Below the pieces are notes generated by a model. The model searched no databases, was not told the DNA's origin, and worked only from the letters and a program-made list of their open reading frames with translations. This document shows positions 1-64,000 of a stretch of DNA of 64,000 nt, one piece after another. The first letter of the stretch is position 1. Every line of letters begins with the position of its first letter. The stretch is from Anaeromyxobacter sp. Fw109-5. GTDB taxonomy: Bacteria > Myxococcota > Myxococcia > Myxococcales > Anaeromyxobacteraceae. The DNA lies in contig NC_009675.1 of assembly GCF_000017505.1 (NCBI RefSeq), positions 682,001 to 746,000 on the forward strand. The letters run 5' to 3'. The translations under genes and the position numbers were made by a program.

Positions 1-297
1 GCGGTCGCCGATCCGACCCGGCGGGCCATCCTCGACCAGCTGGCGCGCGGGCCGGCGCGGGTGACGGACGTGGCGGCTCCGTTCGCGATGTCGCTCAACG
101 CGGTCTCGAAGCACATCAAGGTGCTCGAGCGCGCCGGGCTGGTCCGCCGCACCCGGCGCGGGCGCGAGCACACGCTCGAGCTCGAGCCGGCGCCGCTCCG
201 CGAGGTCGTGCGGTGGGCCTCGCACTTCGAGCGGTTCTGGACCGAGCGCCTCGATCGCATGGAGGCGTTCTTCGCGGAGAAGAGGAGGCGATCGTGA
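1..297 (+). CDS. ArsR-family winged-helix regulator, 5' end cut by window edge
   Basis: The frame is open from base 1 (it begins AVADPTRRAIL) and ends at 295-297, so the N-terminus lies outside the window. The visible 98 residues are a typical ArsR/SmtB-like DNA-binding domain: DPTRRAIL at the start, the recognition-helix segment MSLNAVSKHIKVLERAGLV, then the wing. No metal-binding cysteine motif is visible, which is usual for the ArsR subgroup paired with SRPBCC proteins. Its TGA overlaps the GTG of the next gene, so the two are translationally coupled. It probably represses this small operon; the ligand is unknown. Confidence 0.85.
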   Translation, partial: AVADPTRRAILDQLARGPARVTDVAAPFAMSLNAVSKHIKVLERAGLVRRTRRGREHTLELEPAPLREVVRWASHFERFWTERLDRMEAFFAEKRRRS

Positions 298-719
298 ACG
301 AGACGAAGACCACCGAGCTGACCGTGAAGCGCACCATCCCGGCGACCCCGGCGCAGGTCTACGACGCCTGGCTCGACCACAAGAGCCCGGGGAGCCCGTG
401 GCACGGGACCGCCCGCGCGATCGTGAACCCGGTCGTGGACGGCCTCTTCTACCACTCGGTCGATCACGCCGGCCGCTCCTGGGCGCACTACGGCCGGTTC
501 GTCGCGCTCGAGCCCGCGAAGCGCATCCAGCACACCTTGATGTCGGAGGCGACCCGCGGCCTCGAGTCGGTGGTGACCGTCACGCTCGAGGCGCGGGGCA
601 GCGACACCGAGGTGACGCTGCGCCACACGAACGTCCCGGACGACGAGCTGGGCCGCATGCACGCGGAGGGGTGGGGTTACGTGCTGGGCGCGATCGCCGA
701 GCGGTTCGCGAAGCGATAG
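294..719 (+). CDS. SRPBCC/AHSA1-family protein
   Basis: This 141-residue protein has the AHSA1-like START fold: VKRTIPATPAQVYDAWLD at the N-terminus, WAHYGRFVALEPAKRIQHT in the middle and a C-terminal helix. I chose the GTG at 294 because it overlaps the upstream TGA (GTGA) and has an AGGAGG ribosome site at 283-288. Proteins of this family bind small hydrophobic ligands or act as Hsp90-activator-like folds, and the precise role here is unknown. The ArsR-SRPBCC pairing is common in soil bacteria. Confidence 0.8.
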   Translation: MNETKTTELTVKRTIPATPAQVYDAWLDHKSPGSPWHGTARAIVNPVVDGLFYHSVDHAGRSWAHYGRFVALEPAKRIQHTLMSEATRGLESVVTVTLEARGSDTEVTLRHTNVPDDELGRMHAEGWGYVLGAIAERFAKR

Positions 720-754
720 GTGGCGAGCACGCCGTGGCGGAGCCGGAGGAGACC

Positions 755-1222
755 ATGTCCGCTGAACGAGAAGGCCGGGGCGGCGATGCGTCGGAGCGCG
801 AGATCGTGAGCGCGCGCACGTTCGCGGCTCCGCGCGAGCGCGTGTTCGAGGCGTTCCGCGATCCGGCGCGCCTGGCGCGCTGGTGGGGACCGCAGGGCTT
901 CCGCAGCACCTTCGAGGTGTTCGACTTTCGCCCGGGCGGCGCGTGGCGGTTCGTCATGCACGGGCCGGACGGCGTCGACCATCCGAACGAGAGCGTCTTC
1001 CTCGCGGTGGAGCCGCCTGAGCGCATCGTCTTCCGACACCTGTCGGGAGGCCACCCGTTCGAGCTGACGATCACGCTGGACGAGAAGGGCGGCACGACCC
1101 GCGTCACCTGGCGCATGCGGCACGACACCGCCGAGGACTGCGCCAAGGTGAAGCCGTTCGTCGTCCCGGCCAACGAGCAGAACTTCGACCGGCTGGCGGC
1201 GGAGCTCGAGCGGGCGGGGTGA
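755..1222 (+). CDS. SRPBCC/AHSA1-family protein, second copy
   Basis: A 155-residue AHSA1-type protein. It has the family hallmark RVFEAFRDPARLARWWGP near residue 30, the FDFRPGGAWRFVMHGPDG strand pair, and a C-terminal helix (NEQNFDRLAAELER). The ATG at 755 follows GGAGGAG at 743-749. It lies 35 bp after the previous SRPBCC gene, probably in the same transcript. The two SRPBCC proteins are clearly different from each other, so this is not a recent duplication. Ligand unknown. Confidence 0.8.
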   Translation: MSAEREGRGGDASEREIVSARTFAAPRERVFEAFRDPARLARWWGPQGFRSTFEVFDFRPGGAWRFVMHGPDGVDHPNESVFLAVEPPERIVFRHLSGGHPFELTITLDEKGGTTRVTWRMRHDTAEDCAKVKPFVVPANEQNFDRLAAELERAG

Positions 1223-1304
1223 GGGGTCGAGCCGTGAAAGCGCGGTTCCGGGATCGGAATCGCCGTGCGTGGCCGGCGCGCGACCGCGAGGGGCGGCGAC
1301 GTGG

Positions 1305-1490
1305 CTAGGGCACAAGACCGAACACGGCGACCGGCACAGTGCTGTCCGTACCCATGACGTTCCCGAGCCGATCCCCGGCGCCCCAGCACTCCGCGCCACC
1401 CTTCACGAGCGCGCACGTGTGCCACTGACCCGCCGTGATCGCCTTGGCGCCGCTCGCGAGGCCAAGAACACTTTCCTGCGCATCGCCGTC
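1305..1490 (-). pseudogene. Remnant of an RCC1-repeat protein (C-terminal end)
   Basis: Read on the minus strand, the stretch before the stop at 1305-1307 translates to about 60 residues containing AITAGQWHTCALVKGG, AECWG and TVPVAVFGL. This is the signature of an RCC1 beta-propeller blade (G-HTCAL...CWG...PV-V-GL). There is no start codon, and an in-frame TGA at 1491-1493 cuts it off upstream, so only a fragment of the last blade survives. Such proteins are common secreted or lipoprotein propellers in myxobacteria. It is one of three minus-strand gene scraps that lie side by side here. Confidence 0.6.
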
Positions 1491-1563
1491 TCATATCACG
1501 AAGCGTAAAGAAGCGTGTCGCCTGCGCGGCGACGGTATGGATTGGCAGAAGAGACGATGCGTG

Positions 1564-1643
1564 TCAGGTCCTGGAGGCCGTCTTCAGGCGAGGTGACGGT
1601 CGAGACGGCTGTCGTCGTCGATCGGCGCGGCGAGCTCGCGTTA
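1564..1643 (-). pseudogene. Duplicated 3' tail of the fic gene
   Basis: This stretch resembles the 3' end of the intact fic gene (3641 to about 3720). Both contain GTCAGGTCCT at the stop codon, GTCGTCGTCG in the middle and GGCGAGCTCGCGTT at the far end, in the same order and spacing. One shifted frame reads NASSPRRSTTTAV here and NASSPHRPTTTG at the fic locus. The match runs a little beyond the fic stop. It is too short to be functional and marks a former second fic copy, or a rearrangement, on the far side of the insertion sequence. Confidence 0.6.
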
Positions 1644-1646
1644 GAC

Positions 1647-1925
1647 TCAGGTCCCGCGCAGGATCTCGTAGCCGCCGAGCTCGGACCGGACCTGCCACCG
1701 CTCCAGCGAGGCGGCACGGTCGAACCCGATCCGCTCGTAGTGGGCGCGCACCGCGGTAGCCGCCTGGTCGATCGCCTCCTGGCTCTCCCAGACCGCGAGC
1801 GTCACCACGTCGAAGGCGGTCGGCCCGCCCGTCTTCCGGAAGACGAGGTGACCGCGGAAGCCGGGGAGGGTCGAGATGAAGTCCAGGTTGCGGCGGGTGG
1901 CCTCGTCGAACTCGGCCCGGGAGCA
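1647..1925 (-). pseudogene. C-terminal remnant of an antibiotic-biosynthesis-monooxygenase-like (ABM) gene
   Basis: The minus-strand frame ending with TGA at 1647-1649 gives about 92 good residues: AEFDEATRRNLDFIS, then TLPGFRGHLVFRKTGGPTAF, DVVTLAVWESQEAIDQA and HYERIGFD, ending YEILRGT. This is the ferredoxin-like ABM fold (heme-degrading or quinol-monooxygenase-like). Upstream of about 1925 the similarity dissolves into Arg/Ser-rich sequence with no start codon, so the first strand of the domain is lost. The break lies about 110 bp from the edge of the insertion sequence. Confidence 0.6.
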
Positions 1926-2036
1926 GACCCGATCCGCGCTGGCGTGAGTTGAGCTTCGCCGGCGTCGTGGCGCCGCTCTCGAGGCGGCGGGACGCAGGGC
2001 GTCCAGCGGCGTCGGCCGCGGGACGGTTCATGCTTT

Positions 2037-3433
2037 CTGCGCGCAATGAAGAAGGGGGCGGCCTGCGGGCCGGTGGTTCAGGTGACAGCTGAGGCGAGCT
2101 CGCGGTGATCGGTGACCTCGGCGGCAAGGAGCGCGTCGCGGAGCGTCTCCATGGCGCGGGCCCAGGCGACGGGCCTGCCGTCCTTGCGAGGCGCCAGGGT
2201 CCGCCAGGCGCTGACCGCGTTGTAGCCGATGAGCCTGAGCCAGCTGACGGTCTCGATGGAGGCCCGGCTCGCCTGGCAAGGGTGGCCCTCGTCCTCACCG
2301 AGCATGACGTCCATCGTCCAGTGGCAGCCGTTCTCGATGGCCCAGTGCATCCGGACGAGCGCCAGCTCCTGGTCGCGGGTCAGCGTGCCGGTGGGTATCG
2401 ATGTGACGAAGTAGCGCTGCTCGACGGCCACGATCTCGCCGCGCCGGTCGGTCGTCGTCTGGCAGACGTACCAGAGCTGCTGGGCGGCCTCGATGGCGGC
2501 GGCGGGATTGCCGGCGACGTCGCGAGCGTACAGTTCGCGCACGATGGTGTGGCCTCTGTACCGCTCCGCGGTCCGGGCGAGCGGGGTGCCGAGGTCGTAC
2601 TGCCCGTAGTCGCGGGCGATGTCGTGCAGGTAGGGCTGGTTGTCCTTCAAGCCGAAAACGTACCAGCGGCCGAGCGAGGTCACGAGCTCCGCGTTCTCGC
2701 GGGCGCAGAGGCCGGCGTCGCCGGTGACGATGCGGAACTGCCCGCCCAGCTGCTCGCTGATGGCCGGGAGCAACCGCCGGAACGCGGTGGACTCGCCCTC
2801 CTTGGAGCCGATGAGCCTCTGCCCGACGCAGGGACAGACCGAGGAGGAGGTGAGGGCGGCGCGGAGCGCTCCGAAGGTCTGCAGCGACGAGCCCTCGGCG
2901 TCGTACGCCGACTGCTGGGCGCCCTTCACCTTCTCCCCATCGGTGCGCGACCAGGTCCCCTTGCCGTCGAAGCTCACGACGCCGAGCGCGAGGAGGTCGT
3001 TGCGCACCACCTTGCGGGCGATGAGGTCCTTCACCTGGGCAAAGACCGTCTCCTCGAGGCCGGCCGGGGACTGCTCGGCGAGGAGGCGGTACAGCGTGGT
3101 GTCGCACGGCTTCCCGCGGCCGAGCCCGAGCGCGCAGGCCGAGGTCCGCGAAGAAGTCCTCCGCGCGGCGCAGGCTCCGGCACCCGATGGAGAACGCGGC
3201 GGCCAGGCCGCCCAAGAGACCGAGGTGGTCGTGAACGACCCACGCGTCCTCTCGGGGGTCGTCGACCTCCCGGTCCCAGGGGATGTCGGCGTGCCGCATG
3301 GCACGCCGGGCTTGTGCTTCGGTGATCGGCATGATCTCCTGCCTCCTGGCCTCTTCTCGTTTGCGCGGGTTCGGCCGTCTTGGGGGTGGGGCCCGCAAGC
3401 CCGCAAGCTCCACCCCTTCTCATTTGCGCGGAG
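2037..3433 (-). mobile_element. ISAs1-type insertion sequence (about 1.4 kb, decayed)
   Basis: Near-identical outward-facing ends are visible: the reverse complement of 2040-2058 is CCCCCTTCTTCATTGCGCG, and 3413-3430 is CCCCTTCTCATTTGCGCG. They enclose one transposase gene, which fits the 1.1-1.4 kb size of ISAs1 elements. A further copy of the right end (CTTCTCGTTTGCGCGG) lies inside at about 3352-3368. I see no convincing target-site duplication. The exact outer borders are uncertain by several bases. Confidence 0.55.
2078..3332 (-). pseudogene. ISAs1-family DDE transposase, frameshifted
   Basis: The N-terminal part (from ATG at 3332, MPITEAQARRAM, through FFADLGLRA) is in one frame. The rest (LGLGRGKPCDTTLYRLL onward) is in another, so a frameshift lies near 3130-3140. 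The downstream frame carries the family landmarks: GVVSFDGKGTW, IVTGDAGLCARENAELV, YVFGLKDNQ and HWAIENGCHWTMDVMLGEDEG, which hold the DDE-type catalytic acidic residues. Family length is about 370-420 residues and the joined product would be close to that. No slippery heptamer is obvious, so I treat it as inactivated rather than programmed frameshifting. Confidence 0.75.
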
Positions 3434-3640
3434 GCGATGATCGCCGGGGTCGATCCCCGCGTCGATCTTGCCGATCAGGAAACGGAGGCCGCCGCGGTCG
3501 CCGAGTCGCTCGCGACACGAAACTCGCCCCCGTCTCGGCGCCAGCTGGATCCTCAAGCGCCGCAGGCGCGAGAGCGGCGGCCTCCGGTCAGCGGGAATCA
3601 GGTCTGGGGACTGACGGACGGCGGGAGAAAACAAGGCGGG

Positions 3641-4879
3641 TCAGGTCCTCGAAGTCGTCTTCCTGGGGGGAGCGGGACGAGAAGGCCCGTCGTCGTCGGT
3701 CGGTGTGGCGAGCTCGCGTTCGAAGTCGTTGATGAGGTCGAAGAGGTCGCGGGCCTCCCAGGCGCGGTTTCGTTTCGCGAGGGTGATGGCGTGGAGGACA
3801 CCCTTCTCGGCCAGCACCGCGATGGCCTCGTTCACGGCCTGCTTCGAGCGGCCGAGGAACTTCTGCGCTGTCGCGACCGTGACGATCGGGTGCGCCGGCA
3901 GTTCGACGATGAGGGCCTCGGCGCTGGAGTGGCGGCGCGGGCGACCTGCGCGTTCTCGCCACTTCTCTTGAAGCGCGGCAAGGCGTAGCGCGAGCTCGCT
4001 CGCCTTCGCCGCGGCTCGTTCGATCGCCTCCGCGAACAAGCGAACCCAGTCGGCAGCGCGATCGTCGCGGAACGCGGTCAGCCCGCCGACATACGCCTTC
4101 GCGTCGGCAGCGAGGACGAGGCTGACGGGAGGGACATACCGGGGCGCGAGCCCTCGCCGGCGCAGGACGACGTGGATGAGGGCGCGGCCGACACGACCGT
4201 TGCCGTCGGCGAAAGGGTGGATGGTCTCGAACTGCGCGTGGGCGATGGCGGCCTGGACCACGGGCGGAAGGTCCATCCGGTTGATGAACGCGACCAGGTC
4301 GTCCATGAGGTCCTTCACCCGCTCGGGCGCGGGCGGGACGAAGTCGGCGCGGCCGGGGTTGAAGGCATTCCCGCCGATCCAGTTCTGGCGGTCTCGGAGC
4401 TTGCCAGCGATCTCGGGCGTGGTCGTCGCCAGCATCAGGTGGCGGTGGATGTCGAGGACGTCCCTGAGCCGGAGCGGCTTCGCGTTCGTGCCGAGGGTGA
4501 CCGCGTGCTCCATGGCGACGACGTTGCCGAGCACGGACCGGGCGGTCTCGTCGCGCGCATCGGGCTCCTCGGCCTCGGCGCGGGCGAGGCGGCGCTGGGA
4601 GAGGACCAGGCCCTCGATCCGGGACGAAGCGACCGACTCGGCGCGGAGGAGGCGCCGGGCGAGGACCTCGAGGCTGGCCAGCCGGGGCGGGTCGCGGTTC
4701 AGGGCGTCGACGGCGCGTTCGGCGGTGGAGACCGCGGCGGCGACGCTCGACGGAAGCGCGAGTTGGAGCTTGGCGACCGGGTCCGGAACGAAAGCCTGGT
4801 ACCGGAACGCGCGGCGCTCGGCGCGGCCGCCGGGGGCGGACGGGTCGGCGGGCCAGGAGCGAGTCTCGTACCGAGCCAT
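3641..4879 (-). CDS. Fic-domain protein (putative AMPylase) with C-terminal winged helix
   Basis: A 412-residue Fic protein. The catalytic loop HPFADGNGRVGR is at residues 221-232, a complete HPFxxGNGRxxR motif. An N-terminal autoinhibitory helix of the (S/T)xxxE(G/N) type, SSRIEG, is at 85-90. Residues about 320-380 (VATAQKFLGRSKQAVNEAIAVLAEKG) form a winged helix, as in standalone Fic/DUF4172-like regulators. The family transfers AMP or related groups to hydroxyl side chains; the target is unknown. The gene is intact, although a fragment of its 3' end is duplicated at 1564-1643 beyond the insertion sequence. No toxin partner is visible. Confidence 0.88.
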   Translation of the reverse strand: MARYETRSWPADPSAPGGRAERRAFRYQAFVPDPVAKLQLALPSSVAAAVSTAERAVDALNRDPPRLASLEVLARRLLRAESVASSRIEGLVLSQRRLARAEAEEPDARDETARSVLGNVVAMEHAVTLGTNAKPLRLRDVLDIHRHLMLATTTPEIAGKLRDRQNWIGGNAFNPGRADFVPPAPERVKDLMDDLVAFINRMDLPPVVQAAIAHAQFETIHPFADGNGRVGRALIHVVLRRRGLAPRYVPPVSLVLAADAKAYVGGLTAFRDDRAADWVRLFAEAIERAAAKASELALRLAALQEKWRERAGRPRRHSSAEALIVELPAHPIVTVATAQKFLGRSKQAVNEAIAVLAEKGVLHAITLAKRNRAWEARDLFDLINDFERELATPTDDDGPSRPAPPRKTTSRT

Positions 4880-4908
4880 CGTAGAGGAAGCTTTACTAAC
4901 GGAAGCTA

Positions 4909-4923
4909 CTAGTCAAGGTTTCC
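4909..4923 (+). repeat. Short repeat CTAGTCAAGGTTTCC (copy 1), possible attachment-site core
   Basis: The same word recurs at 6351-6364 in direct orientation, inverted at 6368-6380, and again at 6393-6404. The first two copies bracket a segment of about 1.4 kb that contains an integrase remnant. This spacing is what left and right attachment cores would give, but the extra copies also fit a plain dispersed repeat. Confidence 0.4.
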
Positions 4924-5040
4924 AGAGAAAGCTGGACGAGCGGCGAGCGCTGGTCAGGGTTCCGCTGCGGCCGCCCCCGGCGCCGCAGGACCGGATGGGG
5001 GGTCCGCTTGCAGACCTCCGCAGCTGCCTACGTCGAGGCC

Positions 5041-5394
5041 ATGAGCCCAGGGAAGGAGCCGCTCGAGCTGCCCGCTCGCGCCGGCACTAACACCAGCGAG
5101 AAGGTCGTCGTCACGTTCCGGTTACCTCGCGACCTCGCGGGCTGGCTCGGGCGCGAGGCCGAGAAGCGGGGCTGGTCGATGAACGAGTTCATGGTGACGG
5201 TCGCTCACGACCTGTTCGCCTGGTACTCGCTCCCGGACATCGTCGTCGAGCAGCTCGAGGCGGACGCGGAGGCGATGGGGCTCGACCGGCGCAAGTACAT
5301 CACCCGCGTGCTCATGCGCCGGTACCACGAGGTGCTGGAGAAGGGACCCGGGCTCGAGAAGGCGGCTCATGCCGGGGGGAAGCGGGCGAAGTAG
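5041..5394 (+). CDS. Small DNA-binding-like protein, possibly ribbon-helix-helix
   Basis: This 117-residue protein has a strand-helix-helix pattern: VVVTFRLPRDLAGWLGREAEKRGWSMNEFMVTVAHD, and a second similar half, DAEAMGLDRRKYITRVLMRRYHE. That suggests a MetJ/Arc-type fold or a mobile-element copy-control protein; I do not recognise a named family. The ATG at 5041 has a weak ribosome site. A TTG at 5008, preceded by GGGGGG, is an alternative start. It ends 9 bp before the integrase and may be its accessory factor. It lies inside the segment bounded by CTAGTCAAGGTT repeats. Confidence 0.6.
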   Translation: MSPGKEPLELPARAGTNTSEKVVVTFRLPRDLAGWLGREAEKRGWSMNEFMVTVAHDLFAWYSLPDIVVEQLEADAEAMGLDRRKYITRVLMRRYHEVLEKGPGLEKAAHAGGKRAK

Positions 5395-5403
5395 GAGCGG
5401 AAC

Positions 5404-6354
5404 ATGGCCGAGACGCGCGTGGAGCAGGTGGCGTTCGGGTGGGCGGGGGAGGGGACGACCGACACCGCGGAGCTGCCGCCCGAGGCTAGCCCCTCGACTT
5501 CGCCGCCGCTGCGCGGCGGCTACGCTCGGGGCGAACGGGTGGAAGGTCGCGCCTCGAACCGGAAGGTGCCCGCTCGCAGTTCGGCAGAGTCACCGCGGGC
5601 GGAGGCGCCGCGGGTCGACGCGCTGCCGCCCGACAACGAGCTCTGGGACGTCCACGCGGGCGTGCGATTCCTGAAGCGCAGCGTGAGCTGGGTCTACCAC
5701 CGCGCCGAGGACGGCACGCTGCCGGTGAAGCGCATCGGCGGTTGGCGGCTGCGATTCATCCCGGCGGAGCTGCGCGCCTGGGTCGAGGCGAGCGGCGAGC
5801 CGCGGCGAAAGGTGGCGAGGGGCAGCAAGGAGTATCCGATGGGCAGCGTCTACAAGCGTGGCCGGACTGGGTGGCTGAAGTACAAGGACGCGACCGGCAC
5901 GTTGAAGCCGGAGGCGACGAAGGCGGCGACCAAGACGGAAGCGAAGGCGCTCCTCCACGAGATAGAGCGGCGCGTCGAGCGCCAGCGGCTCGGGCCCGAG
6001 CCGATCTCGCTCAACCCGGAGGGATGGACGGTCGGCGACCTCCTGCAGTGGTGGCTCGACACGTACAGCCACCACTCGCCGTCGCACGAGAAGAACCTCG
6101 GGACCGTTCGCCGCCTGATCCTCGGGGCGCCGCTCGCGGAGAAGCCGCTCCAGCACGTCCAGCCGGGCGACGTCGAGCAGCTCCTCCAGGCAATGGAGGG
6201 CGAGGTTTCGGCGAGACCATCAACCACGTCCGCCAGTTCCTGGTCGGCGCGTTCAACCACGCGCGCGAGGCGGCGCTGCGACAGGACGACGGCCTCGATC
6301 GTGAGGATGCGACGGTGTTGGCGCGCGGTGCAGGCGCGGCGCCTGTCGCGCTAG
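5404..6354 (+). pseudogene. Tyrosine integrase, N-terminal half only (frameshifted and truncated)
   Basis: Residues about 80-125 form an excisionase-like helix-turn-helix (ELWDVHAGVRFLKRSVSWVYHR). Next come the arm-binding segment MGSVYKRGRTGWLKYKDATG and a core-binding helical domain (WTVGDLLQWWLDTYSHHSPSHEKNL...VEQLLQAME). At about 6205-6215 the reading frame slips: the expected continuation ETINHVRQFLVGAFNHARE is one frame over, and then the similarity ends. The catalytic domain with Arg, HxxR and Tyr is absent, so the gene is dead as an integrase. A hairpin repeat is inserted in frame at residues about 29-45. Confidence 0.7.
5489..5532 (+). repeat. REP-like hairpin repeat, copy inside the integrase frame
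   Basis: Inner stem GCCGCCGC (5502-5509), loop TGC and GCGGCGGC (5513-5520). Outer pairing GCCCC (5489-5493) with GGGGC (5528-5532). The flanking words CTCGACT and TACGCTCGGG are shared with the copy at 6469. The inner and outer stems differ between the two copies by compensating changes. Confidence 0.65.
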
Positions 6355-6404
6355 TCAAGGTTCCACCGGAAACCTTGACCACCGCTCGTCATGGTCAAGG
6401 TTTC
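6351..6404 (+). repeat. Cluster of GTCAAGGTT repeats, including an inverted pair
   Basis: CTAGTCAAGGTTCC (6351-6364) faces GGAAACCTTGACC (6368-6380), so the pair can form a hairpin with arms of about 12 bp. A third copy, GGTCAAGGTTTC, is at 6393-6404. The first overlaps the end of the integrase remnant. Copy 1 of the family is at 4909. Confidence 0.5.
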
Positions 6405-6468
6405 GCCGGTTGCGTCCCTGCGGCGGCCGAGAGCGCCTGGCCACGTCCGCCGAATCAAGATCGCCGCC

Positions 6469-6512
6469 GTCCCTCGACTCCGACGCCGCTTCGCGGCGTC
6501 TACGCTCGGGAC
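6469..6512 (+). repeat. REP-like hairpin repeat, intergenic copy
   Basis: Inner stem GACGCCGC (6482-6489), loop TTC and GCGGCGTC (6493-6500). Outer pairing GTCCC (6469-6473) with GGGAC (6508-6512). Same family as 5489-5532, with covarying stems. Confidence 0.65.
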
Positions 6513-6552
6513 GAACGTTAGCGGGAGGACGGAGAGGAGGGAGCCGTCAGCG

Positions 6553-6581
6553 GCTCGCCCTTCGACAGGCTCAGGGCGAGC
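6553..6581 (+). repeat. Short palindromic repeat of the CCCTTCGACAGGCTCAGGG type
   Basis: GCTCGCCCT (6553-6561) pairs perfectly with AGGGCGAGC (6573-6581) across an 11-base loop, TCGACAGGCTC. This word is a widespread dispersed palindrome in GC-rich genomes. It looks like the hairpin family above without its inner stem. Confidence 0.6.
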
Positions 6582-6670
6582 GGGGCTGGCGGTGTTTCGC
6601 GTCGGTCGCTCGAGCGCGCGGCCCAGCTCGGTCACGCCCTGGTGAACCACCGCAGACCCCAGAAACACCG

Positions 6671-6703
6671 AGGCCGGGACCCCTGTGTCAGGGATCCCGG
6701 CCT
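6671..6703 (-). terminator. Hairpin terminator downstream of tRNA-Asp
   Basis: A 15-bp stem (6671-6685 with 6689-6703, one G-U wobble, loop TGT) lies 6 bp past the tRNA 3' end. On the minus strand it is followed by a modest T-rich run (TGTTTCT). It fits an intrinsic terminator of the tRNA transcript. Confidence 0.65.
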
Positions 6704-6709
6704 CATGAC

Positions 6710-6786
<77 letters not shown>

Positions 6787-6802
6787 AAGTCGCAAACTTG
6801 GA

Positions 6803-6874
6803 TGGGCGGAACAGGCTTCGAACCTGTGACCCTCGCCTTGTAAGGGCGACGCTCTACCCCTGAGCTATCCGCCC
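6803..6874 (-). tRNA. tRNA-Val (anticodon TAC)
   Basis: Minus-strand cloverleaf. Acceptor GGGCGGA pairs with TCCGCCC; anticodon stem TCGCC-GGCGA with loop CTTACAA gives anticodon TAC; the T-loop is GGTTCGAAGCC and the discriminator is A. CCA is not encoded. It is the first gene of a two-tRNA transcript with tRNA-Asp. Confidence 0.93.
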
Positions 6875-7018
6875 AAGGCGCGAAAGCGGTCGGGTTTCTA
6901 GCTTGAGCGGTCCCCCGTGTCAACGGTGTGGCACAGCCCCCGGCCGGCCCGGCGCGGGGCTCCGTCGTGCGGTAGTGAGGCTGGACCAGCCTGGGTACCG
7001 ATGGTAAGGGGCGGCTCG

Positions 7019-9718
7019 ATGGCTTGGAAAACGGGCACCAAGGTGATCCACCGCGCCCAGCGCGGCTGGGGCGTGGGCGTGATCGTGCAGGTCGCCGAGG
7101 AGGGCCGGCGGCTGGCGGTCCGGTTCGCCGGTCGCGAAGGGATCACGGTCGTGTCTGGCCGCGACTCCGCCCTGGTCGAGGTCCCGGCCGACACCCCGAT
7201 CGAGAAGGCGGCGGCCGGAGGGCCGCTCGACGCCCTCGCCTCGGGCGAGCAGGGGGCCGCCACCGCCTTCGCGCTGCGCACGCGCGTCTCCCGGCTGGAG
7301 GCGCTGCGGCGCGCGGACTCGCTCGGTGCGCTCCTCTCCTCGCGCGTCCACGTCCTCCCGCACCAGGTGGGCGCCGCGGGCCGCATCCTCTCCGATCGGC
7401 TGCCGCGCTTCGTCCTCGCCGACGAGGTCGGCCTCGGCAAGACGGTGGAGGCGGGCCTCGTCTTCGCCGGCATGCGCCAGCTCGGCATCGCCGAGCGCGT
7501 GCTCGTCGTCGTCCCCGAGCACCTCGCCTTCCAGTGGCTCGCGGAGCTCTTCCACAAGTTCAACGCGCTCTTCTCGCTCCTCACCCCCGAGCGCATCGCC
7601 GCGCTCGGAGGCGCCGAGGCCGCGCTCGCGCGGTCGCCGCACGCCATCGTCTCCTTCGAGGCGCTCCGCGACGACCCCGACCTCGCGGACGTCGCCGCCG
7701 ACATCCCCTTCGACCTGCTCGTGGTGGACGAGGCGCATCACCTCGCCGAGGACGCGCTCCACGCCGCCGTCGCCCCGCTCTGCCGCGCCGCCTACGGCGT
7801 GCTGCTCCTCACCGCGACGCCGGTGCGCCTCGACCCGCGCGAGTACTTCCGCCTGCTCTCGCTCGTGGAGCCGGTGCCCTCCACCACGCTCGACGAGTTC
7901 CTCGCCCGGCTCGAGCAGCACGAGGCCTACGCCGAGGTGGCGCGCACGCTCCTCGCCGGCGGCTCCGAGGCGGAGGCGCTCGGGGCGCTGCGCGCGCTCG
8001 CGCCCGGCGACGAGCTCTTCACGCGAGAGGACCCGGTCCCCGACCGGCTCACGCTCCTCGCCCACCTCGCCGACCGCTACAGCCTCTCCGCCCGGCTCAT
8101 CCGCAACCGCCGCGTGAAGGTCGGCGCGTTCACCTCGCGCGTGCTGCGCCGCAAGGACGTGGGGGAGGGGGAGAAGCGCGCCGCGCTCGTCGAGCTGTGC
8201 GCCCGGCTCGCGAAGGGCGGCGAGAAGGTGCTCGTGTTCGGCCACGACCTCGAGCTGCTCAGGGAGCTGCAGGCGGGCATCGGCGGCGAGGGGCTCGAGG
8301 CGCTGCTCTACGACGACGCGCCCTCGCTCGAGGGGCGCGACCGCCTCGTCGCGCGCTTCCGCGATCCGGAGGGGCCGATGGTCCTCCTCTCCGGCGAGTC
8401 CGGCGGCGAGGGCCGGAACTTCCAGTTCGCCTGCCAGCTCGTCTGCGCCGACCTGCCCGAGTCGCCGCTCGTGCTGGAGCAGCGCATCGGCCGGCTCGAC
8501 CGGCTCGGGCAGCACCGGCCCGTCGAGATCCACCTCGTGGTCGAGCCGGGGGAGGAGGCGTTCCTCGCCGACCTCTACGAGAAGGAGATCGGCATCTTCG
8601 AGGAGCCGGTGGGCGGCCTCGACGCAGTGCTCGCCTCGCTCCCGGAGGAGCTGGAGGCGCTGCGCCGCAAGCGGACCGACCGCACGCGCGAGGCCTTCCG
8701 CAAGGACCTCGCCGAGCGCGTCGCCACCGCCCGCCGGGCGCAGCACGAGGGCGACCCGCTCCTCGACATCCGCTCCGCCGCGCTCCCCGACCTCGCGCGC
8801 CTCGTCAAGGGCGCCTTCGGGCGCATGGGCGAGGAGGTCCCGGAGGGCATCGAGGGACCGCGCGTCTCGGGGGAGGCGGTGGAGCAGTCGCTGGTCACGC
8901 TCTCGCGCTGGCTCGAGGAGGAGCTCGAGGAGGTCACCACCGACGTCGGCCAGCGGATCGGCATGGAGGTGGACACCGACCAGAACGTCCACCCGTTCGA
9001 GGTCGCCTTCACGCTCGGCTCGGGCATGCGCATCGAGGCGCTCCCCGGGATGGAGATGCCGGAGGAGCCCGTCACGTACCTCGGCTCGTACTGGCGAGAG
9101 ACGGCGGTGGCGCGCGACGAGCTGCAGTGGTTCGCGACCGGGCACAAGCTGGTGGAGGCGCTCGTCGGCCTGGTGCGCGACGGCGACGCCGGCCGCTCCG
9201 CCGCGCTGAAGCGGGAGTGGGCGCCGCGCCGCGGCGGCCTGTACGTGCGCTTCGAGCCGCGGCTCGCCTCGAGCGCCGACCTCGCGCCCGGCGCGCGCGT
9301 GGCCTCCCGCCAGGCCTCGCGGTACCTGGATCTCTCTCCGGTCTCGGTGCTGGTGGAGCTCGAGCCGGGCCACCGCCACGTCGCGGGCGGCGCGCAGCGC
9401 GTCGAGGACGAGATCGAGGGGGTGCAGGACGCGAAGGTCGGTCCCGCCCCCGCCGCGCTCCTGCAGGCCGCCCGTGAGGCCGCCGAGAAGGAGGCCCTCG
9501 AGATCCTCGCGCGCCGCCGCGAGGAGGCCCACGAGCTGCTCGCGTTCCACGCCGACTACGAGGAGGAGCGGCTCATCGAGTCCGCCTTCCAGGGCGGCGC
9601 GCCGCGCGCCCGCATCGAGGCCGCGCTCCTCGTCCTCCGGCAGCACCGGGAGGTGGTCGGGCGGGCCATCGACAAGGCGAAGCTGGAGCTGGACGCGGCG
9701 GCGGTCGTGGTCCCGTAG
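7019..9718 (+). CDS. SNF2/RapA (HepA)-like ATP-dependent helicase
   Basis: An 899-residue protein. A small SH3-like N-terminus (WKTGTKVIHRAQRGWGVGVI) precedes a two-lobed helicase core: Walker A DEVGLGKTVEAG around residue 135, DEAH at 237-240, the LTATP motif, and motif VI QRIGRLDRLGQ at 488-498. A long C-terminal coiled and charged region follows. The layout resembles RapA, the RNA-polymerase-recycling ATPase, but the polymerase-contact domains cannot be verified by eye, so it could be another bacterial SNF2. The ATG at 7019 has AAGGGG upstream; an in-frame start at 6917 is less likely. It converges with the argE-like gene across the tandem repeat. Confidence 0.82.
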   Translation: MAWKTGTKVIHRAQRGWGVGVIVQVAEEGRRLAVRFAGREGITVVSGRDSALVEVPADTPIEKAAAGGPLDALASGEQGAATAFALRTRVSRLEALRRADSLGALLSSRVHVLPHQVGAAGRILSDRLPRFVLADEVGLGKTVEAGLVFAGMRQLGIAERVLVVVPEHLAFQWLAELFHKFNALFSLLTPERIAALGGAEAALARSPHAIVSFEALRDDPDLADVAADIPFDLLVVDEAHHLAEDALHAAVAPLCRAAYGVLLLTATPVRLDPREYFRLLSLVEPVPSTTLDEFLARLEQHEAYAEVARTLLAGGSEAEALGALRALAPGDELFTREDPVPDRLTLLAHLADRYSLSARLIRNRRVKVGAFTSRVLRRKDVGEGEKRAALVELCARLAKGGEKVLVFGHDLELLRELQAGIGGEGLEALLYDDAPSLEGRDRLVARFRDPEGPMVLLSGESGGEGRNFQFACQLVCADLPESPLVLEQRIGRLDRLGQHRPVEIHLVVEPGEEAFLADLYEKEIGIFEEPVGGLDAVLASLPEELEALRRKRTDRTREAFRKDLAERVATARRAQHEGDPLLDIRSAALPDLARLVKGAFGRMGEEVPEGIEGPRVSGEAVEQSLVTLSRWLEEELEEVTTDVGQRIGMEVDTDQNVHPFEVAFTLGSGMRIEALPGMEMPEEPVTYLGSYWRETAVARDELQWFATGHKLVEALVGLVRDGDAGRSAALKREWAPRRGGLYVRFEPRLASSADLAPGARVASRQASRYLDLSPVSVLVELEPGHRHVAGGAQRVEDEIEGVQDAKVGPAPAALLQAAREAAEKEALEILARRREEAHELLAFHADYEEERLIESAFQGGAPRARIEAALLVLRQHREVVGRAIDKAKLELDAAAVVVP

Positions 9719-9735
9719 CTCGGCGCACGATCCCT

Positions 9736-10167
9736 GCCTGCGACGGGCGGACTCCTCGCTGCGCGCCTGCGGCGTACAGAAGAGTACGCCTCGGCGCTTC
9801 GCTCGTCTTGCGCCCGTCTCGGCGACGGGCTCGTGCGCCTTGCGCCTGCGACGGGCGGACTCCTCGCTGCGCGCCTGCGGCGTACAGAAGAGTACGCCTC
9901 GGCGCTTCGCTCGTCTTGCGCCCGTCTCGGCGACGGGCTCGTGCGCCTTGCGCCTGCGACGGGCGGACTCCTCGCTGCGCGCCTGCGGCGTACAGAAGAG
10001 TACGCCTCGGCGCTTCGCTCGTCTTGCGCCCGTCTCGGCGACGGGCTCGTGCGCCTTGCGCCTGCGACGGGCGGACTCCTCGCTGCGCGCCTGCGGCGTA
10101 CAGAAGAGTACGCCTCGGCGCTTCGCTCGTCTTGCGCCCGTCTCGGCGACGGGCTCGTGCGCCTTGC
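9736..10167 (+). repeat. Four perfect tandem copies of a 108-bp unit with two hairpins each
   Basis: Units are 9736-9843, 9844-9951, 9952-10059 and 10060-10167. As read they are identical. Each holds two perfect hairpins. In unit 1 these are GGCGTAC-AGAAGA-GTACGCC (9771-9790) and GCCCGTC-TCGGC-GACGGGC (9812-9830). The array fills nearly the whole gap between two convergent genes (stops at 9718 and 10189). Because 108 is divisible by three, all frames stay open, but no ribosome site or plausible protein is seen. No T-run follows the stems. Confidence 0.95.
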
Positions 10168-10188
10168 GGTACGAAGAGACGCGGCCCG

Positions 10189-11304
10189 CTACCCGCAGAA
10201 CCGCTCGATCGCCCGCGTCAGGATGGCCGCCGCCTGCTCGAGCTGCGCGACCTCCACGTACTCGCCCGTGCGGTGCGCCACGCGGATGTCGCCGGGGCCG
10301 AACACGCAGGCCTCCGCGCCGAGGCCGATGACCTCGGGGAGCTCGGTGCCGAACGGCACCGTGGTCGCGGCGTTCCCGCTCTCGGCCTGGAGGAAGCGGA
10401 CGATCTCCGCCTCCGCGGGGGTGACCGCCGCGGCGTCGGTGCGGAGCGGCGTGACCTCCACCTGCACCCGCCCGCCGCTCGACGCGGCGAGCCGCGCGCA
10501 CGCGTCCTCGAGGAGCCGGAGGGCCTTGCGCGGATCCTGGCCGGGGATGGGCCGCCACTCGTAGGTGAAGCGGCACTCGCCCGCGATGATGTTCCGGGCC
10601 TTGCCGCCCTGGATGACGCCCACGTTCCAGGTGGTGTGCGGCGGCGAGAAGGCGCCGTCGGACTCGCCGCGGAGCGCCTCGCCGATCTTCTCGAGCTCCG
10701 GGAAGAGCCTCCCTGCCGCGTGGATCGCGGAGGCGCCGACCTCCGGGTAGGCGCTGTGCCCCTCGAGCCCGGTGAGCACCACCTCCACCGCGCAGTAGCC
10801 CTTGTGCGCGCGCACCGGCGTGAGCGACGTCGGCTCGCCCACGATGGCGTGGCGCGGGTGGACGCGACCCTCGGCGAGGAGCCGCTTCGCGCCGAGGCAG
10901 CCGATCTCCTCGTCCGCGGTGAAGAGGAGCGTGAGCGGCAGCCGCGCGGGCCGCGAGCGGGAGGCGGCGACGAGCGCGGCGGCGAGGAAGCCCTTCGTGT
11001 CGGCCGCGCCGCGCCCGTAGATGCGCCCGTCGCGCTCCGCGCCCGTGAGCGCCTCCTCCCAGGCCGGATCGAACGGCACGCAGTCCGAGTGGCCGACGAG
11101 CGCGAGCCCGCCGCCCGCCTCGGGGCCGCGCCGGCACACGAGGTTGCCCTTCTCGACGCCGCTCGCGTCGAGCCAGCTCTGGCGGCGGGTCTCGAACCCC
11201 AGCGCCCGCGCGTCGCGCTCGAGCAGGTCGAGCACCGGCAGGTTGGAGCGCGTGGAGGTGGAGTCGATCGCGATGAGGGACCGGAGGAGCGGGACGAGTT
11301 CCAT
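10189..11304 (-). CDS. argE: M20-family deacetylase, acetylornithine deacetylase-like (ArgE)
   Basis: A 371-residue M20 metallopeptidase-fold enzyme. Zinc-site landmarks are GHSDCVPFD near residue 70, GRGAADTKGFLAA near 100 and FTADEEIGCLGAKRL near 130; the lid domain has GLEGHSAYPEVG. Family members remove acetyl or succinyl groups from amino acids; ArgE yields ornithine. Because this genome also has the acetyl-recycling ArgJ, ArgE activity may be redundant and the true substrate could be another N-acyl amino acid. The ATG at 11304 (MELVPLLRSL) fits the usual family start; an upstream ATG at 11358 would add 18 residues. Confidence 0.75.
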   Translation of the reverse strand: MELVPLLRSLIAIDSTSTRSNLPVLDLLERDARALGFETRRQSWLDASGVEKGNLVCRRGPEAGGGLALVGHSDCVPFDPAWEEALTGAERDGRIYGRGAADTKGFLAAALVAASRSRPARLPLTLLFTADEEIGCLGAKRLLAEGRVHPRHAIVGEPTSLTPVRAHKGYCAVEVVLTGLEGHSAYPEVGASAIHAAGRLFPELEKIGEALRGESDGAFSPPHTTWNVGVIQGGKARNIIAGECRFTYEWRPIPGQDPRKALRLLEDACARLAASSGGRVQVEVTPLRTDAAAVTPAEAEIVRFLQAESGNAATTVPFGTELPEVIGLGAEACVFGPGDIRVAHRTGEYVEVAQLEQAAAILTRAIERFCG

Positions 11305-11362
11305 GGGAGGGGAGCCTAGACGAGGCGCGAGCGTCGCGCCGTCCTTCTCGCGGCGCATGGGG

Positions 11363-12793
11363 TCACGCCCCGCCCCACAGCCGGGCCATCACCCCACGGA
11401 AATCCGCGAGGATGCGCTCGGCAGGCACCCGCCCGGGCGCCGTGGCGCCGCCGGTCACCACCGGCTCGCCGGCGACGTGGACGGAGCGGATCGCGGTGCG
11501 CGCGGCCGCGAACACCACCGTGGAAAGGAACGCCTCCGTCCCGCGAGCTCGTGCTTGGACGGGCTCGGCACGAGTGGACAGGTCTGCGCCCGCGATCGAC
11601 GGGTCGTCGAGGTCGAGCGCGACGAAGTCGGCCGGCTCACCCGGGGCGAGCGTCCCGCCGGCGAGGCCGAGCGAGGCCATGCCGCCCGTCGTGGCGGCGC
11701 CGAAGAGGCGCGCCGCGAGCGTGCCGGGGGGATCGTCGAGCACGTTCCGCTCCCCGCGCACGAGCCGAAGGTGCAGCTCGAGCGCGCGTGCCTCCCCGAG
11801 CAGATCGATCTCCACGAGCGAGTCCGCCCCGAGCGCGAGCCGCGCGCCGGCCGCGACCAGCCGGTCGGCGGGGACCACCCCGTCGCCGAGGTTCCGCTCG
11901 GTGAGCGGGCAGGCGCACACCGTCGAGCCCGCCGCGCCGATGGCGCGGACGTCGGCGTCGTCGAGGTGGATGGCGTGGACGAGCGTCGTCCCGCGGTGGA
12001 GCGCGCCGGCGCGGGCGAGCAGCGCGACGGGCGAGACGCCGTGCTCGGCGCGGCAGGCGGCCACCTCCGCGGGCTGCTCGGCGGCGTGGACGTGAAGCGG
12101 GAGCCGCCGGCGGCGCGCCTCCGCGGCGAGCGCGGCGAGCCACGGCTCGGGGCAGGCGCGGACGCTGTGCGGCGCGATCCCGACGGAGACGAGGGGGTCG
12201 CCGGCGAGCGCCGAGGCCAGCTCGTCGAGGCCGGCGAGGTAGGCGTCCTGAGAGGGCTCCACGAAGCGGCGCTGCAGCGGGTCGGGCGCGAGCCCATGGC
12301 CCGCGCGCGCGTACGCCGCGCGCAGCAGCACGATCCGCAGCCCCACGTCGCGCGCCGCCCGCACCACCCGCAGGGCCAGCTCGGCGGGCTCGGCGTAGGG
12401 GCGCCCGGCGGGATCGCGGTGCAGGTAGTGGAACTCGCCGACACAGGTGACGCCCGCGCGGGCGAGCTCGTGGAACGCCATCCGCGCGACCGCCTCGAGG
12501 TCGTCCGGCCCGAGCAGGTTCGCCGCCTCGTACATGGCGGCGCGCCAGCTCCAGAAGTCCTCGCGGCCGCCGCCGCGCCGCTCGGTGCGCCCGCGGATCG
12601 CGCGCTGGAAGGAGTGCCCGTGCGCGGACACGAGGCCGGGGAGGATCGCCTGCCGCGGCAGCGGCACGAGCTCGGCGCCGGGGAGCGGCTCGCCCACGGC
12701 CACGACCGCGCCGCCCTCGACCGAGAGCGCAGCGCCTGCGCGCAGCTCGCCGCCGGCGAGGAGCAGATCGGGCAAGTAGGCGCGCGGCGGCAC
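11363..12793 (-). CDS. hutF: Formimidoylglutamate deiminase-like amidohydrolase (HutF)
   Basis: A 476-residue amidohydrolase. It shows the metal motif SAHGHSFQRAIRG with TERRGG and FWSWRAAMYEAA right after it, a combination characteristic of HutF, then HVHAAEQPAEV, HAIHLDDADV and the C-terminal GADSLVEIDLLGE. HutF converts N-formimino-glutamate to N-formylglutamate and ammonia in five-step histidine degradation. No other hut gene is in view, so a different imino-substrate is possible. The GTG start at 12793 is an inference, since no ATG is available upstream of the conserved region. It diverges from dapF with only 34 bp between the starts. Confidence 0.75.
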   Translation of the reverse strand: MPPRAYLPDLLLAGGELRAGAALSVEGGAVVAVGEPLPGAELVPLPRQAILPGLVSAHGHSFQRAIRGRTERRGGGREDFWSWRAAMYEAANLLGPDDLEAVARMAFHELARAGVTCVGEFHYLHRDPAGRPYAEPAELALRVVRAARDVGLRIVLLRAAYARAGHGLAPDPLQRRFVEPSQDAYLAGLDELASALAGDPLVSVGIAPHSVRACPEPWLAALAAEARRRRLPLHVHAAEQPAEVAACRAEHGVSPVALLARAGALHRGTTLVHAIHLDDADVRAIGAAGSTVCACPLTERNLGDGVVPADRLVAAGARLALGADSLVEIDLLGEARALELHLRLVRGERNVLDDPPGTLAARLFGAATTGGMASLGLAGGTLAPGEPADFVALDLDDPSIAGADLSTRAEPVQARARGTEAFLSTVVFAAARTAIRSVHVAGEPVVTGGATAPGRVPAERILADFRGVMARLWGGA

Positions 12794-12827
12794 GGGCAAG
12801 GGTTCGTGAGCGGGAGGGCGGCGCGTT

Positions 12828-13628
12828 ATGATGCACGGCGTGCCGCTCTCCTTCGTGAAGTACCACGGGCTCGGGAACGACTTCATCGTCGTGGACGGGC
12901 CCCTGATGGATCCGGACCGTGCCCGGCGACTGTGCGACCGGCGGCGCGGGATCGGCGCCGACGGCGTGCTCACCGTGCTCCCCCCCAGGACCTCGGGCGC
13001 CGCGGCGACCATGCACATCTTCAACTCCGACGGCTCGGTCGCCGCGATGTGCGGCAACGGCGTCCGCTGCGTCGCCCGCCACCTCGCCGAGACGCGCGGC
13101 CTCTCGGGCGCGCTCGTCATCGACACGGACTCCGGCCCGAAGCGCTGCGTCGTGCACCGCACCCCGGCCGGCGTCCCCTCGGCCGTGTCCGTGGAGATGG
13201 GGCCGGCGGCGGTGCAGGGCGACGAGGAGCTCCGGGCGGGCGGCGAGACGGTGCGCGCGGTGCGCGTGTCGATGGGCAACCCGCACGCGGTGCTGTTCGA
13301 CACGCCCACCCGCGAGCGCGCGAGCGCGATCGGCCCGCTGCTCGAGCGCGCCGTGCCGGGCGGCGTCAACGTCGGCTTCGCGCGCCCGGGTCCCCATGGC
13401 ATCGACCTCGTGGTCTGGGAGCGCGGCGCGGGGCTCACCGACGCCTGCGGGACGGGCGCGTGCGCCGCCGCGGTCGCCTCGGTCCGCGCGGGCGCGGTGA
13501 AGGCGGAGACGCCCGTCGAGGTGCGGCTCCCCGGCGGCGCGCTGGAGATCACCGTGGGCGCGGATCTCGTCCGCGTCACGATGCGCGGCCCCGCAGCGCG
13601 GGTCTTCGCCGGCGAGACGGACCTCTAG
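12828..13628 (+). CDS. dapF: Diaminopimelate epimerase
   Basis: A 266-residue DapF. It has FVKYHGLGNDFIVVD at residues 9-23 and the two catalytic cysteines, C75 in MCGNGVRC and C207 in DACGTGACA. It interconverts LL- and meso-diaminopimelate for lysine and peptidoglycan. Two ATGs (12828, 12831) are possible starts. The sequence TATGAT at 12826-12831 looks like a -10 box overlapping them, so a leaderless start at the GTG at 12840 is conceivable. The receiver gene that follows begins 3 bp after the stop, suggesting cotranscription. Confidence 0.92.
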   Translation: MMHGVPLSFVKYHGLGNDFIVVDGPLMDPDRARRLCDRRRGIGADGVLTVLPPRTSGAAATMHIFNSDGSVAAMCGNGVRCVARHLAETRGLSGALVIDTDSGPKRCVVHRTPAGVPSAVSVEMGPAAVQGDEELRAGGETVRAVRVSMGNPHAVLFDTPTRERASAIGPLLERAVPGGVNVGFARPGPHGIDLVVWERGAGLTDACGTGACAAAVASVRAGAVKAETPVEVRLPGGALEITVGADLVRVTMRGPAARVFAGETDL

Positions 13629-13631
13629 GGC

Positions 13632-15500
13632 ATGGCGACCGGCCGGATCCTGGTCGTCGACGACGAGCGGCTCTACCAGGAGCTGTTCCGCGACGCGCTC
13701 GCGGGCGCCGGGCACGCCACGCGCACGGCGTCCTCCGCCGAGGAGGCGCTCGCGCTGCTCGCCGACGAGCGCTTCGAGCTGCTCGTCACCGACATGGTCA
13801 TGCCCGGCCTGGACGGCGTCGGCCTCGTGCGCGAGGCGAAGCGGCGCGATCCGGATCTCGAGGTGGTCGCCGTGACCGGGCGCGAGGAGGTGCGCCTGGC
13901 GGTGGAGGCCATGAAGGCCGGCTGCGCCGACTTCCTCACGAAGCCGCTCGAGCCGGAGGAGCTGGTCGAGATCGCGGAGCGCGCGCTCGGAAGGGTCCAG
14001 CTGCGCCGCGAGCACTCCAAGCTCGTCAGCGAGAACCTCGACCTCACGCGCGCGCAGGCGCTCTACCGGCAGGGGCTGCAGATCCTCTCCACCCTCGACG
14101 GCGAGCGGCTCCAGGACGTGGCGCTCTCCGTGCTCGCGCGCGTCACCGACGCGCAGGGGGCGGCCCTGTGGACCGCCGACGAGCGCGGGCAGCTCCAGCT
14201 GCGCGCCTATCGCGGGGTGGTGGATCGCGCCGCGCTGCCCGCCCGCATCGACCCCGCCGGCGAGGAGTGGGCCGAGCCGCTCCGCGGGGGGGCGCCGTTC
14301 CAGGTGCCGTTCGCGGGGGCGGGGGAGGGGTTCCTCGTGCCGCTCGTCGCCGACGACGAGCCGGTCGGGGTCGCGCTGCTCTCCGACCGCGCCGCCGGTC
14401 CGTTCGGCCCCGAGGAGCACCAGGCCGCCGTCACCATCGCCGACTTCGCCGCCATCGCGGTGAAGAACGCCCGGCGCTTCCAGGCGGTGGAGCGGGTCGG
14501 GCTGCGCGACCGCGAGACCGGCGCCTACAACCTCGCCTACTTCGTGGACTACGCGGGCAAGGAGTTCTACAAGGCCCGCCGCTACGCGCGCTCGTTCTCG
14601 CTCGTGGTGCTGTCGCTCGACAACGCCGAGCAGATGCGCAAGGAGGCGGGCCGCGAGCCCTACCGGCGCGCGGTGCGCGACCTCGTCGCCGCGGTGGCGC
14701 GCGTCGGCCGCGACGCGGACATCCTCGCCAAGGTGTCGGAGAGCGAGTACTACGTGCTGCTCCCCGAGACCGATCACTTCGGCGCCCTCATGTTCCTCCG
14801 CCGCGCGGTGGACGAGGTGCGGCGCGAGGACGCCATCCAGCGCGTCGAGGAGCGCTGCCCGGTGCTCCTCTCGATGGGCGCCGCCACCTTCCCGAAGGAC
14901 GGGGAGGACTTCGACGAGCTGCTCCACTGGGCGCGCGCCCGCATCCTGGAGCAGCGCGGCTCGCTCCTGCGCCGGCTCCACCTCGACGACCTCGACCCCG
15001 CCGCCTTCTGGGAGCTCGCGGATCTGTTGCTCTCCGGCTCCTCCCACCTCCCCGAGAGCACCCCCTCGGCCCGCCCGCGCGCCGACGGCGAGCTCCTCGC
15101 GGCCGTGCAGCGCGAGGCGGCCCGCGAGCTGGCGCGCGACCCGCGCGCGCGCGGGATGCTCTACGTGGGCGGGCCGGTGGACGCGGGGATCGCGCCGCTG
15201 GTGCAGGCGTTGCCGGCCGGCGACGCCCTCGCGCGCGCGGGCGATCCGTCCGCGCGGGTCTACCTGCTCGGCCCGCGCGGGCGCGACGCCGCGTCGGTCG
15301 TGCACCCGCTCGTCACCGAGGTCTACCTCGACGGCGACAAGCGCTTCGCCGACCACGGCTTCGTGCTCTTCCTCTCCGAGCACTCCGCCTACGCGCTCCT
15401 CACCGGCCCCGGCGGCCGCGTGTTCCACACCGCCGACGCGCCCCTCGTCGACGCGCTGGTGGCGAAGCTCCAGAACCTCTACGACCTGCAGCCCCTGTAG
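13632..15500 (+). CDS. Receiver-GAF-degenerate GGDEF signalling protein
   Basis: A 622-residue protein. Residues 1-120 are a receiver domain with the phospho-acceptor aspartate at D54 (VTDMVMPGLDG) and FLTKPLEP near 105. Residues about 150-290 look like a GAF domain. Residues about 290-450 have the GGDEF fold (RDRETGAYNLAYFVD), but the active-site motif is SESEY at 369-373 instead of GG(D/E)EF, so cyclase activity is unlikely and it may bind nucleotide or protein instead. The last 150 residues are unassigned. It sits directly after dapF and before another receiver protein. Confidence 0.82.
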   Translation: MATGRILVVDDERLYQELFRDALAGAGHATRTASSAEEALALLADERFELLVTDMVMPGLDGVGLVREAKRRDPDLEVVAVTGREEVRLAVEAMKAGCADFLTKPLEPEELVEIAERALGRVQLRREHSKLVSENLDLTRAQALYRQGLQILSTLDGERLQDVALSVLARVTDAQGAALWTADERGQLQLRAYRGVVDRAALPARIDPAGEEWAEPLRGGAPFQVPFAGAGEGFLVPLVADDEPVGVALLSDRAAGPFGPEEHQAAVTIADFAAIAVKNARRFQAVERVGLRDRETGAYNLAYFVDYAGKEFYKARRYARSFSLVVLSLDNAEQMRKEAGREPYRRAVRDLVAAVARVGRDADILAKVSESEYYVLLPETDHFGALMFLRRAVDEVRREDAIQRVEERCPVLLSMGAATFPKDGEDFDELLHWARARILEQRGSLLRRLHLDDLDPAAFWELADLLLSGSSHLPESTPSARPRADGELLAAVQREAARELARDPRARGMLYVGGPVDAGIAPLVQALPAGDALARAGDPSARVYLLGPRGRDAASVVHPLVTEVYLDGDKRFADHGFVLFLSEHSAYALLTGPGGRVFHTADAPLVDALVAKLQNLYDLQPL

Positions 15501-15514
15501 CCCGAGCGCCCGCG

Positions 15515-16972
15515 ATGGCCCCCGCCCGCAAGATCCTCATCGCCGATCCCGACGCCGCCACCGTGCGCGCCCTCGCCCCCGCGCTGCGCCAGCGCGGCTA
15601 CCAGGTGCACGCCGCCCGAGACGCGTCGCGCGCGCTCCAGATCGCCATCCTGCGCTTCCCCGATCTCGTGCTGCTCGACGAGCGGGCCCCGCTCCTCGAC
15701 CCGCGAACCTTCGTGCGCATCCTGCGCACGAACCCGCGCACGGAGCGGATCCCCGTGGTCCTCACCGGCGAGAACGTGGACCCGGAGCGCGCCCGGCTCG
15801 GCACCTTCCTGCGCAAGCCCTTCAACCTCGACGAGGTGCTCGCGCGCATCGAGCAGATCTTCCGGCGCGTGGACGCCGCGCGCGCGGTGTCGAGCGAGAC
15901 CCGCGAGATCGAGGGGAACCTCGCGCAGATCCCCATCCCGGACCTCCTCCAGGTGCTCGCCTCCAACCGCAAGACGGGGCGGCTCACGGTGGAGCGCGAG
16001 GGGGAGCGCGCGGAGATCGCGCTCGCCGACGGGCGGGTGGTGGACGCCACGATGGGCGCCGCGGTGGGCGAGAAGGCGCTGTGGCGGCTCCTCACGCGGC
16101 GCGAGGGGCAGTTCGCCTTCCTGCCCGGCGCGGTGGCCGGGCCGCGGCGCATCGACCGGCGCGTGGAGGAGCTGGTGCTCGAGGGGCTCCGCCAGGCCGA
16201 CGAGATCGCCCGGCTCCTCCCGGCGCTGCCGTCGCCGCGCGACCTGGTCGAGCTCGCCGTGCACGCGAGCGAGATCCCGGCGGGCCTGCACCCGGTCACC
16301 GAGGAGGTGGTGGCGCTCCTCGCCGCGCCGCGCCGCTTCCAGGACGTGGTCGATCGTTGCCGCGCCTCCGATCTCGAGGCCATGCGCGCGTCGCTCGCCC
16401 TGCTGGAGCATGGCTACGCGCGGCGCCTCGCGCGGCCCGCGGCCTTCGACGCGCCGCCGCTCCTCGGCGCGGCGGAGCTCCACGCGCTGCGGGCGCGCAT
16501 CGCGCGCGGGCGCTCCTCGGGCGCGCAGGCGGTGGGGAAGGTGGTCGTGGTCGGCGGGGGCCCGCTCGCGCGCCGCGCCGCGCTGCAGCGCTTCCAAACC
16601 GTCCCCGGCTTCCACGCCGAGCCCGACCTGCCCGCCGGCTTCGGCACGCTCGGCCGCGTCACGCTGGGCGAGGGCGTGCGCGTGGACCTGACGGAGCTCC
16701 CGGGCGAGCGCGGGCTCCGCCCGCTGTGGCGCCCCTTCGCGGCGGGCGCGGTCGGCGCGCTCGTGCTGCTGCCGGCCGAGGAGGAGGCGCCGCTCCTGGC
16801 CGAGCTGGCGAGCGGGCTGCGCCTGCCGGTGGTCGTGTGCGGGCCGTCCGAGGCGTCCGTCCCGGCGGCGCTGCGCGACGGGCCCGGCGGGTTCGCGTTC
16901 GAGGGCAACGACCCCGCGGAGGGGCTGCGCGCGCTGCTCGCCGGCGCGGGCGCGCGCGCCGCTTCCTACTGA
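15515..16972 (+). CDS. Receiver-DUF4388 (PATAN)-degenerate small-GTPase-like protein
   Basis: A 485-residue protein. Residues 1-115 form a receiver domain (FPDLVLLDERAP, with FLRKPFNLDE as the lysine loop). Residues about 130-250 are a DUF4388 domain (IPIPDLLQVLASNRKTGRLTV). From residue 341 the chain resembles the small GTPases found in bacterial conservon-like operons: GKVVVVGGG in place of a P-loop, then GFGTLGRVTLGEGVRVDL and ELPGERGLRPLW (392-403) in the switch II position. The GKT/S nucleotide motif is missing, so it is probably a non-hydrolysing relic. The ATG at 15515 is 14 bp after the previous stop. Confidence 0.78.
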   Translation: MAPARKILIADPDAATVRALAPALRQRGYQVHAARDASRALQIAILRFPDLVLLDERAPLLDPRTFVRILRTNPRTERIPVVLTGENVDPERARLGTFLRKPFNLDEVLARIEQIFRRVDAARAVSSETREIEGNLAQIPIPDLLQVLASNRKTGRLTVEREGERAEIALADGRVVDATMGAAVGEKALWRLLTRREGQFAFLPGAVAGPRRIDRRVEELVLEGLRQADEIARLLPALPSPRDLVELAVHASEIPAGLHPVTEEVVALLAAPRRFQDVVDRCRASDLEAMRASLALLEHGYARRLARPAAFDAPPLLGAAELHALRARIARGRSSGAQAVGKVVVVGGGPLARRAALQRFQTVPGFHAEPDLPAGFGTLGRVTLGEGVRVDLTELPGERGLRPLWRPFAAGAVGALVLLPAEEEAPLLAELASGLRLPVVVCGPSEASVPAALRDGPGGFAFEGNDPAEGLRALLAGAGARAASY

Positions 16973-17007
16973 CGACCGGGCCGCGCGGCGCGCCGGAGGA
17001 GGTGGTG

Positions 17008-17820
17008 ATGCGGATCCCGATCTGGCAGGTGGACGCGTTCACCGAGCGCGTGTTCGCCGGGAACCCGGCGGCGGTGTGCACCCTCGAGCGCTGGCTCCCG
17101 GACGAGACGCTCCGCGCCGTCGCCGCCGAGAACGCCCTCTCCGAGACCGCCTTCCTCGTGCGGGAGGGCGGCGAGGGCGGCGAGTACGCCATCCGCTGGT
17201 TCACGCCGGAGGTCGAGGTGGACCTCTGCGGCCACGCCACGCTCGCCTCCGGCTTCGTGGTCCTCTCGGTGCTCGAGCCCGCGCGCGCCGCCGTGACGTT
17301 CCGCTCCCAGAGCGGCCTGCTCGGCGTGTCGCGCGGCGAGGGTGGCCGGCTCGTCATGACCTTCCCGCGAAGGGCCCCGGCGCCGGTCGAGCCGCCGCCG
17401 CTGCTCGTGGGCGCGCTCGGCCGACGGCCGCTCGAAACGCTCCGCGCCCGCGACCTCGTCGCCGTGCTGGACAGCGAGGACGCCGTGCGCGCCGCCGCGC
17501 CCGACCTCGCCGCGGTCGCCGGGCTCGACGCGCTGGGGCTCGCGATCACCGCGCCGGGGAGCCGGGGCGCGGACTTCGTGTCCCGCTACTTCGCGCCCCA
17601 GGCGGGCGTGCCGGAGGACCCGGTCACCGGCTCAGCGCACTGCACGCTCGCGCCGTACTGGGCGGCGCGCCTCGGCAAGCGCCGCCTCCTCGCGCACCAG
17701 GTCTCGCGCCGCGGCGGCGTGGTCGAGTGCGAGGACACGGGCGAGGCGGTGGTGCTCGCCGGACGAGCGGCCCTCTACCTCACCGGCGAGCTCACCCTGC
17801 CGGACGCCGGCTCGCGCTGA
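17008..17820 (+). CDS. PhzF-family isomerase/epimerase
   Basis: A 270-residue PhzF-fold protein. It opens IWQVDAFTERVFAGNPAAVC, carries the conserved acid in NALSETAF at about residue 45, has WFTPEVEVDLCGHATL in the middle and EDPVTGSAHCTLAPYW near the end. The fold is the same two-lobed one as DapF, but the substrates of most PhzF proteins are unknown. There is no phenazine cluster here. The ATG at 17008 has a strong GGAGGAGG site at 16995-17002. It is probably the last gene of the dapF-led operon. Confidence 0.85.
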   Translation: MRIPIWQVDAFTERVFAGNPAAVCTLERWLPDETLRAVAAENALSETAFLVREGGEGGEYAIRWFTPEVEVDLCGHATLASGFVVLSVLEPARAAVTFRSQSGLLGVSRGEGGRLVMTFPRRAPAPVEPPPLLVGALGRRPLETLRARDLVAVLDSEDAVRAAAPDLAAVAGLDALGLAITAPGSRGADFVSRYFAPQAGVPEDPVTGSAHCTLAPYWAARLGKRRLLAHQVSRRGGVVECEDTGEAVVLAGRAALYLTGELTLPDAGSR

Positions 17821-17866
17821 GGGACGACGTCTCCCGCCCCGACCGTGAGCCGACAGAAGGAGGTCG

Positions 17867-18187
17867 CTAGGAGCCGGCAGGCTCGGCCGCGTCGCCCAGG
17901 ACCGCCCGGACGAGCGGGCTCGTGCAGAGCAGCCGGAACTCGGCGCGGGTGAGCCACGCCGTCCGCGAGGAGCGCTTCCCGCGCAGCACGAGGCGCACGC
18001 GCTCCGCCTCGCGCGCGACCGTCGCGGAGGCGCCGGCGGACAGGTCGCGCTCGAGCGAGCGGAGGTGTCGGTGGATCCGCAGGGCGCGCTTGCCCTCGGG
18101 CGAGGAGAGGGCGTGGAAATAGCGGTTCCGGCTGAAGCCCGGGTCCTCCCGGAGCCGCTCGACGGCGCGCGTGACGAAGTCCGGCAT
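17867..18187 (-). CDS. Conserved-looking hypothetical protein, basic
   Basis: A 106-residue protein starting MPDFVTRAVERLREDPG. It is rich in Arg and Leu and mostly helical, with a run RAEFRLLCTSPLVRAVLGD near the C-terminus. I recognise no domain. Codon use matches its neighbours (G/C at third positions), supporting a real gene. An upstream in-frame ATG at 18226 would add 13 residues. It converges with the PhzF gene. Confidence 0.55.
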   Translation of the reverse strand: MPDFVTRAVERLREDPGFSRNRYFHALSSPEGKRALRIHRHLRSLERDLSAGASATVAREAERVRLVLRGKRSSRTAWLTRAEFRLLCTSPLVRAVLGDAAEPAGS

Positions 18188-18239
18188 CGAGAGGGACGTT
18201 AGCACCCGTCCCGCCCAGCCGGCCACCGCTCGCGAGGTG

Positions 18240-18689
18240 CTACGAGGCTCGCACGGGTGCGCCTGCGCGCTCGGCGATCGCCTGGTCGGACTGCCGGGCG
18301 GCGACGAAGCGGGCGAGCGCGTGATCGGTCCCGTACACGTGCTCCTGCAACCAGGCGGTCACCTCGCGCTCCAGGCGGAGCACGAGCCGCGCGGTCGCGC
18401 CCTCGGCCGCGAGCCAGCCCGCGAGCGCGTCGATCTGCGCGGCGAAGGCGAGGTGCTCGGCCACGTGGCGCGCGGCGTCCGGGTACTCCACCTCGCGCAT
18501 GAGCCGCTCCTCCGCCGCGAAGTGATCCGAGACGTGGTGCTGGAGGAACGCGATCAGGCGGGACGCCTCGCTCCGGTCTCGGGCCAGGATGGCGTCGAGC
18601 AGCCGGTCGACGCGACGGAACAGCTCCTCGAGCTGCGCGTCGAGCTCGGCCACGCCGCTCGACAACGCAGAGGTCCACTGGAGCGCCAT
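18240..18689 (-). CDS. Hemerythrin-like protein lacking one iron ligand
   Basis: A 149-residue four-helix protein. The bacteriohemerythrin ligand set is mostly present: H56 and E60 in DHFAAEER, H75 and H79 in HVAEH, and H117 with D122 in EHVYGTD. The first ligand, normally His in the DxQH motif, is Leu (L20 in LDAQLEEL). With six of seven ligands it may hold an incomplete or altered diiron site, or have lost O2 binding. The ATG at 18689 gives the normal hemerythrin start. Single gene, no operon partner visible. Confidence 0.78.
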   Translation of the reverse strand: MALQWTSALSSGVAELDAQLEELFRRVDRLLDAILARDRSEASRLIAFLQHHVSDHFAAEERLMREVEYPDAARHVAEHLAFAAQIDALAGWLAAEGATARLVLRLEREVTAWLQEHVYGTDHALARFVAARQSDQAIAERAGAPVRAS

Positions 18690-18883
18690 GAGTTTCCCCC
18701 CCGGGCCGCCATGGTCGCGCGACGATCTGACGGAGCGTATGAGCGGCTGCGAGCGATGGCACGCTCCTGGTTGACGGCCATCACGGAGCACCCCGAGAGG
18801 AGCGCCGCCGCGGCAGCCAGTCACACGCCTAGGGTGGAGAACGCCCGGCTTCCGATGACCTCTGCTCGGACCGCCTCCCCACG

Positions 18884-20308
18884 TCAGGTGGGAATGGCGG
18901 TGGTCGTGGAGACGATGCGGGACAGCACGGCGCGCTCGCGGCGGCCCGAGGGACCGACGACGACGGCGACGAGGTTGCGGCGTCTGAACGTCTCGGCGGC
19001 GACGCGGCGGACGTCGGCGGGCGTGACGCCCTCGACGCGCCGGCAGCGGTCCTCGAAGCTCTCCGGCGCGGAGAGCACCTCGCCGGCGCCGTACCAGCCG
19101 GCGAGGTCCGCCGCGCTGTCGAGCGAGAAGGCGAGCGTCATGCGGTGGCGCCGCTGGACCCGCAGGAGCTCCTCCTCCGGCATGGGCTGCTCGGCGAGCG
19201 CGCCCAGCACGCGGAGGATCTCCTCGAGGACGCGCGGGAGCTTGCGCGGGGCGCACGCCCCGTCCACGACGGTCATGCCCGCGTCGGCGAACGTGTCGAT
19301 GCCGGCGTGCAGCGAGTACGCGAGCCCGCGCCGCTCGACGATCTCGAAGGGGAGCCGCGAGGAGAGCCCGTCGTCGAGGATGCGGCGGATGCAGAGGTGC
19401 ACCGGGTAGTCCGGGTGGCGCTCGGGCGGGCAGGGGAACGAGAGCGAGAACTCGGCCTGCGCGTCGTCGTGCTCGACGAGCTCGAGGCGCGGCCCCTCCG
19501 GCCAGGGCGGCGGCGCGAGATCGGTGCTCGGCTTGCCGCGCGGCAGGAGCCCGAGGTGCTCCTCCGCGAGGGCCTCCACCTCGCTCGCGCGCACCGGCCC
19601 CGCCACGGCGAGGACGAGGTTCGACCCCGTGTAGAAGCGCTGGTGGTGGGCGCGCACGTCGCGGCGCGCGAGGCGCCGCACGATCTGCGGCGTGCCGGCG
19701 ATCTTGTAGCCGAGCGGGTGGTCCCCGAAGACGATCCGCTTCGACAGGTTGTCGGGGTCGATGTCGCGGCCGTCGGCGTCCACCTCGTCGAGGATCTCCT
19801 CCAGGATCACCTCGCGCTCGACGTCCATCTCCTTCAGCAGGGGCCGGCGGATGAGGTCGCCCAGGATGGCGAGGCCGGTGCCCACCTCGTCCGGGTGGAT
19901 GGGCGTGTAGTAGCAGCCGTGATCGCGGGCGGTGATGCCGTTGAGGCTCCCGCCGGCGCTCTCGACCGCGGCGTTCATGGCGACCGTGTCCGGCCAGGCC
20001 AGCGAGCCGCGGAAGAACAGGTGCTCGAGGAAGTGCGAGACTCCGTTCCGGGCCGCCGTCTCGTGCCGGGAGCCCGCCCGGACGTAGAGCGCGATCATCG
20101 CGGAATGCAGCCCCGGGGCCCCCGCGGTGAGCACCCGCAGCCCGTTCGGCAGCACGGCGCGGTGCACCTCGCCCCAGTTCTCGCGCGGGCGCCTGGGGCG
20201 CGCCGCGACGCGCTGGCGGGAATCGCCGGCGCGGATCAACGCGCCGGTCGCCTTCTGCGGGAGCAGCTTCCGTCGCTTTCGCCGGATCTCGTGCCTCGGG
20301 TGCCTCAT
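18884..20308 (-). CDS. M16 (insulinase/processing-peptidase) family zinc protease
   Basis: A 474-residue M16 peptidase with the inverted zinc motif HFLEH in GVSHFLEHLFFRG, and the downstream acidic ligand in EREVILEEILDEVD. The C-terminal half (RRILDDGLSSRLPFEIVERRGLAYSLHAG) is the second M16 domain. The first 45 residues are basic and without a clear signal peptide; a later start is possible. Its ATG overlaps the stop of the histidine kinase (ATGA), so the two genes are coupled. Substrate unknown; YmxG-like processing proteases are the closest type. Confidence 0.88.
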   Translation of the reverse strand: MRHPRHEIRRKRRKLLPQKATGALIRAGDSRQRVAARPRRPRENWGEVHRAVLPNGLRVLTAGAPGLHSAMIALYVRAGSRHETAARNGVSHFLEHLFFRGSLAWPDTVAMNAAVESAGGSLNGITARDHGCYYTPIHPDEVGTGLAILGDLIRRPLLKEMDVEREVILEEILDEVDADGRDIDPDNLSKRIVFGDHPLGYKIAGTPQIVRRLARRDVRAHHQRFYTGSNLVLAVAGPVRASEVEALAEEHLGLLPRGKPSTDLAPPPWPEGPRLELVEHDDAQAEFSLSFPCPPERHPDYPVHLCIRRILDDGLSSRLPFEIVERRGLAYSLHAGIDTFADAGMTVVDGACAPRKLPRVLEEILRVLGALAEQPMPEEELLRVQRRHRMTLAFSLDSAADLAGWYGAGEVLSAPESFEDRCRRVEGVTPADVRRVAAETFRRRNLVAVVVGPSGRRERAVLSRIVSTTTAIPT

Positions 20309-21861
20309 CGCGTGCTGGCCGCCTCCACCGGCCCCTCCATCGGTTCGTCCGCCGCCGCCGGCAGGCGGACGACGAACGTGGTCCCTTGCCCGACCGTGCT
20401 GTCGCAGCGGATCGAGCCCCCGTGCTCCACGACCACCTGCCGGGTGAACGCGAGGCCGAGCCCGGTCCCGCGCTCCTTCGTCGAGTAGAACGCCTCGAAG
20501 ATGCGCGTCAGGTCACCTGGGGGGATCCCCCCGCCGGTGTCGGAGACCTCCGCCTCGATCGCGTCCCCCACGCGACGGGTCCGCACCGTGACGGTGCCCC
20601 CCGAGGGCATGGCCTCCCGGCTGTTGCGCAGGAGGTTCAGGAAGACGGCGCGGAGCTGCCCCTCGTCCGCCTGCACGGCCGGCAGGCCGGCCGCGAGCGC
20701 CCGCTCGAGCTCGATGCGAGCCGCCGCGAGCTCGGGGCCGAGGAAGTCGAGCAGGCCGGAGAGGATCTCGTTCAGGTCCTGGCGCGCCAGGGCCGGCTTG
20801 GGGAGGCGCGCGAACCGCAGGTACTCCTCGGCGACGCCGTTCAGCCGGTCGACCTCGCGCGAGATGGCCGAGACGAGCTGGAGCGCCTCGCGGGGCGGGA
20901 CGTCGAGCTCCGCGAGCTCCTCGGCGAGGAGCTCGGCGTTGAGGCCGATGGCGTTCAGCGGGTTGCGGATCTCGTGCGTGATCTGGGCGGAGATGCGGCC
21001 CACCGCGGCGAGCCGCTCGGCCCGCCGCAGCTCGTCCTGCTGCCGGTCGAGCGAGGCCGCCATCGCGTTGAACTCGCGCGCGAGCAGGCCGATCTCGTCC
21101 CCGCTGCGGACCGCGACCTGGCGAGAGAGATCGCCCGCCGCGACCGCCTTCACGCCCTCGGTGAGCGTCTGGATGGGCGCGAGGAGGCGCTGCGAGAGCA
21201 GGGCCGCGCCGACGCCGATGCCGAGCGCGATGAGCGAGTAGATGACGATGAGCGCGACCGTCCGGCCCTCCGAGCGCTCTGCCGCCCGCACGCGGTCGGC
21301 GATCTGGCTCTCCAGGGCCACCTGCAGGAGCTTCACGTCCAGTGAAAGACCCTTCTCGAGCTGCCGGACCTCCTGCGCGCGCGCCTCGAAGGCGGCCGCG
21401 GTGCTCGGGTCCTGGCCCTCGCCCGCCTCCAGCGCGTCGAAGAGCGCGCGGGCCTTCCCGTCGTACTCCGACCAGCGCGCCCCCAGGGCCTGAAGGCGGC
21501 CCTCGACGTCCTGGAGGAAGCGCGCGTCGTCCTCGCGGGCGAGCAGCCGCGCGTCGGCCACCACCCGCTTCGCCTCCTCGATCTTCTCCCGGACGAGCGC
21601 CGGGAAGTGCGCCCGCGCGACGGGGAGGTAGGCCTGCCTCGCGGAGCGGTCGAGCGCCCGGGCCTCGAGGGCGCGGGCGGCGACCCAGTCCTTCGTCTCC
21701 AGCTGGGCGGCGATGCGGGTCAGCGGCAGGTAGCCGGAGGAGAGCAGGCGGAGGTCCCGCCGTGCGTCGTGCAGCCGCACGATCGCGAACACGGCCACGG
21801 CGCCGAAGGCGGCGAGGGCCACCGCGAAGGTGAGGAAGATGCGGGTGGCGACGCGGCGCAT
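20305..21861 (-). CDS. Membrane-bound NtrB-type sensor histidine kinase
   Basis: A 518-residue kinase. Transmembrane helix 1 is at residues about 8-28 and helix 2 at about 205-227, with a 170-residue, mostly helical periplasmic sensor between them. A HAMP domain follows (APIQTLTEGVKAVAAGDL), then the dimerisation helix with the phospho-accepting His in ITHEIRNPLNAIGLN and the ATPase motifs NLLRNSREAM, DTGGGIP and GTGLGLAF. The type is usually paired with sigma-54 activators, but no response regulator is adjacent. It is coupled to the downstream M16 peptidase gene, hinting at envelope quality sensing. Confidence 0.88.
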   Translation of the reverse strand: MRRVATRIFLTFAVALAAFGAVAVFAIVRLHDARRDLRLLSSGYLPLTRIAAQLETKDWVAARALEARALDRSARQAYLPVARAHFPALVREKIEEAKRVVADARLLAREDDARFLQDVEGRLQALGARWSEYDGKARALFDALEAGEGQDPSTAAAFEARAQEVRQLEKGLSLDVKLLQVALESQIADRVRAAERSEGRTVALIVIYSLIALGIGVGAALLSQRLLAPIQTLTEGVKAVAAGDLSRQVAVRSGDEIGLLAREFNAMAASLDRQQDELRRAERLAAVGRISAQITHEIRNPLNAIGLNAELLAEELAELDVPPREALQLVSAISREVDRLNGVAEEYLRFARLPKPALARQDLNEILSGLLDFLGPELAAARIELERALAAGLPAVQADEGQLRAVFLNLLRNSREAMPSGGTVTVRTRRVGDAIEAEVSDTGGGIPPGDLTRIFEAFYSTKERGTGLGLAFTRQVVVEHGGSIRCDSTVGQGTTFVVRLPAAADEPMEGPVEAASTR

Positions 21862-22026
21862 GGGAGGGGGGCGAATCCTAGCGCGGTGCGGCCCCGCCGC
21901 CCCGCCGAATCGTTCCTAACCCCCCGCCCCGGCGAGCGCCCGTGGTGAGCGCCTGCCCGCGCCGCTCCTTCCCAAGATGCGCGGAGGTCTGTTAGTTACC
22001 GGGACCTCCACCGGAGCACATCTCCC

Positions 22027-22854
22027 ATGACCGGACTCTTCGCCTTCCTCGCCCTCCTGGGCGTCCTCGCAGCCGTCGGCTTCTTCCTCTCCGCCCGCAC
22101 CGCGCGTGCCGAGCTCGCCGCCCGAACGGGCGACCGCGCCAGGCTCGAGGCCGACGCGGAGGCGGCGCGCAAGGCGGCGCAGGACGCCAGGGCGGAGGCG
22201 AAGAAGACGCGGGACGAGGCGAGCGCGCTGCGGGCGGATCTCGAGCGCGCGAAGAAGAAGGCCTTCGAGCAGCAGGAGGCCGCGCGCCGCGCCGGCGGCG
22301 CCCCCGCGCTGCGCGAGGAGATCGACAAGCTCGCCGCGCGTCTCGCGGAGGCGCGCGCCGAGGCGGGGCACCAGGCCGAGCGCGCCCGCGCCCTCGACGC
22401 GGAGCTGCAGAGGGTGAACGCCCAGCTGGAGCGGGCTCGCAGCCGGCCGGTGGAGGCCGCGCCGGCGCCGGCGCCCACGCCCGCCGCGGCGCCAGTCGCG
22501 GCGCCCGCCGCCGACGACGGGCGGCTCGCGGCCGAGAAGGACCGTGCCGACAAGGCCGAGGCGAAGCTCGCCGAGGCGCGCAAGCGGATCGCCGAGCTGG
22601 ACCATGATCTCAAGGCCGTCAGGGGCCGGCTCGAGACGGAGAAGCGCGTCTACATGGTGCAGAAGGGCGAGCTCGGGCTCGCCGCCGACCGCTACGCGGA
22701 GCTGCGCCGCCGCCACGACTCGCTGCGCAAGGAGCACGAGGAGCTCGTCGAGGCCGTCCGGCAGGCGGCGCGCGAGGAGCGCCGCCTCGCCGAGGCCGGC
22801 GCCGCGAAGGGAACGGGCGGGGGGAACGAGCCCGCCGGCGGGACCGCCGCGTAG
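22027..22854 (+). CDS. Membrane-anchored coiled-coil protein, function unknown
   Basis: A 275-residue protein. One N-terminal membrane helix (LFAFLALLGVLAAVGFFLSA, residues about 4-23) is followed by two long Ala/Glu/Arg/Lys-rich coiled coils (about 30-140 and 170-260) split by an Ala/Pro linker (PAPAPTPAAAPVAAPAA). No catalytic motif is seen. The ATG at 22027 has a CGGAG site 14 bp upstream. It may be a structural or trafficking protein of the inner membrane; I do not recognise a named family. Confidence 0.75.
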   Translation: MTGLFAFLALLGVLAAVGFFLSARTARAELAARTGDRARLEADAEAARKAAQDARAEAKKTRDEASALRADLERAKKKAFEQQEAARRAGGAPALREEIDKLAARLAEARAEAGHQAERARALDAELQRVNAQLERARSRPVEAAPAPAPTPAAAPVAAPAADDGRLAAEKDRADKAEAKLAEARKRIAELDHDLKAVRGRLETEKRVYMVQKGELGLAADRYAELRRRHDSLRKEHEELVEAVRQAAREERRLAEAGAAKGTGGGNEPAGGTAA

Positions 22855-22859
22855 CGGAA

Positions 22860-22899
22860 ACCCCGTTCGCCCGTAGCCTCACCGCAGGCGAGGCGGGGT
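22860..22899. terminator. Possible bidirectional terminator between convergent genes
   Basis: ACCCCG (22860-22865) pairs with CGGGGT (22894-22899), with further pairing of CGCC and GGCG inside. It sits between the stops at 22854 and 22917. Loop and stem are imperfect and there is no strong T-run. Confidence 0.35.
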
Positions 22900-22916
22900 C
22901 GAGGGGACGCCGCCGC

Positions 22917-23561
22917 TCAGGTGCGCGGCGCTTCCTCGGACGCGTTCGCGAGCAGCTTGAACAGCGGGGCGAGGTCGCGGAACACGCCCAGCAGATCGCC
23001 GAGCGAGAGGCTCCGCGCCTCCTCGCGCGACCACGCGATGCCCACGTCGAGCCCGTCGGCGCCGGGCGCGAGGTCGTCCGCGAGCTCCTGCCAGAAGGCC
23101 GGCGTGTGCGCCGGGGCGAGCTCGGGCAGCTCCTCGAAGTTCCAGTCGTTGAAGCTGCGCAGCTTTCGGAACGGCTTTCCCTTGCGGGAGAGGGCGGGCG
23201 CCTCGCGGGTGAGCGCGCGCTGCATCGCCTCGCGGCAGGGGGAGTCGCCCTTCACGCCGACCCGGGCGTGGAGGTGGTCGCGGGTGACGACCACCGCGAG
23301 GTACGGCAGGCCGCGGTAGCCCCGGGGGCTCTCGCAGAAGGTCACGAGCGCCTCGTCCTGCGCGACGCCCTTGCGGCGGGCCACCTTCCCCGGGTGCACG
23401 AAGAGGCCCCGGCCGGCGACGCGGGACAGCCCGGCCACGCAGTGGTTGCCGATGTCGGCGAGCTTCGGCTGGAGCTTCGCCTCGAGCGCGGCGGAGCGCG
23501 CGTCCGGATCGTCGATCTCGAAGAGCCCGAAGTCCGATGGGCCGATGCCGAGGCCTGCCAT
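22917..23561 (-). CDS. DUF1054-family protein (YktB-like)
   Basis: A 214-residue protein starting MAGLGIGPSDFGLFEIDDPD. Family landmarks are LQPKLADIG, the basic stretch FVHPGKVARRKG (HVAKHxRR in relatives), and the SPRGYRGLPYLAVVV block. The family is known from Bacillus YktB, with no biochemical function assigned. The ATG at 23561 is preceded by an alternative GTG 10 codons upstream. It is divergent from the WYL regulator pair. Confidence 0.72.
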   Translation of the reverse strand: MAGLGIGPSDFGLFEIDDPDARSAALEAKLQPKLADIGNHCVAGLSRVAGRGLFVHPGKVARRKGVAQDEALVTFCESPRGYRGLPYLAVVVTRDHLHARVGVKGDSPCREAMQRALTREAPALSRKGKPFRKLRSFNDWNFEELPELAPAHTPAFWQELADDLAPGADGLDVGIAWSREEARSLSLGDLLGVFRDLAPLFKLLANASEEAPRT

Positions 23562-23602
23562 GAGCGCCCCCAGCGCGTTTGGGCGCACGATCCTATCACA
23601 CG

Positions 23603-23632
23603 TTGACTGGCCGGGCGGCGTGGGCCTAGGTT
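23603..23632 (+). promoter_or_regulatory. Putative sigma-70 promoter of the WYL operon
   Basis: TTGACT (23603-23608), an 18-bp spacer and TAGGTT (23627-23632). The expected start point is about 4 bp before the ATG at 23643, so the leader would be very short. Confidence 0.5.
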
Positions 23633-23642
23633 CTGCCCTCCG

Positions 23643-24650
23643 ATGCAGAAGGACCAGCGGCTCCTCGACCTCGCGGCGCTCCTGCTCAAGGCCGCCGAGC
23701 CCGTCTCCTGGCGCGAGATCCAGGAGCAGTTCCCCGAGGACTATGGGGGGAGGGGCGAGGCCGCGATCCGCAAGTTCGAGCGGGACAAGGCCGAGCTGCT
23801 CGAGCTCGGCATCCCGGTCCGCTACGCCGCAGGGGACGAGGACCTCCCCGCCGGCTACCTGATCGAGCGGGACGAGTTCTACCTGCCCGACCTCCGGCTT
23901 CCCCCGGAGGACCTCGCCCTCCTCTACCTCGCCGGCTCGGCCGCGCTCGCGAGCGGGACGTTCCCCTACGCCCGAGACCTCGCGCACGCCCTCAACAAGC
24001 TCTCCTTCGCGGCGCGCGCGCCCGGGGCCTCGGAGGCGGCCGGCCTCGCCGCGCGCCAGCTCTCCGCCCCGGACGACGGCGAGGGCATGGACGCGGCGGC
24101 GCGCGTCGAGGAGCTCTCCCGCGCCATCGCCCACGTGAAGCGCGTGCACCTCGTGTACCTCGGCGCGGAGCGGCGCGAGACGACCGAGCGCGACGTGGAT
24201 CCGTACGGTCTCTTCCAGCGGGGCGGCGCCTGGTTCCTGGCGGGCTGGTGCCACCTGCGCCGGGCGATCCGCACGTTCCACCTCTCGCGCATCGTGTCGC
24301 TCGCGGTGAACGCGTCCGCGCCGCGCACGCGGGACTTCGTGCCCCGCGGGGACTTCTCGCTCGCCGGGTTCGCCACCCGCGAGACGTGGGAGTACGACGT
24401 CCACGCCCCGGTCCGCTGCCGCATCCGCCTCGACCCGCCGGTGCCGGCCGAGGTGCTCGCCTCGTTCGGGCCCCGGGCGAAGCTGCTCGAGGACGGCGGC
24501 GCCACGGTGGTGGAGGTCGAGGCGACCAACGAGGAGGGGCTCCTGCGGCACGTGCTCGCGCTCGGGGACCGCGCGGAGCTGCTCCAGCCCAGGCCGCTGC
24601 GCGAGAAGGCGCGCGCGGTGCTCGCCGGGATCGAGCGGAGGCTCGCGTGA
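23643..24650 (+). CDS. WYL-domain transcriptional regulator (PafB-like)
   Basis: A 335-residue protein. The N-terminal winged helix (RLLDLAALLLKAAEPVSWREI...AIRKFERDKAEL) is followed by a central WYL fold (residues about 155-230, with the core HVKRVHLVYLGAE and GAWFLAGWCHLRRAIRTFHLSRI) and a C-terminal WCX domain. WYL proteins sense ligands such as ssDNA or nucleotides and often control DNA-damage genes. It overlaps the second WYL gene by 4 bp (GTGA), the PafB-PafC tandem layout known from actinobacteria and others. No target gene is adjacent. Confidence 0.85.
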   Translation: MQKDQRLLDLAALLLKAAEPVSWREIQEQFPEDYGGRGEAAIRKFERDKAELLELGIPVRYAAGDEDLPAGYLIERDEFYLPDLRLPPEDLALLYLAGSAALASGTFPYARDLAHALNKLSFAARAPGASEAAGLAARQLSAPDDGEGMDAAARVEELSRAIAHVKRVHLVYLGAERRETTERDVDPYGLFQRGGAWFLAGWCHLRRAIRTFHLSRIVSLAVNASAPRTRDFVPRGDFSLAGFATRETWEYDVHAPVRCRIRLDPPVPAEVLASFGPRAKLLEDGGATVVEVEATNEEGLLRHVLALGDRAELLQPRPLREKARAVLAGIERRLA

Positions 24651-25753
24651 CGCCGGCGCGCCGCAAGAGGGCGGAGGGCGCGCCAGGCGCCACGGGCGGT
24701 GCCCGGTCCGGGCGCGCCGCGCCGCGCTCCGCCAAGCGCGAGGCCGCGGCGGACCCCGCCAAGCCCGCGCCGTCGCCGGCGAAGTCGGCGCCCAGGCCCG
24801 CCACCGCCGCGCCCAGGCACGACCCGCGCGATCGGCTCCGCCGCGTCCTGTTCCTCGTCCCCTACGCCGTGCGCCACCCCGGGATCCCGGTGAAGGATCT
24901 CGCGCGCCGGTGCGGGTGCACGGAGAAGGAGCTGCTCGCGGATCTCGACTTCCTCCTCGAGGTGGGGTCGCCGCCCTTCGCGCCCGACGACTTCCTCGAC
25001 CTGTACGTCGAGGGCGATCGCGTCTACGTCGCGCTGCACCAGAGCTTCTCGCGCCCGCCGCGCTTCACGGAGAGCGAGGCCGCCGCGCTCGCGGCCGCCG
25101 CCCAGGCGCTCGGCGGCGAGGGGCGCGAGCGCTCGGTGAAGGCGCTGCGCGACTCGGTCCCGCGCGATCGGCGGGCCAGCTTCGACGAGCTCGTCGGGCG
25201 GATCTACGCCGGCGCGCCGCCCGCGCCGCAGTCGGTGCTGGGACGGCTCCAGCGCGCCATCGCCGAGCGCCGCGCCGTGCGGCTCGCGTACCACTCCGCC
25301 TCGCGCGACGCCGAGACCGAGCGCGTGGTCCACCCCTACACGCTCGCCCAGCGCTTCGGCCACTGGTACCTCTACGGCCACGACTCCGCGCGGGGGAAGG
25401 CGCTCGCGTTCCGGCTCGATCGGATCCGCTCCTGCGAGGTGACCGACGACCGGTTCGACCCGCCGTCCGAGGCGGAGCTCGCGCGGGCGCGGCTGTTCTC
25501 CGAGGCGCAGGGCGAGCCGGTCCGGATCCAGCTCGGGCCGCTCGCCGCGGCCTGGGCGCTCGCCCGGCCCGGCGTCCGTCTCGTGAGCCGGACCGAGAAG
25601 GGCGGGGCGGTGGTGGAGCTCCCGGGCGCGAGCGACGAATACGGGACCCGCTACGCGCTCTCGCTCGGTGGGGACGCCGAGGTGGTCGCGCCGCCGTCGG
25701 CGAGGCGTCACTTCGAGGACGCGGTGCGGCGGACCCTCGCCCGCTACCGGTAG
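24647..25753 (+). CDS. WYL-domain transcriptional regulator (PafC-like)
   Basis: A 368-residue partner of the preceding regulator. The first 55 residues are a low-complexity Ala/Pro/Lys tail. Next is a helix-turn-helix (HPGIPVKDLARRCGCTEKELLADLDFL), then the WYL domain (AVRLAYHSASRD...HWYLYGHDSARGKALAFRLDRI) and a WCX-like C-terminus. The GTG at 24647 is set by the GTGA overlap. A start beyond the low-complexity tail is possible but would lack the coupling. Confidence 0.83.
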   Translation: MTPARRKRAEGAPGATGGARSGRAAPRSAKREAAADPAKPAPSPAKSAPRPATAAPRHDPRDRLRRVLFLVPYAVRHPGIPVKDLARRCGCTEKELLADLDFLLEVGSPPFAPDDFLDLYVEGDRVYVALHQSFSRPPRFTESEAAALAAAAQALGGEGRERSVKALRDSVPRDRRASFDELVGRIYAGAPPAPQSVLGRLQRAIAERRAVRLAYHSASRDAETERVVHPYTLAQRFGHWYLYGHDSARGKALAFRLDRIRSCEVTDDRFDPPSEAELARARLFSEAQGEPVRIQLGPLAAAWALARPGVRLVSRTEKGGAVVELPGASDEYGTRYALSLGGDAEVVAPPSARRHFEDAVRRTLARYR

Positions 25754-25940
25754 CCGCCGGGATTCCCTTGCGCCTTCGGCCGTCTGGGCGGGGTCCCGGC
25801 ACCCCCCGGTGAGACGCCGAGACTCGCTCGCGGCCTACCCTGGGTTCCGTCAGACCACCTCGTCACCCGCGAGAACCGGGCGATTTCGCGCGGCACGCGA
25901 GGCGCATCGCCGCGGTACGGCCGCTCCGGCCGGAGGTGCC

Positions 25941-26306
25941 TTGGCTCGCGTCCTCATCGTCGACGACACCGACATCGTGCGCCGCGCGCTGGAGCTCGCG
26001 GTGCGCCGGATGGGGCACGCCGCCGTGTCCACCTCCGACGCGGTCGAGGCGCTCGCCCTCGCCCGCGAGCAGCCCCCGGACCTGGCGCTCGTCGACTTCC
26101 GCATGCCGGGAATGGACGGCGCGGCGCTGTTCCACGCGCTGCGCGAGTCGCTCGGCGAGCGCTGCCCCAAGATCCTGTTCGTGTCGGCCACCCCGCCGGA
26201 CGAGGTCGCGCGCGAGGTCGAGCGGATCGGCCGGCCGGCGGGCTACGTGAAGAAGCCGTTCCACCTGGACGACCTGGTGAAGATGGTGGGCGAGGCGCTG
26301 GCGTAG
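25941..26306 (+). CDS. Single-domain response regulator (CheY-like)
   Basis: A 121-residue receiver: VLIVDDTD at the N-terminus, phospho-acceptor D51 in LVDFRMPGMDG, S/T switch in LFVSATPPD, lysine in YVKKPFHLDD. The TTG start at 25941 has a good GGAGG site 5 bp upstream and removes a non-conserved leader. It has no output domain and no adjacent kinase, so its partner is elsewhere. Confidence 0.85.
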   Translation: MARVLIVDDTDIVRRALELAVRRMGHAAVSTSDAVEALALAREQPPDLALVDFRMPGMDGAALFHALRESLGERCPKILFVSATPPDEVAREVERIGRPAGYVKKPFHLDDLVKMVGEALA

Positions 26307-26520
26307 GCCGACTAGGCCGACTCATGATCGTCGCCGTGCTTCGTGGAATGATAGCCGTGCTCGCTTGCGCGATCCTGAGTTCGGGTCGGGGGGCGGTGGC
26401 GATGCGGTGTGAGCCGAGAAGATAGCCATCGGCCTTGTTAACCCGAGTCGGCCGCATCACGAAATTCAAAGGAAAATCGCATTTGGTATTCACTACTCCT
26501 CTGGGAGCGTACTGGCGGCG
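26307..26520 (+). other. Intergenic stretch with no supported gene
   Basis: By eye it is less GC-rich than the surroundings. An ATG at 26324 opens a 33-codon frame (stop 26423-26425) that looks like a signal peptide (VLRGMIAVLACAILSSG) and then breaks off; it may be the stub of a lost secreted protein. No ribosome site or promoter stands out. Confidence 0.35.
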
Positions 26521-26798
26521 ATGACCACCTCAAAGACCGTGAGGTGGTTCGCTGCTGGGGTTGGGATATTCATTTCAGGTCTAGTCCTCCAGGTGTATGG
26601 CTCGATGCTCGCGGCATTGTTGTCGTCGGTGTGTGAGTCGTCTTCGCTGTCTGACCCAAGTCCCAGTGTCGAGTTCCGAGTTATTGGACGCTCGCGGGAT
26701 GGATTGCGATTGCTGCCGGTCTTGTGGTGATCGCTTGGAGAGCCGTTCATCTCTTGCAGGTGGCGAGGAGCCGGGAGAATACCGGGAAGGAAACGTGA
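26521..26798 (+). pseudogene. Small two-helix membrane protein, probably frameshifted
   Basis: From ATG 26521 the first frame encodes a membrane helix (WFAAGVGIFISGLVLQVYGS) and then continues into non-helical sequence. A second helix (GWIAIAAGLVVIAWRAVHLL) lies in a different frame ending at TGA 26796-26798, so a frameshift between about 26650 and 26690 separates the halves. The second half's stop overlaps the GTG of the next gene (GTGA), which shows that this frame was genuinely translated. Base composition looks less GC-rich than neighbouring genes. Function unknown. Confidence 0.45.
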
Positions 26799-27434
26799 CG
26801 AGCCTCGCCGAGACTTCCCGTGGAACGCGGTCGGCTCGGGTAGTGAGCGTGTTGGGCGGCACAGGCCTCCAACTGCTGAGGCGGCTCGACACGCTGCTCG
26901 CCGCAGCGTTGCTCGCCTTCGGGTTGCGGGTGATCCCCGACAAGTGGTTGTGCGGGGAGGTGACGTGCCGGGCGCCACGTGATGCCGTGATGATGGCGCT
27001 GTTCACCATCACCGTTGCGTTGGCGATCGCGTTCGTCTTCTGGCGTGTCACCCGCCGATGGTGGGAGCGCGTGCTCGTGCTCGTGGCTGCGGCGTACGTG
27101 AGCAATCAACTCCCGGTGTGGCTTCGGCGACACGGGAGCTGGAACATCACCAGGGAGAGGGGCAGTCGCTGTGAAGTGACGTACGGCATGCGGCAGGACG
27201 AAGTTCGCCGTCGGTGCGGGGCCCCGACCTACTGGTGCGAGGGACCGAAGCACCTCGAGCCCCTGAACCAATGGAATCCTGTTGCTCCTTCTCGTGTGCT
27301 CGTTCAGGGGCGATGTCTACGGAGATCGCTTGATCACCTACGGCTGCGCGGGCGGAGTCGACAGCGTCAGGGCCATCTCCCGGGATCCCCCGGAGAAGAC
27401 GCGGCCAGCAGGCTGCGTGTCCTGGGGACGGTGA
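26795..27434 (+). pseudogene. Membrane protein with C-terminal extracytoplasmic domain, probably frameshifted
   Basis: The GTG at 26795 follows GGGAAGGAAAC and overlaps the upstream TGA. The product has two membrane helices (LLAAALLAFGLRVIP and MMALFTITVALAIAFVFW), a third hydrophobic stretch (VLVLVAAAYVSNQLPVWL), and a Cys-rich tail (CEVTYGMRQDEVRRRCGAP). The natural-looking end, GDVYGDRLITYGCAGGVDSV ending VSWGR at 27434, is in another frame, so a frameshift lies between about 27265 and 27320. The unshifted frame runs on to 27514 with Arg-rich sequence. The tail pattern GM--DEV---CG-P resembles SmpA/OmlA-like small lipoprotein domains, but this is a weak resemblance. Confidence 0.4.
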
Positions 27435-27562
27435 GGCGCGCGCGTCGGTGGAAGCGCGCGCTAACCTGGCTGCGCCTCGGAAAGCTCAAGGATCTCGTCG
27501 GCGGGAAGGCCTGACGGTCCGTCCTGGGCGAGCCGTGGCCGTGGCAACGGAGGGAGACTAGA

Positions 27563-27826
27563 ATGGGATCGATGCGGGCGCTCAAGGCACACGTGAGGGG
27601 CGGACGGCTCGTCCTCGACGAGCCCACCGACCTGCCGGAGGGCGAGGACGTCGAGCTCGTGCCTCTCGACGACGTGCTTGCGAGCGGCGGAGACTACCTC
27701 GACGACGATGAGCGCCGTCGGCTGCACGAGTCGATAGAGCGCGGGGTCGAGGACGTGCGCGCCGGGCGCACCGTCGACGCCGAGCAGGTGATCGCGAAGC
27801 TGCGCGCGAGGAACGCCGGCCGGTGA
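27563..27826 (+). CDS. Antitoxin of a ParDE/RelBE-type pair (AbrB-like N-terminus)
   Basis: An 87-residue protein. The N-terminus, VRGGRLVLDEPTDLPEGEDVELV, is the swapped-hairpin motif of AbrB-like antitoxins. The acidic/basic C-terminus (DDDERRRLHESIERGVEDVRAGRTVDAEQVI) is the toxin-neutralising helix type seen in RelB/ParD. The ATG at 27563 has GGAGGG 8 bp upstream. Its stop overlaps the toxin start by 4 bp. It presumably binds its own promoter, as is usual for this class. Confidence 0.75.
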   Translation: MGSMRALKAHVRGGRLVLDEPTDLPEGEDVELVPLDDVLASGGDYLDDDERRRLHESIERGVEDVRAGRTVDAEQVIAKLRARNAGR

Positions 27827-28110
27827 AGGTCGAGCTCTCGGCCGAGGCCCAGGCACAGATCGACCGGATCGACGCGTGGTGGCGGGAGAACCGTCCGGCT
27901 GCGCCGAACCTCTTCGCGGAGGAGCTCGAGGCGGCGCTCCGCACGCTTGCCGAGACGCAGGCGGTGGCGATGCGCTACGCGCCGAAGCCAGGCGTGCGTC
28001 GCCTGCTTCTCAGGCGCACACATCACCATCTGTACGTCATCGAGGAGGCGGCGAGGGTGTACGTCATCGCCGTCTGGAGCGCCTACCGCGGCCGGGGCCC
28101 GCGCCTGTAG
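27823..28110 (+). CDS. RelE/ParE-family toxin
   Basis: A 95-residue basic protein of the ParE/RelE fold: LSAEAQAQIDRIDAWWREN at the start, FAEELEAALRTLAETQ in the middle, and the typical strand pair VRRLLLRRTHHHLYVIEEAARVYVIAVW. The family either poisons gyrase (ParE) or cleaves mRNA (RelE); the sequence alone does not settle which. The GTG at 27823 is set by the GTGA overlap with the antitoxin. The pair lies next to two broken membrane genes in a stretch that looks less GC-rich, consistent with acquired DNA. Confidence 0.8.
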   Translation: MKVELSAEAQAQIDRIDAWWRENRPAAPNLFAEELEAALRTLAETQAVAMRYAPKPGVRRLLLRRTHHHLYVIEEAARVYVIAVWSAYRGRGPRL

Positions 28111-28213
28111 CCCGCGGCGCAGCGCTTCGCCGAGCGTGCTACGCTCCGCGCGCCGTGGAGCTCGCGGCCGGCGCCAGCCACTTCCCTCTCTTGCGGGCGA
28201 GCTTCACGAGGAC

Positions 28214-29095
28214 CTACGTCTTCGCCACCCACTCGAAGAACAGCTCCGCGACCGCCGCGATGTCCTTGTCCGCGCGGCCGCTCTGCGCGGCGTCCGCGAA
28301 GACCCGGCGCACCGTGTCGTTCACCGGGGTCTTCGCGCCGAGGTCGGCCGCGGCCTCCTGGGCGAGGCGCTGGTCCTTCTCGGCGAGCGCGATGGCGAAG
28401 CGCGGCGCCCAGTCCCTCCGCTCCACGAGCTCGCCCTTCATCAGATAGAGCGGCGAGTGGAAGGAGGACGCCTGCAGCACCTCGACGAGCTTCGCGACGG
28501 GGACCCCGCCGGCCTGGCCGAGGGCGAGCGCCTCGCCGAAGCCCGTGATCATGGCGCCGCCGATGGCGTTCACGCAGAGCTTCATGAGCGCGGCCTGGGC
28601 CGCGTCCTCGAGCTCGAAGATGCGGGCCGACACCGCGTGCAGCGCGGGCCGGGCGCGCTCGCGCGCCACCGCCGGGCCGCCGGCCACCAGCACGAGCTGC
28701 GCCTGCTCGGCCGCCGAGCGCGAGCCCAGCACCGGGCAGGCCACGAAGCCCGCGCCGCGCGCCGCCGCGCGCTCCGACACCGAGCGGGCGGCGCGGACGC
28801 CGGCGGTGCTCATGTCCACCAGAACGTCGCCGTCGCGGAGCGCCTCGAGCACGCCGTCCGGCCCCTCGAGCACGGTGTCGAGCGCCTTCTCGTCCGAGAC
28901 ACACGTGATGACGAGGTCTCGCCCGGTCGCGCACTCCCGCGCCGACCCCGCGAGCTTGCCTCCCTTGGAGACGATGTGGGCTGCCTTCGACGGCGTCCGG
29001 TTCCAGACCGTGAGGTCGTGACCGGCCTTGCGGAGGTTGTTCGCGATGGGCTCTCCGATCGTCCCGAGCCCGACGAACCCGATGCGGAGTCGCAT
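28214..29095 (-). CDS. NAD(P)-dependent beta-hydroxyacid dehydrogenase
   Basis: A 293-residue enzyme of the 3-hydroxyisobutyrate dehydrogenase family. The dinucleotide motif GFVGLGTIGEPIANNL is at residues 6-21, the substrate signature VDMSTAGVRAARSV near 95, and the catalytic lysine in LMKLCVNAIGGAM near 172. The NADP-type basic residues NRTPSKA follow the second strand. Candidates are glyoxylate/succinic-semialdehyde reductase (GLYR) or 3-hydroxyisobutyrate dehydrogenase; context does not decide. Divergent from the amine-oxidase-like gene. Confidence 0.87.
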   Translation of the reverse strand: MRLRIGFVGLGTIGEPIANNLRKAGHDLTVWNRTPSKAAHIVSKGGKLAGSARECATGRDLVITCVSDEKALDTVLEGPDGVLEALRDGDVLVDMSTAGVRAARSVSERAAARGAGFVACPVLGSRSAAEQAQLVLVAGGPAVARERARPALHAVSARIFELEDAAQAALMKLCVNAIGGAMITGFGEALALGQAGGVPVAKLVEVLQASSFHSPLYLMKGELVERRDWAPRFAIALAEKDQRLAQEAAADLGAKTPVNDTVRRVFADAAQSGRADKDIAAVAELFFEWVAKT

Positions 29096-29269
29096 GGAGA
29101 GACCTCTAACTCATCGCGCAGGAACCGGCCAACGTCACGGAAGCGGCGTCCACCCCGGTCCGCCAGGTGCGGCCAGGAACCCCTGGCGCGTCGCGGCGTT
29201 GTCTGCGAGGCTCCCGCCGAGGCGCCTGCGGCGACGGGCGCGATTCACTCGAGGTCAGGAGCGCGCGGA

Positions 29270-30487
29270 ATGGCCAGAGCGGACGTCATCGTGGTCGGCG
29301 GGGGGGTGAGCGGGCTCGGCTTCGCGTGGAAGGCGGCGCAGGCCGGCAGGAAGGTCACGGTGCTGGAGCGCGAGGCGCGCATCGGCGGCTGCCTGCACTC
29401 GCACCGCCGTCCCGACGGCTACTGGTTCGAGATGGGCGCCCACACCGCCTACAACAGCTACGGCGCGATGCTCGACATCGTGGTCGGCGCCGGGATCGAG
29501 GACCAGGTGAAGGAGCGCGGCCCCGCGCGGGCGCACTTCGGCCTGCTGCGGGGCGGCGAGTACCGCTGGCTCACGCCCCCCAAGATCCTCATGCAGCTGA
29601 ACTGGCTCGAGGCGGCCGCCCACTTCCCCTTCAACTTCCTGCGCGCGAAGGGGGGCGAGACGGTCGCCTCCTACTACGGGAAGCTGCTCGGGCGCGGGAA
29701 CTACCAGCGGCTCTTCTCGCCGTTCTTCGCCGCCGTCCCCTCCCAGTCGGCGGACGGCTTCCCGGTGGAGGGCGCGGGCTCGCTCTTCAAGAAGCGCCCG
29801 CGCCGTCAGGAGTTCGTGCGCAGCTTCGGCTTCGAGGGCGGGCTGCAGACCGTCTGCGAGGCGGCCGCCGCGGCGCCGAACGTTACCGTGGAGAAGGGCG
29901 TGCGTGTCACGCGCCTGGCGACGGGCGGGTCCGGGTTCGTGGCGACCGCGCAGGACGGGCGCACCTGGGAGGCGCCGCTCGCCGCGGTGGCCGCGACCGC
30001 CGACGAGACCCCCGCGCTGCTGCGAGACGCCTTCCCCGAGGTCTCCGCTGCCGTCGCCCGGGTGAAGACGGTCGCCCTGGAGAGCGTGGGCGTGGTGCTG
30101 CCGCGCGAGCGCTGCTGGATGCCGGAGTGCGCGTTCCTGGTCCCCGTCGGCGACGTGTTCCACTCGTGCGTCACGCGCGATCCCTTCCCCGATCCGCGCC
30201 TCCGCGCCTTCGCCTTCCACTTCAAGCCGGGCGTCTCGCGCGACGACAAGCTGAGGCGCGTCTCCGAGGTGCTGCGGGTGCCCGTCGCCGAGCTGGGCGA
30301 GCTCGTGGAGCAGCGGCTCGTGCTCCCCTCGCCGGCCCTCGGCCACGATCGCATCGTGGAGGAGATCGACCGCGCCCTCGCCGGGCGGAAGCTCGCCGTC
30401 ACCGGCAACTACTTCGCCGGTCTCGCCATCGAGGACTGCCTCATCCGCTCCAACGCGGAGTGGGCGCGGGTCGCGGCGGCGGGATAG
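29270..30487 (+). CDS. FAD-dependent amine oxidase/protoporphyrinogen oxidase-like protein
   Basis: A 405-residue flavoprotein. The Rossmann motif VIVVGGGVSGLGFAWKAAQ is at residues 6-24, with EREARIGGCLHS following it (the GG motif). The C-terminal FAD-binding motif is GNYFAGLAIEDCL. The N-terminal arrangement and length fit HemY/PgoX-like oxidases, but carotenoid desaturase-type relatives look similar. The ATG at 29270 has AGGAG 9 bp upstream. It abuts the clp gene tail-to-tail with no spacer. Confidence 0.75.
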   Translation: MARADVIVVGGGVSGLGFAWKAAQAGRKVTVLEREARIGGCLHSHRRPDGYWFEMGAHTAYNSYGAMLDIVVGAGIEDQVKERGPARAHFGLLRGGEYRWLTPPKILMQLNWLEAAAHFPFNFLRAKGGETVASYYGKLLGRGNYQRLFSPFFAAVPSQSADGFPVEGAGSLFKKRPRRQEFVRSFGFEGGLQTVCEAAAAAPNVTVEKGVRVTRLATGGSGFVATAQDGRTWEAPLAAVAATADETPALLRDAFPEVSAAVARVKTVALESVGVVLPRERCWMPECAFLVPVGDVFHSCVTRDPFPDPRLRAFAFHFKPGVSRDDKLRRVSEVLRVPVAELGELVEQRLVLPSPALGHDRIVEEIDRALAGRKLAVTGNYFAGLAIEDCLIRSNAEWARVAAAG

Positions 30488-33160
30488 CTACCGCGGTCCC
30501 ACGCCGGACCCGGCGTCCGGCCGCTCCGGCTGCGACGGCGGCGCCGGAGCGGGTCGCGGCTCCACCTCGAACCGGAACTCACCCTCGGCGAGGTCGACGC
30601 GCAGCCGCGCGCCCTCGCTCACCTCCCCGCGCAGCATCATGCGCGAGATGGGGGTCTCGAGCTCCCGCTGGATGGCGCGGCGCAGCGGCCGCGCGCCGAA
30701 GCGCGGCTCGAACCCGCGATCGACGAGCCCGCCGATGGCGGCCGGCGTCACCTCCAGCGTGACGTTCTGCCCGCGGAGCTTCCGGCGCGTGGACTCGAGG
30801 AGCCGCTCCACGATCCCGCCCATCTGCTCGCGCGAGAGCGGGTGGAACACCACGATCTCGTCGATGCGGTTCAGGAACTCCGGCCGGAACGCGCCGCGGA
30901 GCGCCTCCATCGCCTGATCGCGCATGCTGCGCGCCGCCTCGTCCTCTCCCCGCGTGAAGCCGACCGTGGTCCGGTAGGCGAGAGCGTCGGCGCCGACGTT
31001 GGAGGTCAGCACCACGATGGTGTTCTTGAAGCTCACCGTGCGCCCCTTCGCGTCGGTGAGCCGGCCGTCGTCCATGAGCTGGAGCAGCACGTTGAACACG
31101 TCGGGGTGGGCCTTCTCGATCTCGTCGAACAGCAGCACCGAGTAGGGCCGCCGACGCACCGCCTCCGTGAGCTTGCCGGCCTCCTCGTACCCCACGTACC
31201 CCGGGGGCGCCCCCACCAGCCGCGAGACGGTGTGCCGTTCCTGGAACTCCGACATGTCGAAGCGGATCATCGCCTCCTCGTCGTTGAACAGGTACTCGGC
31301 GAGCGCCCGGGCGGTCTCGGTCTTCCCCACGCCGGTGGGGCCCAGGAAGAGGAACGTCCCGATGGGCCGGCTGGGATCCTTGAGCCCGGTGCGGGCCCTG
31401 CGCACCGCCTCGGACACCGCGCGGAGGGCCTCCTCCTGCCCGACGACGCGCTTCTCCAGGGCGCGCTCCATCTCGAGCAGGCGCTGCATCTCCTCCACCC
31501 GCAGCTTCTCGGCGGGGATGCCCGTCCACTCCGACACGACGTGCGCGACGTCCTCGGGCCCGACCGACGGCTCGTGCGTGGAGCGCTGCTCGCGCCAGCC
31601 CTTGCGCAGCTCGCCGAGCTGCGCCTTCAGCCCGTCGAGCTCCTTCTTCACCTCCGCCGCCTCCGCGTAGCGCTCGGCGGCGACCGCCTCGGCCTTGTCC
31701 TTCTCGCGCTGCGCGACCCGCCCCTCGAGCTCGGCCAGCCGGTCCGGACCGCTCGCCGCGGAGAGCCGCACCATCGCGGCGGCCTCGTCCATGAGGTCGA
31801 TGGCCTTGTCCGGGAGGAAGCGATCGGTGACGTAGCGATCGGACAGGTCCACCGCGGCGGTGAGCGCCGCGTCGGTGATCTTCACGCGGTGGTGCGCCTC
31901 GTACGCGTCGCGCAGGCCGCGCAGGATCTCGAGGGCCTGCTCCGCGGTCGGCTCCGAGACCAGCACCGGCTGGAAGCGACGCTCCAGCGCGGCGTCCTTC
32001 TCGATGTGCTTGCGGTACTCGTCGAGGGTGGTGGCGCCGAGCGCCTGCAGCTCGCCGCGGGCGAGGGCGGGCTTGAGGAGGTTGGACGCGTCCATCGCGC
32101 CCTCGGCGCCGCCCGCGCCGACCACGGTGTGGATCTCGTCGATGAAGAGGACGATCTTCCCCTTCAGCTTGCGGATCTCGTCCATCAGGCCCGTGAGCCG
32201 CTGCTCGAAGTCGCCGCGGAAGCGCGTGCCGGCGAGCATGCCCCCGAGGTCGAGGGCGAGGACGCGCTTGTCCCGCAGGACCTCGGGGACCTCGCCCGCG
32301 ACGATGCGCTGCGCGAGCCCCTCGGCGATGGCGGTCTTGCCCACCCCCGGCTCGCCCACGAGGACCGGGTTGTTCTTCGTCTTGCGCGACAGGATGCGGA
32401 TGACGCGCTCCACCTCGCGCTCGCGCCCGATCACCGGGTCGAGCTCCCCCGCCTTGGCGAGCGCCGAGAGGTCGCGGGAGAAGCGGGCGAGGTTCGGCGG
32501 CAGGTCGGTGCGGCGCGGCGGCGCGCCGGCGCCCGGCTCGGTCGCGGCGCCGCCCCCCTGCAGCCTCGCCTCCAGCGCGCGCGGATCGACCTCGCGGAGG
32601 AACTGCGCCGCGAAGCTCTCGCCCTCCGCCACGATCGCCGCGAGGAGGTGCTCGGGGCCGATGAAGTCGTGACCCAGCTGCGCCGCCTGCATCCGCGCGA
32701 CCTGCAGCACCCGCTTCATGCCGGACGAGAGGCCGACCTGCTCCGCCTCGCGCGGCGCGCCGCGGGGGATCGCCTGCTCGAGGCGCGACTCGTACTCCTC
32801 CACCGCGACCCCGGCCGCGGCGAGCGCCTCGCGCAGCTCGGGCACCTCGCGCAGCAGCGCGAGCAGGAGGAAGTCCACGCCGACCCGCGGCTGGCCCCAC
32901 GCGAGCGCCTCCTGCGCGGCGCGCTGCAGGACCCGCTGCGCCATCTCGGACAGGCGTCCGAGCATCCCCTCGCGACCGCGCAGGCGGGGCCCGAACAGCC
33001 CCTCCATGAGGCTCTCCACCGAGGCCGCCCCCGCGCCGGAGGCCACCGCGCTCGCGCAGTGATGGCAGAGCCGCACCGCGGCCTGACGCCCGTCCACCCG
33101 CTGCCGCAGCTCGATCGCCGCCGGCCGTACGCCGCAGTTCTCGCAGAGAATGGTCGCCAC
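30488..33160 (-). CDS. Clp-family AAA+ unfoldase with N-terminal zinc finger (ClpC/ClpE-like)
   Basis: An 890-residue two-ring ATPase. Residues 6-35 hold a C4 zinc finger (C6, C9, C32, C35) of the McsA/ClpE type. A Clp N-domain (about 70-190) follows. D1 has Walker [14 protein letters not shown] and Walker [12 protein letters not shown]; a middle domain with a UVR-like segment ([15 protein letters not shown]) comes next. D2 has [14 protein letters not shown] and [16 protein letters not shown]-terminal sensor region and Pro-rich tail end the protein. There is no visible IGF/L ClpP loop in the usual form, so ClpP partnership is uncertain. The combination resembles Gram-positive ClpE more than ClpB. 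Confidence 0.85.
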
Positions 33161-33275
33161 GTTCCCCTCCCGCCGGAAACGTAGGCCGCCGCGACGAGCG
33201 GGGTGGCCGGAGATCCGGGGGAGCGGGGGAGCGGGCGGGCGGTGGGGAGCGGCCCGAGAAAACGCCCGCGCTCGG

Positions 33276-33752
33276 CTACTGCGCGGGGCCCTCGCCCGCG
33301 ACGGGCGCGCCGAGCAGGTCGGCGAGCCGGGTGGCGAGCTTGCGCGCCCGGAGCTCGCCCGCGGGGGCGACGAAGATCGTGTCGTCGCCCGCGATGGTGC
33401 CGAGTACGTCCGGCAGCCCGGCGAGGTCGATGGCGCGCGCGATCGCCGGCGCGCTGCCGGGATGGGTGCGGATCACCACCAGCGACGCGTTGGACGCGAC
33501 CTCCGAGACGAGGCCCCGCAGCGTGGCGAGCCCGTCGCGCTCGGCCGCGCCGGCGGGGAGCTCGTAGACGGTCCCGCCCTCCGGCCGCGAGACGCGCCGG
33601 GCGCCGAGCTGGGCGAGGTCGCGGGACAGGGTCGCCTGGGTCGCCTCGATGCCGCCCGCGCGCAGCGCCTCCAGGAGCTCCTCCTGCGTCCCGATCCGGC
33701 GCGCGCGGAGGAGGCGCGCGACCACCTCGCGGCGGTGGCGCTGGTGCGTCAT
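33276..33752 (-). CDS. argR: Arginine repressor
   Basis: A 158-residue ArgR. The N-terminal winged helix has LLRARRIGTQEELLEALRAGGIEATQATLSRDL; the C-terminal hexamerisation and arginine-binding domain has IVIRTHPG-like VVIRTHPGSAP and the GTIAGDDTIFV motif with the adjacent Asp pair. It binds ARG boxes in the presence of arginine. Its ATG overlaps the argJB stop (ATGA), so the repressor is the last gene of the operon it probably controls; matching half-sites are at 36874-36901. Confidence 0.93.
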   Translation of the reverse strand: MTHQRHRREVVARLLRARRIGTQEELLEALRAGGIEATQATLSRDLAQLGARRVSRPEGGTVYELPAGAAERDGLATLRGLVSEVASNASLVVIRTHPGSAPAIARAIDLAGLPDVLGTIAGDDTIFVAPAGELRARKLATRLADLLGAPVAGEGPAQ

Positions 33753-35845
33753 GACGTCACCAGGGAGCCGACCCCGCGGTCGGTGAAGAGCTCGGCGATG
33801 ACGGTGTGCGGCTGGCGGCCGTCGAGGACGTGGACGCGCTCCACCCCGCCGGCGAGCGCGGTCAGGATCGACTGCGCCTTCCACTTCATCCCGCCCGTCA
33901 CGGCGCCGATCTGCACCCGGTGGGCGAGGTCGCCGGTGGTGAGCTGGCGCACCAGCTGGCCGTCCGGGGTGGACTCGAGGATGCCCGGCACGTCGGTGAG
34001 GTAGATGAGCTTCTTCGCCCCCAGCGCGACCGCCACCGCCGCCGCGACCTCGTCGGCGTTGATGGAGAGGCTGCCGCCCTCGTCGGAGAGGCCGATGGGC
34101 GAGATGACCGGCACGTACCCTCCGTCGAGGAGCATGCGGAGGAAGTCCCTGTTCACCTCCACGACCTCGCCCACGTGCCCGAGATCCCGCCCGGACTCGT
34201 GGACGGCCTTGCGGGCGCGCAGGAGCCGTCCGTCCTTGCCGGAGAGGCCGACCGCGCCCGCGGCGCGCGCGTTGAGCAGGGCGACCAGCTCCTGGTTCAC
34301 CTTGCCGGTGAGGACCATCTCCACGACCGGCAGGCTCTGCGCGTCCGTGACGCGCATCCCGTCCACGAACTCGCTCCGCTCTCCCAGCTTCTCGAGCGTC
34401 TTCGTGATCTCGGGGGCGCCGCCGTGGACCACCACCGGCTTCAGCCCCACCTTCTTGAGCAGCGAGACGTCCTCGGCGAAGGCCTCCTTGAGGCTGTCCT
34501 TCACCATGGCGGCGCCGCCGTACTTGATGACGGCGATCTGGCCGGAGAAGGCGGCGATGTACTTGAGCGCCTCGGCGAGGAGCGCCCGCTTGAAGGCGGG
34601 GCTGTAGTTCGAGACCCGATCGTCCTTCGCCACGCCCCCGTCCGGCTTCTGGATGATGAGCGAGGTGTAGTCCGCGTTGATCTTGACGTAGTCGTAGGAG
34701 AGGTCGCAGCCCCAGGCGACGGCGCGGGCCTCGCCGTCGGCGAGCTCGACGAGCACGTCGATCCGGCTCTCCCGCATGCGGGTGCGGAGGTTGTCGCGGT
34801 CGAACTCGATCGGCGCGCCGCCGCCGAAGACGGTGATCCCCTGCAGCGAGACCCGCGCCTTGTACGGATCGATGGGGTAGCCCGCCGCGCCCGCGCGCGC
34901 GCCGACGGTGGAGAGGATCCGGCCCCAGTTCGGATCGGCGCCGAAGAGCGCCGCCTTCACGAGCGGCGACGACGCGATCGAGCGGGCGCAGTCGCGCGCG
35001 GCCTCGTCGCCCGGCGCGCCGGTGACCACCACCTCCACGAGCTTGGTCGCGCCCTCGCCGTCCGCGGCCATGGCGCGGCCCATCTCGCCGAGCAGGTCGG
35101 TGAGCGCGGCCTCCAGCACGGCGAGGTCCGGCCCCGGCTCGGAGATGCGGGGGTTGCCGGCGAGCCCGTTCGCGAGCGCGAACACGCAGTCGTTCGTGGA
35201 CATCTCGCCGTCCACGGTGACCATGTTGAGCGTCTTCTGGACCGCGCGGGAGAGCGCCTCCTGCAGGGCCTTCGGCGTCACGGCGGCGTCGGTCGTGACG
35301 AGGCACATGGTCGTGGCGAGCTGGGGCGCGAGCATGCCCGAGCCCTTGCAGATCGCCGACAGCACCGCCGCCTTGCCGCCGAGCGTCACCTCGCGCGCCG
35401 CCATCTTCGGCCGCGTGTCGGTGGTCATGATCGCCTCGGCGGCGAGGTCGGCGTGGTCGCCGAGCTGATCGACGAGCGCGGGGAGGGCGGTCACGATCTT
35501 CATCGCCGGGAGCCGCGCGCCGATGACGCCCGTGGAGGCGGTCAGCACGGCGCGCTTCTGGATCCCGAGCGCGTCGGCGACGGCGCTGCGGATCACGGCG
35601 ACGTCGTCGAGGCCGGCGGGGCCGGTGAGCGCGTTCGCGTTCCCGGAGTTCGCCACGATGGCGCGGATCCCCTCGGCCGGCACGCGCGGCCGCGCGTCGA
35701 GCACGGGGGCGGCCGCGGCCTTGTTGATGGTGAACACGCCCGCGGCGGCCGCGGGGTGATCCGACACCACGAGCGCGAGGTCCCGCCGCTGCGGCTTGAG
35801 CCCGCAGGCGACGCCGCCGAACCGGAAGCCCTTCGGGATCTTCAC
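33749..35845 (-). CDS. argJ: Bifunctional ArgJ-ArgB fusion: ornithine acetyltransferase / acetylglutamate kinase
   Basis: A 698-residue fusion. Residues 1 to about 405 are ArgJ: the self-cleavage region is GMLAPQLATTMC, with the nucleophilic Thr at about 178. Residues about 415-698 are ArgB: VIKYGGAAMVKD, VVVHGGAPEITK and NADEVAAAVAVALGAKKLIYLTDV. ArgJ transfers acetyl from N-acetylornithine to glutamate; ArgB phosphorylates N-acetylglutamate. ArgJ autoproteolysis at the Thr would leave ArgB joined to the ArgJ beta chain. The GTG start at 35845 is 1 bp from the argC stop. Both usual family lengths are preserved. Confidence 0.92.
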   Translation of the reverse strand: MKIPKGFRFGGVACGLKPQRRDLALVVSDHPAAAAGVFTINKAAAAPVLDARPRVPAEGIRAIVANSGNANALTGPAGLDDVAVIRSAVADALGIQKRAVLTASTGVIGARLPAMKIVTALPALVDQLGDHADLAAEAIMTTDTRPKMAAREVTLGGKAAVLSAICKGSGMLAPQLATTMCLVTTDAAVTPKALQEALSRAVQKTLNMVTVDGEMSTNDCVFALANGLAGNPRISEPGPDLAVLEAALTDLLGEMGRAMAADGEGATKLVEVVVTGAPGDEAARDCARSIASSPLVKAALFGADPNWGRILSTVGARAGAAGYPIDPYKARVSLQGITVFGGGAPIEFDRDNLRTRMRESRIDVLVELADGEARAVAWGCDLSYDYVKINADYTSLIIQKPDGGVAKDDRVSNYSPAFKRALLAEALKYIAAFSGQIAVIKYGGAAMVKDSLKEAFAEDVSLLKKVGLKPVVVHGGAPEITKTLEKLGERSEFVDGMRVTDAQSLPVVEMVLTGKVNQELVALLNARAAGAVGLSGKDGRLLRARKAVHESGRDLGHVGEVVEVNRDFLRMLLDGGYVPVISPIGLSDEGGSLSINADEVAAAVAVALGAKKLIYLTDVPGILESTPDGQLVRQLTTGDLAHRVQIGAVTGGMKWKAQSILTALAGGVERVHVLDGRQPHTVIAELFTDRGVGSLVTS

Positions 35846-35846
35846 C

Positions 35847-36881
35847 TCAGCCTCCGAGCAGATCCAGGCCGGCCGTCTCCGGCCAGCCCATCGCGGCGTT
35901 CATGGCCTGCACCGCCTGCCCGGCGGCGCCCTTCACGAGGTTGTCGATGGCGGAGGTGACGAGCGCCACCCCCGCGCGCGGATCGACCGCGACGCCGACG
36001 TGGGCGCGGTTCGTGTGGAGCACGTCCTTCACCGTCACCCGGTCCGCGGCGACGACCCGCACGAACGGCTCGCCGGCGTAGGCCGCGCGGAGCGCGCCCT
36101 CGAGGTCGGCCGGGCGGGCGCCGCCCGCGAGGCGGAGGGCCACGGAGGAGAGGATGCCGCGCCGGATGGGGACGAGCACCGGCGAGAAGGCGATGGGACC
36201 GCAGGCGCCGGCGTGGCGCAGCACGGTCTGCTCGATCTCGGGGACGTGCTGGTGGCGGCCGAGGCGATAGGCGCGCAGGTCGTCGGCGACCTCACCGAAG
36301 CTGTAGTCCTCGGCGGCCTTGCGCCCCGCGCCCGACACGCCGGAGAGGCCGGTGACGACGATGCCCTCGGGCGAGGCGAGCCCCGACTTCACGAGCGGCG
36401 CCACCGCGAGGGCGATCGACGTCGCGTAGCAGCCCGGGTTGGTGACGAGGCGGGCTCCGGCGAGCCCCGCGCGCGCGAGCTCCGGGAGCCCGTAGCGCGC
36501 CTCGGCGAGGAGCTCCGGGGCCGGGTGGGCGAACCCGTACCAGGCCGGGTAGGCCGCCGGATCGGCGAGCCGGAACGCGCCGGAGAGATCGACGACGCGG
36601 GCGCCGCGGGCGAGGAGCTTCGGGGCGAGCTCCGCCGACACCTCCGCCGGCGTGGCGAGGAACACGAGCTCGCCCTCTGCGCGCTCCGCCTCGGACAGCG
36701 GGCGGTAGCGCAGCGCCGCGAGCTCGCCCGCGAGCGGGAGCCGGGCGCCGGCGGCCTCGTCCGCCCAGCGATCCGAGTAGAGCCCCGCCACCTGGACCTG
36801 CGGGTGCCGGGCGAGGAGCCGCGTCAGCTCGAGGCCGGTGTAGCCGGACGCGCCGACGATCGAGGCGGGAAGCTTATGCAT
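35847..36881 (-). CDS. argC: N-acetyl-gamma-glutamyl-phosphate reductase
   Basis: A 344-residue ArgC. The NADP fold is ASIVGASGYTGLELTRLL (residues 6-23); the catalytic cysteine is C151 in TNPGCYATS, and the conserved GLSGVSGAGRKA lies downstream. It reduces acetylglutamyl phosphate in ornithine synthesis. It heads the operon argC-argJB-argR. The ATG at 36881 overlaps a set of inverted TGCATA half-sites, so repression by ArgR would block both transcription and translation start. Confidence 0.93.
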   Translation of the reverse strand: MHKLPASIVGASGYTGLELTRLLARHPQVQVAGLYSDRWADEAAGARLPLAGELAALRYRPLSEAERAEGELVFLATPAEVSAELAPKLLARGARVVDLSGAFRLADPAAYPAWYGFAHPAPELLAEARYGLPELARAGLAGARLVTNPGCYATSIALAVAPLVKSGLASPEGIVVTGLSGVSGAGRKAAEDYSFGEVADDLRAYRLGRHQHVPEIEQTVLRHAGACGPIAFSPVLVPIRRGILSSVALRLAGGARPADLEGALRAAYAGEPFVRVVAADRVTVKDVLHTNRAHVGVAVDPRAGVALVTSAIDNLVKGAAGQAVQAMNAAMGWPETAGLDLLGG

Positions 36882-36901
36882 GGGCCTGCATAAATATGCA
36901 G
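36874..36901 (-). promoter_or_regulatory. Putative ArgR operator (ARG box pair) at the argC start
   Basis: CTGCATA-AA-TATGCAG (36886-36901) is a perfect 7-bp inverted repeat. A further half-site, TTATGCA (36874-36880), pairs perfectly with TGCATAA (36887-36893) across 6 bp. The half-site spacing and AT-rich centre match the ARG-box layout. It lies over and just upstream of the argC ATG. Confidence 0.65.
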
Positions 36902-36959
36902 ACGGGCCGCGATGTCAAGCCGCGCCGCGGCGCGGCCGGCGAGGCAAAAGGAGACGCGA

Positions 36960-36989
36960 AGGGCGGGCTCGCGTTCGCGAGCCCGCCCT
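36960..36989 (-). terminator. Strong hairpin terminator of the tRNA-Leu transcript
   Basis: A 14-bp stem (36960-36973 with 36976-36989, TT between the arms) lies 21 bp downstream of the tRNA on the minus strand and is followed by CTCCTTTTG. It would separate the tRNA transcript from argC. Confidence 0.75.
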
Positions 36990-37010
36990 CGGAAGCTACG
37001 TGAGGCGGAG

Positions 37011-37094
37011 TGCCCAGGAGAGGATTCGAACCTCCACGGTTTTGAGGCCGCCAGACCCTGAATCTGGTGCGTCTACCAGTTCCGCCACCTGGGC
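37011..37094 (-). tRNA. tRNA-Leu (anticodon CAG)
   Basis: Minus-strand class II tRNA of 84 nt. Acceptor GCCCAGG pairs with CCTGGGC; the D-arm contains GGTAGACGC; anticodon stem CCAGA-TCTGG with loop TTCAGGG gives anticodon CAG. A long variable arm follows (GCGGCCTCAAAACCGT), then a T-arm with GGTTCGAATCC. CCA is not encoded. Confidence 0.94.
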
Positions 37095-37218
37095 TTTGGG
37101 GGCCTCCTCATATGCCGTGGGCCGACGGGGTGTCAACCGGGAATCCCCCCGGCGCCCATCCGTTTCGTCCGTGCCGGCGCCTCTGCCCGCTACAATGCGC
37201 CGTCCCGGGAGGAACCGC

Positions 37219-38010
37219 ATGCTCGCCACCTTCTTCGCTCTCCACCTCATGCTCGCGGCGCCGTCGATCCAGGGCGGGGCGCAGGGGACGCCGCCCGCCG
37301 AGGCCGGGCCGGAGGACTGGCCCTACGAGACCCCGCCCGGCCAGGAGCCGCCGCCGGCGCAGCCCCCTCCTCCGGCGCCGCCCCCGCGCCAGCCCGCGCC
37401 CCGCGTGGCCACCTCCCCGCAGCCGGGCACGCAGCCGCGGCTGCGTCAGCTGTCCCTCCTCTCCGCGGAGCCGCTCGGCGGCGGGTCGGCCACGCTCGCG
37501 TGGGCCGGGTGGTCGTCGGTGGGGATCGCGTGGGCGCAGGGGCTCACGCTCCGCGACGACCTCGGCGCGTTCGGGGACCTCGACTGGGCCAAGACGGAGC
37601 TGCGCCTCGGCGGCTTCTATCGCCGCCCGCTCGGCGCGGCGGGCGGGTGGGACATCGCCGGCCGGTTCGGCCTCGCGTACTACGCGAACTACGGCGGCGA
37701 GTGGGTCCACGACGACAACCACCACGACCGCGGCGTCGAGCTCTCCCCCGCGCTGGTCCTGTCCGCCCGCGCGATCGGCGGCATCGTCGCGCTCTCCGGC
37801 GAGGCGCCGGTGACGGTGACGGTGAAGCACGACGCCGGCATGCTCTTCACGCCGCGCTTCGCCGCGTCGTACGAGACGCCGCTCTACGACGAGGTCACCG
37901 TCGGCGTCCGCGCCGCGCTCGGCTACCGCGTCGGCGCCGGCGACGCCCCCCTGCGCGACGGCATGGCCGACCTCCAGTTCCTGGTGCTCGCGGGCTACCA
38001 GGTCCTGTAG
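37219..38010 (+). CDS. Probable outer-membrane beta-barrel protein with proline-rich linker
   Basis: A 263-residue protein. It has a signal-peptide-like N-terminus (MLATFFALHLMLAAPSIQG), a Pro-rich linker (residues about 45-75, PPPAQPPPPAPPPRQ), then alternating hydrophobic/polar strands with many Gly and aromatic residues (GGFYRRPLG, GLAYYANYGGEW). This fits a small barrel. I chose the ATG at 37219 for its GGGAGG site; an ATG at 37195 lacks one. TACAAT at 37191-37196 may be the -10 box. Function unknown. Confidence 0.72.
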   Translation: MLATFFALHLMLAAPSIQGGAQGTPPAEAGPEDWPYETPPGQEPPPAQPPPPAPPPRQPAPRVATSPQPGTQPRLRQLSLLSAEPLGGGSATLAWAGWSSVGIAWAQGLTLRDDLGAFGDLDWAKTELRLGGFYRRPLGAAGGWDIAGRFGLAYYANYGGEWVHDDNHHDRGVELSPALVLSARAIGGIVALSGEAPVTVTVKHDAGMLFTPRFAASYETPLYDEVTVGVRAALGYRVGAGDAPLRDGMADLQFLVLAGYQVL

Positions 38011-38141
38011 GCGCCTGTCGCAGGACGTCGCCGCGAGCCGTTCCGCGACGCGCTCCGGCGCGATTCGACCTGGACGGCATCGCGCCACGGTGTTCTCCTC
38101 CGGTGACATTCGCCCCGGCTTCCGCCGGCGAGGGGTTCACC

Positions 38142-39164
38142 ATGAGGACATGTGCCGTGCTGACCGCGATCGCGGCCGCGCTCGCGGGGTGCTCGGGACC
38201 GAAGGACGCCCCGACGCCGCGGCCCGACACCTCGACCATCGGTGCGTTCTGCGACGCGATGCTGGCGGCGTACTCGAGCAAGCTCGCCTCCTGCTACCGC
38301 CTGACGCCGGCGACGATCGAGGGAGAGCTCGACGGGTCGCAGTGCCGCGCCTACCAGGCGTTCGCCGACGCCGGCCGGCTCACCTACGACGCCGCGCAGG
38401 CCTCGCGCTGCGTCGCGGAGATGCAGGCGGCGAGCTGCGAGCAGTTCTGGTTCTGGAACGATCCCGGCGCCCCCTCCTGCGCGTCCGTCTTCGCGGGGCA
38501 CACGCCGCCCGGGAGCTCCTGCGCGGTGTCGGAGGCGTGCGCCGGGGGACGTTGCACCGACTGGACGGACCATTGCAGCGGCACCTGTGTCGCGTGGCTC
38601 GCCGCAGGCGAGGCGTGCGACCTCGAGCCTTGGGGCTGCGCGCCCGGCCTCGCCTGCGACGCGGGACAGGTCCCCCCGCGCTGCGCCGTGCCGTCGTACG
38701 CTGGCGAGGGCCAGGCGTGCGGCGCGTTCGGCTGCGGCGTGGGCCTCTGGTGCGATGGCGACACCTGCCGTGCCAAGACCGCCACGGGGAGCTGCGCGAC
38801 CGGTGAGGAGGCCTGCGCGGCGGGGTCGTACTGCAGGTCCGGCGCCGCAGATGAGGCGAGGTGCGTGCCACTCGTCGGCGTCGGCGAGGCGTGCGGCGCC
38901 GCCGTGCTCTGCGGACCCGGATCCCACTGCGATGCCGCGAGCGGACGCTGCGCGGAGGATCCGGGCCCGGGCGAGCCCTGCGCCGAGCAGACCGAGTGGG
39001 GGGACGGCTGCGCCCGCTCGTGGTGCGACGCAGGAACCTGCCGCGCGTTCGTGCCCGAGGGCGAGGCGTGCACCCAGGCTCAGGAGTGCGGGCCGCTCTC
39101 CTGCATCACGAGCGTCGGCGGCGGCCTCACGTGCGTCGACGAGTTCCAGGCCTGCATGCCCTGA
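38142..39164 (+). CDS. Cysteine-rich lipoprotein, function unknown
   Basis: A 340-residue protein with a lipoprotein signal ending in LAGC (C17). The mature part carries more than 30 Cys in short repeated modules of the form GxxCxxxxxCGxGLxCDxxTCR, reminiscent of the Dickkopf/EGF-like Cys-rich proteins common in myxobacterial envelopes. The disulfide-rich fold would need a periplasmic oxidising pathway. A dsbD gene is its convergent neighbour. No enzymatic motif. The ATG at 38142 follows GAGGGG. Confidence 0.78.
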   Translation: MRTCAVLTAIAAALAGCSGPKDAPTPRPDTSTIGAFCDAMLAAYSSKLASCYRLTPATIEGELDGSQCRAYQAFADAGRLTYDAAQASRCVAEMQAASCEQFWFWNDPGAPSCASVFAGHTPPGSSCAVSEACAGGRCTDWTDHCSGTCVAWLAAGEACDLEPWGCAPGLACDAGQVPPRCAVPSYAGEGQACGAFGCGVGLWCDGDTCRAKTATGSCATGEEACAAGSYCRSGAADEARCVPLVGVGEACGAAVLCGPGSHCDAASGRCAEDPGPGEPCAEQTEWGDGCARSWCDAGTCRAFVPEGEACTQAQECGPLSCITSVGGGLTCVDEFQACMP

Positions 39165-39188
39165 GGCCGGGACCGGCTTCGCCGCGCG

Positions 39189-40589
39189 CTACCAGCGGGC
39201 GGCGCAGGCGAGCGCGCCCGCCGGCGCGGCGGTCGCCGGGGGCTTCCCCTCGCAGGCCTGGTCGACGCCGCGCAGCTTCTCGAGCATCTCCCCCGCGGGG
39301 ATCGCGCCCGTCACGCGCTCCGGGACCTCCCGGCCACGCGGGTCGATGAAGATCACCGTCGGCATGCCGACGATCCCGTACTTCTCCGAGAGCGCCTGGA
39401 ACGCCTCGGAGCCGTCGGTGCCGTCGAGCTTCACCGCGACGAACCTGCTCGCCTCCTCGCGCACGCGGGTGTCGGCCCACGCGATCCTGTCGAGCTCCTT
39501 GCAGGCGGTGCACCAGTCGGCCCAGAAGTCGATGATCACGGGGCGGCCGGACGCCTTCGCGAGCGCGATCGCCTCCTCCTCCGAGTGGAGCCACGCGAAC
39601 GCGGCGGCCGAGCGCTCCCGCTCGCGCGCCCCCGAGGCGCCCGCGGCGTACACGATCCCGCCCACGAGGAGCGCGATACCGAGCCCCTTCGCGGCGCGCT
39701 CGAGCGCCGGGCCGTGGAAGCTCCCCTGGAGGGCGCCGGCGAGCACGCCGGCGGAGGCCAGGGCGGCGGCGATCACCGCCGCCTCGCGGGCCGCGGAGAA
39801 GAGCGGCTTCACCTGCGGGAAGGCGTCCTTCAGGAAGACGCCGGCGGCCGCGAGGAGCGCCACGCCGAACACCGACTTCACGGTCTCCATCCAGGCGCCG
39901 CTCTTCGGCAGGGAGATGGAGAACGCGCCGATGAGGAAGAACAGGAGCCCCATCCCGAGCGCGTAGGTGAACATGATGCCCAGCCCGAACGCGACCGACC
40001 CCTTCGCGGCCACGAAGGTGAGCGCCGCCGCCAGCACGGGACCGGTGCAGGGGGCGGCGATGATCCCGGAGACGAGCCCCATGGCGAACGCGCCGGTCCG
40101 GCCGGCCCCGCCGACCCCGGAGAGCCGCGCCTGCCACGACGAGGGGAGCTGCAGCTCGAACGCCCCGAACATGGAGGCCGCCATGGCGACGAGGACGACG
40201 GCGACGAACCCGATCACCCACGGGTTCTGCATCACGCTGCCGAAGGCCTTCCCGGTGAGGGCCGCGCCCACGCCCAGGGCGGAGTACATCGCCGCGATCC
40301 CGAGGACGTAGAGGGCGGAGACCGCCGTCGCCTCCCGGCGGCTGCCGGCCTTGCGGGCGCCGAAGATGGAGACGGTGATCGGGATGAGCGGGTAGACGCA
40401 GGGGGTGAGGCTCGTCGCGACGCCGCCGGCGAACGCCACCGCGAACGCGACGATCGACCCCTCGGCCAGCAGGGAGCCCAGCTGGAGGTCGCTCTGCGCC
40501 CCCGTCGGGCCAAGGCCTGCCAGATCGGGAAGCCACAGCACACCGGCGAAGGTGACCGCTGCGAGAAGTATCCGGGTGGTAAGGCGCAT
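39189..40589 (-). CDS. dsbD: DsbD-type thiol:disulfide interchange protein lacking the alpha domain
   Basis: A 466-residue membrane protein. A signal-like N-terminus is followed by eight predicted membrane helices with the two redox Cys motifs TPCVYPLIP (C64) and APCTGPVLA, then a C-terminal thioredoxin-like domain with DFWADWCTACKELD (CTAC). The periplasmic N-terminal alpha domain of E. coli DsbD is absent, so it is closer to the short DsbD/CcdA-Trx forms. It carries electrons from cytoplasmic thioredoxin to the periplasm, for cytochrome c assembly or disulfide reduction. Divergent from iscS. Confidence 0.88.
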   Translation of the reverse strand: MRLTTRILLAAVTFAGVLWLPDLAGLGPTGAQSDLQLGSLLAEGSIVAFAVAFAGGVATSLTPCVYPLIPITVSIFGARKAGSRREATAVSALYVLGIAAMYSALGVGAALTGKAFGSVMQNPWVIGFVAVVLVAMAASMFGAFELQLPSSWQARLSGVGGAGRTGAFAMGLVSGIIAAPCTGPVLAAALTFVAAKGSVAFGLGIMFTYALGMGLLFFLIGAFSISLPKSGAWMETVKSVFGVALLAAAGVFLKDAFPQVKPLFSAAREAAVIAAALASAGVLAGALQGSFHGPALERAAKGLGIALLVGGIVYAAGASGARERERSAAAFAWLHSEEEAIALAKASGRPVIIDFWADWCTACKELDRIAWADTRVREEASRFVAVKLDGTDGSEAFQALSEKYGIVGMPTVIFIDPRGREVPERVTGAIPAGEMLEKLRGVDQACEGKPPATAAPAGALACAARW

Positions 40590-40651
40590 GTGTACCTTCG
40601 GAACCTAACGAAATTCCGCTGTGTCGCCCAGTGCTTGCTCGCGGGACTCGC

Positions 40652-40679
40652 TTGACCGGGTGCTCGATTTCCTTATACT
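40652..40679 (+). promoter_or_regulatory. Putative sigma-70 promoter of the isc operon
   Basis: TTGACC (40652-40657), 16-bp spacer and TATACT (40674-40679), about 60 bp before iscS. It is the best consensus-like promoter seen in the window. I could not identify an IscR site in the leader. Confidence 0.6.
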
Positions 40680-40742
40680 CGACTCCGCCCGTCGACGTCA
40701 GGCGGCGCGAATCCCAATGCACTTCGAGAGCCCGCGGGCGCG

Positions 40743-41957
40743 ATGAAGATTCCGATCTACATGGACTACCACGCCACGACACCGGTCGATCGCCGGGTGC
40801 TCGAGGCGATGCTGCCGTACTTCGCCGAGGACTTCGGGAACGCCGCCTCCAAGAGCCACGCCTTCGGCTGGCGCGCCGAGGAGGCGGTCGAGGCGGCGCG
40901 CGAGGAGGTGGCGAGGCTCGTCGGCGCCTCCGCGAAGGAGATCGTCTGGACGAGCGGCGCGACCGAGTCGGACAACCTGGCGGTGAAGGGCGCGGCGCAG
41001 TTCTACCAGTCGAAGGGCAAGCACCTCGTCACCTGCAAGACCGAGCACAAGGCGGTGCTCGACTCGATGCACGCGCTCGAGCGCCAGGGCTTCGAGGTGA
41101 CGTTCCTCGACGTGGAGAAGGACGGCCGGCTGGATCCCGCTCGCCTGCGGGCCGCGCTGCGCGAGGACACCATCCTCGTCTCGATCATGCACGCCAACAA
41201 CGAGACGGGCGTCGTCCACCCCATCGAGGAGATCGGGCGGATCACGCGGGCCGCGGGCGTGCTCTTCCACTGCGACGCCGTGCAGAGCGCCGGCAAGCTC
41301 CCGTTCGACGTCGAGGACGCGAACGTCGACCTCGCCTCCCTCTCGGCGCACAAGATGTACGGGCCGAAGGGCGTGGGCGCGCTCTACGTCCGGCGCAAGC
41401 CGCGCGTCCGGCTCATCGCGCAGATGGACGGCGGCGGGCACGAGCGCGGCTTCCGCTCCGGCACCCTGAACGTGCCGGGCATCGTGGGGTTCGGCAAGGC
41501 GGCCGAGCTCGCGCGCCTGGAGGGCGCCGCGGAGGCGGAGCGGGTGCTCGCGCTCCGCGAGCGGCTGCGGAAGGGGCTCGACGCCGGGCTCGATCTGCTC
41601 ACCGTGAACGGCAGCCTCGCGCACCGCGTGCCGGGGAACCTGAACGTCAGCTTCGCCTACGTGGAGGGCGAGGCGCTGATGATGGCCATCAAGGACGTGG
41701 CGGTGTCGTCCGGGTCGGCCTGCACGAGCGCTTCGCTCGAGCCGTCGTACGTGCTCCGCGCGATGGGGATCTCGGAGGATCTGGCGCACTCCTCGATCCG
41801 CTTCGGCCTCGGCCGCTTCACCACCGAGGAGGAGGTGGACCACGTCGTCCGCCTCGTCGTCGAGAAGGTCCGCAAGCTCCGCGAGATGTCGCCGCTGTAC
41901 GAGATGGTCAAGGAAGGCGTCGATCTCTCGCAGATCGAGTGGGCGAACCCGCATTAA
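40743..41957 (+). CDS. iscS: Cysteine desulfurase
   Basis: A 404-residue IscS. PLP is bound through K204 in [12 protein letters not shown]; the sulfur-carrying cysteine is C327 in [14 protein letters not shown]. It starts [16 protein letters not shown]. IscS takes sulfur from cysteine and passes persulfide to IscU. First gene of the isc operon; iscU follows after 14 bp. In many proteobacteria iscR precedes iscS. Here the upstream gene is a divergent dsbD, so the operon's regulator is elsewhere or absent. Confidence 0.96.
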
Positions 41958-41971
41958 CCGAAGGAACGAAG

Positions 41972-42433
41972 ATGGCGTACTCCGACAAGCTCCTCGATCA
42001 CTACGAGCACCCGCGCAACGTCGGCTCCCTCGACAAGGCCGACCCCGACGTGGGGACCGGCCTCGTAGGGGCTCCCGCCTGCGGCGACGTGATGAAGCTG
42101 CAGATCAAGGTGAACGGCGAGGGCGTCATCGAGGACGCCAAGTTCAAGACCTTCGGCTGCGGCTCCGCGATCGCCTCCTCCTCGCTCGTGACCGAGTGGG
42201 TGAAGGGGAAGACCGTCGACGAGGCGCTCACCATCAAGAACACCGACGTCGCGAACGAGCTGAACCTGCCGCCGGTGAAGATCCACTGCTCGGTCCTGGC
42301 GGAGGACGCCATCAAGGCGGCCGTCGCCGACTGGCAGAAGAAGCGGGGCGTCGCGCCCACGGTGAAGCCGGACACCGTCCAGGGCGATCGCGCGGAGCTG
42401 CTCGAGCGCGGCGTGCTGAAGTCGGGGATCTGA
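41972..42433 (+). CDS. iscU: Fe-S cluster assembly scaffold with C-terminal extension
   Basis: A 153-residue IscU. The three cluster ligands are C37 (APACGD), C63 (FGCGSA) and C106 (IHCSVL), and the HscA-recognition motif LPPVK is present at residues 99-103. Usual IscU is about 128 residues; the last 26 (RGVAPTVKPDTVQGDRAELL and beyond) are an extra tail whose role is unknown. It builds [2Fe-2S] and [4Fe-4S] clusters from IscS sulfur. The ATG at 41972 has an AAGGAA site. Confidence 0.95.
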   Translation: MAYSDKLLDHYEHPRNVGSLDKADPDVGTGLVGAPACGDVMKLQIKVNGEGVIEDAKFKTFGCGSAIASSSLVTEWVKGKTVDEALTIKNTDVANELNLPPVKIHCSVLAEDAIKAAVADWQKKRGVAPTVKPDTVQGDRAELLERGVLKSGI

Positions 42434-42446
42434 GAGGGCCGGACCC

Positions 42447-42776
42447 ATGGCGGGCATCGAGATCAGCGAGAAGGCGGCGGTGCGCATCCGCGCGCTCTCG
42501 CAGGAGAAGGGGACGCCGCAGGGCGGGCTCCGACTCGGCGTGAAGGGGGGCGGCTGCTCGGGCCTCTCGTACTTCATCGACTGGGCGCCGGAGCCGGCGA
42601 AGCACGATCAGGTGATCGAGCGCGACGGCGCGCGGCTCTTCGTCGATCCGAAGAGCGCCGTGTTCCTCGCCGGCACCGTGGTGGACTGGCAGCAGACGCT
42701 GATGCAGAGCGGCTTCGTGTTCCGAAATCCCAACGTGAAGAGCGCTTGCGGCTGCGGCGAGTCGTTCACCATCTAG
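42447..42776 (+). CDS. iscA: A-type Fe-S carrier protein
   Basis: A 109-residue A-type carrier with the three conserved cysteines, C37 in KGGGCSGL and C100/C102 in SACGCGES. It accepts clusters from IscU and delivers them to apo-proteins. ErpA-like proteins look the same; I follow operon position in calling it IscA. The ATG at 42447 is 13 bp after the iscU stop. Confidence 0.92.
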   Translation: MAGIEISEKAAVRIRALSQEKGTPQGGLRLGVKGGGCSGLSYFIDWAPEPAKHDQVIERDGARLFVDPKSAVFLAGTVVDWQQTLMQSGFVFRNPNVKSACGCGESFTI

Positions 42777-42794
42777 TCGGATCGTGGTAGTGCG

Positions 42795-42833
42795 TTCCCG
42801 CTCCGCGCCGGGATCGCCCCGGAGGAGCGGGAA
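42795..42833 (+). promoter_or_regulatory. Long hairpin between iscA and hscB (processing site or attenuator)
   Basis: TTCCCGCTCC (42795-42804) pairs perfectly with GGAGCGGGAA (42824-42833), and the enclosed loop contains a second stem, CCGGG-ATCGC-CCCGG (42808-42822). It is followed by CGCTTT. The stem could lower hscBA expression relative to iscSUA. Confidence 0.6.
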
Positions 42834-42848
42834 TCGCTTTCGAGAGGC

Positions 42849-43472
42849 ATGCGCCGCCCGATCTGCTGGAGCTGCGAGCTGGAGCTGGAGAGCGGGACGC
42901 TCTTCTGCGCCCGCTGTCGCAAGATCCAGCCGGTCGCCCGCACCGAGGACTACTTCTCGCTCCTCGGCCTGCCGCGCCAGTACGCGCTCGACCCCGTCGA
43001 GCTCGAGCGCCGCTTCCGCGAGCTGTCGCGGGTGCTGCACCCGGATCGCTTCGCGCGCGCCGAGCCGCGGGAGCGGCGCCTCTCGCTCGAGCGGGCGACC
43101 CGGCTCAACGACGCCTACCGCTACCTCAAGGACTGGCGGCTCCGCGCCGCCTACCTGCTGAAGCTCGCCGGGACGGACGTGTTCTCGGAGGGCAGGACGT
43201 TCGCCGACCCCGAGTTCCTCGAGGAGCAGCTCGAGTGGCGCGAGGCGCTCGCCCTCGCGCTCGCGGACGGGGACGGGGAGGCGCTGCGCAGGATCGCGGC
43301 GGCGACGCGCGGCCGCCTGGAGGCCCTGGAGGCGGAGGTCCGTGGCATGTTCGAGGACGATCACTGGTTCTCCGAGCTGCCGGTGGACATCGCGCGGCGC
43401 CTCTCCCGCGCGCGCTACTACGACAACATCGTGGCCGACGCCGAGCGCGGCGCCGCCGCGACCGGACACTGA
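42849..43472 (+). CDS. hscB: Fe-S co-chaperone with N-terminal tetracysteine zinc finger
   Basis: A 207-residue HscB. Residues 1-28 form a C4 finger (C6, C9, C20, C23), like that of eukaryotic HSC20, not the shorter E. coli form. A J-domain follows, with HPD at 64-66 (VLHPDRF), then a C-terminal three-helix IscU-binding domain (about 125-190). It recruits HscA to IscU. ATG at 42849; the gene follows a large hairpin. It overlaps no neighbour; hscA starts 12 bp later. Confidence 0.92.
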   Translation: MRRPICWSCELELESGTLFCARCRKIQPVARTEDYFSLLGLPRQYALDPVELERRFRELSRVLHPDRFARAEPRERRLSLERATRLNDAYRYLKDWRLRAAYLLKLAGTDVFSEGRTFADPEFLEEQLEWREALALALADGDGEALRRIAAATRGRLEALEAEVRGMFEDDHWFSELPVDIARRLSRARYYDNIVADAERGAAATGH

Positions 43473-43484
43473 GGAGCGCCCCCC

Positions 43485-45371
43485 ATGCCCCGCGCGATCG
43501 GGATCGATCTCGGCACCACGAACTCCCTCGTCGCGCACGTCGACGAGCGGAACCGCCCGCAGGTGCTCGAGGTCGAGGACGGGCGCCACCTCCTGCCGTC
43601 GGCGGTGCACTACGGCGCGGCCGACGACGCCGAGGTGGGCGCCGGGGCGAAGCGCCGCGCGCCGGAGCGGCCGCTCGACACCATCCTCTCGGTGAAGCGC
43701 TTCATGGGCCGCGGCCCGGCCGACATCCGCCCGGAGGACCGCGGCATCTACCGCTTCGACGAGGCGGGCGCGGTCGTGAGGCTGGTCGTGAACGGCGGCG
43801 CGCGGGCGGTGACGCCGATCGAGGTCTCCGCCGAGATCCTGCGCGTCCTCAAGCGCCGCGCCGCGGACGCGCTCGGCGGTCCGCCGGGCGGCTGCGTGAT
43901 CACCGTGCCCGCCTACTTCGACGACGCGCAGCGCCAGGCCACGAAGGACGCCGGCCGGCTCGCCGGCCTCGAGGTGCTCCGGCTCCTCAACGAGCCCACC
44001 GCCGCCGCGCTCGCCTACGGGCTCGACAAGCGCTCCCAGGGCGTGTTCGCGGTCTACGATCTCGGCGGCGGCACGTTCGATGTCTCCATCCTCCGCCTCG
44101 ACGGCGGCGTCTTCGAGGTGCTCTCGACGGTCGGGGACACGCACCTCGGCGGCGACGACTTCGATCGCCTGGTGGCGCGGGAGCTCATGGCGCGCGGCCT
44201 GTCGCCCCGCGCCGACGAGCCGTCGCCGGCCGTGCTGCGCGGCGCGGTGGCCGCGGCCCAGAAGATCCGCGAGGAGCTGAGCGCGCACGAGGTGGTCGAG
44301 GCGGACGTGGAGCTGCCCGAGGGGCACCGCCTCCTAGCGCGGCTCACCCGCGCCGAGCTGGAGGCGCTCATCCAGCCGGTGGTCGAGCGCACCACCGGCC
44401 CCTGCCAGCACGCGCTGCGCGACGCCAACGTCGCGAGGGTCGACGGGGTCGTCCTCGTCGGCGGGGCGACCCGGACGCCGCTCGTGCGGCGCCACGTGCG
44501 GCGGCTGTTCGGCCAGGAGCCGCTCACCGACCTCGATCCCGACACCGTGGTCGCGCTCGGGGCCGCCGTGCAGGCGGACGCGCTCGACAAGGGCGGCCGC
44601 GAGGACGTGCTCCTCCTCGACGTCATCCCGCTCTCGCTGGGCGTGGAGATGATGGGCGGGGTGGTCGAGAAGATCATCATGCGGAACTCGACCATCCCGG
44701 CGAGCGCCACGCAGCAGTTCACCACCTACGCGGACGGCCAGACCGGCATGGTGGTGCACGTGGTGCAGGGCGAGCGCGAGCTCGCGCACGACTGCCGCTC
44801 CCTCGCCCGGTTCACGCTGAAGGGGATCCCGCCGATGCCGGCGGGCATCGCGCGGGTGGAGATCACCTACGCGGTGGACGCGGACGGGATCCTCCAGGTC
44901 TCCGCGCGCGAGCTCACCACCGGCATCGAGCAGAAGATCCAGGTGAAGCCCACGTACGGGCTCACCGAGGACGAGGTCGAGCAGATGCTCGTCGAGAGCA
45001 TCGAGCACGCCGAGGAGGACGTCACGCAGCGGTTCGTCGCCGAGTGGCGCGTCGAGGGCGACCGCATCCTGGCCTCGCTCGAGTCGGCGTTCGCGCTCGA
45101 CGGCGAGCTGCTCGAGCCGCCGGAGCGGGCGGCCATCGAGGAGCGCATGGGCGGGCTGCGCGAGGCGATGGCGGGCACCGACTACCTCGCGGTCAAGGCG
45201 TGGATCGAGTCGCTCGACGGGGCCTCGAAGGCGTTCGCCGAGCGCCGCATGGACAAGCACATCCGCCAGGCCATGGCGGGTCACCGCGTCGAGGAGTTCG
45301 CCCAGAGCATCGTCGAGCACCCGCGCGCGACCGGCTCCAAGGACGGCGATCTCGACGATCAGGGGGAGTAG
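43485..45371 (+). CDS. hscA: Hsp70-family Fe-S chaperone
   Basis: A 628-residue Hsp70. Nucleotide domain signatures are [27 protein letters not shown] and [14 protein letters not shown]; the linker to the substrate domain is [18 protein letters not shown]. HscA binds the LPPVK motif of IscU and drives cluster transfer with HscB. Operon position separates it from DnaK. Confidence 0.94.
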
Positions 45372-45377
45372 GAGCAC

Positions 45378-45683
45378 ATGCCGAAGGTCACCTTCCTGCC
45401 CCACGGCACGACCGTGGAGGTCCGCCGCGGGTCGTCGATCCTCGACGCCGCCGAGCACGCCGGCGTCGAGCTCCCGCACAACTGCGGCGGGGTCGCGGCG
45501 TGCACCACCTGCCACGTCTGGATCGAGAAGGGGTTCGACTCGCTCTCCGAGATCGGCGACCGCGAGGACGACAAGCTGAACGAGGCCGCGGGGCTCACCC
45601 AGACCTCGCGCCTCGGCTGCCAGGCGCGCGTCTCCGACGAGGACGTGGTGGTGCGGATCCCGGGGAACCGGATCGCTTCCTGA
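45378..45683 (+). CDS. fdx: [2Fe-2S] ferredoxin of the ISC system
   Basis: A 101-residue adrenodoxin-type ferredoxin with ligands C36, C42, C45 and C81 (CX5CX2C plus distal Cys: ELPHNCGGVAACTTCH and RLGCQARV). It supplies electrons for cluster assembly on IscU. ATG at 45378, 6 bp after the hscA stop. Confidence 0.94.
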   Translation: MPKVTFLPHGTTVEVRRGSSILDAAEHAGVELPHNCGGVAACTTCHVWIEKGFDSLSEIGDREDDKLNEAAGLTQTSRLGCQARVSDEDVVVRIPGNRIAS

Positions 45684-45699
45684 GAGAGGGGACCCACGG

Positions 45700-45897
45700 A
45701 TGAGATGGACGGACGTGCGGGAGATCGCGATCGCGCTCGCCGAGGCGCACCCCGGAGTGGCGCCGCTGGCCGTGCGCTTCACCGACCTCCATCGCTGGGT
45801 GCGCGAGCTCCCCGGCTTCGCCGACGATCCCGGCAAGTCGAACGAGAAGGTCCTCGAGGCGATCCAGATGGCCTGGCTCGACGAGGTCGAGGATTGA
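45700..45897 (+). CDS. iscX: IscX (small IscS-binding protein)
   Basis: A 65-residue acidic protein: MRWTDVREIAIALAEAHPG, VRFTDLHRWV, PGKSNEKVLEAIQMAWLDE. The C-terminal motif KSNEKVLEAIQ-WLDE is characteristic of IscX (YfhJ). It binds IscS and modulates its rate, possibly as an iron-dependent regulator. Last gene of the operon, 16 bp after fdx. Confidence 0.92.
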   Translation: MRWTDVREIAIALAEAHPGVAPLAVRFTDLHRWVRELPGFADDPGKSNEKVLEAIQMAWLDEVED

Positions 45898-45915
45898 CGA
45901 GCGTGGCCGCCGCGC

Positions 45916-46992
45916 TCAGGGCGTGATCGACTCCCGGGGGCGCGGCCCCCGGGACCAATGAAGCAGCGCCGGGGCGATGCGCGGCAGCGGGAGGACCTCC
46001 TCGACCGCGCCGCGCGCGATCGCCTCCTTCGGCATCCCGAACACGACGCAGCTCGCCTCGTCCTGGGCGAAGGTGCGCGCGCCCGCCGCCCGCAGCTCGG
46101 CGAGCCCATCCGCGCCGTCGTCTCCCATGCCCGTGAGGATCACGCCGGCCGCGTTCCCGCCCGCGGCCTGCGCCGCCGAGCGGAAGAGGACGTTCACGCT
46201 CGGCCGGTGCAGCGACACCGGCGGCCCGTCGAGGACGTCCACGAAGTAGCCGTCGCCCGCCCGGCGCAGCGCGAGGTGGCGGTCGCCCGGCGCCACGAGC
46301 GCGCGGCCCGGGCCGAGCCGGTCTCCCTGCGCGGCCTCCTTCACCTCGATCCGGCAGGTCCTGTCGAGGCGCGCCGCGAACTGCGCGGTGAACACCGGGG
46401 GCATGTGCTGGACGACGGCGATGCCGGGGGCGTCCGGCGGCATCGCCCCGAGCAGCACGCGAAGCGCCTCCGTCCCGCCCGTGGACGCGCCGACGACGAC
46501 GATCCGGTCGCCCGCGCCGCGCGCCGCCGGACGCGCCGGCAGCACCGCGTCGGCGGAGAGCTTCTGGACCAGGGGTGGGGCGGACGGCCGGCGCCGGACC
46601 CGCGCGAGGACCGCCGCGCGCACCACGTGCACGAGCCGCCCGGCGGAGCCCTCGAGGAAGTCCTTCACGCCGAGGCGCGGCTTCTCGACGAGGTCGACCG
46701 CGCCCTCCTCCAGCGCGCGGAGCGCGACCTCGGTCCCCGGGCCCGCGAGCCCCGAGCAGACGACGACCGGGATGGGATCCTCCGCCATCAGCTTGCGGAG
46801 GAAGGTGAGGCCGTCCATCCGCGGCATCTCGATGTCGAGCACGATGGCGTCGGGCCGCTCCCGGCGCATCTTCTCCATCGCGATGAGGGGATCGTTGGCG
46901 GTCGCCACCGCGAGGCCCGCCCGGCCGAGGATCTGCGCGAGCGCCTGCCGCACCACGGCGGAGTCGTCCACCACGAGGACGCGCGCGGGCAT
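45916..46992 (-). CDS. cheB: Chemotaxis methylesterase/glutamine deamidase, cluster 1
   Basis: A 358-residue CheB. The receiver domain has phospho-acceptor D53 ([13 protein letters not shown]); the esterase has the triad landmarks [11 protein letters not shown] (Ser), VVQHMPPVF (His) and [10 protein letters not shown] (Asp). It removes methyl groups from receptors. The ATG at 46992 overlaps the CheR stop. Last gene of the first chemosensory operon, convergent with iscX. A perfect hairpin (45932-45954) lies in its last codons. Confidence 0.93.
45932..45954. terminator. Perfect hairpin at the junction of the isc and che operons
   Basis: TCCCGGGGGC (45932-45941), loop GCG, GCCCCCGGGA (45945-45954). 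It sits within the last cheB codons and 35 bp past the iscX stop, so it could stop both converging transcripts. No T-run follows. Confidence 0.45.
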
Positions 46993-47900
46993 CAGGCGTC
47001 CCGCGCCGGGGCGAAGGGCGTGTAGACGGTGGGCACGACCGAGCGGGCCCGCGCGGTCAGCCCGCCGAGGCTCTCCGCGTGGCCGAGGAACAGGTGCCCG
47101 CCGGGCGCGAGCCGGTCGAGGAGCCGCTCCACGACGCGCTCCTTGGCGCGGCGCTCGAAGTAGATGAGCACGTTGCGGCAGAAGACGAGGTCGAACCGCT
47201 CGTCCGGCCAGCCGTCGCCGTTCAGGTTGAGCCGCTCGAACCGCACCAGCGCCCGCAGCTCGGGGCCCGCCTTCATGAGCCCCTCCTGGCTGCCGACGCC
47301 CCGGAGCATGAAGGCCTTCAGGTACGGCTCGGGGATCTCCCGCGCCTTCTCGACCGGCCAGACCGCGGCGCGGGCGCGATCGAGGATCCGGGTGGAGAGG
47401 TCGGTGGCGAGGATCTGGAGGTCCCAGCCCTGCGGGAGCGCGTCGAGGAGGGCCATGGCGATGGAGTAGGGCTCCTCGCCGCTCGAGCACGCCGCGCTCC
47501 ACACCCGGAGCCGCCGCGGCCGGTCGCCCGCCTCCGCCTGCTCCCGCAGCGCGGGGAGCAACCGCCCCGCGAGGAGCTCGAAGTGGCGCGGCTCGCGGAA
47601 GAAGTGCGTCTCGTTCGTGCAGATCGCGTCGAGCATCCGCACCTTCTCGGCCGGATCCTCCCGGACGCGCTCGTGGTACGCGCGGTAGCTCGCCATCCCG
47701 AGCTCGCGGAGCCGGCGCGCGAGCCGCCCGACGAGCAGCGCCTTCTTCACCGGCGCGAGCCAGATGCCCGCCTCGCGGTGGATGAGCGACTGGAACAGCT
47801 CGAACTCGTCGTCGCTCAGCGCGGTGACGGCGTGCGCGGTCACCGCCGGGGGGGTGGCCCCGGCGCGGTCCGGCCGCCGCCGCTCCGCGGGCGCCGGCAC
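46992..47900 (-). CDS. cheR: Chemotaxis protein methyltransferase, cluster 1
   Basis: A 302-residue CheR. The N-terminal helical domain has [18 protein letters not shown] and the [13 protein letters not shown] motif; the SAM-binding core has [29 protein letters not shown] follows. It methylates receptor glutamates. No TPR domain, unlike the FrzF homologue at 60157. The ATG at 47900 follows cheW by 3 bp. Confidence 0.92.
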
Positions 47901-47903
47901 GCG

Positions 47904-48461
47904 CTACGCCGCCTCCGCCGGGTCGGCGGGCGCGTCCGGGGTCGCGTCCCCCGGCGCGGGGGCGCCGTCGAGCGCTCCCGCCGCGGCCTCCCGCGCGAAC
48001 TCCTTCTCGTCCGCCGAGATGACGCGATCGAGATCGAGCAGGAGCACGAAGCGCTTGCCGACCTTCCCGACCCCGAGGAGGAAGTCGACGCGGACGGCGG
48101 TGCCGAAGGCGGGGGCCGGCTCGACGTCTCCGGGGCCGAGCTCGATCACCTCCTGCACGGCGTCGGCCATGACCCCGACGACCGCGGGTTGACCGTCGAG
48201 GCGCGCCTCCACGATGAGGATGCACGTGAGGCGCGAGACCTCGGTCTCGGCCAGCCCGAACTTCGCGGCCAGGTCGATCACCGGGACCACCTGGCCGCGC
48301 AGGTTGATGACCCCGCGCACCGACCGCGGCGTGGACGGCACCCGGGTCACCGTCTCGTACTGGAGGATCTCCTTCACCTTGAGGATGCCGACGCCGTACT
48401 CGCCTCCCCCCAGGGAGAAGGAGAGGTACTGCGCGCGCTCGACCGCGTCCGTCGCCTGCAT
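47904..48461 (-). CDS. cheW: CheW coupling protein, cluster 1
   Basis: A 185-residue CheW. The core ([42 protein letters not shown]) has the expected SH3-like strands. About 35 extra C-terminal residues rich in Ala and Pro are unusual. It links CheA to receptors. There is no receptor gene in this operon, so it must serve receptors encoded elsewhere. Confidence 0.92.
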
Positions 48462-48479
48462 TGTCGTCTCCCGTTGCGG

Positions 48480-50156
48480 CTACGCCGCCTGAGCCTGGGC
48501 TGCCCGCCGGAGCGTCTCGCGCAGCAGCCCTCCCACGTCGAGGATGAGCGCCACGTTGCCGTTGCCGAGGATGGAGGATCCCGAGATCCCCACGACCCCG
48601 CCGAACATCCGGCCGAGCGGCTTGATCACGGTGGAGCTCTCGCCGTGCAGCGCGTCCACCGCCACGCCCGCCGTGTGCGCGCCGTGCCGCACCACCACCA
48701 CGTTCTGGCGCGCCGGGGGCGCGCCGCCGAGGCCGAAGTGGTCGCGCAGGCGCAGGTAGGGGAGCGGGGCGCCGCGCACGTTCAGGATCCCGCAGGGCGC
48801 GCCCGCGGCGCTCTGCTCGGCCGGAAGCTCCAGGCACTCCACCACGGCGTCGAGCGGCAGGATGAAGGTCTCGTCCGCGACGCCCACCTTGAAGCCCTGG
48901 ATGATGGCCAGCGTCAGCGGCACGCGGAGGGTGATCTCGGTGCCCACCCCGGGCGCGCTGTGGATGGCGACGGACCCGCGCAGCGCCTCGACGTTGCGGC
49001 GCACGACGTCCATCCCGACGCCGCGGCCGGAGAGCTCCGTGACGCGGTCGGCGGTGGAGAACCCATGCTCGAACACGAGCCGCGCGGCCTCCTCGTCCGT
49101 GACGCGGTCGGCCTCCAGCGCGAGCCCCTGCGCGACGGCCCGCGCCGCGATGCGCGCCCGGTCGAGGCCGCCGCCGTCGTCGGCGACCTGGATGACCATG
49201 CTCCCGGCCTCGTGGAAGGCGCGCAGCACGACCGTGCCCACCGGCGGCTTGCCCCGGGCGCGACGCGCCTCGGGCGACTCGATGCCGTGGTGCAGCGCGT
49301 TGCGGACCATGTGCGTCAGCGGATCGCGGATGTGCTCGATCACCGCGGTGTCCACCTCCACGTCCTCGCCCTCGACCACGAGGCGCGCGCGCTTGCCGAG
49401 CGCGCTGGCGGCGTCGCGGACGGTGCGCGCGTGCGGATGGAACGTCGGTCCGATGGGCACCATGCGGGCCTGCATGATGAGCTCCTGCAGGTCCTGGTAG
49501 AGCCGGTCCGCCTCGCGGTGCGCCTCGAGGAGGTGCTCCGCGCCGTCGCCGCCGCGCTGCTCGAGCAGGTCGGTGAGCCGCCCGCGCGCCACCGCGATCT
49601 CGCCGGCGAGATCGAGCATCCGGTCGAGCTTCGCCACGTCCACGCGCAGCGTGCGCGCGCCGCTCCCGTGGCCGGGGGCCGCCGCGCGCTCGGGCGCGCC
49701 GCCTCCGCCGCCGCGAGCCGGGAGGGGCGCGTCGGGGCCGGCGCCCGAGGGCGCTCCGGCCGCCTGCGCCGCGTCGGCGAGCCGGCGCCGGAAGGCGAGC
49801 GCCGCCGGGGACTCTCCCTCGGCCCCCGCCGCCGCCGCGCCGACCGCCTGGCGGAGCACGTCCACCGACCGCAGGAGGAGCGTCACGAGCGCGTCGGTGA
49901 CGCCGAGGCTGCGCACGCGGAGCCGCTCGAGCACGTCCTCGAGGTCGTGCGCGAGGTCCCGTACGCCGTCGAAGCCGACCAGCGCCGCGCCGCCCTTCAA
50001 GGTGTGCGCGTCGCGGAACAGCGCGTGGAGGATCTCCTCGTCGCCCGGGCGAGCCTCGAGGGCGACGAGCGCCTGCTCCATTCGCCCGAAGGTCTCCTCC
50101 GCCTCCGCCAGGAAGGTCTGCACGAGGAGCTCGCGGTCGATGCCGAGTTCGTCCAT
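48480..50156 (-). CDS. cheA: Chemotaxis histidine kinase, cluster 1
   Basis: A 558-residue CheA. The Hpt domain has H51 in [15 protein letters not shown] Gly/Pro linker (residues about 140-175) lies where the P2 domain would be. The dimerisation helices ([16 protein letters not shown]) come next, then ATPase motifs [19 protein letters not shown] and GRGVGMDVV, and a CheW-like regulatory domain to the end. No P2 domain is obvious, so CheY/CheB docking may be direct. The ATG at 50156 is the first in frame with the Hpt helix. Confidence 0.92.
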
Positions 50157-50164
50157 GGGTGCTC

Positions 50165-50677
50165 TCACAGCTGGCGGACCCAGGCGGTGCCCTGGTCCAC
50201 GATGAAGACGACCTTTCGCCCGCGCGCGCCGCCGACGTCGTGGTCGAGCACCGGGATGCGCGCCTCCTCGAGGAGCCGGAGCGCGAGCGCCGCGTTCTCC
50301 TCGCCCAGGTTGCGCGAGCCGCGGAACGCGCCGATGACGCTCGCGCCCCCGAACACCTTGGCGACGAGGGCGCCGCGGGCGGCGCCCTCGCGGACGACCG
50401 CGTCCACGAGCTGAGGCACGGCGACCTTCCCGAAGCGGGGCGACCGCTCGCGGCCGACGGGGTTCGGCAGGAGGAAGTGGTTCATCCCGCCCACGCCGGT
50501 GGTCGGGTCGTGCAGGCACACCGCCACGCAGGAGCCGAGCACCGTGGTGATGGCCGTGGGCGCGGCGGCGGTCGCGAGCTGGCCGGCGTGCAGGTAGACC
50601 TGCGCGCGGCCGGCGGCGTCCGGAGGGCCGCCGCCGGAACGCTCGGAGGGCAGGGTGAGGCGTTCGGGCGAGCTCAC
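50165..50677 (-). CDS. cheD: Chemoreceptor glutamine deamidase
   Basis: A 170-residue CheD. The catalytic Cys is in [14 protein letters not shown]; the His is in [23 protein letters not shown] matches the conserved CheC-binding region. It deamidates receptor glutamines. The GTG at 50677 is set by the overlap with the GAF gene stop. Confidence 0.9.
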
Positions 50678-51483
50678 GCGATGGGCGCGCCGGCCTGCGA
50701 GGCTCTGAGGTGGAGCGCGAGCCCGGCGTGGGCCGAGAGGAGCTCGAACACGGCGTGGTCCTGCTCGTCGAGCACCGGCTTGTGCCCGAGGAGCCGCCAG
50801 ATCGCGAGCGCGCCCACGACGTCGTCGCCCGCGCGCAGCGGGATGCACGCGGTGAGATCGGCATCCGGCGACTCGGGGGCGGGATCGCGCCCGGCGATCC
50901 AGGCGGCCCCGGTCGCGGCGGTCCGGCCGATGACCCCCTCGCCCAGCCCGATCGTGTGGATCGGGCCCGGGTCCACGCCGAAGGCCTTGAGCAGCTCGAG
51001 CCCCCCGTCGCGGCGCTCGAAGAGCGCGAGCTCCTCGGAGCCGACCACGTTGATGACGATCTCCTGAACCGCGGTGACGACGTCCGCGCGCGAGCGGCCC
51101 CCGTGCAGCCGCTCGAGGGCCACGAAGAGCTGGGCGAGCTCGGTCGCCCGCTCCTGCGCCGCGACGTACTCGTCGGAGAGCCTGCCGTGCTCGGCCTCGA
51201 GCTCGTCGACGCGCACGCGCAGCCGGTCCCGCTCGGCGCTCGCGTGGGCGATCGCCTCGCGCGCGAGCGCGAGCTCGCTCGCGAGCCGCCGGCGCTCCAG
51301 GTCTCCGGAGTCCGCCGTGGCGGTGGCCGGCGGGACGGACGGGCGCGCCTCGCCGGCGAGCCGCTGCTGCTCGGAGCGGAGCGAGGAGATCACCTCGCGC
51401 AGGCGCTCGCTCATCTTCTGGAGGTCCTGGCCGGTGCCGGAGGGCGGCGGCGTGGGCCGGTCGCTGCGGGGGCGGTCCGACAT
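50674..51483 (-). CDS. Coiled-coil-GAF protein of the chemosensory operon
   Basis: A 269-residue protein. The first 120 residues are helical (RRLASELALAREAIAHASAE and a following heptad-like run), with a Pro/Ala-rich stretch before it. Residues about 125-265 form a GAF domain (VVTAVQEIVINVVGSEELALFERR, IGLGEGVIGRTAATG). It may act as a ligand-sensing adaptor feeding the CheA of this operon, which has no receptor. No kinase or output motif is visible. Confidence 0.75.
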   Translation of the reverse strand: MSDRPRSDRPTPPPSGTGQDLQKMSERLREVISSLRSEQQRLAGEARPSVPPATATADSGDLERRRLASELALAREAIAHASAERDRLRVRVDELEAEHGRLSDEYVAAQERATELAQLFVALERLHGGRSRADVVTAVQEIVINVVGSEELALFERRDGGLELLKAFGVDPGPIHTIGLGEGVIGRTAATGAAWIAGRDPAPESPDADLTACIPLRAGDDVVGALAIWRLLGHKPVLDEQDHAVFELLSAHAGLALHLRASQAGAPIA

Positions 51484-51493
51484 GACGCTCCTG

Positions 51494-51865
51494 CTACTGC
51501 CCGAGGCAGCTGCGCACCTTGGCGAGCAGCTCGAGTCCGTTGATGGGCTTGGTCACGTAGTCGTTGCAGCCGCTCGCGTAGCCCGACTCGACGCTCGCGA
51601 GCTCGCCGCGAGTCGTCACCATGATGACGGGGATCTCGCGGGTGTCCTCCTGCTCGCGGATGCGGCGGCAGGCCTCGAAGCCGTCCATCCGAGGCATCAC
51701 CACGTCCATGAGGATCAGGTCGGGCCGCTCGGCGATGGCCTTCTCGACGCCCTCGGCGCCGTCCTTCGCCGTCACGACGTCGTACGCGTACTTCGAGAGG
51801 ATCATTCGCTCCATCAGGAGAACGGTGGACGAGTCGTCGACGAGCAGGATCTTCTTCCGGTCCAT
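51494..51865 (-). CDS. cheY: Chemotaxis response regulator, cluster 1
   Basis: A 123-residue receiver: ILLVDDSSTV, phospho-acceptor D54 in ILMDVVMPRMDG, T-switch in VIMVTTRGE, lysine in YVTKPINGLE. First gene of the minus-strand che operon. The ATG at 51865 is conventional; a GTG at 51868 is better spaced from the GGAGG site and is an alternative. Output partner unknown (flagellar switch or other). Confidence 0.88.
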   Translation of the reverse strand: MDRKKILLVDDSSTVLLMERMILSKYAYDVVTAKDGAEGVEKAIAERPDLILMDVVMPRMDGFEACRRIREQEDTREIPVIMVTTRGELASVESGYASGCNDYVTKPINGLELLAKVRSCLGQ

Positions 51866-51868
51866 CAC

Positions 51869-52288
51869 GGGGCGGCCTCCGCGCGCGAGCTACGGGGCCT
51901 CGGGCGGTGCAAGCGCGGCACCACCAGGCGGGGTGGGTGCGAGGCGCAGACCTCCTGCCGCGGGGTCGGCGTTGGAACCACCGGAAATTACCGGGATCGG
52001 CTCGCGGTGACGGGGTTCCGTCCGCTACTGCGAGTCGGTTGCCGTACCGTGAACGGGGCACGTGATACCGCCCGCGGACGACTCGCGCCGGACCCTCGGG
52101 CGGGGGTTGGGCAAACCCCGGGTCGGGTCATCGGGGGGTGCGGCCGCTCGAGCGCCGCGGCGACGCGTAGCGACGGGCGAGGGGACGCGTGCGCGCCCAC
52201 CGGCCGGCGCGTGGACGCCGGGTCGCGAGCAAGCGCGCGATATCAGGACTGCTCGCGGCGGTGCGCGCCGTGCTCACGCGCGCGGGCC
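51869..52288 (+). other. Intergenic stretch with no supported gene
   Basis: This 420-bp gap between divergent genes should hold promoters for cheY (minus) and 52289 (plus). I see no convincing -35/-10 pair, hairpin or coding frame. The only notable words are GGAAATTACCGG near 51979 and a GC-rich stretch thereafter. Confidence 0.4.
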
Positions 52289-52936
52289 ATGACCTCCCTG
52301 CCCGTCGCCCTGGCCGCCGCGCTCGCCGCCACGGCGCCCCGCGCCGCCCCCCGTTCCGCAGCGCCCCCCACCGTCGAGCCAGCGCCGGACGTGTCCGTCG
52401 AGGCCGCGGAGGTCGAGGCCCTGCGCGCGCTCGCCCTCCTCTCAGCGGGCGAGCCGAGCATCGGCGAGGTGCAGGCGGCAGCCGCCCTGGCCGCGGAGGA
52501 GGACAACCCCGGCGCCGCCGGGTTCGCCCGGCGGGCGCGCGTGGCGGCGCTGCTCCCACGGCTCACCGCCGAGTACCAGCGCGACGAGCGCAGCTACCGG
52601 GTGGTCGGCCTGCAGGGCTCGGGCGAGGTCGACTACCTGCGCGTCGCTCCCGGCCATGCGGTGTCGCTGCGCGCGACGTGGGATCTCGGCGGCCTGGTCG
52701 CGGCGACCGGCGAGGTCGCCGCCGCCGCGGAGCGGACCGCGCGCGCCCGGGCTCGCGCCGAGGCGGTGAAGCGGGCCACGGCGGTGTACTACGAGCGGCG
52801 CCGGCTGCGGCTCGCGCTGCTCCTCGCGCCGCCGTCCACGGCGCTCGCCCTCGGGCAGGCGGAGCTCGAGATCGACCGGCTCGGCGCGGAGCTGGACGCG
52901 CTCACGGCCGGTCGCTTCGGCGGGGGCAGGAGATGA
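52289..52936 (+). CDS. Putative exported protein, function unknown
   Basis: A 215-residue protein. The N-terminus (SLPVALAAALAATAPRAAP) looks like a signal peptide without a lipobox, followed by an Ala/Arg-rich helical body (VAAAAERTARARARAEAVKRATAVYYERRRLRLALLL). The helical pattern with alternating Ala recalls the outer-membrane efflux fold, but too little is visible to assign it. Coupled to the next gene by an ATGA overlap. Confidence 0.6.
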   Translation: MTSLPVALAAALAATAPRAAPRSAAPPTVEPAPDVSVEAAEVEALRALALLSAGEPSIGEVQAAAALAAEEDNPGAAGFARRARVAALLPRLTAEYQRDERSYRVVGLQGSGEVDYLRVAPGHAVSLRATWDLGGLVAATGEVAAAAERTARARARAEAVKRATAVYYERRRLRLALLLAPPSTALALGQAELEIDRLGAELDALTAGRFGGGRR

Positions 52937-53868
52937 GACGCGCGGCGATCGTGCTGCTCGCCGTCGCGTGCGGACTGCCGGAGCCCGCGCCGCTCGCGCG
53001 CGTGGAGAGCGTGGCTCCGGAGGGCCCGGGGATCCCGCCGGAGCTCGCCGCCGCCGAGCTCCGGTTCACGGCTCCGGTCGAGGCGGACGGGATCACCGAC
53101 GGCGCGCGGCTCGTGCTCGTCCCGGCGGCGGCGCTGCGCGAGGCGCTCGACGCGGTCGAGTCCGAGGCCGGCGCGCTCGACCTGCCGGCGCGGGTGCCGG
53201 CCACGGCGGCGCTCGCCGAGGGCGGCCGCCGCGTGCTGCTGCGGCCCGCGGCGCCGCTGCGCCCGCTCTCGCCCTACGTGGTGGTGCTCTCCTCGCGCGT
53301 CGCCGCCGCCGGCGGAGGTCCCGTGCTCGACGCCGAGGGGCGCCGCCGTCCGACCGTCGCGGCGTTCGAGACGGCGGCGGCTGCGGGGCCACCGCCGCGC
53401 CCCGTCATCACGGAGGTGCGAGCGGACGCGGCGACGCCGGAGGCGGGCGGCGAGTACGTCGAGATCGCCAACCTGGGGGAAGGCCGGCTCGATCTCGGCG
53501 GCTGGCGGCTGGCGAAGCGCACGGCGACGGGGGCGCTCACCTCCTGCGCCGTGAGCGCCGCACCGGCGGACGCCGTCCCGCCCGGAGCCGTGGCGCTCGT
53601 GGTGGGCGGCGCGTACGACGGCCGCTACGCCTTGCCGGCCGGGACGCCGCGGGTCGCCTGCGGCGGGACCGCGCTCCTCGGCGGGATCGCGAACGACCGG
53701 CCGCCGGAGATCCTCCTCCTCGATCCGCTGGGCGAGGTCGCCTCGACGTTCGGCGCGGGAGGCGTGGCGCCGGTCTGCCCCGCGGCGGCGGAGCGGATCG
53801 ACCGGGACGGGCCGGACGCGGCGGACAACCTCGCCTGCGCGCCGGGAGAGGGGACCCCGGGCGAGTGA
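52933..53868 (+). CDS. Probable lipoprotein with lamin-tail (LTD) domain
   Basis: A 311-residue protein with a lipoprotein-like N-terminus (LLAVACGLPEPAP, C13 as possible acylation site). Residues about 20-150 resemble a bacterial Ig-like strand domain (ELRFTAPVEADGITD). From about 155 the strand motif PVITEVRADAATPEAGGEYVE with NLGEGRLDLGGWRLAK marks an LTD domain, common in myxobacterial surface proteins. The pair with the upstream gene sits between the two chemosensory operons. Function unknown. Confidence 0.72.
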   Translation: MRRAAIVLLAVACGLPEPAPLARVESVAPEGPGIPPELAAAELRFTAPVEADGITDGARLVLVPAAALREALDAVESEAGALDLPARVPATAALAEGGRRVLLRPAAPLRPLSPYVVVLSSRVAAAGGGPVLDAEGRRRPTVAAFETAAAAGPPPRPVITEVRADAATPEAGGEYVEIANLGEGRLDLGGWRLAKRTATGALTSCAVSAAPADAVPPGAVALVVGGAYDGRYALPAGTPRVACGGTALLGGIANDRPPEILLLDPLGEVASTFGAGGVAPVCPAAAERIDRDGPDAADNLACAPGEGTPGE

Positions 53869-53878
53869 GCCCGGGGTC
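53853..53878. terminator. Perfect hairpin between convergent genes
   Basis: GACCCCGGGC (53853-53862), loop GAGTGA, GCCCGGGGTC (53869-53878). The loop carries the stop of the LTD gene and the right arm reaches into the stop codon of frzZ. It should terminate both converging transcripts. Confidence 0.6.
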
Positions 53879-54569
53879 AGCAGGCGTTGTCGACGATCCA
53901 CTTCCCGAGGAGCTCGTCCTTCAGGAGGTAGCCGTCGGCGCCACACTCCGCGACGAGCCTCTCGATCCGCTCCTTGTCCACGCCCGAGCAGAAGACGACC
54001 TTGATCGAGCGGAACATCTCGTTCTTCTTCACGAAGCGGCAGAACTGCGCGCCGTCCACCTTCGGCATGTTGATGTCGAGGAGGATGAGGTCGGGGCGGG
54101 TCTGACGTTTCAGGATGATCGAGGTCGCCTTCTCGGCGTCGGGTGCGTACTGGATCTCGAAGCCCTTGGCCTCGAGCTCCTCCGTGAGCAGCCGCGCGAC
54201 GATCTCGGAGTCGTCCACGATGAGGACCCGGCGGCGCGCCTCGAGCGCGGCGGTGAAGCGGCGCGGCAGCTCTTCCGCAGGGGAGGCCGGGACTGCCCCG
54301 TCGAGCTTCAGCTCCGCCGCCTTCTGCGCCAGCTCCTCGGGAGTGCCGTCGCCGACCAGCAGGGCGCGGCCGCCGAAGCCGCGATCGCGCAGCAGCGGAG
54401 GCGCCTGCTTCGCCCGAGCGGCGTCCACGAGCAGCGCTCCGGCCCCGGGGGTCTCGGCGACGAGCGCGTGCGCCTCGCGCTGGAGCACGACCTGGTGCCC
54501 GGCGGCCTCGAGCGCCATGCCGGTCAGGTGTAGGAGGATCTCGCTCTCGCAGCAGATGAGAACCTTCAC
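53877..54569 (-). CDS. frzZ: FrzZ-like dual receiver protein with a degenerate first domain
   Basis: A 230-residue REC-REC protein. The second receiver is canonical: VLIVDDSEIV, phospho-acceptor D165 in LILLDINMPK, lysine in YLLKDE. The first keeps D49 (ALLVDAARA) but lacks the acidic pair (ICCESE), the T/S switch and the lysine, so it is probably not phosphorylated in the usual way. M. xanthus FrzZ, the output of the Frz pathway, has two working receivers. It is divergent from frzA, as in M. xanthus. GTG start at 54569 with a GAGGGG site. Confidence 0.85.
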   Translation of the reverse strand: MKVLICCESEILLHLTGMALEAAGHQVVLQREAHALVAETPGAGALLVDAARAKQAPPLLRDRGFGGRALLVGDGTPEELAQKAAELKLDGAVPASPAEELPRRFTAALEARRRVLIVDDSEIVARLLTEELEAKGFEIQYAPDAEKATSIILKRQTRPDLILLDINMPKVDGAQFCRFVKKNEMFRSIKVVFCSGVDKERIERLVAECGADGYLLKDELLGKWIVDNAC

Positions 54570-54605
54570 GTCGCCCCTCTCGCGGTGAACAAAATAGCAC
54601 CGATC

Positions 54606-54635
54606 TTGCCCGTGCGTCCCGGGCTCGCGGATAAT
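54606..54635 (+). promoter_or_regulatory. Putative frzA promoter in the frzZ-frzA divergent region
   Basis: TTGCCC (54606-54611), 18-bp spacer and GATAAT (54630-54635), 9 bp before the frzA ATG, so the leader would be almost absent. On the other strand TATTTT (54590-54595) is a possible -10 for frzZ. Confidence 0.45.
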
Positions 54636-54644
54636 CCGCGCCCG

Positions 54645-55154
54645 ATGCCCGAGCCGAAGGAAGCCCAGCAGCCCGGAACCGGCGCGCAGCCGACGGCGCC
54701 GGAGGCGTGGTTCTTCTGCCTGAAGCTGCTCGGCGGACGCTACGCGTTCGAGGCACCGCTCGTCACCGAGGTCGTCCGGCTCGGACCCCTCACGCGCCTG
54801 CCGGCGGCGCCCGCGTTCCTGCCCGGCGTCTTCACGCACCGCGGCGAGGTGCTCCCGGTGCTGGACGTGGCGCAGCTCGTCGGGCAGGGAACGGTCCCGC
54901 TGCGCCCGAGCACGCGCGCCGCGATCGTCCACTGCGGCCCCTGGAAGGTGGCGGTGGTGAGCGACGCCGTGGAGGGGCTGGTCTCGATCCCGCGTCGCCA
55001 GCTCGAGCCGCCGCCGGCCGAGTCGAGCGGCGTCGCAGAGTTCCTCTCCGCGGTGGGGCGCGATCGCCTCGGCTCGGTCGCCATCCTCGACCTGCCGCGC
55101 CTCGTCGAGACGGCCCGGGCGCGCGCCGTGCCCGCGGGGAGCGCCCTGGCGTGA
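54645..55154 (+). CDS. frzA: CheW-like coupling protein, FrzA position
   Basis: A 169-residue CheW: FFCLKLLGGRYAFEAPLVTEVV, FTHRGEVLPVLDVAQLVG and VVSDAVEGLVSI give the SH3-like fold. It should link FrzCD to FrzE. I chose ATG 54645 over the GTG at 54585 because the -10 box lies between them. Its stop overlaps the next GTG (GTGA). The gene order matches the M. xanthus frz operon. Confidence 0.85.
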   Translation: MPEPKEAQQPGTGAQPTAPEAWFFCLKLLGGRYAFEAPLVTEVVRLGPLTRLPAAPAFLPGVFTHRGEVLPVLDVAQLVGQGTVPLRPSTRAAIVHCGPWKVAVVSDAVEGLVSIPRRQLEPPPAESSGVAEFLSAVGRDRLGSVAILDLPRLVETARARAVPAGSALA

Positions 55155-55540
55155 CCGGCCCGACGAGCGAGCTCGTCCTGTTCCAGGTCGGCGCGCGCAC
55201 GTTCGCGGCCGTCGTGCACGACGCCATCCGCATCGGCAGCGTCCGCGACGTGTCTCCCGACGAGCTCGTGCTGGAGACGGCCCTCGGCGTCCCCCAGGGC
55301 CGCCTGCGCGGCATCGTGGTCGCGAGCCACGACGACGCGATGGAGCGGACGCTCGTCGTCGATCAGGTGCTCGGAACCCGCAGCGTGCCCGACGAGCTCG
55401 TCCACCCGCTGCCTGCGTTCGCCGCCGCGTGTCTCGCCTCGGGCGCGGTCACCGGGTTCGTCCTGCTCGAGGGCGACCCCCTCCTCCTCGTCGATCTCCC
55501 CACCCTCGTCCGCGAGCGCGCCGCCGGCGCGACCGCGTGA
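55151..55540 (+). CDS. frzB: Short CheW-like protein, FrzB position
   Basis: A 129-residue CheW-like domain (LVLFQVGARTFAAVVHDAIRI, VPQGRLRGIVVASHD, GFVLLEGDPLLLVDLPTLV). It is smaller than the preceding CheW, consistent with FrzB of M. xanthus. The GTG start is set by the overlap. It probably couples FrzCD to a subset of FrzE. Confidence 0.8.
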   Translation: MTGPTSELVLFQVGARTFAAVVHDAIRIGSVRDVSPDELVLETALGVPQGRLRGIVVASHDDAMERTLVVDQVLGTRSVPDELVHPLPAFAAACLASGAVTGFVLLEGDPLLLVDLPTLVRERAAGATA

Positions 55541-55559
55541 CGTCTCCCCGGAGCCGCCC

Positions 55560-56828
55560 ATGAGCACCCGCGACCCGTTCGAACTCTCTCAGAAGCCCAA
55601 GGCCCGCGTCGCGGCCCCCCGCACCGCCGCGAAGAAGCGGAACGGCGCCGTCGGCTCGGACGCGGCCCGCATCGCCGTGGTCCTCCGCGGGTTCGCCGAG
55701 GGCAACTACGACGGCAGGGTCGATCCCGAGACGATCGACGATCCGGGGCTGCGCGCGATCGCGGAGGCGGTGAACGGCGCGGCGAGCGCCGTCGTCGCCG
55801 ATCTCCGCCAGGCGCAGCAGCGCGTGCAGATCGTGACCGCCGGGATCGACGAGGCCATCGAGGCGATGATCCGCCTGGTGATCCAGGGCGACCTCTCCGG
55901 CTCGCTCCGCCCCGGCTCGATCGACGCGGCGCTCACGCCGCTCATCGCGGGCATCGGCCAGGTGATGGAGACGCTGAAGAAGTTCGTCACCGAGACGCGC
56001 GAGGCGGCGCTGCAGCTCTCCACGAGCTCGGCGGAGGTGCTCGCCGCGGCGACGCAGAACGAGTCCTCCACGAGCGCGCAGGCGTCGGCGATCCACGAGA
56101 CGACCGCCACCATGGAGGAGCTGAAGGGCGCGTCGCACCAGATCGCCGAGAACGCCCAGATGGTCGCGGCGATCGCGGAGCAGACCCTCTCCGGCGCGCG
56201 CCAGGGGGAGGGGGCGATCAAGGCGTTCATGGGCTCGATGGAGAAGGTCCGCCACAACGCCGTCGAGGTGGACGACGCGATCGCGAAGCTGTCGAAGCGC
56301 GTCGAGCGGATCGGCACGGTGGTCGAGGTGATCGACGAGATCGCCGACCGCTCGGACCTGCTCGCCCTCAACGCGGCGCTCGAGGGAGCCAAGGCCGGCG
56401 AGGCGGGGCGCGGGTTCTCGATCGTCGCCGCCGAGATGCGCCGGCTCGCCGAGAACGTCCTCGAGTCGACGAAGGAGATCAAGAACCTCATCACCGAGAT
56501 CCGCGAGGCGACGCACGCCGCCAAGGAGGCGTCCGACGGGAACAAGCGCGAGGCCTCCGAGGGCGAGAAGCTGGGCGGCAACGCGATGTCGAGCGTGTCC
56601 GGGATCCTCTCCGGCATCCAGGAGACGAGCGACGCGGCCCGCGTGATCCACCTCGCCACCCAGCAGCAGCGCACCGCCACCGAGCAGGTGGTGCAGTCGA
56701 TGTCGGAGATCGAGGAGGTCACCCGGCAGGCGCAGGCGGGATCGAAGCAGGCGACCGGGGCGGCCTCGGAGCTGACGAAGCTCGCCGAGCGGCTCGCCGA
56801 GCTGGTGAAGCGCTTCAAGGTGGAGTAG
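55560..56828 (+). CDS. frzCD: Cytoplasmic methyl-accepting receptor, FrzCD-like
   Basis: A 422-residue receptor with no membrane helix and no periplasmic domain. The N-terminus has a basic segment (QKPKARVAAPRTAAKKRNG, residues about 11-29), like the nucleoid-binding N-terminus of M. xanthus FrzCD (417 residues). The signalling hairpin is VIDEIADRSDLLALNAALEG; methylation helices flank it with Glu/Gln-rich heptads. It is probably methylated by FrzF and demethylated by FrzG. Confidence 0.9.
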   Translation: MSTRDPFELSQKPKARVAAPRTAAKKRNGAVGSDAARIAVVLRGFAEGNYDGRVDPETIDDPGLRAIAEAVNGAASAVVADLRQAQQRVQIVTAGIDEAIEAMIRLVIQGDLSGSLRPGSIDAALTPLIAGIGQVMETLKKFVTETREAALQLSTSSAEVLAAATQNESSTSAQASAIHETTATMEELKGASHQIAENAQMVAAIAEQTLSGARQGEGAIKAFMGSMEKVRHNAVEVDDAIAKLSKRVERIGTVVEVIDEIADRSDLLALNAALEGAKAGEAGRGFSIVAAEMRRLAENVLESTKEIKNLITEIREATHAAKEASDGNKREASEGEKLGGNAMSSVSGILSGIQETSDAARVIHLATQQQRTATEQVVQSMSEIEEVTRQAQAGSKQATGAASELTKLAERLAELVKRFKVE

Positions 56829-56864
56829 CCCGGCCGACCCGGAAAGGCACGCCGCGAGCCGCGC

Positions 56865-59141
56865 ATGGGCGTCTCCGAAGAGATCCGCAAGAAGCTCCTC
56901 CCCCGGTTCCGCGAGACCACCGCGGACCGGGTGGAGAAGATCTCGAGCGCGCTGCTCGAGCTCGAGCGCGGCGCCGGCTCCCCCGAGGCGCTCGACGAGC
57001 TCGCGCGCGAGCTGCACACGCTGAAGGGCGAGGCCCGCATGATGGGCTTCGTCGGGATCTCCAGCGTGGTGCACGCGGCGGAGGACCTGCTCAAGGCGCT
57101 GCCGCAGGCGAGCCCCGGCGAGCGGCTGGACGCGCTGCTCAAGGCGTGCGGCGCGCTCGTCCCCATGCTCGACGCCCCGGTGGACGGCGGCGACGCCGCG
57201 GGCAGGCTCACGGAGTCGCTGCGCGCATTGATCGCGACACCGGCCGGATCACCCGAGGCCAGTCACCCTGAGCGTGGCGACGCGGCGACAGCCGCGGAGC
57301 GAAGTCGAAAGGCCTCGACCCCGACCCCGACCCCGACCGCGACCTCGACCTCGACCGCGACCGCGCCGTCACCCCCGTCCCCCTCGCCGCAGGCCCCCCG
57401 CCCCGACTCCCGCATGGAGCTGCGCGGCGAGAAGCCCGCCGCCTCCATCCGCGTGGACGTGGACCGGCTCGACGAGATCGCCGCGCTCGCCGGGGACGTG
57501 CTGGTGGAGGGCGAGCGGGCCATCCGGCGCTCGCGGGACCTGAACGCGCTCTTCGCGCGCTGGGGCCGGCTCTCCGACCGCGTGATCGCGCTCGCGGAGC
57601 GGCTGCGCGACGCGCGCACCGCCCGGCTCGTCGAGCAGATCGAGGGGGACGTCCACCTCCTCCGCTCCGACACCTTCCGCTTCTCGCGCGCGCAGAGCGA
57701 GGCGGCGTCCTCGTCGCAGGCCCAGTTCGGGCGCCTCGCCGAGCGGATCGGGGAGGCGCGGCTCATCCCGCTCTCGGGCGTGCTCGCCGCGTTCCCCCTC
57801 GCGGTCCGCGACATGGCGCGCGAGCAGGGGAAGGAGGTCGAGTGCGTGGTGCGCGGCGGAGAGACGGGGGTCGACAAGGCCATCCTGCTCTCCCTCAACG
57901 ACCCGCTCGTGCACCTCGTCCGCAACTCGGTCGACCACGGCCTGGAGGCGCCCGGCGAGCGCGCGCAGGCGGGCAAGCCGCGCGCCGGGAGGATCGTGAT
58001 CTCCGCGCGCGTGGACGGCGACCTGCTCGCGGTCACCGTCGAGGACGACGGCCGCGGCATCGAGGCCCCGAAGGTCCGCGCCGCCGCCCTGCGCAAGGGG
58101 ATCATCGGCGAGCAGCAGGCGGCGAGCCTGTCGGCGCGGTCGGCGCTCGACCTCATCTTCATGCCCGGGTTCTCGACGCGCGAGCAGGCGGGCGAGACGA
58201 GCGGGCGCGGCGTCGGCCTGGACGTGGTGCGCAAGCGCGTCACGGCGCTGGGCGGCTCCGTCACGGTCGACTCCGAGCCGGGCAAGGGCACGCGCTTCAC
58301 GCTGCGCATGCCGCAGTCGCTCTCGCTCATGAAGGTCCTCCTCGTCCGCATCGACGAGGACGTCTACGGCATCCCGGCGGTGGACGTGGACAGCGTGGGC
58401 CGCCTCGATCCCAAGGACGCCACGGAGGTCGCCGGCATCCGCGCCGTGCGCTACCGCGGACGGCTCCTGCCCGTCGTGGCGCTCGGCCCGCTGCTCTCGC
58501 TCAACGGCGGTCCGCGCTCGAAGCGGCCGCTCGTCGCCTACGTCATCCACGGAAACGAGGGCGCGGCCGTCGTCGTGGACGGCCTGCACGGCGAGCGCGA
58601 GGTCGCGGTGAAGGCGCCCGGCGCCTTCCTAAAGGGGATGCGCTTCGTCACGGGGGCGGCGGCGCTCGAGGACGGCCGGGTGGCGCTGCTCCTCTCCACC
58701 CCGGACATCGTCGCCGCGGCGCGGCGGCTCGCGTCCCCGGCGATGTCGCGCGGGCGCGACCGGCGCAGGCTGCGCGTGCTCCTCGTCGACGACAGCGCCA
58801 TCGCGCGCGAGGCCGAGGCCGCGCTGCTCCGCTCGCTCGGCCACGAGGTCGAGGAGGCCGTGGACGGCGAGGACGGCTGGCGGAAGCTGCAGGCCGGCAG
58901 CTACCAGCTCCTCGTCACCGACGTGCAGATGCCGGTGCTCGACGGGATCGACCTCACCCGCCGCGTCAAGGCGACGCCGCGCTTCCTGAAGCTCCCGATC
59001 GTGATCATGTCCTCGCTCTCCGCGCCCGAGGAGCGGCGCCGGGGCGTCGACGCGGGCGCGGACGCGTACATCGTCAAGGGGGAGCTCGAGGCGGAGAGCC
59101 TCGCCGCCACCCTCGAGCGGCTGTGCGGGGTCGGCGCGTGA
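56865..59141 (+). CDS. frzE: CheA-CheY fusion histidine kinase, FrzE-like
   Basis: A 758-residue fusion. The Hpt domain has H51 in ELHTLKGEARMMGF (H49 in M. xanthus FrzE). The linker (residues about 110-185) includes a hairpin repeat and a Thr/Pro-rich run. The dimerisation and ATPase domains have HLVRNSVDHGLE, DDGRGIE and GRGVGLDVV; a CheW-like domain follows, then a C-terminal receiver with D686 (LLVTDVQMPVLDG). In M. xanthus the receiver inhibits the kinase. The start at 56865 has GAAAGG upstream. Confidence 0.9.
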   Translation: MGVSEEIRKKLLPRFRETTADRVEKISSALLELERGAGSPEALDELARELHTLKGEARMMGFVGISSVVHAAEDLLKALPQASPGERLDALLKACGALVPMLDAPVDGGDAAGRLTESLRALIATPAGSPEASHPERGDAATAAERSRKASTPTPTPTATSTSTATAPSPPSPSPQAPRPDSRMELRGEKPAASIRVDVDRLDEIAALAGDVLVEGERAIRRSRDLNALFARWGRLSDRVIALAERLRDARTARLVEQIEGDVHLLRSDTFRFSRAQSEAASSSQAQFGRLAERIGEARLIPLSGVLAAFPLAVRDMAREQGKEVECVVRGGETGVDKAILLSLNDPLVHLVRNSVDHGLEAPGERAQAGKPRAGRIVISARVDGDLLAVTVEDDGRGIEAPKVRAAALRKGIIGEQQAASLSARSALDLIFMPGFSTREQAGETSGRGVGLDVVRKRVTALGGSVTVDSEPGKGTRFTLRMPQSLSLMKVLLVRIDEDVYGIPAVDVDSVGRLDPKDATEVAGIRAVRYRGRLLPVVALGPLLSLNGGPRSKRPLVAYVIHGNEGAAVVVDGLHGEREVAVKAPGAFLKGMRFVTGAAALEDGRVALLLSTPDIVAAARRLASPAMSRGRDRRRLRVLLVDDSAIAREAEAALLRSLGHEVEEAVDGEDGWRKLQAGSYQLLVTDVQMPVLDGIDLTRRVKATPRFLKLPIVIMSSLSAPEERRRGVDAGADAYIVKGELEAESLAATLERLCGVGA
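57266..57312 (-). repeat. REP-like hairpin repeat inside the frzE linker
   Basis: Minus-strand copy of the repeat family at 5489 and 6469. CCCTGAGCG and GAAGTCGAAAGG flank an inner stem, CGCGGC (57281-57286) with GCCGCG (57291-57296). It reads in frame in frzE (residues about 134-149) and precedes a Thr/Pro-rich codon repeat. Confidence 0.6.
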
Positions 59142-60160
59142 TCCACGCACAGCCCCGGCGGATCCGCGTCCTGGTCGCGGACGACTCCGCCCTGTTCCGC
59201 GAGCTCCTCGCAGGGGTCGTCGCGGACGCGCCGGGCTTCGAGGTGGTCGCCGTCGCGGCCGACGGGCACGAAGCCGCGGCGCTGGCGCGCCAGCACCGGC
59301 CCGACGTCATCACCATGGACCTCAACATGCCCGAGGCCGACGGCTACGCGGGCATCGCGCGGATCATGGCGGACACGCCGACCCCCATCCTCGTCCTCAC
59401 GGCGAGCCCCTCCGAGGCGGCGGGGTTCCGCGCGCTCTCGCTCGGCGCGCTCGACATCCTGGAGAAGCCGCAGGCGACGGCCGATCTCGACGTGTACGGA
59501 CGGCAGCTCCGCTCGAGGCTCAAGCTCCTCGCCGGCGTGAAGGTGATCCGCCACCCGCGCGGCCTGCGCGTGGAGGGCACGCCGCCGCCGCGGCGCGCCG
59601 CGCGCGCGGATCTGGTGGTCGTCGGGGCCTCGCTGGGCGGCCCGCGCGCGCTCGTGTCGCTCCTGCGCGGGCTCGCCCCGGCCTTCCCGGCGCCCATCGC
59701 GGTGGTGCAGCACATCGCCGACGGGTTCACCGAGGGGCTCGCGGCGTGGCTGTCCGCCGAGACCCGCCTGGACGTCCGGGAGGCGCGCGACAGGGAGCCG
59801 CTCGCCCCCGGGCGGATCCTCGTCGCGCCGTCCGGGCGCCACCTCGTGGTGACCGACGGCGTGGCCCGGCTCTCAGACGCCGAGCCCGTCGAGACCTTCA
59901 AGCCCTCGGTGACGCCGCTCTTCCTCTCCGCGGCCCGGCACTACGGCGCGCGCGCCTGCGGCGTCATCCTCACCGGGATGGGGCGCGACGGCGCCGAGGG
60001 GCTGCGAGCCATCCGCGCCGCCGGCGGCCCGACCATCGCCCAGGACGAGGCGACGAGCGCCGTCTTCGGCATGCCGCGCGCGGCCATCGAGCTGGACGCG
60101 GTGGATCGCGTGCTGCCGCTCGAGGAGATCCCCCGCGCGCTCGTGGAGCTGACGCGGTGA
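59138..60160 (+). CDS. frzG: Receptor methylesterase, FrzG-like
   Basis: A 340-residue CheB. The receiver has D61 (DVITMDLNMPEADG); the esterase has VVVGASLGGPRAL (Ser), AVVQHIADGFTEG (His) and GMGRDGAEGL (Asp). M. xanthus FrzG lacks a receiver domain, so this version is the fuller CheB form. It may add phospho-control of demethylation. The GTG start overlaps the frzE stop. Confidence 0.85.
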   Translation: MIHAQPRRIRVLVADDSALFRELLAGVVADAPGFEVVAVAADGHEAAALARQHRPDVITMDLNMPEADGYAGIARIMADTPTPILVLTASPSEAAGFRALSLGALDILEKPQATADLDVYGRQLRSRLKLLAGVKVIRHPRGLRVEGTPPPRRAARADLVVVGASLGGPRALVSLLRGLAPAFPAPIAVVQHIADGFTEGLAAWLSAETRLDVREARDREPLAPGRILVAPSGRHLVVTDGVARLSDAEPVETFKPSVTPLFLSAARHYGARACGVILTGMGRDGAEGLRAIRAAGGPTIAQDEATSAVFGMPRAAIELDAVDRVLPLEEIPRALVELTR

Positions 60161-61656
60161 GGCCGATCACGCCCGACGACCTGTCCCAGCTCGCCGCGCT
60201 CCTCAAGGAGCGGGTCGGGCTGCACGTGCGGCAGGACGGCCACTCCGCGCTGCGGCTCGCGGTGGGCGCGCGGCTCGACGAGCTCGGCGGGGCGGTGCCG
60301 GACGCGCGCGCGTACCTCGCGCTGCTGCGCTCGCCGGCGGAGGGCGACGAGGAGCTGAGGCGGCTGCTCCCGCTCGTGACGGTGGGGAAGACGAGCTTCT
60401 TCCGAGACGAGCGGCAGTTCCGCGCCCTCGAGGCGCTGCTCCCGGAGCTCGTCGCGCGCGCCAGCGGCGGCGGCCGGCGGGTGTCGATCTGGTCCGCGGG
60501 CTGCGCGACGGGCGAGGAGCCGTACTCCATCGCCATGACCGCGGAGTCCCTCGGCGCGGCGCCGGAGCACCTCGAGCTGCTCGCCACGGACGTGAACCCG
60601 GAGGCGGTCGCGCACGCGGCGCGCGGTGCGTACGACGCGCGGCGGGCGCGGGAGATCCCGGCGCCGCTGCGCGAGCGCCACTTCGACCGCGACCCGCACG
60701 ACCGCTACCACGTCCGCGCGAGCCTCCGCCGCATGATCGCGGCGATCCGCCCGCACAACCTGGTCTCGGGCGTGATGCCCCGCCCCGAGGGCGGCTGGGA
60801 CGTCATCTTCTGCCGCAACGTCATCATCTACTTCGACACCCCCACCACCCAGCGCGTGCTCACCCAGTTCCACCACGCGCTCGCGCCGGGCGGCTACCTG
60901 TTCCTCGGCTACTCCGAGTCGCTGTTCCGGATCTTCGACGGCTTCGAGCTCACCGAGGTCGCCGGCGCGTTCCTGTACCGGCGGCCGGAGACCGTGCGCA
61001 CGCCGCTCCCGGCCCCGCGCCCGATCCGCCCGGTGGTGCCGGTCCCCTCGGCGCCGCCGACCGTGCGGCACGTGCCCGTGGCGCCCGCGGCGCCGCCGCG
61101 GCTCCCCACCCCCGCGCCCATCCCCGCGGCCCAGCCGCCGCTCGCGCCCCAGGAGTACCTCGACGCCGCGGTGGCGCTCTTCGCGGAGGGGCGGTTCGGC
61201 GCCGCGCGCGAGCTGCTCGAGCGGCTCCTCGAGAAGGGCGGCGAGGACCTCGCCGTGCGGCTCACCCTCGCGAACCTGTACGGGATCCTCCGGCAGACCG
61301 ACCGCGCCCGGGAGTGCTACGTGGCGGCGCTGCAGCTCGAGCCGCTGAGCGCCGAGGCGCACCTGTTCTTCGGGATCCACCTGCTGGCCGAGGGCGACAC
61401 GGAGCCCGCCGCGCTCGAGCTCTCCCGCGCGCTCTTCCTCGACCCGGACCTCGCCCTCGCCCACTACTGGCTCGGGCGCTGCCGCGAGGCGCAGCGCGAT
61501 CCGGAGCGGGCGCGGCTCGCGTACCGCAACGCGCTCACCGCGCACGCGCGGTGGCCGGAGGGGAAGCGGCAGGCGTTCCTGGGCTACTATCCCGACGTCC
61601 CCGAGGACGGCGCCGCGTTCGTGCGCGCCGCGCAGTACGCGCTCGCCGCGCTGTGA
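60157..61656 (+). CDS. frzF: Receptor methyltransferase with TPR repeats, FrzF-like
   Basis: A 499-residue CheR: VTVGKTSFFRDERQFRAL, then [19 protein letters not shown] and DVIFCRNVIIYFDTP. A Pro-rich linker (about 290-330) leads to TPR-like repeats (about 340-475, YLDAAVALFAEGRFGAARELL; LALAHYWLGRCREAQRDPERA). CheR-TPR is the M. xanthus FrzF architecture. The GTG start is set by the GTGA overlap with frzG. Confidence 0.92.
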   Translation: MRPITPDDLSQLAALLKERVGLHVRQDGHSALRLAVGARLDELGGAVPDARAYLALLRSPAEGDEELRRLLPLVTVGKTSFFRDERQFRALEALLPELVARASGGGRRVSIWSAGCATGEEPYSIAMTAESLGAAPEHLELLATDVNPEAVAHAARGAYDARRAREIPAPLRERHFDRDPHDRYHVRASLRRMIAAIRPHNLVSGVMPRPEGGWDVIFCRNVIIYFDTPTTQRVLTQFHHALAPGGYLFLGYSESLFRIFDGFELTEVAGAFLYRRPETVRTPLPAPRPIRPVVPVPSAPPTVRHVPVAPAAPPRLPTPAPIPAAQPPLAPQEYLDAAVALFAEGRFGAARELLERLLEKGGEDLAVRLTLANLYGILRQTDRARECYVAALQLEPLSAEAHLFFGIHLLAEGDTEPAALELSRALFLDPDLALAHYWLGRCREAQRDPERARLAYRNALTAHARWPEGKRQAFLGYYPDVPEDGAAFVRAAQYALAAL

Positions 61657-61664
61657 GGAGATCG

Positions 61665-62048
61665 ATGGCCGAGAAGAAGCGCATCCTGCTCCTCGACGAC
61701 TCGACGATCACGCTCGAGATGGAGAAGGCCGTCCTCGAGGACCGGGGCTACAAGGTGGCCATCGCCTCCAACCTCCTGGAGTTCCAGGCCCAGCTCGAGG
61801 GGTTCCAGCCGGAGATCATCCTGACGGACCTCATGATGCCGGACATCTCGGGCAAGGACATCGTCCGGGTCCTGAAGCAGGACTTCCACACGGAGAAGAT
61901 CCCCATCATCCTGTTCAGCTCGAAGCCCGACGACGAGCTGGAGGAGATCTCCGAGCAGGCCGGCGCGGACGGGTTCCTCTCGAAGTCGCACGGCATCGAC
62001 CGGCTCGGCGACATGGTCGACGAGATGGTGGACTCCATCCTGTGGTGA
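61665..62048 (+). CDS. CheY-like receiver at the end of the frz operon
   Basis: A 127-residue receiver: RILLLDDSTI, phospho-acceptor D55 in IILTDLMMPD, S-switch in ILFSSKPDD, lysine in FLSKSHGID. It begins 8 bp after frzF with a good TGAGGAG site and is absent from the textbook M. xanthus frz operon, as far as I know. It could be a second output or phosphate sink for FrzE. Confidence 0.85.
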   Translation: MAEKKRILLLDDSTITLEMEKAVLEDRGYKVAIASNLLEFQAQLEGFQPEIILTDLMMPDISGKDIVRVLKQDFHTEKIPIILFSSKPDDELEEISEQAGADGFLSKSHGIDRLGDMVDEMVDSILW

Positions 62049-62171
62049 GGGCGGGCGAGCCGGCCCCCGGGCGCTGGCCCCCCCCGTTCGCTTGAAGACG
62101 CCGGGGAGCGCGTGCTACCTCCGGTGAGATCCCCGCCCGCTGGGCGCGGGGCCGCCGAGGGAGCGTCCTGC

Positions 62172-62918
62172 ATGTCCGGCCACAACCGATGGTCCAAGAT
62201 CAAGCGCAAGAAGGAGGCGCAGGGCGCGGCCAAGGGCAAGCTCTTCTCCAAGGTCATCAAGGAGATCACCGTCGCCGCGCGCATGGGGGGAGGCGACCCC
62301 GCCGGCAATCCGCGCCTCCGCGCCGCCATCGACGCGGCGAAGGAGGCGAACATGCCGCAGGACAACATCACCCGCGCCGTGAAGAAGGGAACGGGCGAGC
62401 TCGAGGGCGTCTCCTACGAGGAGGTGGTCTACGAGGGGTACGGTCCGGCGGGCGTGGCGATGATGGTCGAGTGCCTCACGGACAACCGGAACCGCACCGC
62501 CGGCGACGTGCGCTCCTCGTTCTCGAAGGGCGGAGGGAACCTCGCCGCCGAGGGCGCGGTGGCGTGGAACTTCGAGAAGCGCGGCGTCGTGGAGGTGCGG
62601 CCCGGGCCCACGGAGGACCGGGTGACGGAGGCCGCCATCGAGGCCGGCGCGGAGGACGTCGTGAGCCTCGGCGCGGACGGGTTCGAGGTCCGCACCCACC
62701 CGAACGACCTCCACGCGGTGGCGGCCTCCCTCGAGAAGACGCTGAAGCTCGGCGCGCGCCGCATCACCTTCGTCGCGAAGGAGACGGTGCGGCTCGCGGA
62801 TCCCGACCGGGCGCGCGCCGTGCTGAAGCTGGTGGACGCGCTCGAGGATCTCGAGGACGTGCAGAGCGTCCACGCGAACTTCGAGATCGACGACAAGCTC
62901 ATGGAGCAGCTCGCGTGA
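62172..62918 (+). CDS. yebC: YebC/PmpR-family DNA-binding regulator
   Basis: A 248-residue YebC. It starts MSGHNRWSKIKRKKEAQGAA and contains PAGNPRLRAAIDAAKEANMP, the basic EAMR-like track and the conserved NRTAGDVRSSFSKGGG. Relatives bind DNA or ribosomes; recent work links the family to stalled-ribosome relief on proline-rich proteins. The ATG at 62172 is usual for the family. A weak TTGAAG (62092-62097) may be its -35. Confidence 0.93.
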   Translation: MSGHNRWSKIKRKKEAQGAAKGKLFSKVIKEITVAARMGGGDPAGNPRLRAAIDAAKEANMPQDNITRAVKKGTGELEGVSYEEVVYEGYGPAGVAMMVECLTDNRNRTAGDVRSSFSKGGGNLAAEGAVAWNFEKRGVVEVRPGPTEDRVTEAAIEAGAEDVVSLGADGFEVRTHPNDLHAVAASLEKTLKLGARRITFVAKETVRLADPDRARAVLKLVDALEDLEDVQSVHANFEIDDKLMEQLA

Positions 62919-62939
62919 CCCCCCGGGGAGCGTGACCGC

Positions 62940-64000
62940 GTGCGCGCCTACGAGATCATCCACCGCAAGCGCGACGGACGGGCCATCCCGCCCGCCGCGA
63001 TCGCCGCGCTCGTGGACGGCTTCACGACGGGCGAGATCCCCGACTACCAGATGGCCGCCTTCTGCATGGCGGTGTTCTTCCGCGGCATGGACGAGGTCGA
63101 GGTGCGCGCCCTCACCGAGGCGATGCTGCGCTCGGGCGACGTGCTCGATCTCTCGGACATCCCCGGCGCGAAGGTCGACAAGCACTCCACGGGAGGCGTC
63201 GGCGACAAGGTCTCGCTCGCGCTCGCGCCGCTCGCCGCCGCCTGCGGCGTCAAGGTCCCCATGATCTCCGGGCGAGGCCTCGGCCACACCGGCGGGACGC
63301 TCGACAAGCTGGAGGCGATCCCGGGGTTCCGCGTGGACCTGCCGGTGGGGAGGTTCCGCGAGCTCGTCCGCGACGTGGGCGCCTGCCTCGTCGGCCAGAC
63401 CGAGCGGCTCGCCCCGGCGGACCGGAAGCTCTACGCCCTGCGCGACGTCACCGCGACCGTCGAGTCGATCCCCCTCATCGCCGCGTCGATCATGTCGAAG
63501 AAGCTCGCGGAGGGGATCGACGCGCTCGTCCTCGACGTGAAGGTCGGCTCCGGCGCGTTCATGAAGCGGCTCGACGACGCGCGGACGCTGGCGGCGACGC
63601 TCGCGGGGATCGGGCGCCGGATGGGCAAGCGCGTCTCGGCGCTCCTCACGCGCATGGACGAGCCGCTCGGCCGCGCCGTCGGCAACGCCCTCGAGGTGGC
63701 GGAGACGGTGGCGCTCCTCTCCGGCGGCGGCCCCGAGGACCTGCGCGAGGTGACCGTGGAGCTCACCGCCGAGATGCTCGTGCTCGGTGGCGCCGCGGCG
63801 GACCTCGCCGCCGGCCGGGCGCGGGTCGCGGCGGCCATCGCCGACGGGCGGGGGCTCGCGAAGCTGGAGGAGATCGTGCGCGCGCAGGGGGGTGACGCCG
63901 CCGTGCTCCGCGATCCGGAGCGGCTGCCGCGCGCGCCCGTGCGGTACGACGTCCCCTCGCCCGCGGCGGGGTTCGTCGCCGAGCTCGACGCCGAGGCCAT
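62940..64000 (+). CDS. deoA: Pyrimidine-nucleoside/thymidine phosphorylase, 3' end cut by window edge
   Basis: 353 residues are visible. Signatures are RAYEIIHRKRDG at the start, VDKHSTGGVGDKVSLALAP (phosphate loop) and GRGLGHTGGTLDKLEAIPG. It splits pyrimidine nucleosides to base and sugar-1-phosphate. Whether it is Pdp or DeoA cannot be told by eye. GTG start at 62940, with GGGGAG upstream. It runs off the right end. Confidence 0.93.
   Translation, partial: MRAYEIIHRKRDGRAIPPAAIAALVDGFTTGEIPDYQMAAFCMAVFFRGMDEVEVRALTEAMLRSGDVLDLSDIPGAKVDKHSTGGVGDKVSLALAPLAAACGVKVPMISGRGLGHTGGTLDKLEAIPGFRVDLPVGRFRELVRDVGACLVGQTERLAPADRKLYALRDVTATVESIPLIAASIMSKKLAEGIDALVLDVKVGSGAFMKRLDDARTLAATLAGIGRRMGKRVSALLTRMDEPLGRAVGNALEVAETVALLSGGGPEDLREVTVELTAEMLVLGGAAADLAAGRARVAAAIADGRGLAKLEEIVRAQGGDAAVLRDPERLPRAPVRYDVPSPAAGFVAELDAEA

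Follow-up and report, generated by a model that had tools for sequence, protein, structure and literature searches.

A four-unit tandem array in Anaeromyxobacter sp. Fw109-5, probably derived from one copy of a dispersed palindromic intergenic repeat

Among the small palindromic repeats described in bacteria, the ERIC or IRU elements are 127-bp enterobacterial palindromes, which are intergenic, strongly variable in copy number and placed beside genes in an orientation-dependent manner (PMC2229807, PMC10969869). Their effect on mRNA stability also depends on orientation (PMC2229807). REPs favour convergent and downstream positions, and REPs of the GTAG type often supply the TAG stop codon of a neighbouring gene (PMC3733652). 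REPINs that are nearly identical occur in ordered tandem clusters (PMC3116915), and insertion of one repeat into another is known for the small palindromic BOX, RUP and SPRITE elements of pneumococcus (PMC10969869). The tandem array reported here is best explained, with a probability of about 0.75, as the product of tandem multiplication of one copy of a MITE/REP/ERIC-like palindromic intergenic repeat that is dispersed in Anaeromyxobacter and related myxobacteria. The multiplication was local and probably recent.

The array lies in a window of 64 000 nucleotides, positions 682001–746000 of the single 5,277,990 bp contig of the genome. Positions 9736–10167 form one perfect tandem array with a period of 108, 4.0 copies and 100 per cent matches (TRF, range 9736–10168). 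A search of the whole contig placed the unit at four sites with 108/108 identity and at no other exact one, and a chance origin of four exact 108-bp copies is excluded. With a 17-bp left arm, the array occupies 449 of the 470 bp between the stop of a RapA-like gene (ends at 9718) and that of a convergent argE-like gene (starts at 10189). The first-pass annotation had described four identical 108-bp tandem units that nearly fill this gap, had taken their identity as a sign of recent or maintained amplification and had set them apart from CRISPR; the units, a recent amplification and the distinction from CRISPR agree with the present data. A CRISPR array is rejected, as the period equals the unit length and the units have no spacers. 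A coding repeat is rejected as well: the array is open in several frames, which is attributed to high GC, and no gene is called within it on codon usage. The features of the locus are as follows.

6917–9718, + strand: SNF2/RapA_C helicase gene (Pfam PF12137, PF00176; gene-caller start 7043)
9719–9735, + strand: left part of the palindrome, CTCGGCGCACGATCCCT, a single occurrence (alignment of 32 copies, consensus structure)
9722–9730, + strand: left arm of helix 1, GGCGCACGA, which occurs once in the array
9736–9843, + strand: unit 1, which with 9719–9735 makes the only complete palindrome of the array
9742–9748 and 9812–9818, + strand: inner arms of unit 1, GACGGGC and GCCCGTC (consensus structure)
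9771–9777 and 9784–9790, + strand: apical stem of unit 1, GGCGTAC and GTACGCC, conserved
9831–9839, + strand: right arm of unit 1, TCGTGCGCC, which recurs in all units
9844–9951, + strand: unit 2, identical, without the left arm
9952–10059, + strand: unit 3, identical, without the left arm
10060–10167, + strand: unit 4, identical, without the left arm
10189–11358, − strand: M20 peptidase (argE-like) gene (Pfam PF01546, PF07687; gene-caller start 11304)

The TAG stop codon of the RapA-like gene (9716–9718) adjoins the element directly, and the argE-like stop codon lies 21 bp to the right of the array. The whole genus has a RapA-like orthologue, and in seven of eight congeners its convergent neighbour is the same. 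A reading frame at 5404–6354 of the window, which immediately precedes the RapA-like gene, resembles by eye the N-terminal part of a phage-type integrase and is apparently frameshifted or truncated. Other tandem repeats in this genome are hexanucleotide arrays: a short one of CGACCC with about eight units at 57316–57362 of the window, and arrays of the GGTCGA/CGACCG type with up to 47 units elsewhere (L014:2824–3108 and L015:651–856).

The 108-bp unit is most of one nested palindrome of about 122 bp rather than a self-contained element with two hairpins. This imperfect palindrome begins at 9719, directly after the RapA-like stop and 17 bp to the left of the start given by the first-pass annotation, and consists of CTCGGCGCACGATCCCT followed by the unit; the covariance model matches it at 9719–9840 with 119 bits. 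The outer arms GGCGCACGA and TCGTGCGCC, the inner arms around GACGGGC/GCCCGTC and the apical stem GGCGTAC/GTACGCC are nested in one hairpin. The two perfect hairpins previously proposed for each unit fare differently: the apical stem is real and conserved, whereas the local pairing of GCCCGTC with a downstream GACGGGC exists in the letters only. It is no feature of the family, since the downstream partner is missing in many members, while the pairing of GCCCGTC (9812–9818) with the upstream GACGGGC (9742–9748) is kept throughout. A single 108-bp unit on its own exceeds shuffled sequences in folding on the − strand (z −3.17) but not on the + strand (z −0.98).

Covariation across homologues had been named beforehand as a check on the stems. 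In an alignment of 32 copies (31 distinct), 98.1 per cent of the pairing cells are compatible with the structure, 15 of 31 pairs show two-sided, compensatory changes and the covariation score is 0.283. Shuffled controls give means of 88.2 per cent, 6.6 pairs and 0.100, a comparison inflated by related sequences; slid-structure controls reach at most 48 per cent, five pairs and 0.084. The structure itself was derived from the same alignment, but on the strength of this effect size, and of pairs such as columns 28/106 (CG, AU, GC) and 36/97 (AU, CG, GC), it is very likely that the pairing of one long-range hairpin has been maintained.

The same genome contains about 18 further copies, about 72–81 per cent identical over the whole unit; they are non-tandem, and none forms a four-unit array. 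The search of related genomes, also suggested beforehand, found the family in all nine genomes of the genus. The covariance model gives 22 matches in this genome, the array included, and 18, 1, 1, 52, 22, 3, 6 and 41 in the eight congeners. A nucleotide search of 117 genomes of the order found matches in 31, which belong to several families. About 85,000 species were covered by a pattern scan, whose hits outside the group the covariance model mostly assigns to chance; five loci (L116, L131, L136, L168 and L180), from records that do not carry the name Anaeromyxobacter, are convincing. Neither the window region, searched to E 1, nor nine related loci, searched to E 0.1, match any Rfam model, and a known RNA family is rejected. 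The open-licence papers searched on palindromic repeats in Anaeromyxobacter or Myxococcales do not describe the family. The repeat family, found in neither Rfam nor the searched literature, is a new one, and its kind is that of the known small bacterial palindromic repeats.

Two subtypes can be distinguished: subtype A, to which the copy in the window belongs, and the longer subtype B, which has extra outer arms of about 25 nt. To establish the gene context, 404 kb of this genome were annotated by a gene caller that uses codon usage. The seven subtype A copies found there always have the left arm on the side of the upstream stop, at 0, −1, 0, 0, 4, 12 and 77 bp, and five of them lie in convergent gaps. 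Of the intergenic bases, 7.8 per cent lie within 12 bp of a stop (P 1.5e-6) and 21 per cent in convergent gaps (P 0.006). Of the 17 subtype A sites that remain when other genomes are pooled and two orthologous pairs removed, 15 have the left arm 0–12 bp after a stop (P about 3e-15 under uniform intergenic insertion), and most sites lie in convergent gaps. As these nulls all assume uniform insertion in intergenic DNA, the bias may reflect target choice or selection. The element did not supply the stop of the RapA-like gene, since orthologues that lack the element have a TAG or TGA at the same position.

The strong covariation and the exact adjacency to stop codons could indicate a selected function instead, which would speak against the main reading. 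Such a function might act at the RNA level: on both strands the element would form a hairpin at the 3' end and thereby terminate or protect the two convergent transcripts, and the array would strengthen it. The maintained pairing and the position after stops fit this proposal, and so do the wobble pairs of the core, which suit the strand transcribed from the upstream gene in 53 cells versus 3. However, one pair accounts for 29 of these 53 cells, and in subtype B the outer arms lean to the opposite strand; the asymmetry is suggestive of RNA rather than DNA as the selected molecule for the core only, and the outer arms contradict it. Units 2–4 also lack the left arm. The bidirectional terminator of the first-pass annotation finds no support in its canonical form: no G+C-rich hairpin followed by a T run is present on either strand in 9600–10300, and a canonical intrinsic (rho-independent) terminator is rejected.

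The orthologous rapA/argE gap bears on the same proposal. Only the first 37 bp or so of the element are kept in the sister species A. soli, and the gap is bare, at 32 bp, in G001. Four other genomes (G002, G003, G004 and G006) have a different palindrome there, with arms resembling CCCTTCGACTCC and GGAGTCGAAGGG. Several other species thus have a palindrome of another kind in this very gap, as an RNA-level function might lead one to expect. Neither the array nor its hairpin is required at this place, however, since relatives have a truncated element, other palindromes or nothing. Taken together, an RNA-level function as the reason for the array seems unlikely, though by no means negligible. This second, unrelated palindromic repeat, of the CCCTTCGACTCC...GGAGTCGAAGGG type, is the one in the rapA/argE gap of L051, L052, L054 and L055.

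For the array itself, local multiplication of a single copy remains our preferred reading. An ancestral copy would have been present in this convergent gap, where its insertion was harmless to both genes. Replication slippage or illegitimate recombination at the hairpin would then have doubled the segment from 9736 to just past the right arm, and recombination between copies would have expanded it to four exact copies. This segment, which excludes the left arm, begins at the inner helix base. By inspection, the breakpoints share at most 1 bp of homology, which would fit slippage or end-joining at the hairpin followed by recombination between copies. If the two transcripts are ended or stabilised by the array, this would be incidental and would not explain why the array exists. 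In A. terrae, adjacent family copies at the end of a contig are 99 per cent identical with a period of 142 bp, and adjacent diverged copies occur as two in L221, two in L222 and three in L227. As these have other spacings, tandem duplication is recurrent in the family, with differing breakpoints.

These adjacent copies in other assemblies, one pair being 99 per cent identical, also argue against an assembly artefact, which would have either repeated a single copy by mistake or shortened a longer array to four units. The exact identity of the units is what such an error would produce, but the genome is a single contig and 432 bp fit within one Sanger-length read; we regard an artefact as extremely improbable. 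Hardly more credible is an array that binds a protein as DNA, in the way suggested for some REP/BIME elements, with gyrase or a nucleoid protein as examples. The unpaired motifs GCCTGCG and CTCGGC are invariant in all or nearly all copies, as binding sites might be; yet the copies are otherwise solitary, so that an array is not needed.

Evidence for mobility comes from subtype B, which has clean empty sites in relatives and a 3-bp target duplication, TGA or TCA: TCA at L250, TGA at L244 and TGA at L230, where G006 is empty and G002 filled. Further TGA/TGA and TCA/TCA flanks are visible, and often it is a gene's own stop codon that forms the duplicated TGA. Judged from these site comparisons, subtype B is demonstrably a mobile insertion. 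For subtype A, no target duplication is demonstrable at the compared sites, which are old and degraded. One of them has a full copy in A. terrae and a degraded copy in A. soli; the other has a truncated copy in A. terrae and none in A. soli. The subtype A sites look older.

Searches with the arms in G000, G004 and G001 revealed no transposase with matching ends among the matches listed. Pairs of outer arms 1.5–2 kb apart enclose HNH reading frames in the hairpin loop, and no transposase. The RAYT family (PF01797) gives weak matches in eight of nine genomes, including those with almost no copies of the element, and element copies near eight RAYT-like genes amount to one chance-level match. A RAYT-driven REP is rejected because linkage to RAYT is absent.

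The apical loop of the core contains palindromes of the CCCTTCGACTCC type in L222, L227, L315 and L316, and a related one in L015. At four loci it contains a unit of 1.2–1.9 kb with an HNH-nuclease frame.

L220:1474–3348 (G005:C78): HNH unit in the apical loop (PF01844)
L305, L306 and L307 (G004:C121, C139 and C89): HNH units in the apical loop (PF01844)

The HNH family has 7–34 matches per genome in the genus, many flanked by inverted repeats of 80–180 bp. A regular hairpin target for HNH units is unsupported, with recognisable ends in three copies and P 0.02 in one. The outer arms of subtype B also occur without the core, as palindromes of about 55 bp (L309, at G000:C1:1002138–1002192, L308, L310 and L312), as if the core had inserted in their loop. 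This arrangement suggests that palindromes insert into palindromes. A layered system could be imagined in which the palindromes of about 55 bp surround the 122-bp core, whose loop in turn takes up a second palindrome family or an inverted-repeat HNH unit, loops and TGA stops being the targets and the HNH protein replacing RAYT as mobility enzyme; we consider this scheme quite unlikely.

The clean empty sites and TGA/TCA insertions of subtype B form a natural set of sites for testing whether a palindrome affects transcript 3' ends in GC-rich bacteria. The sites of the family also bear on how hairpins cause tandem duplication, a process of which the array is mainly an example.

Compared by description, the family resembles ERIC/IRU in length, imperfect palindrome, intergenic site, variable copy number and orientation-dependent position; it differs in belonging to other bacteria, in lacking the TA ends of ERIC and in the TGA/TCA target duplication of its subtype B. 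With the BOX, RUP and SPRITE repeats, again compared by description, it has in common the other palindromes and HNH units in its apical loop, but phylum and structure are different. Like MITEs, including Correia/NEMIS, it is short and non-coding (no gene is called in the element) and has terminal inverted repeats, and subtype B alone adds target duplications with clean empty sites; unlike in MITEs, an autonomous partner was not found and subtype A has no demonstrable target duplication. The family recalls REP, REPIN and BIME elements in placing its palindromes behind genes and between convergent ones, and the tandem units recall the ordered clusters of REPINs. The element measures about 122 bp, however, against 20–40 bp for a REP unit (the separate outer palindromes of about 55 bp are nearer), and in contrast to GTAG REPs the RapA-like stop exists in orthologues without it. 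As a linked RAYT transposase is absent and the unit is too long, we file the family as MITE/REP-like rather than as REP/REPIN proper.
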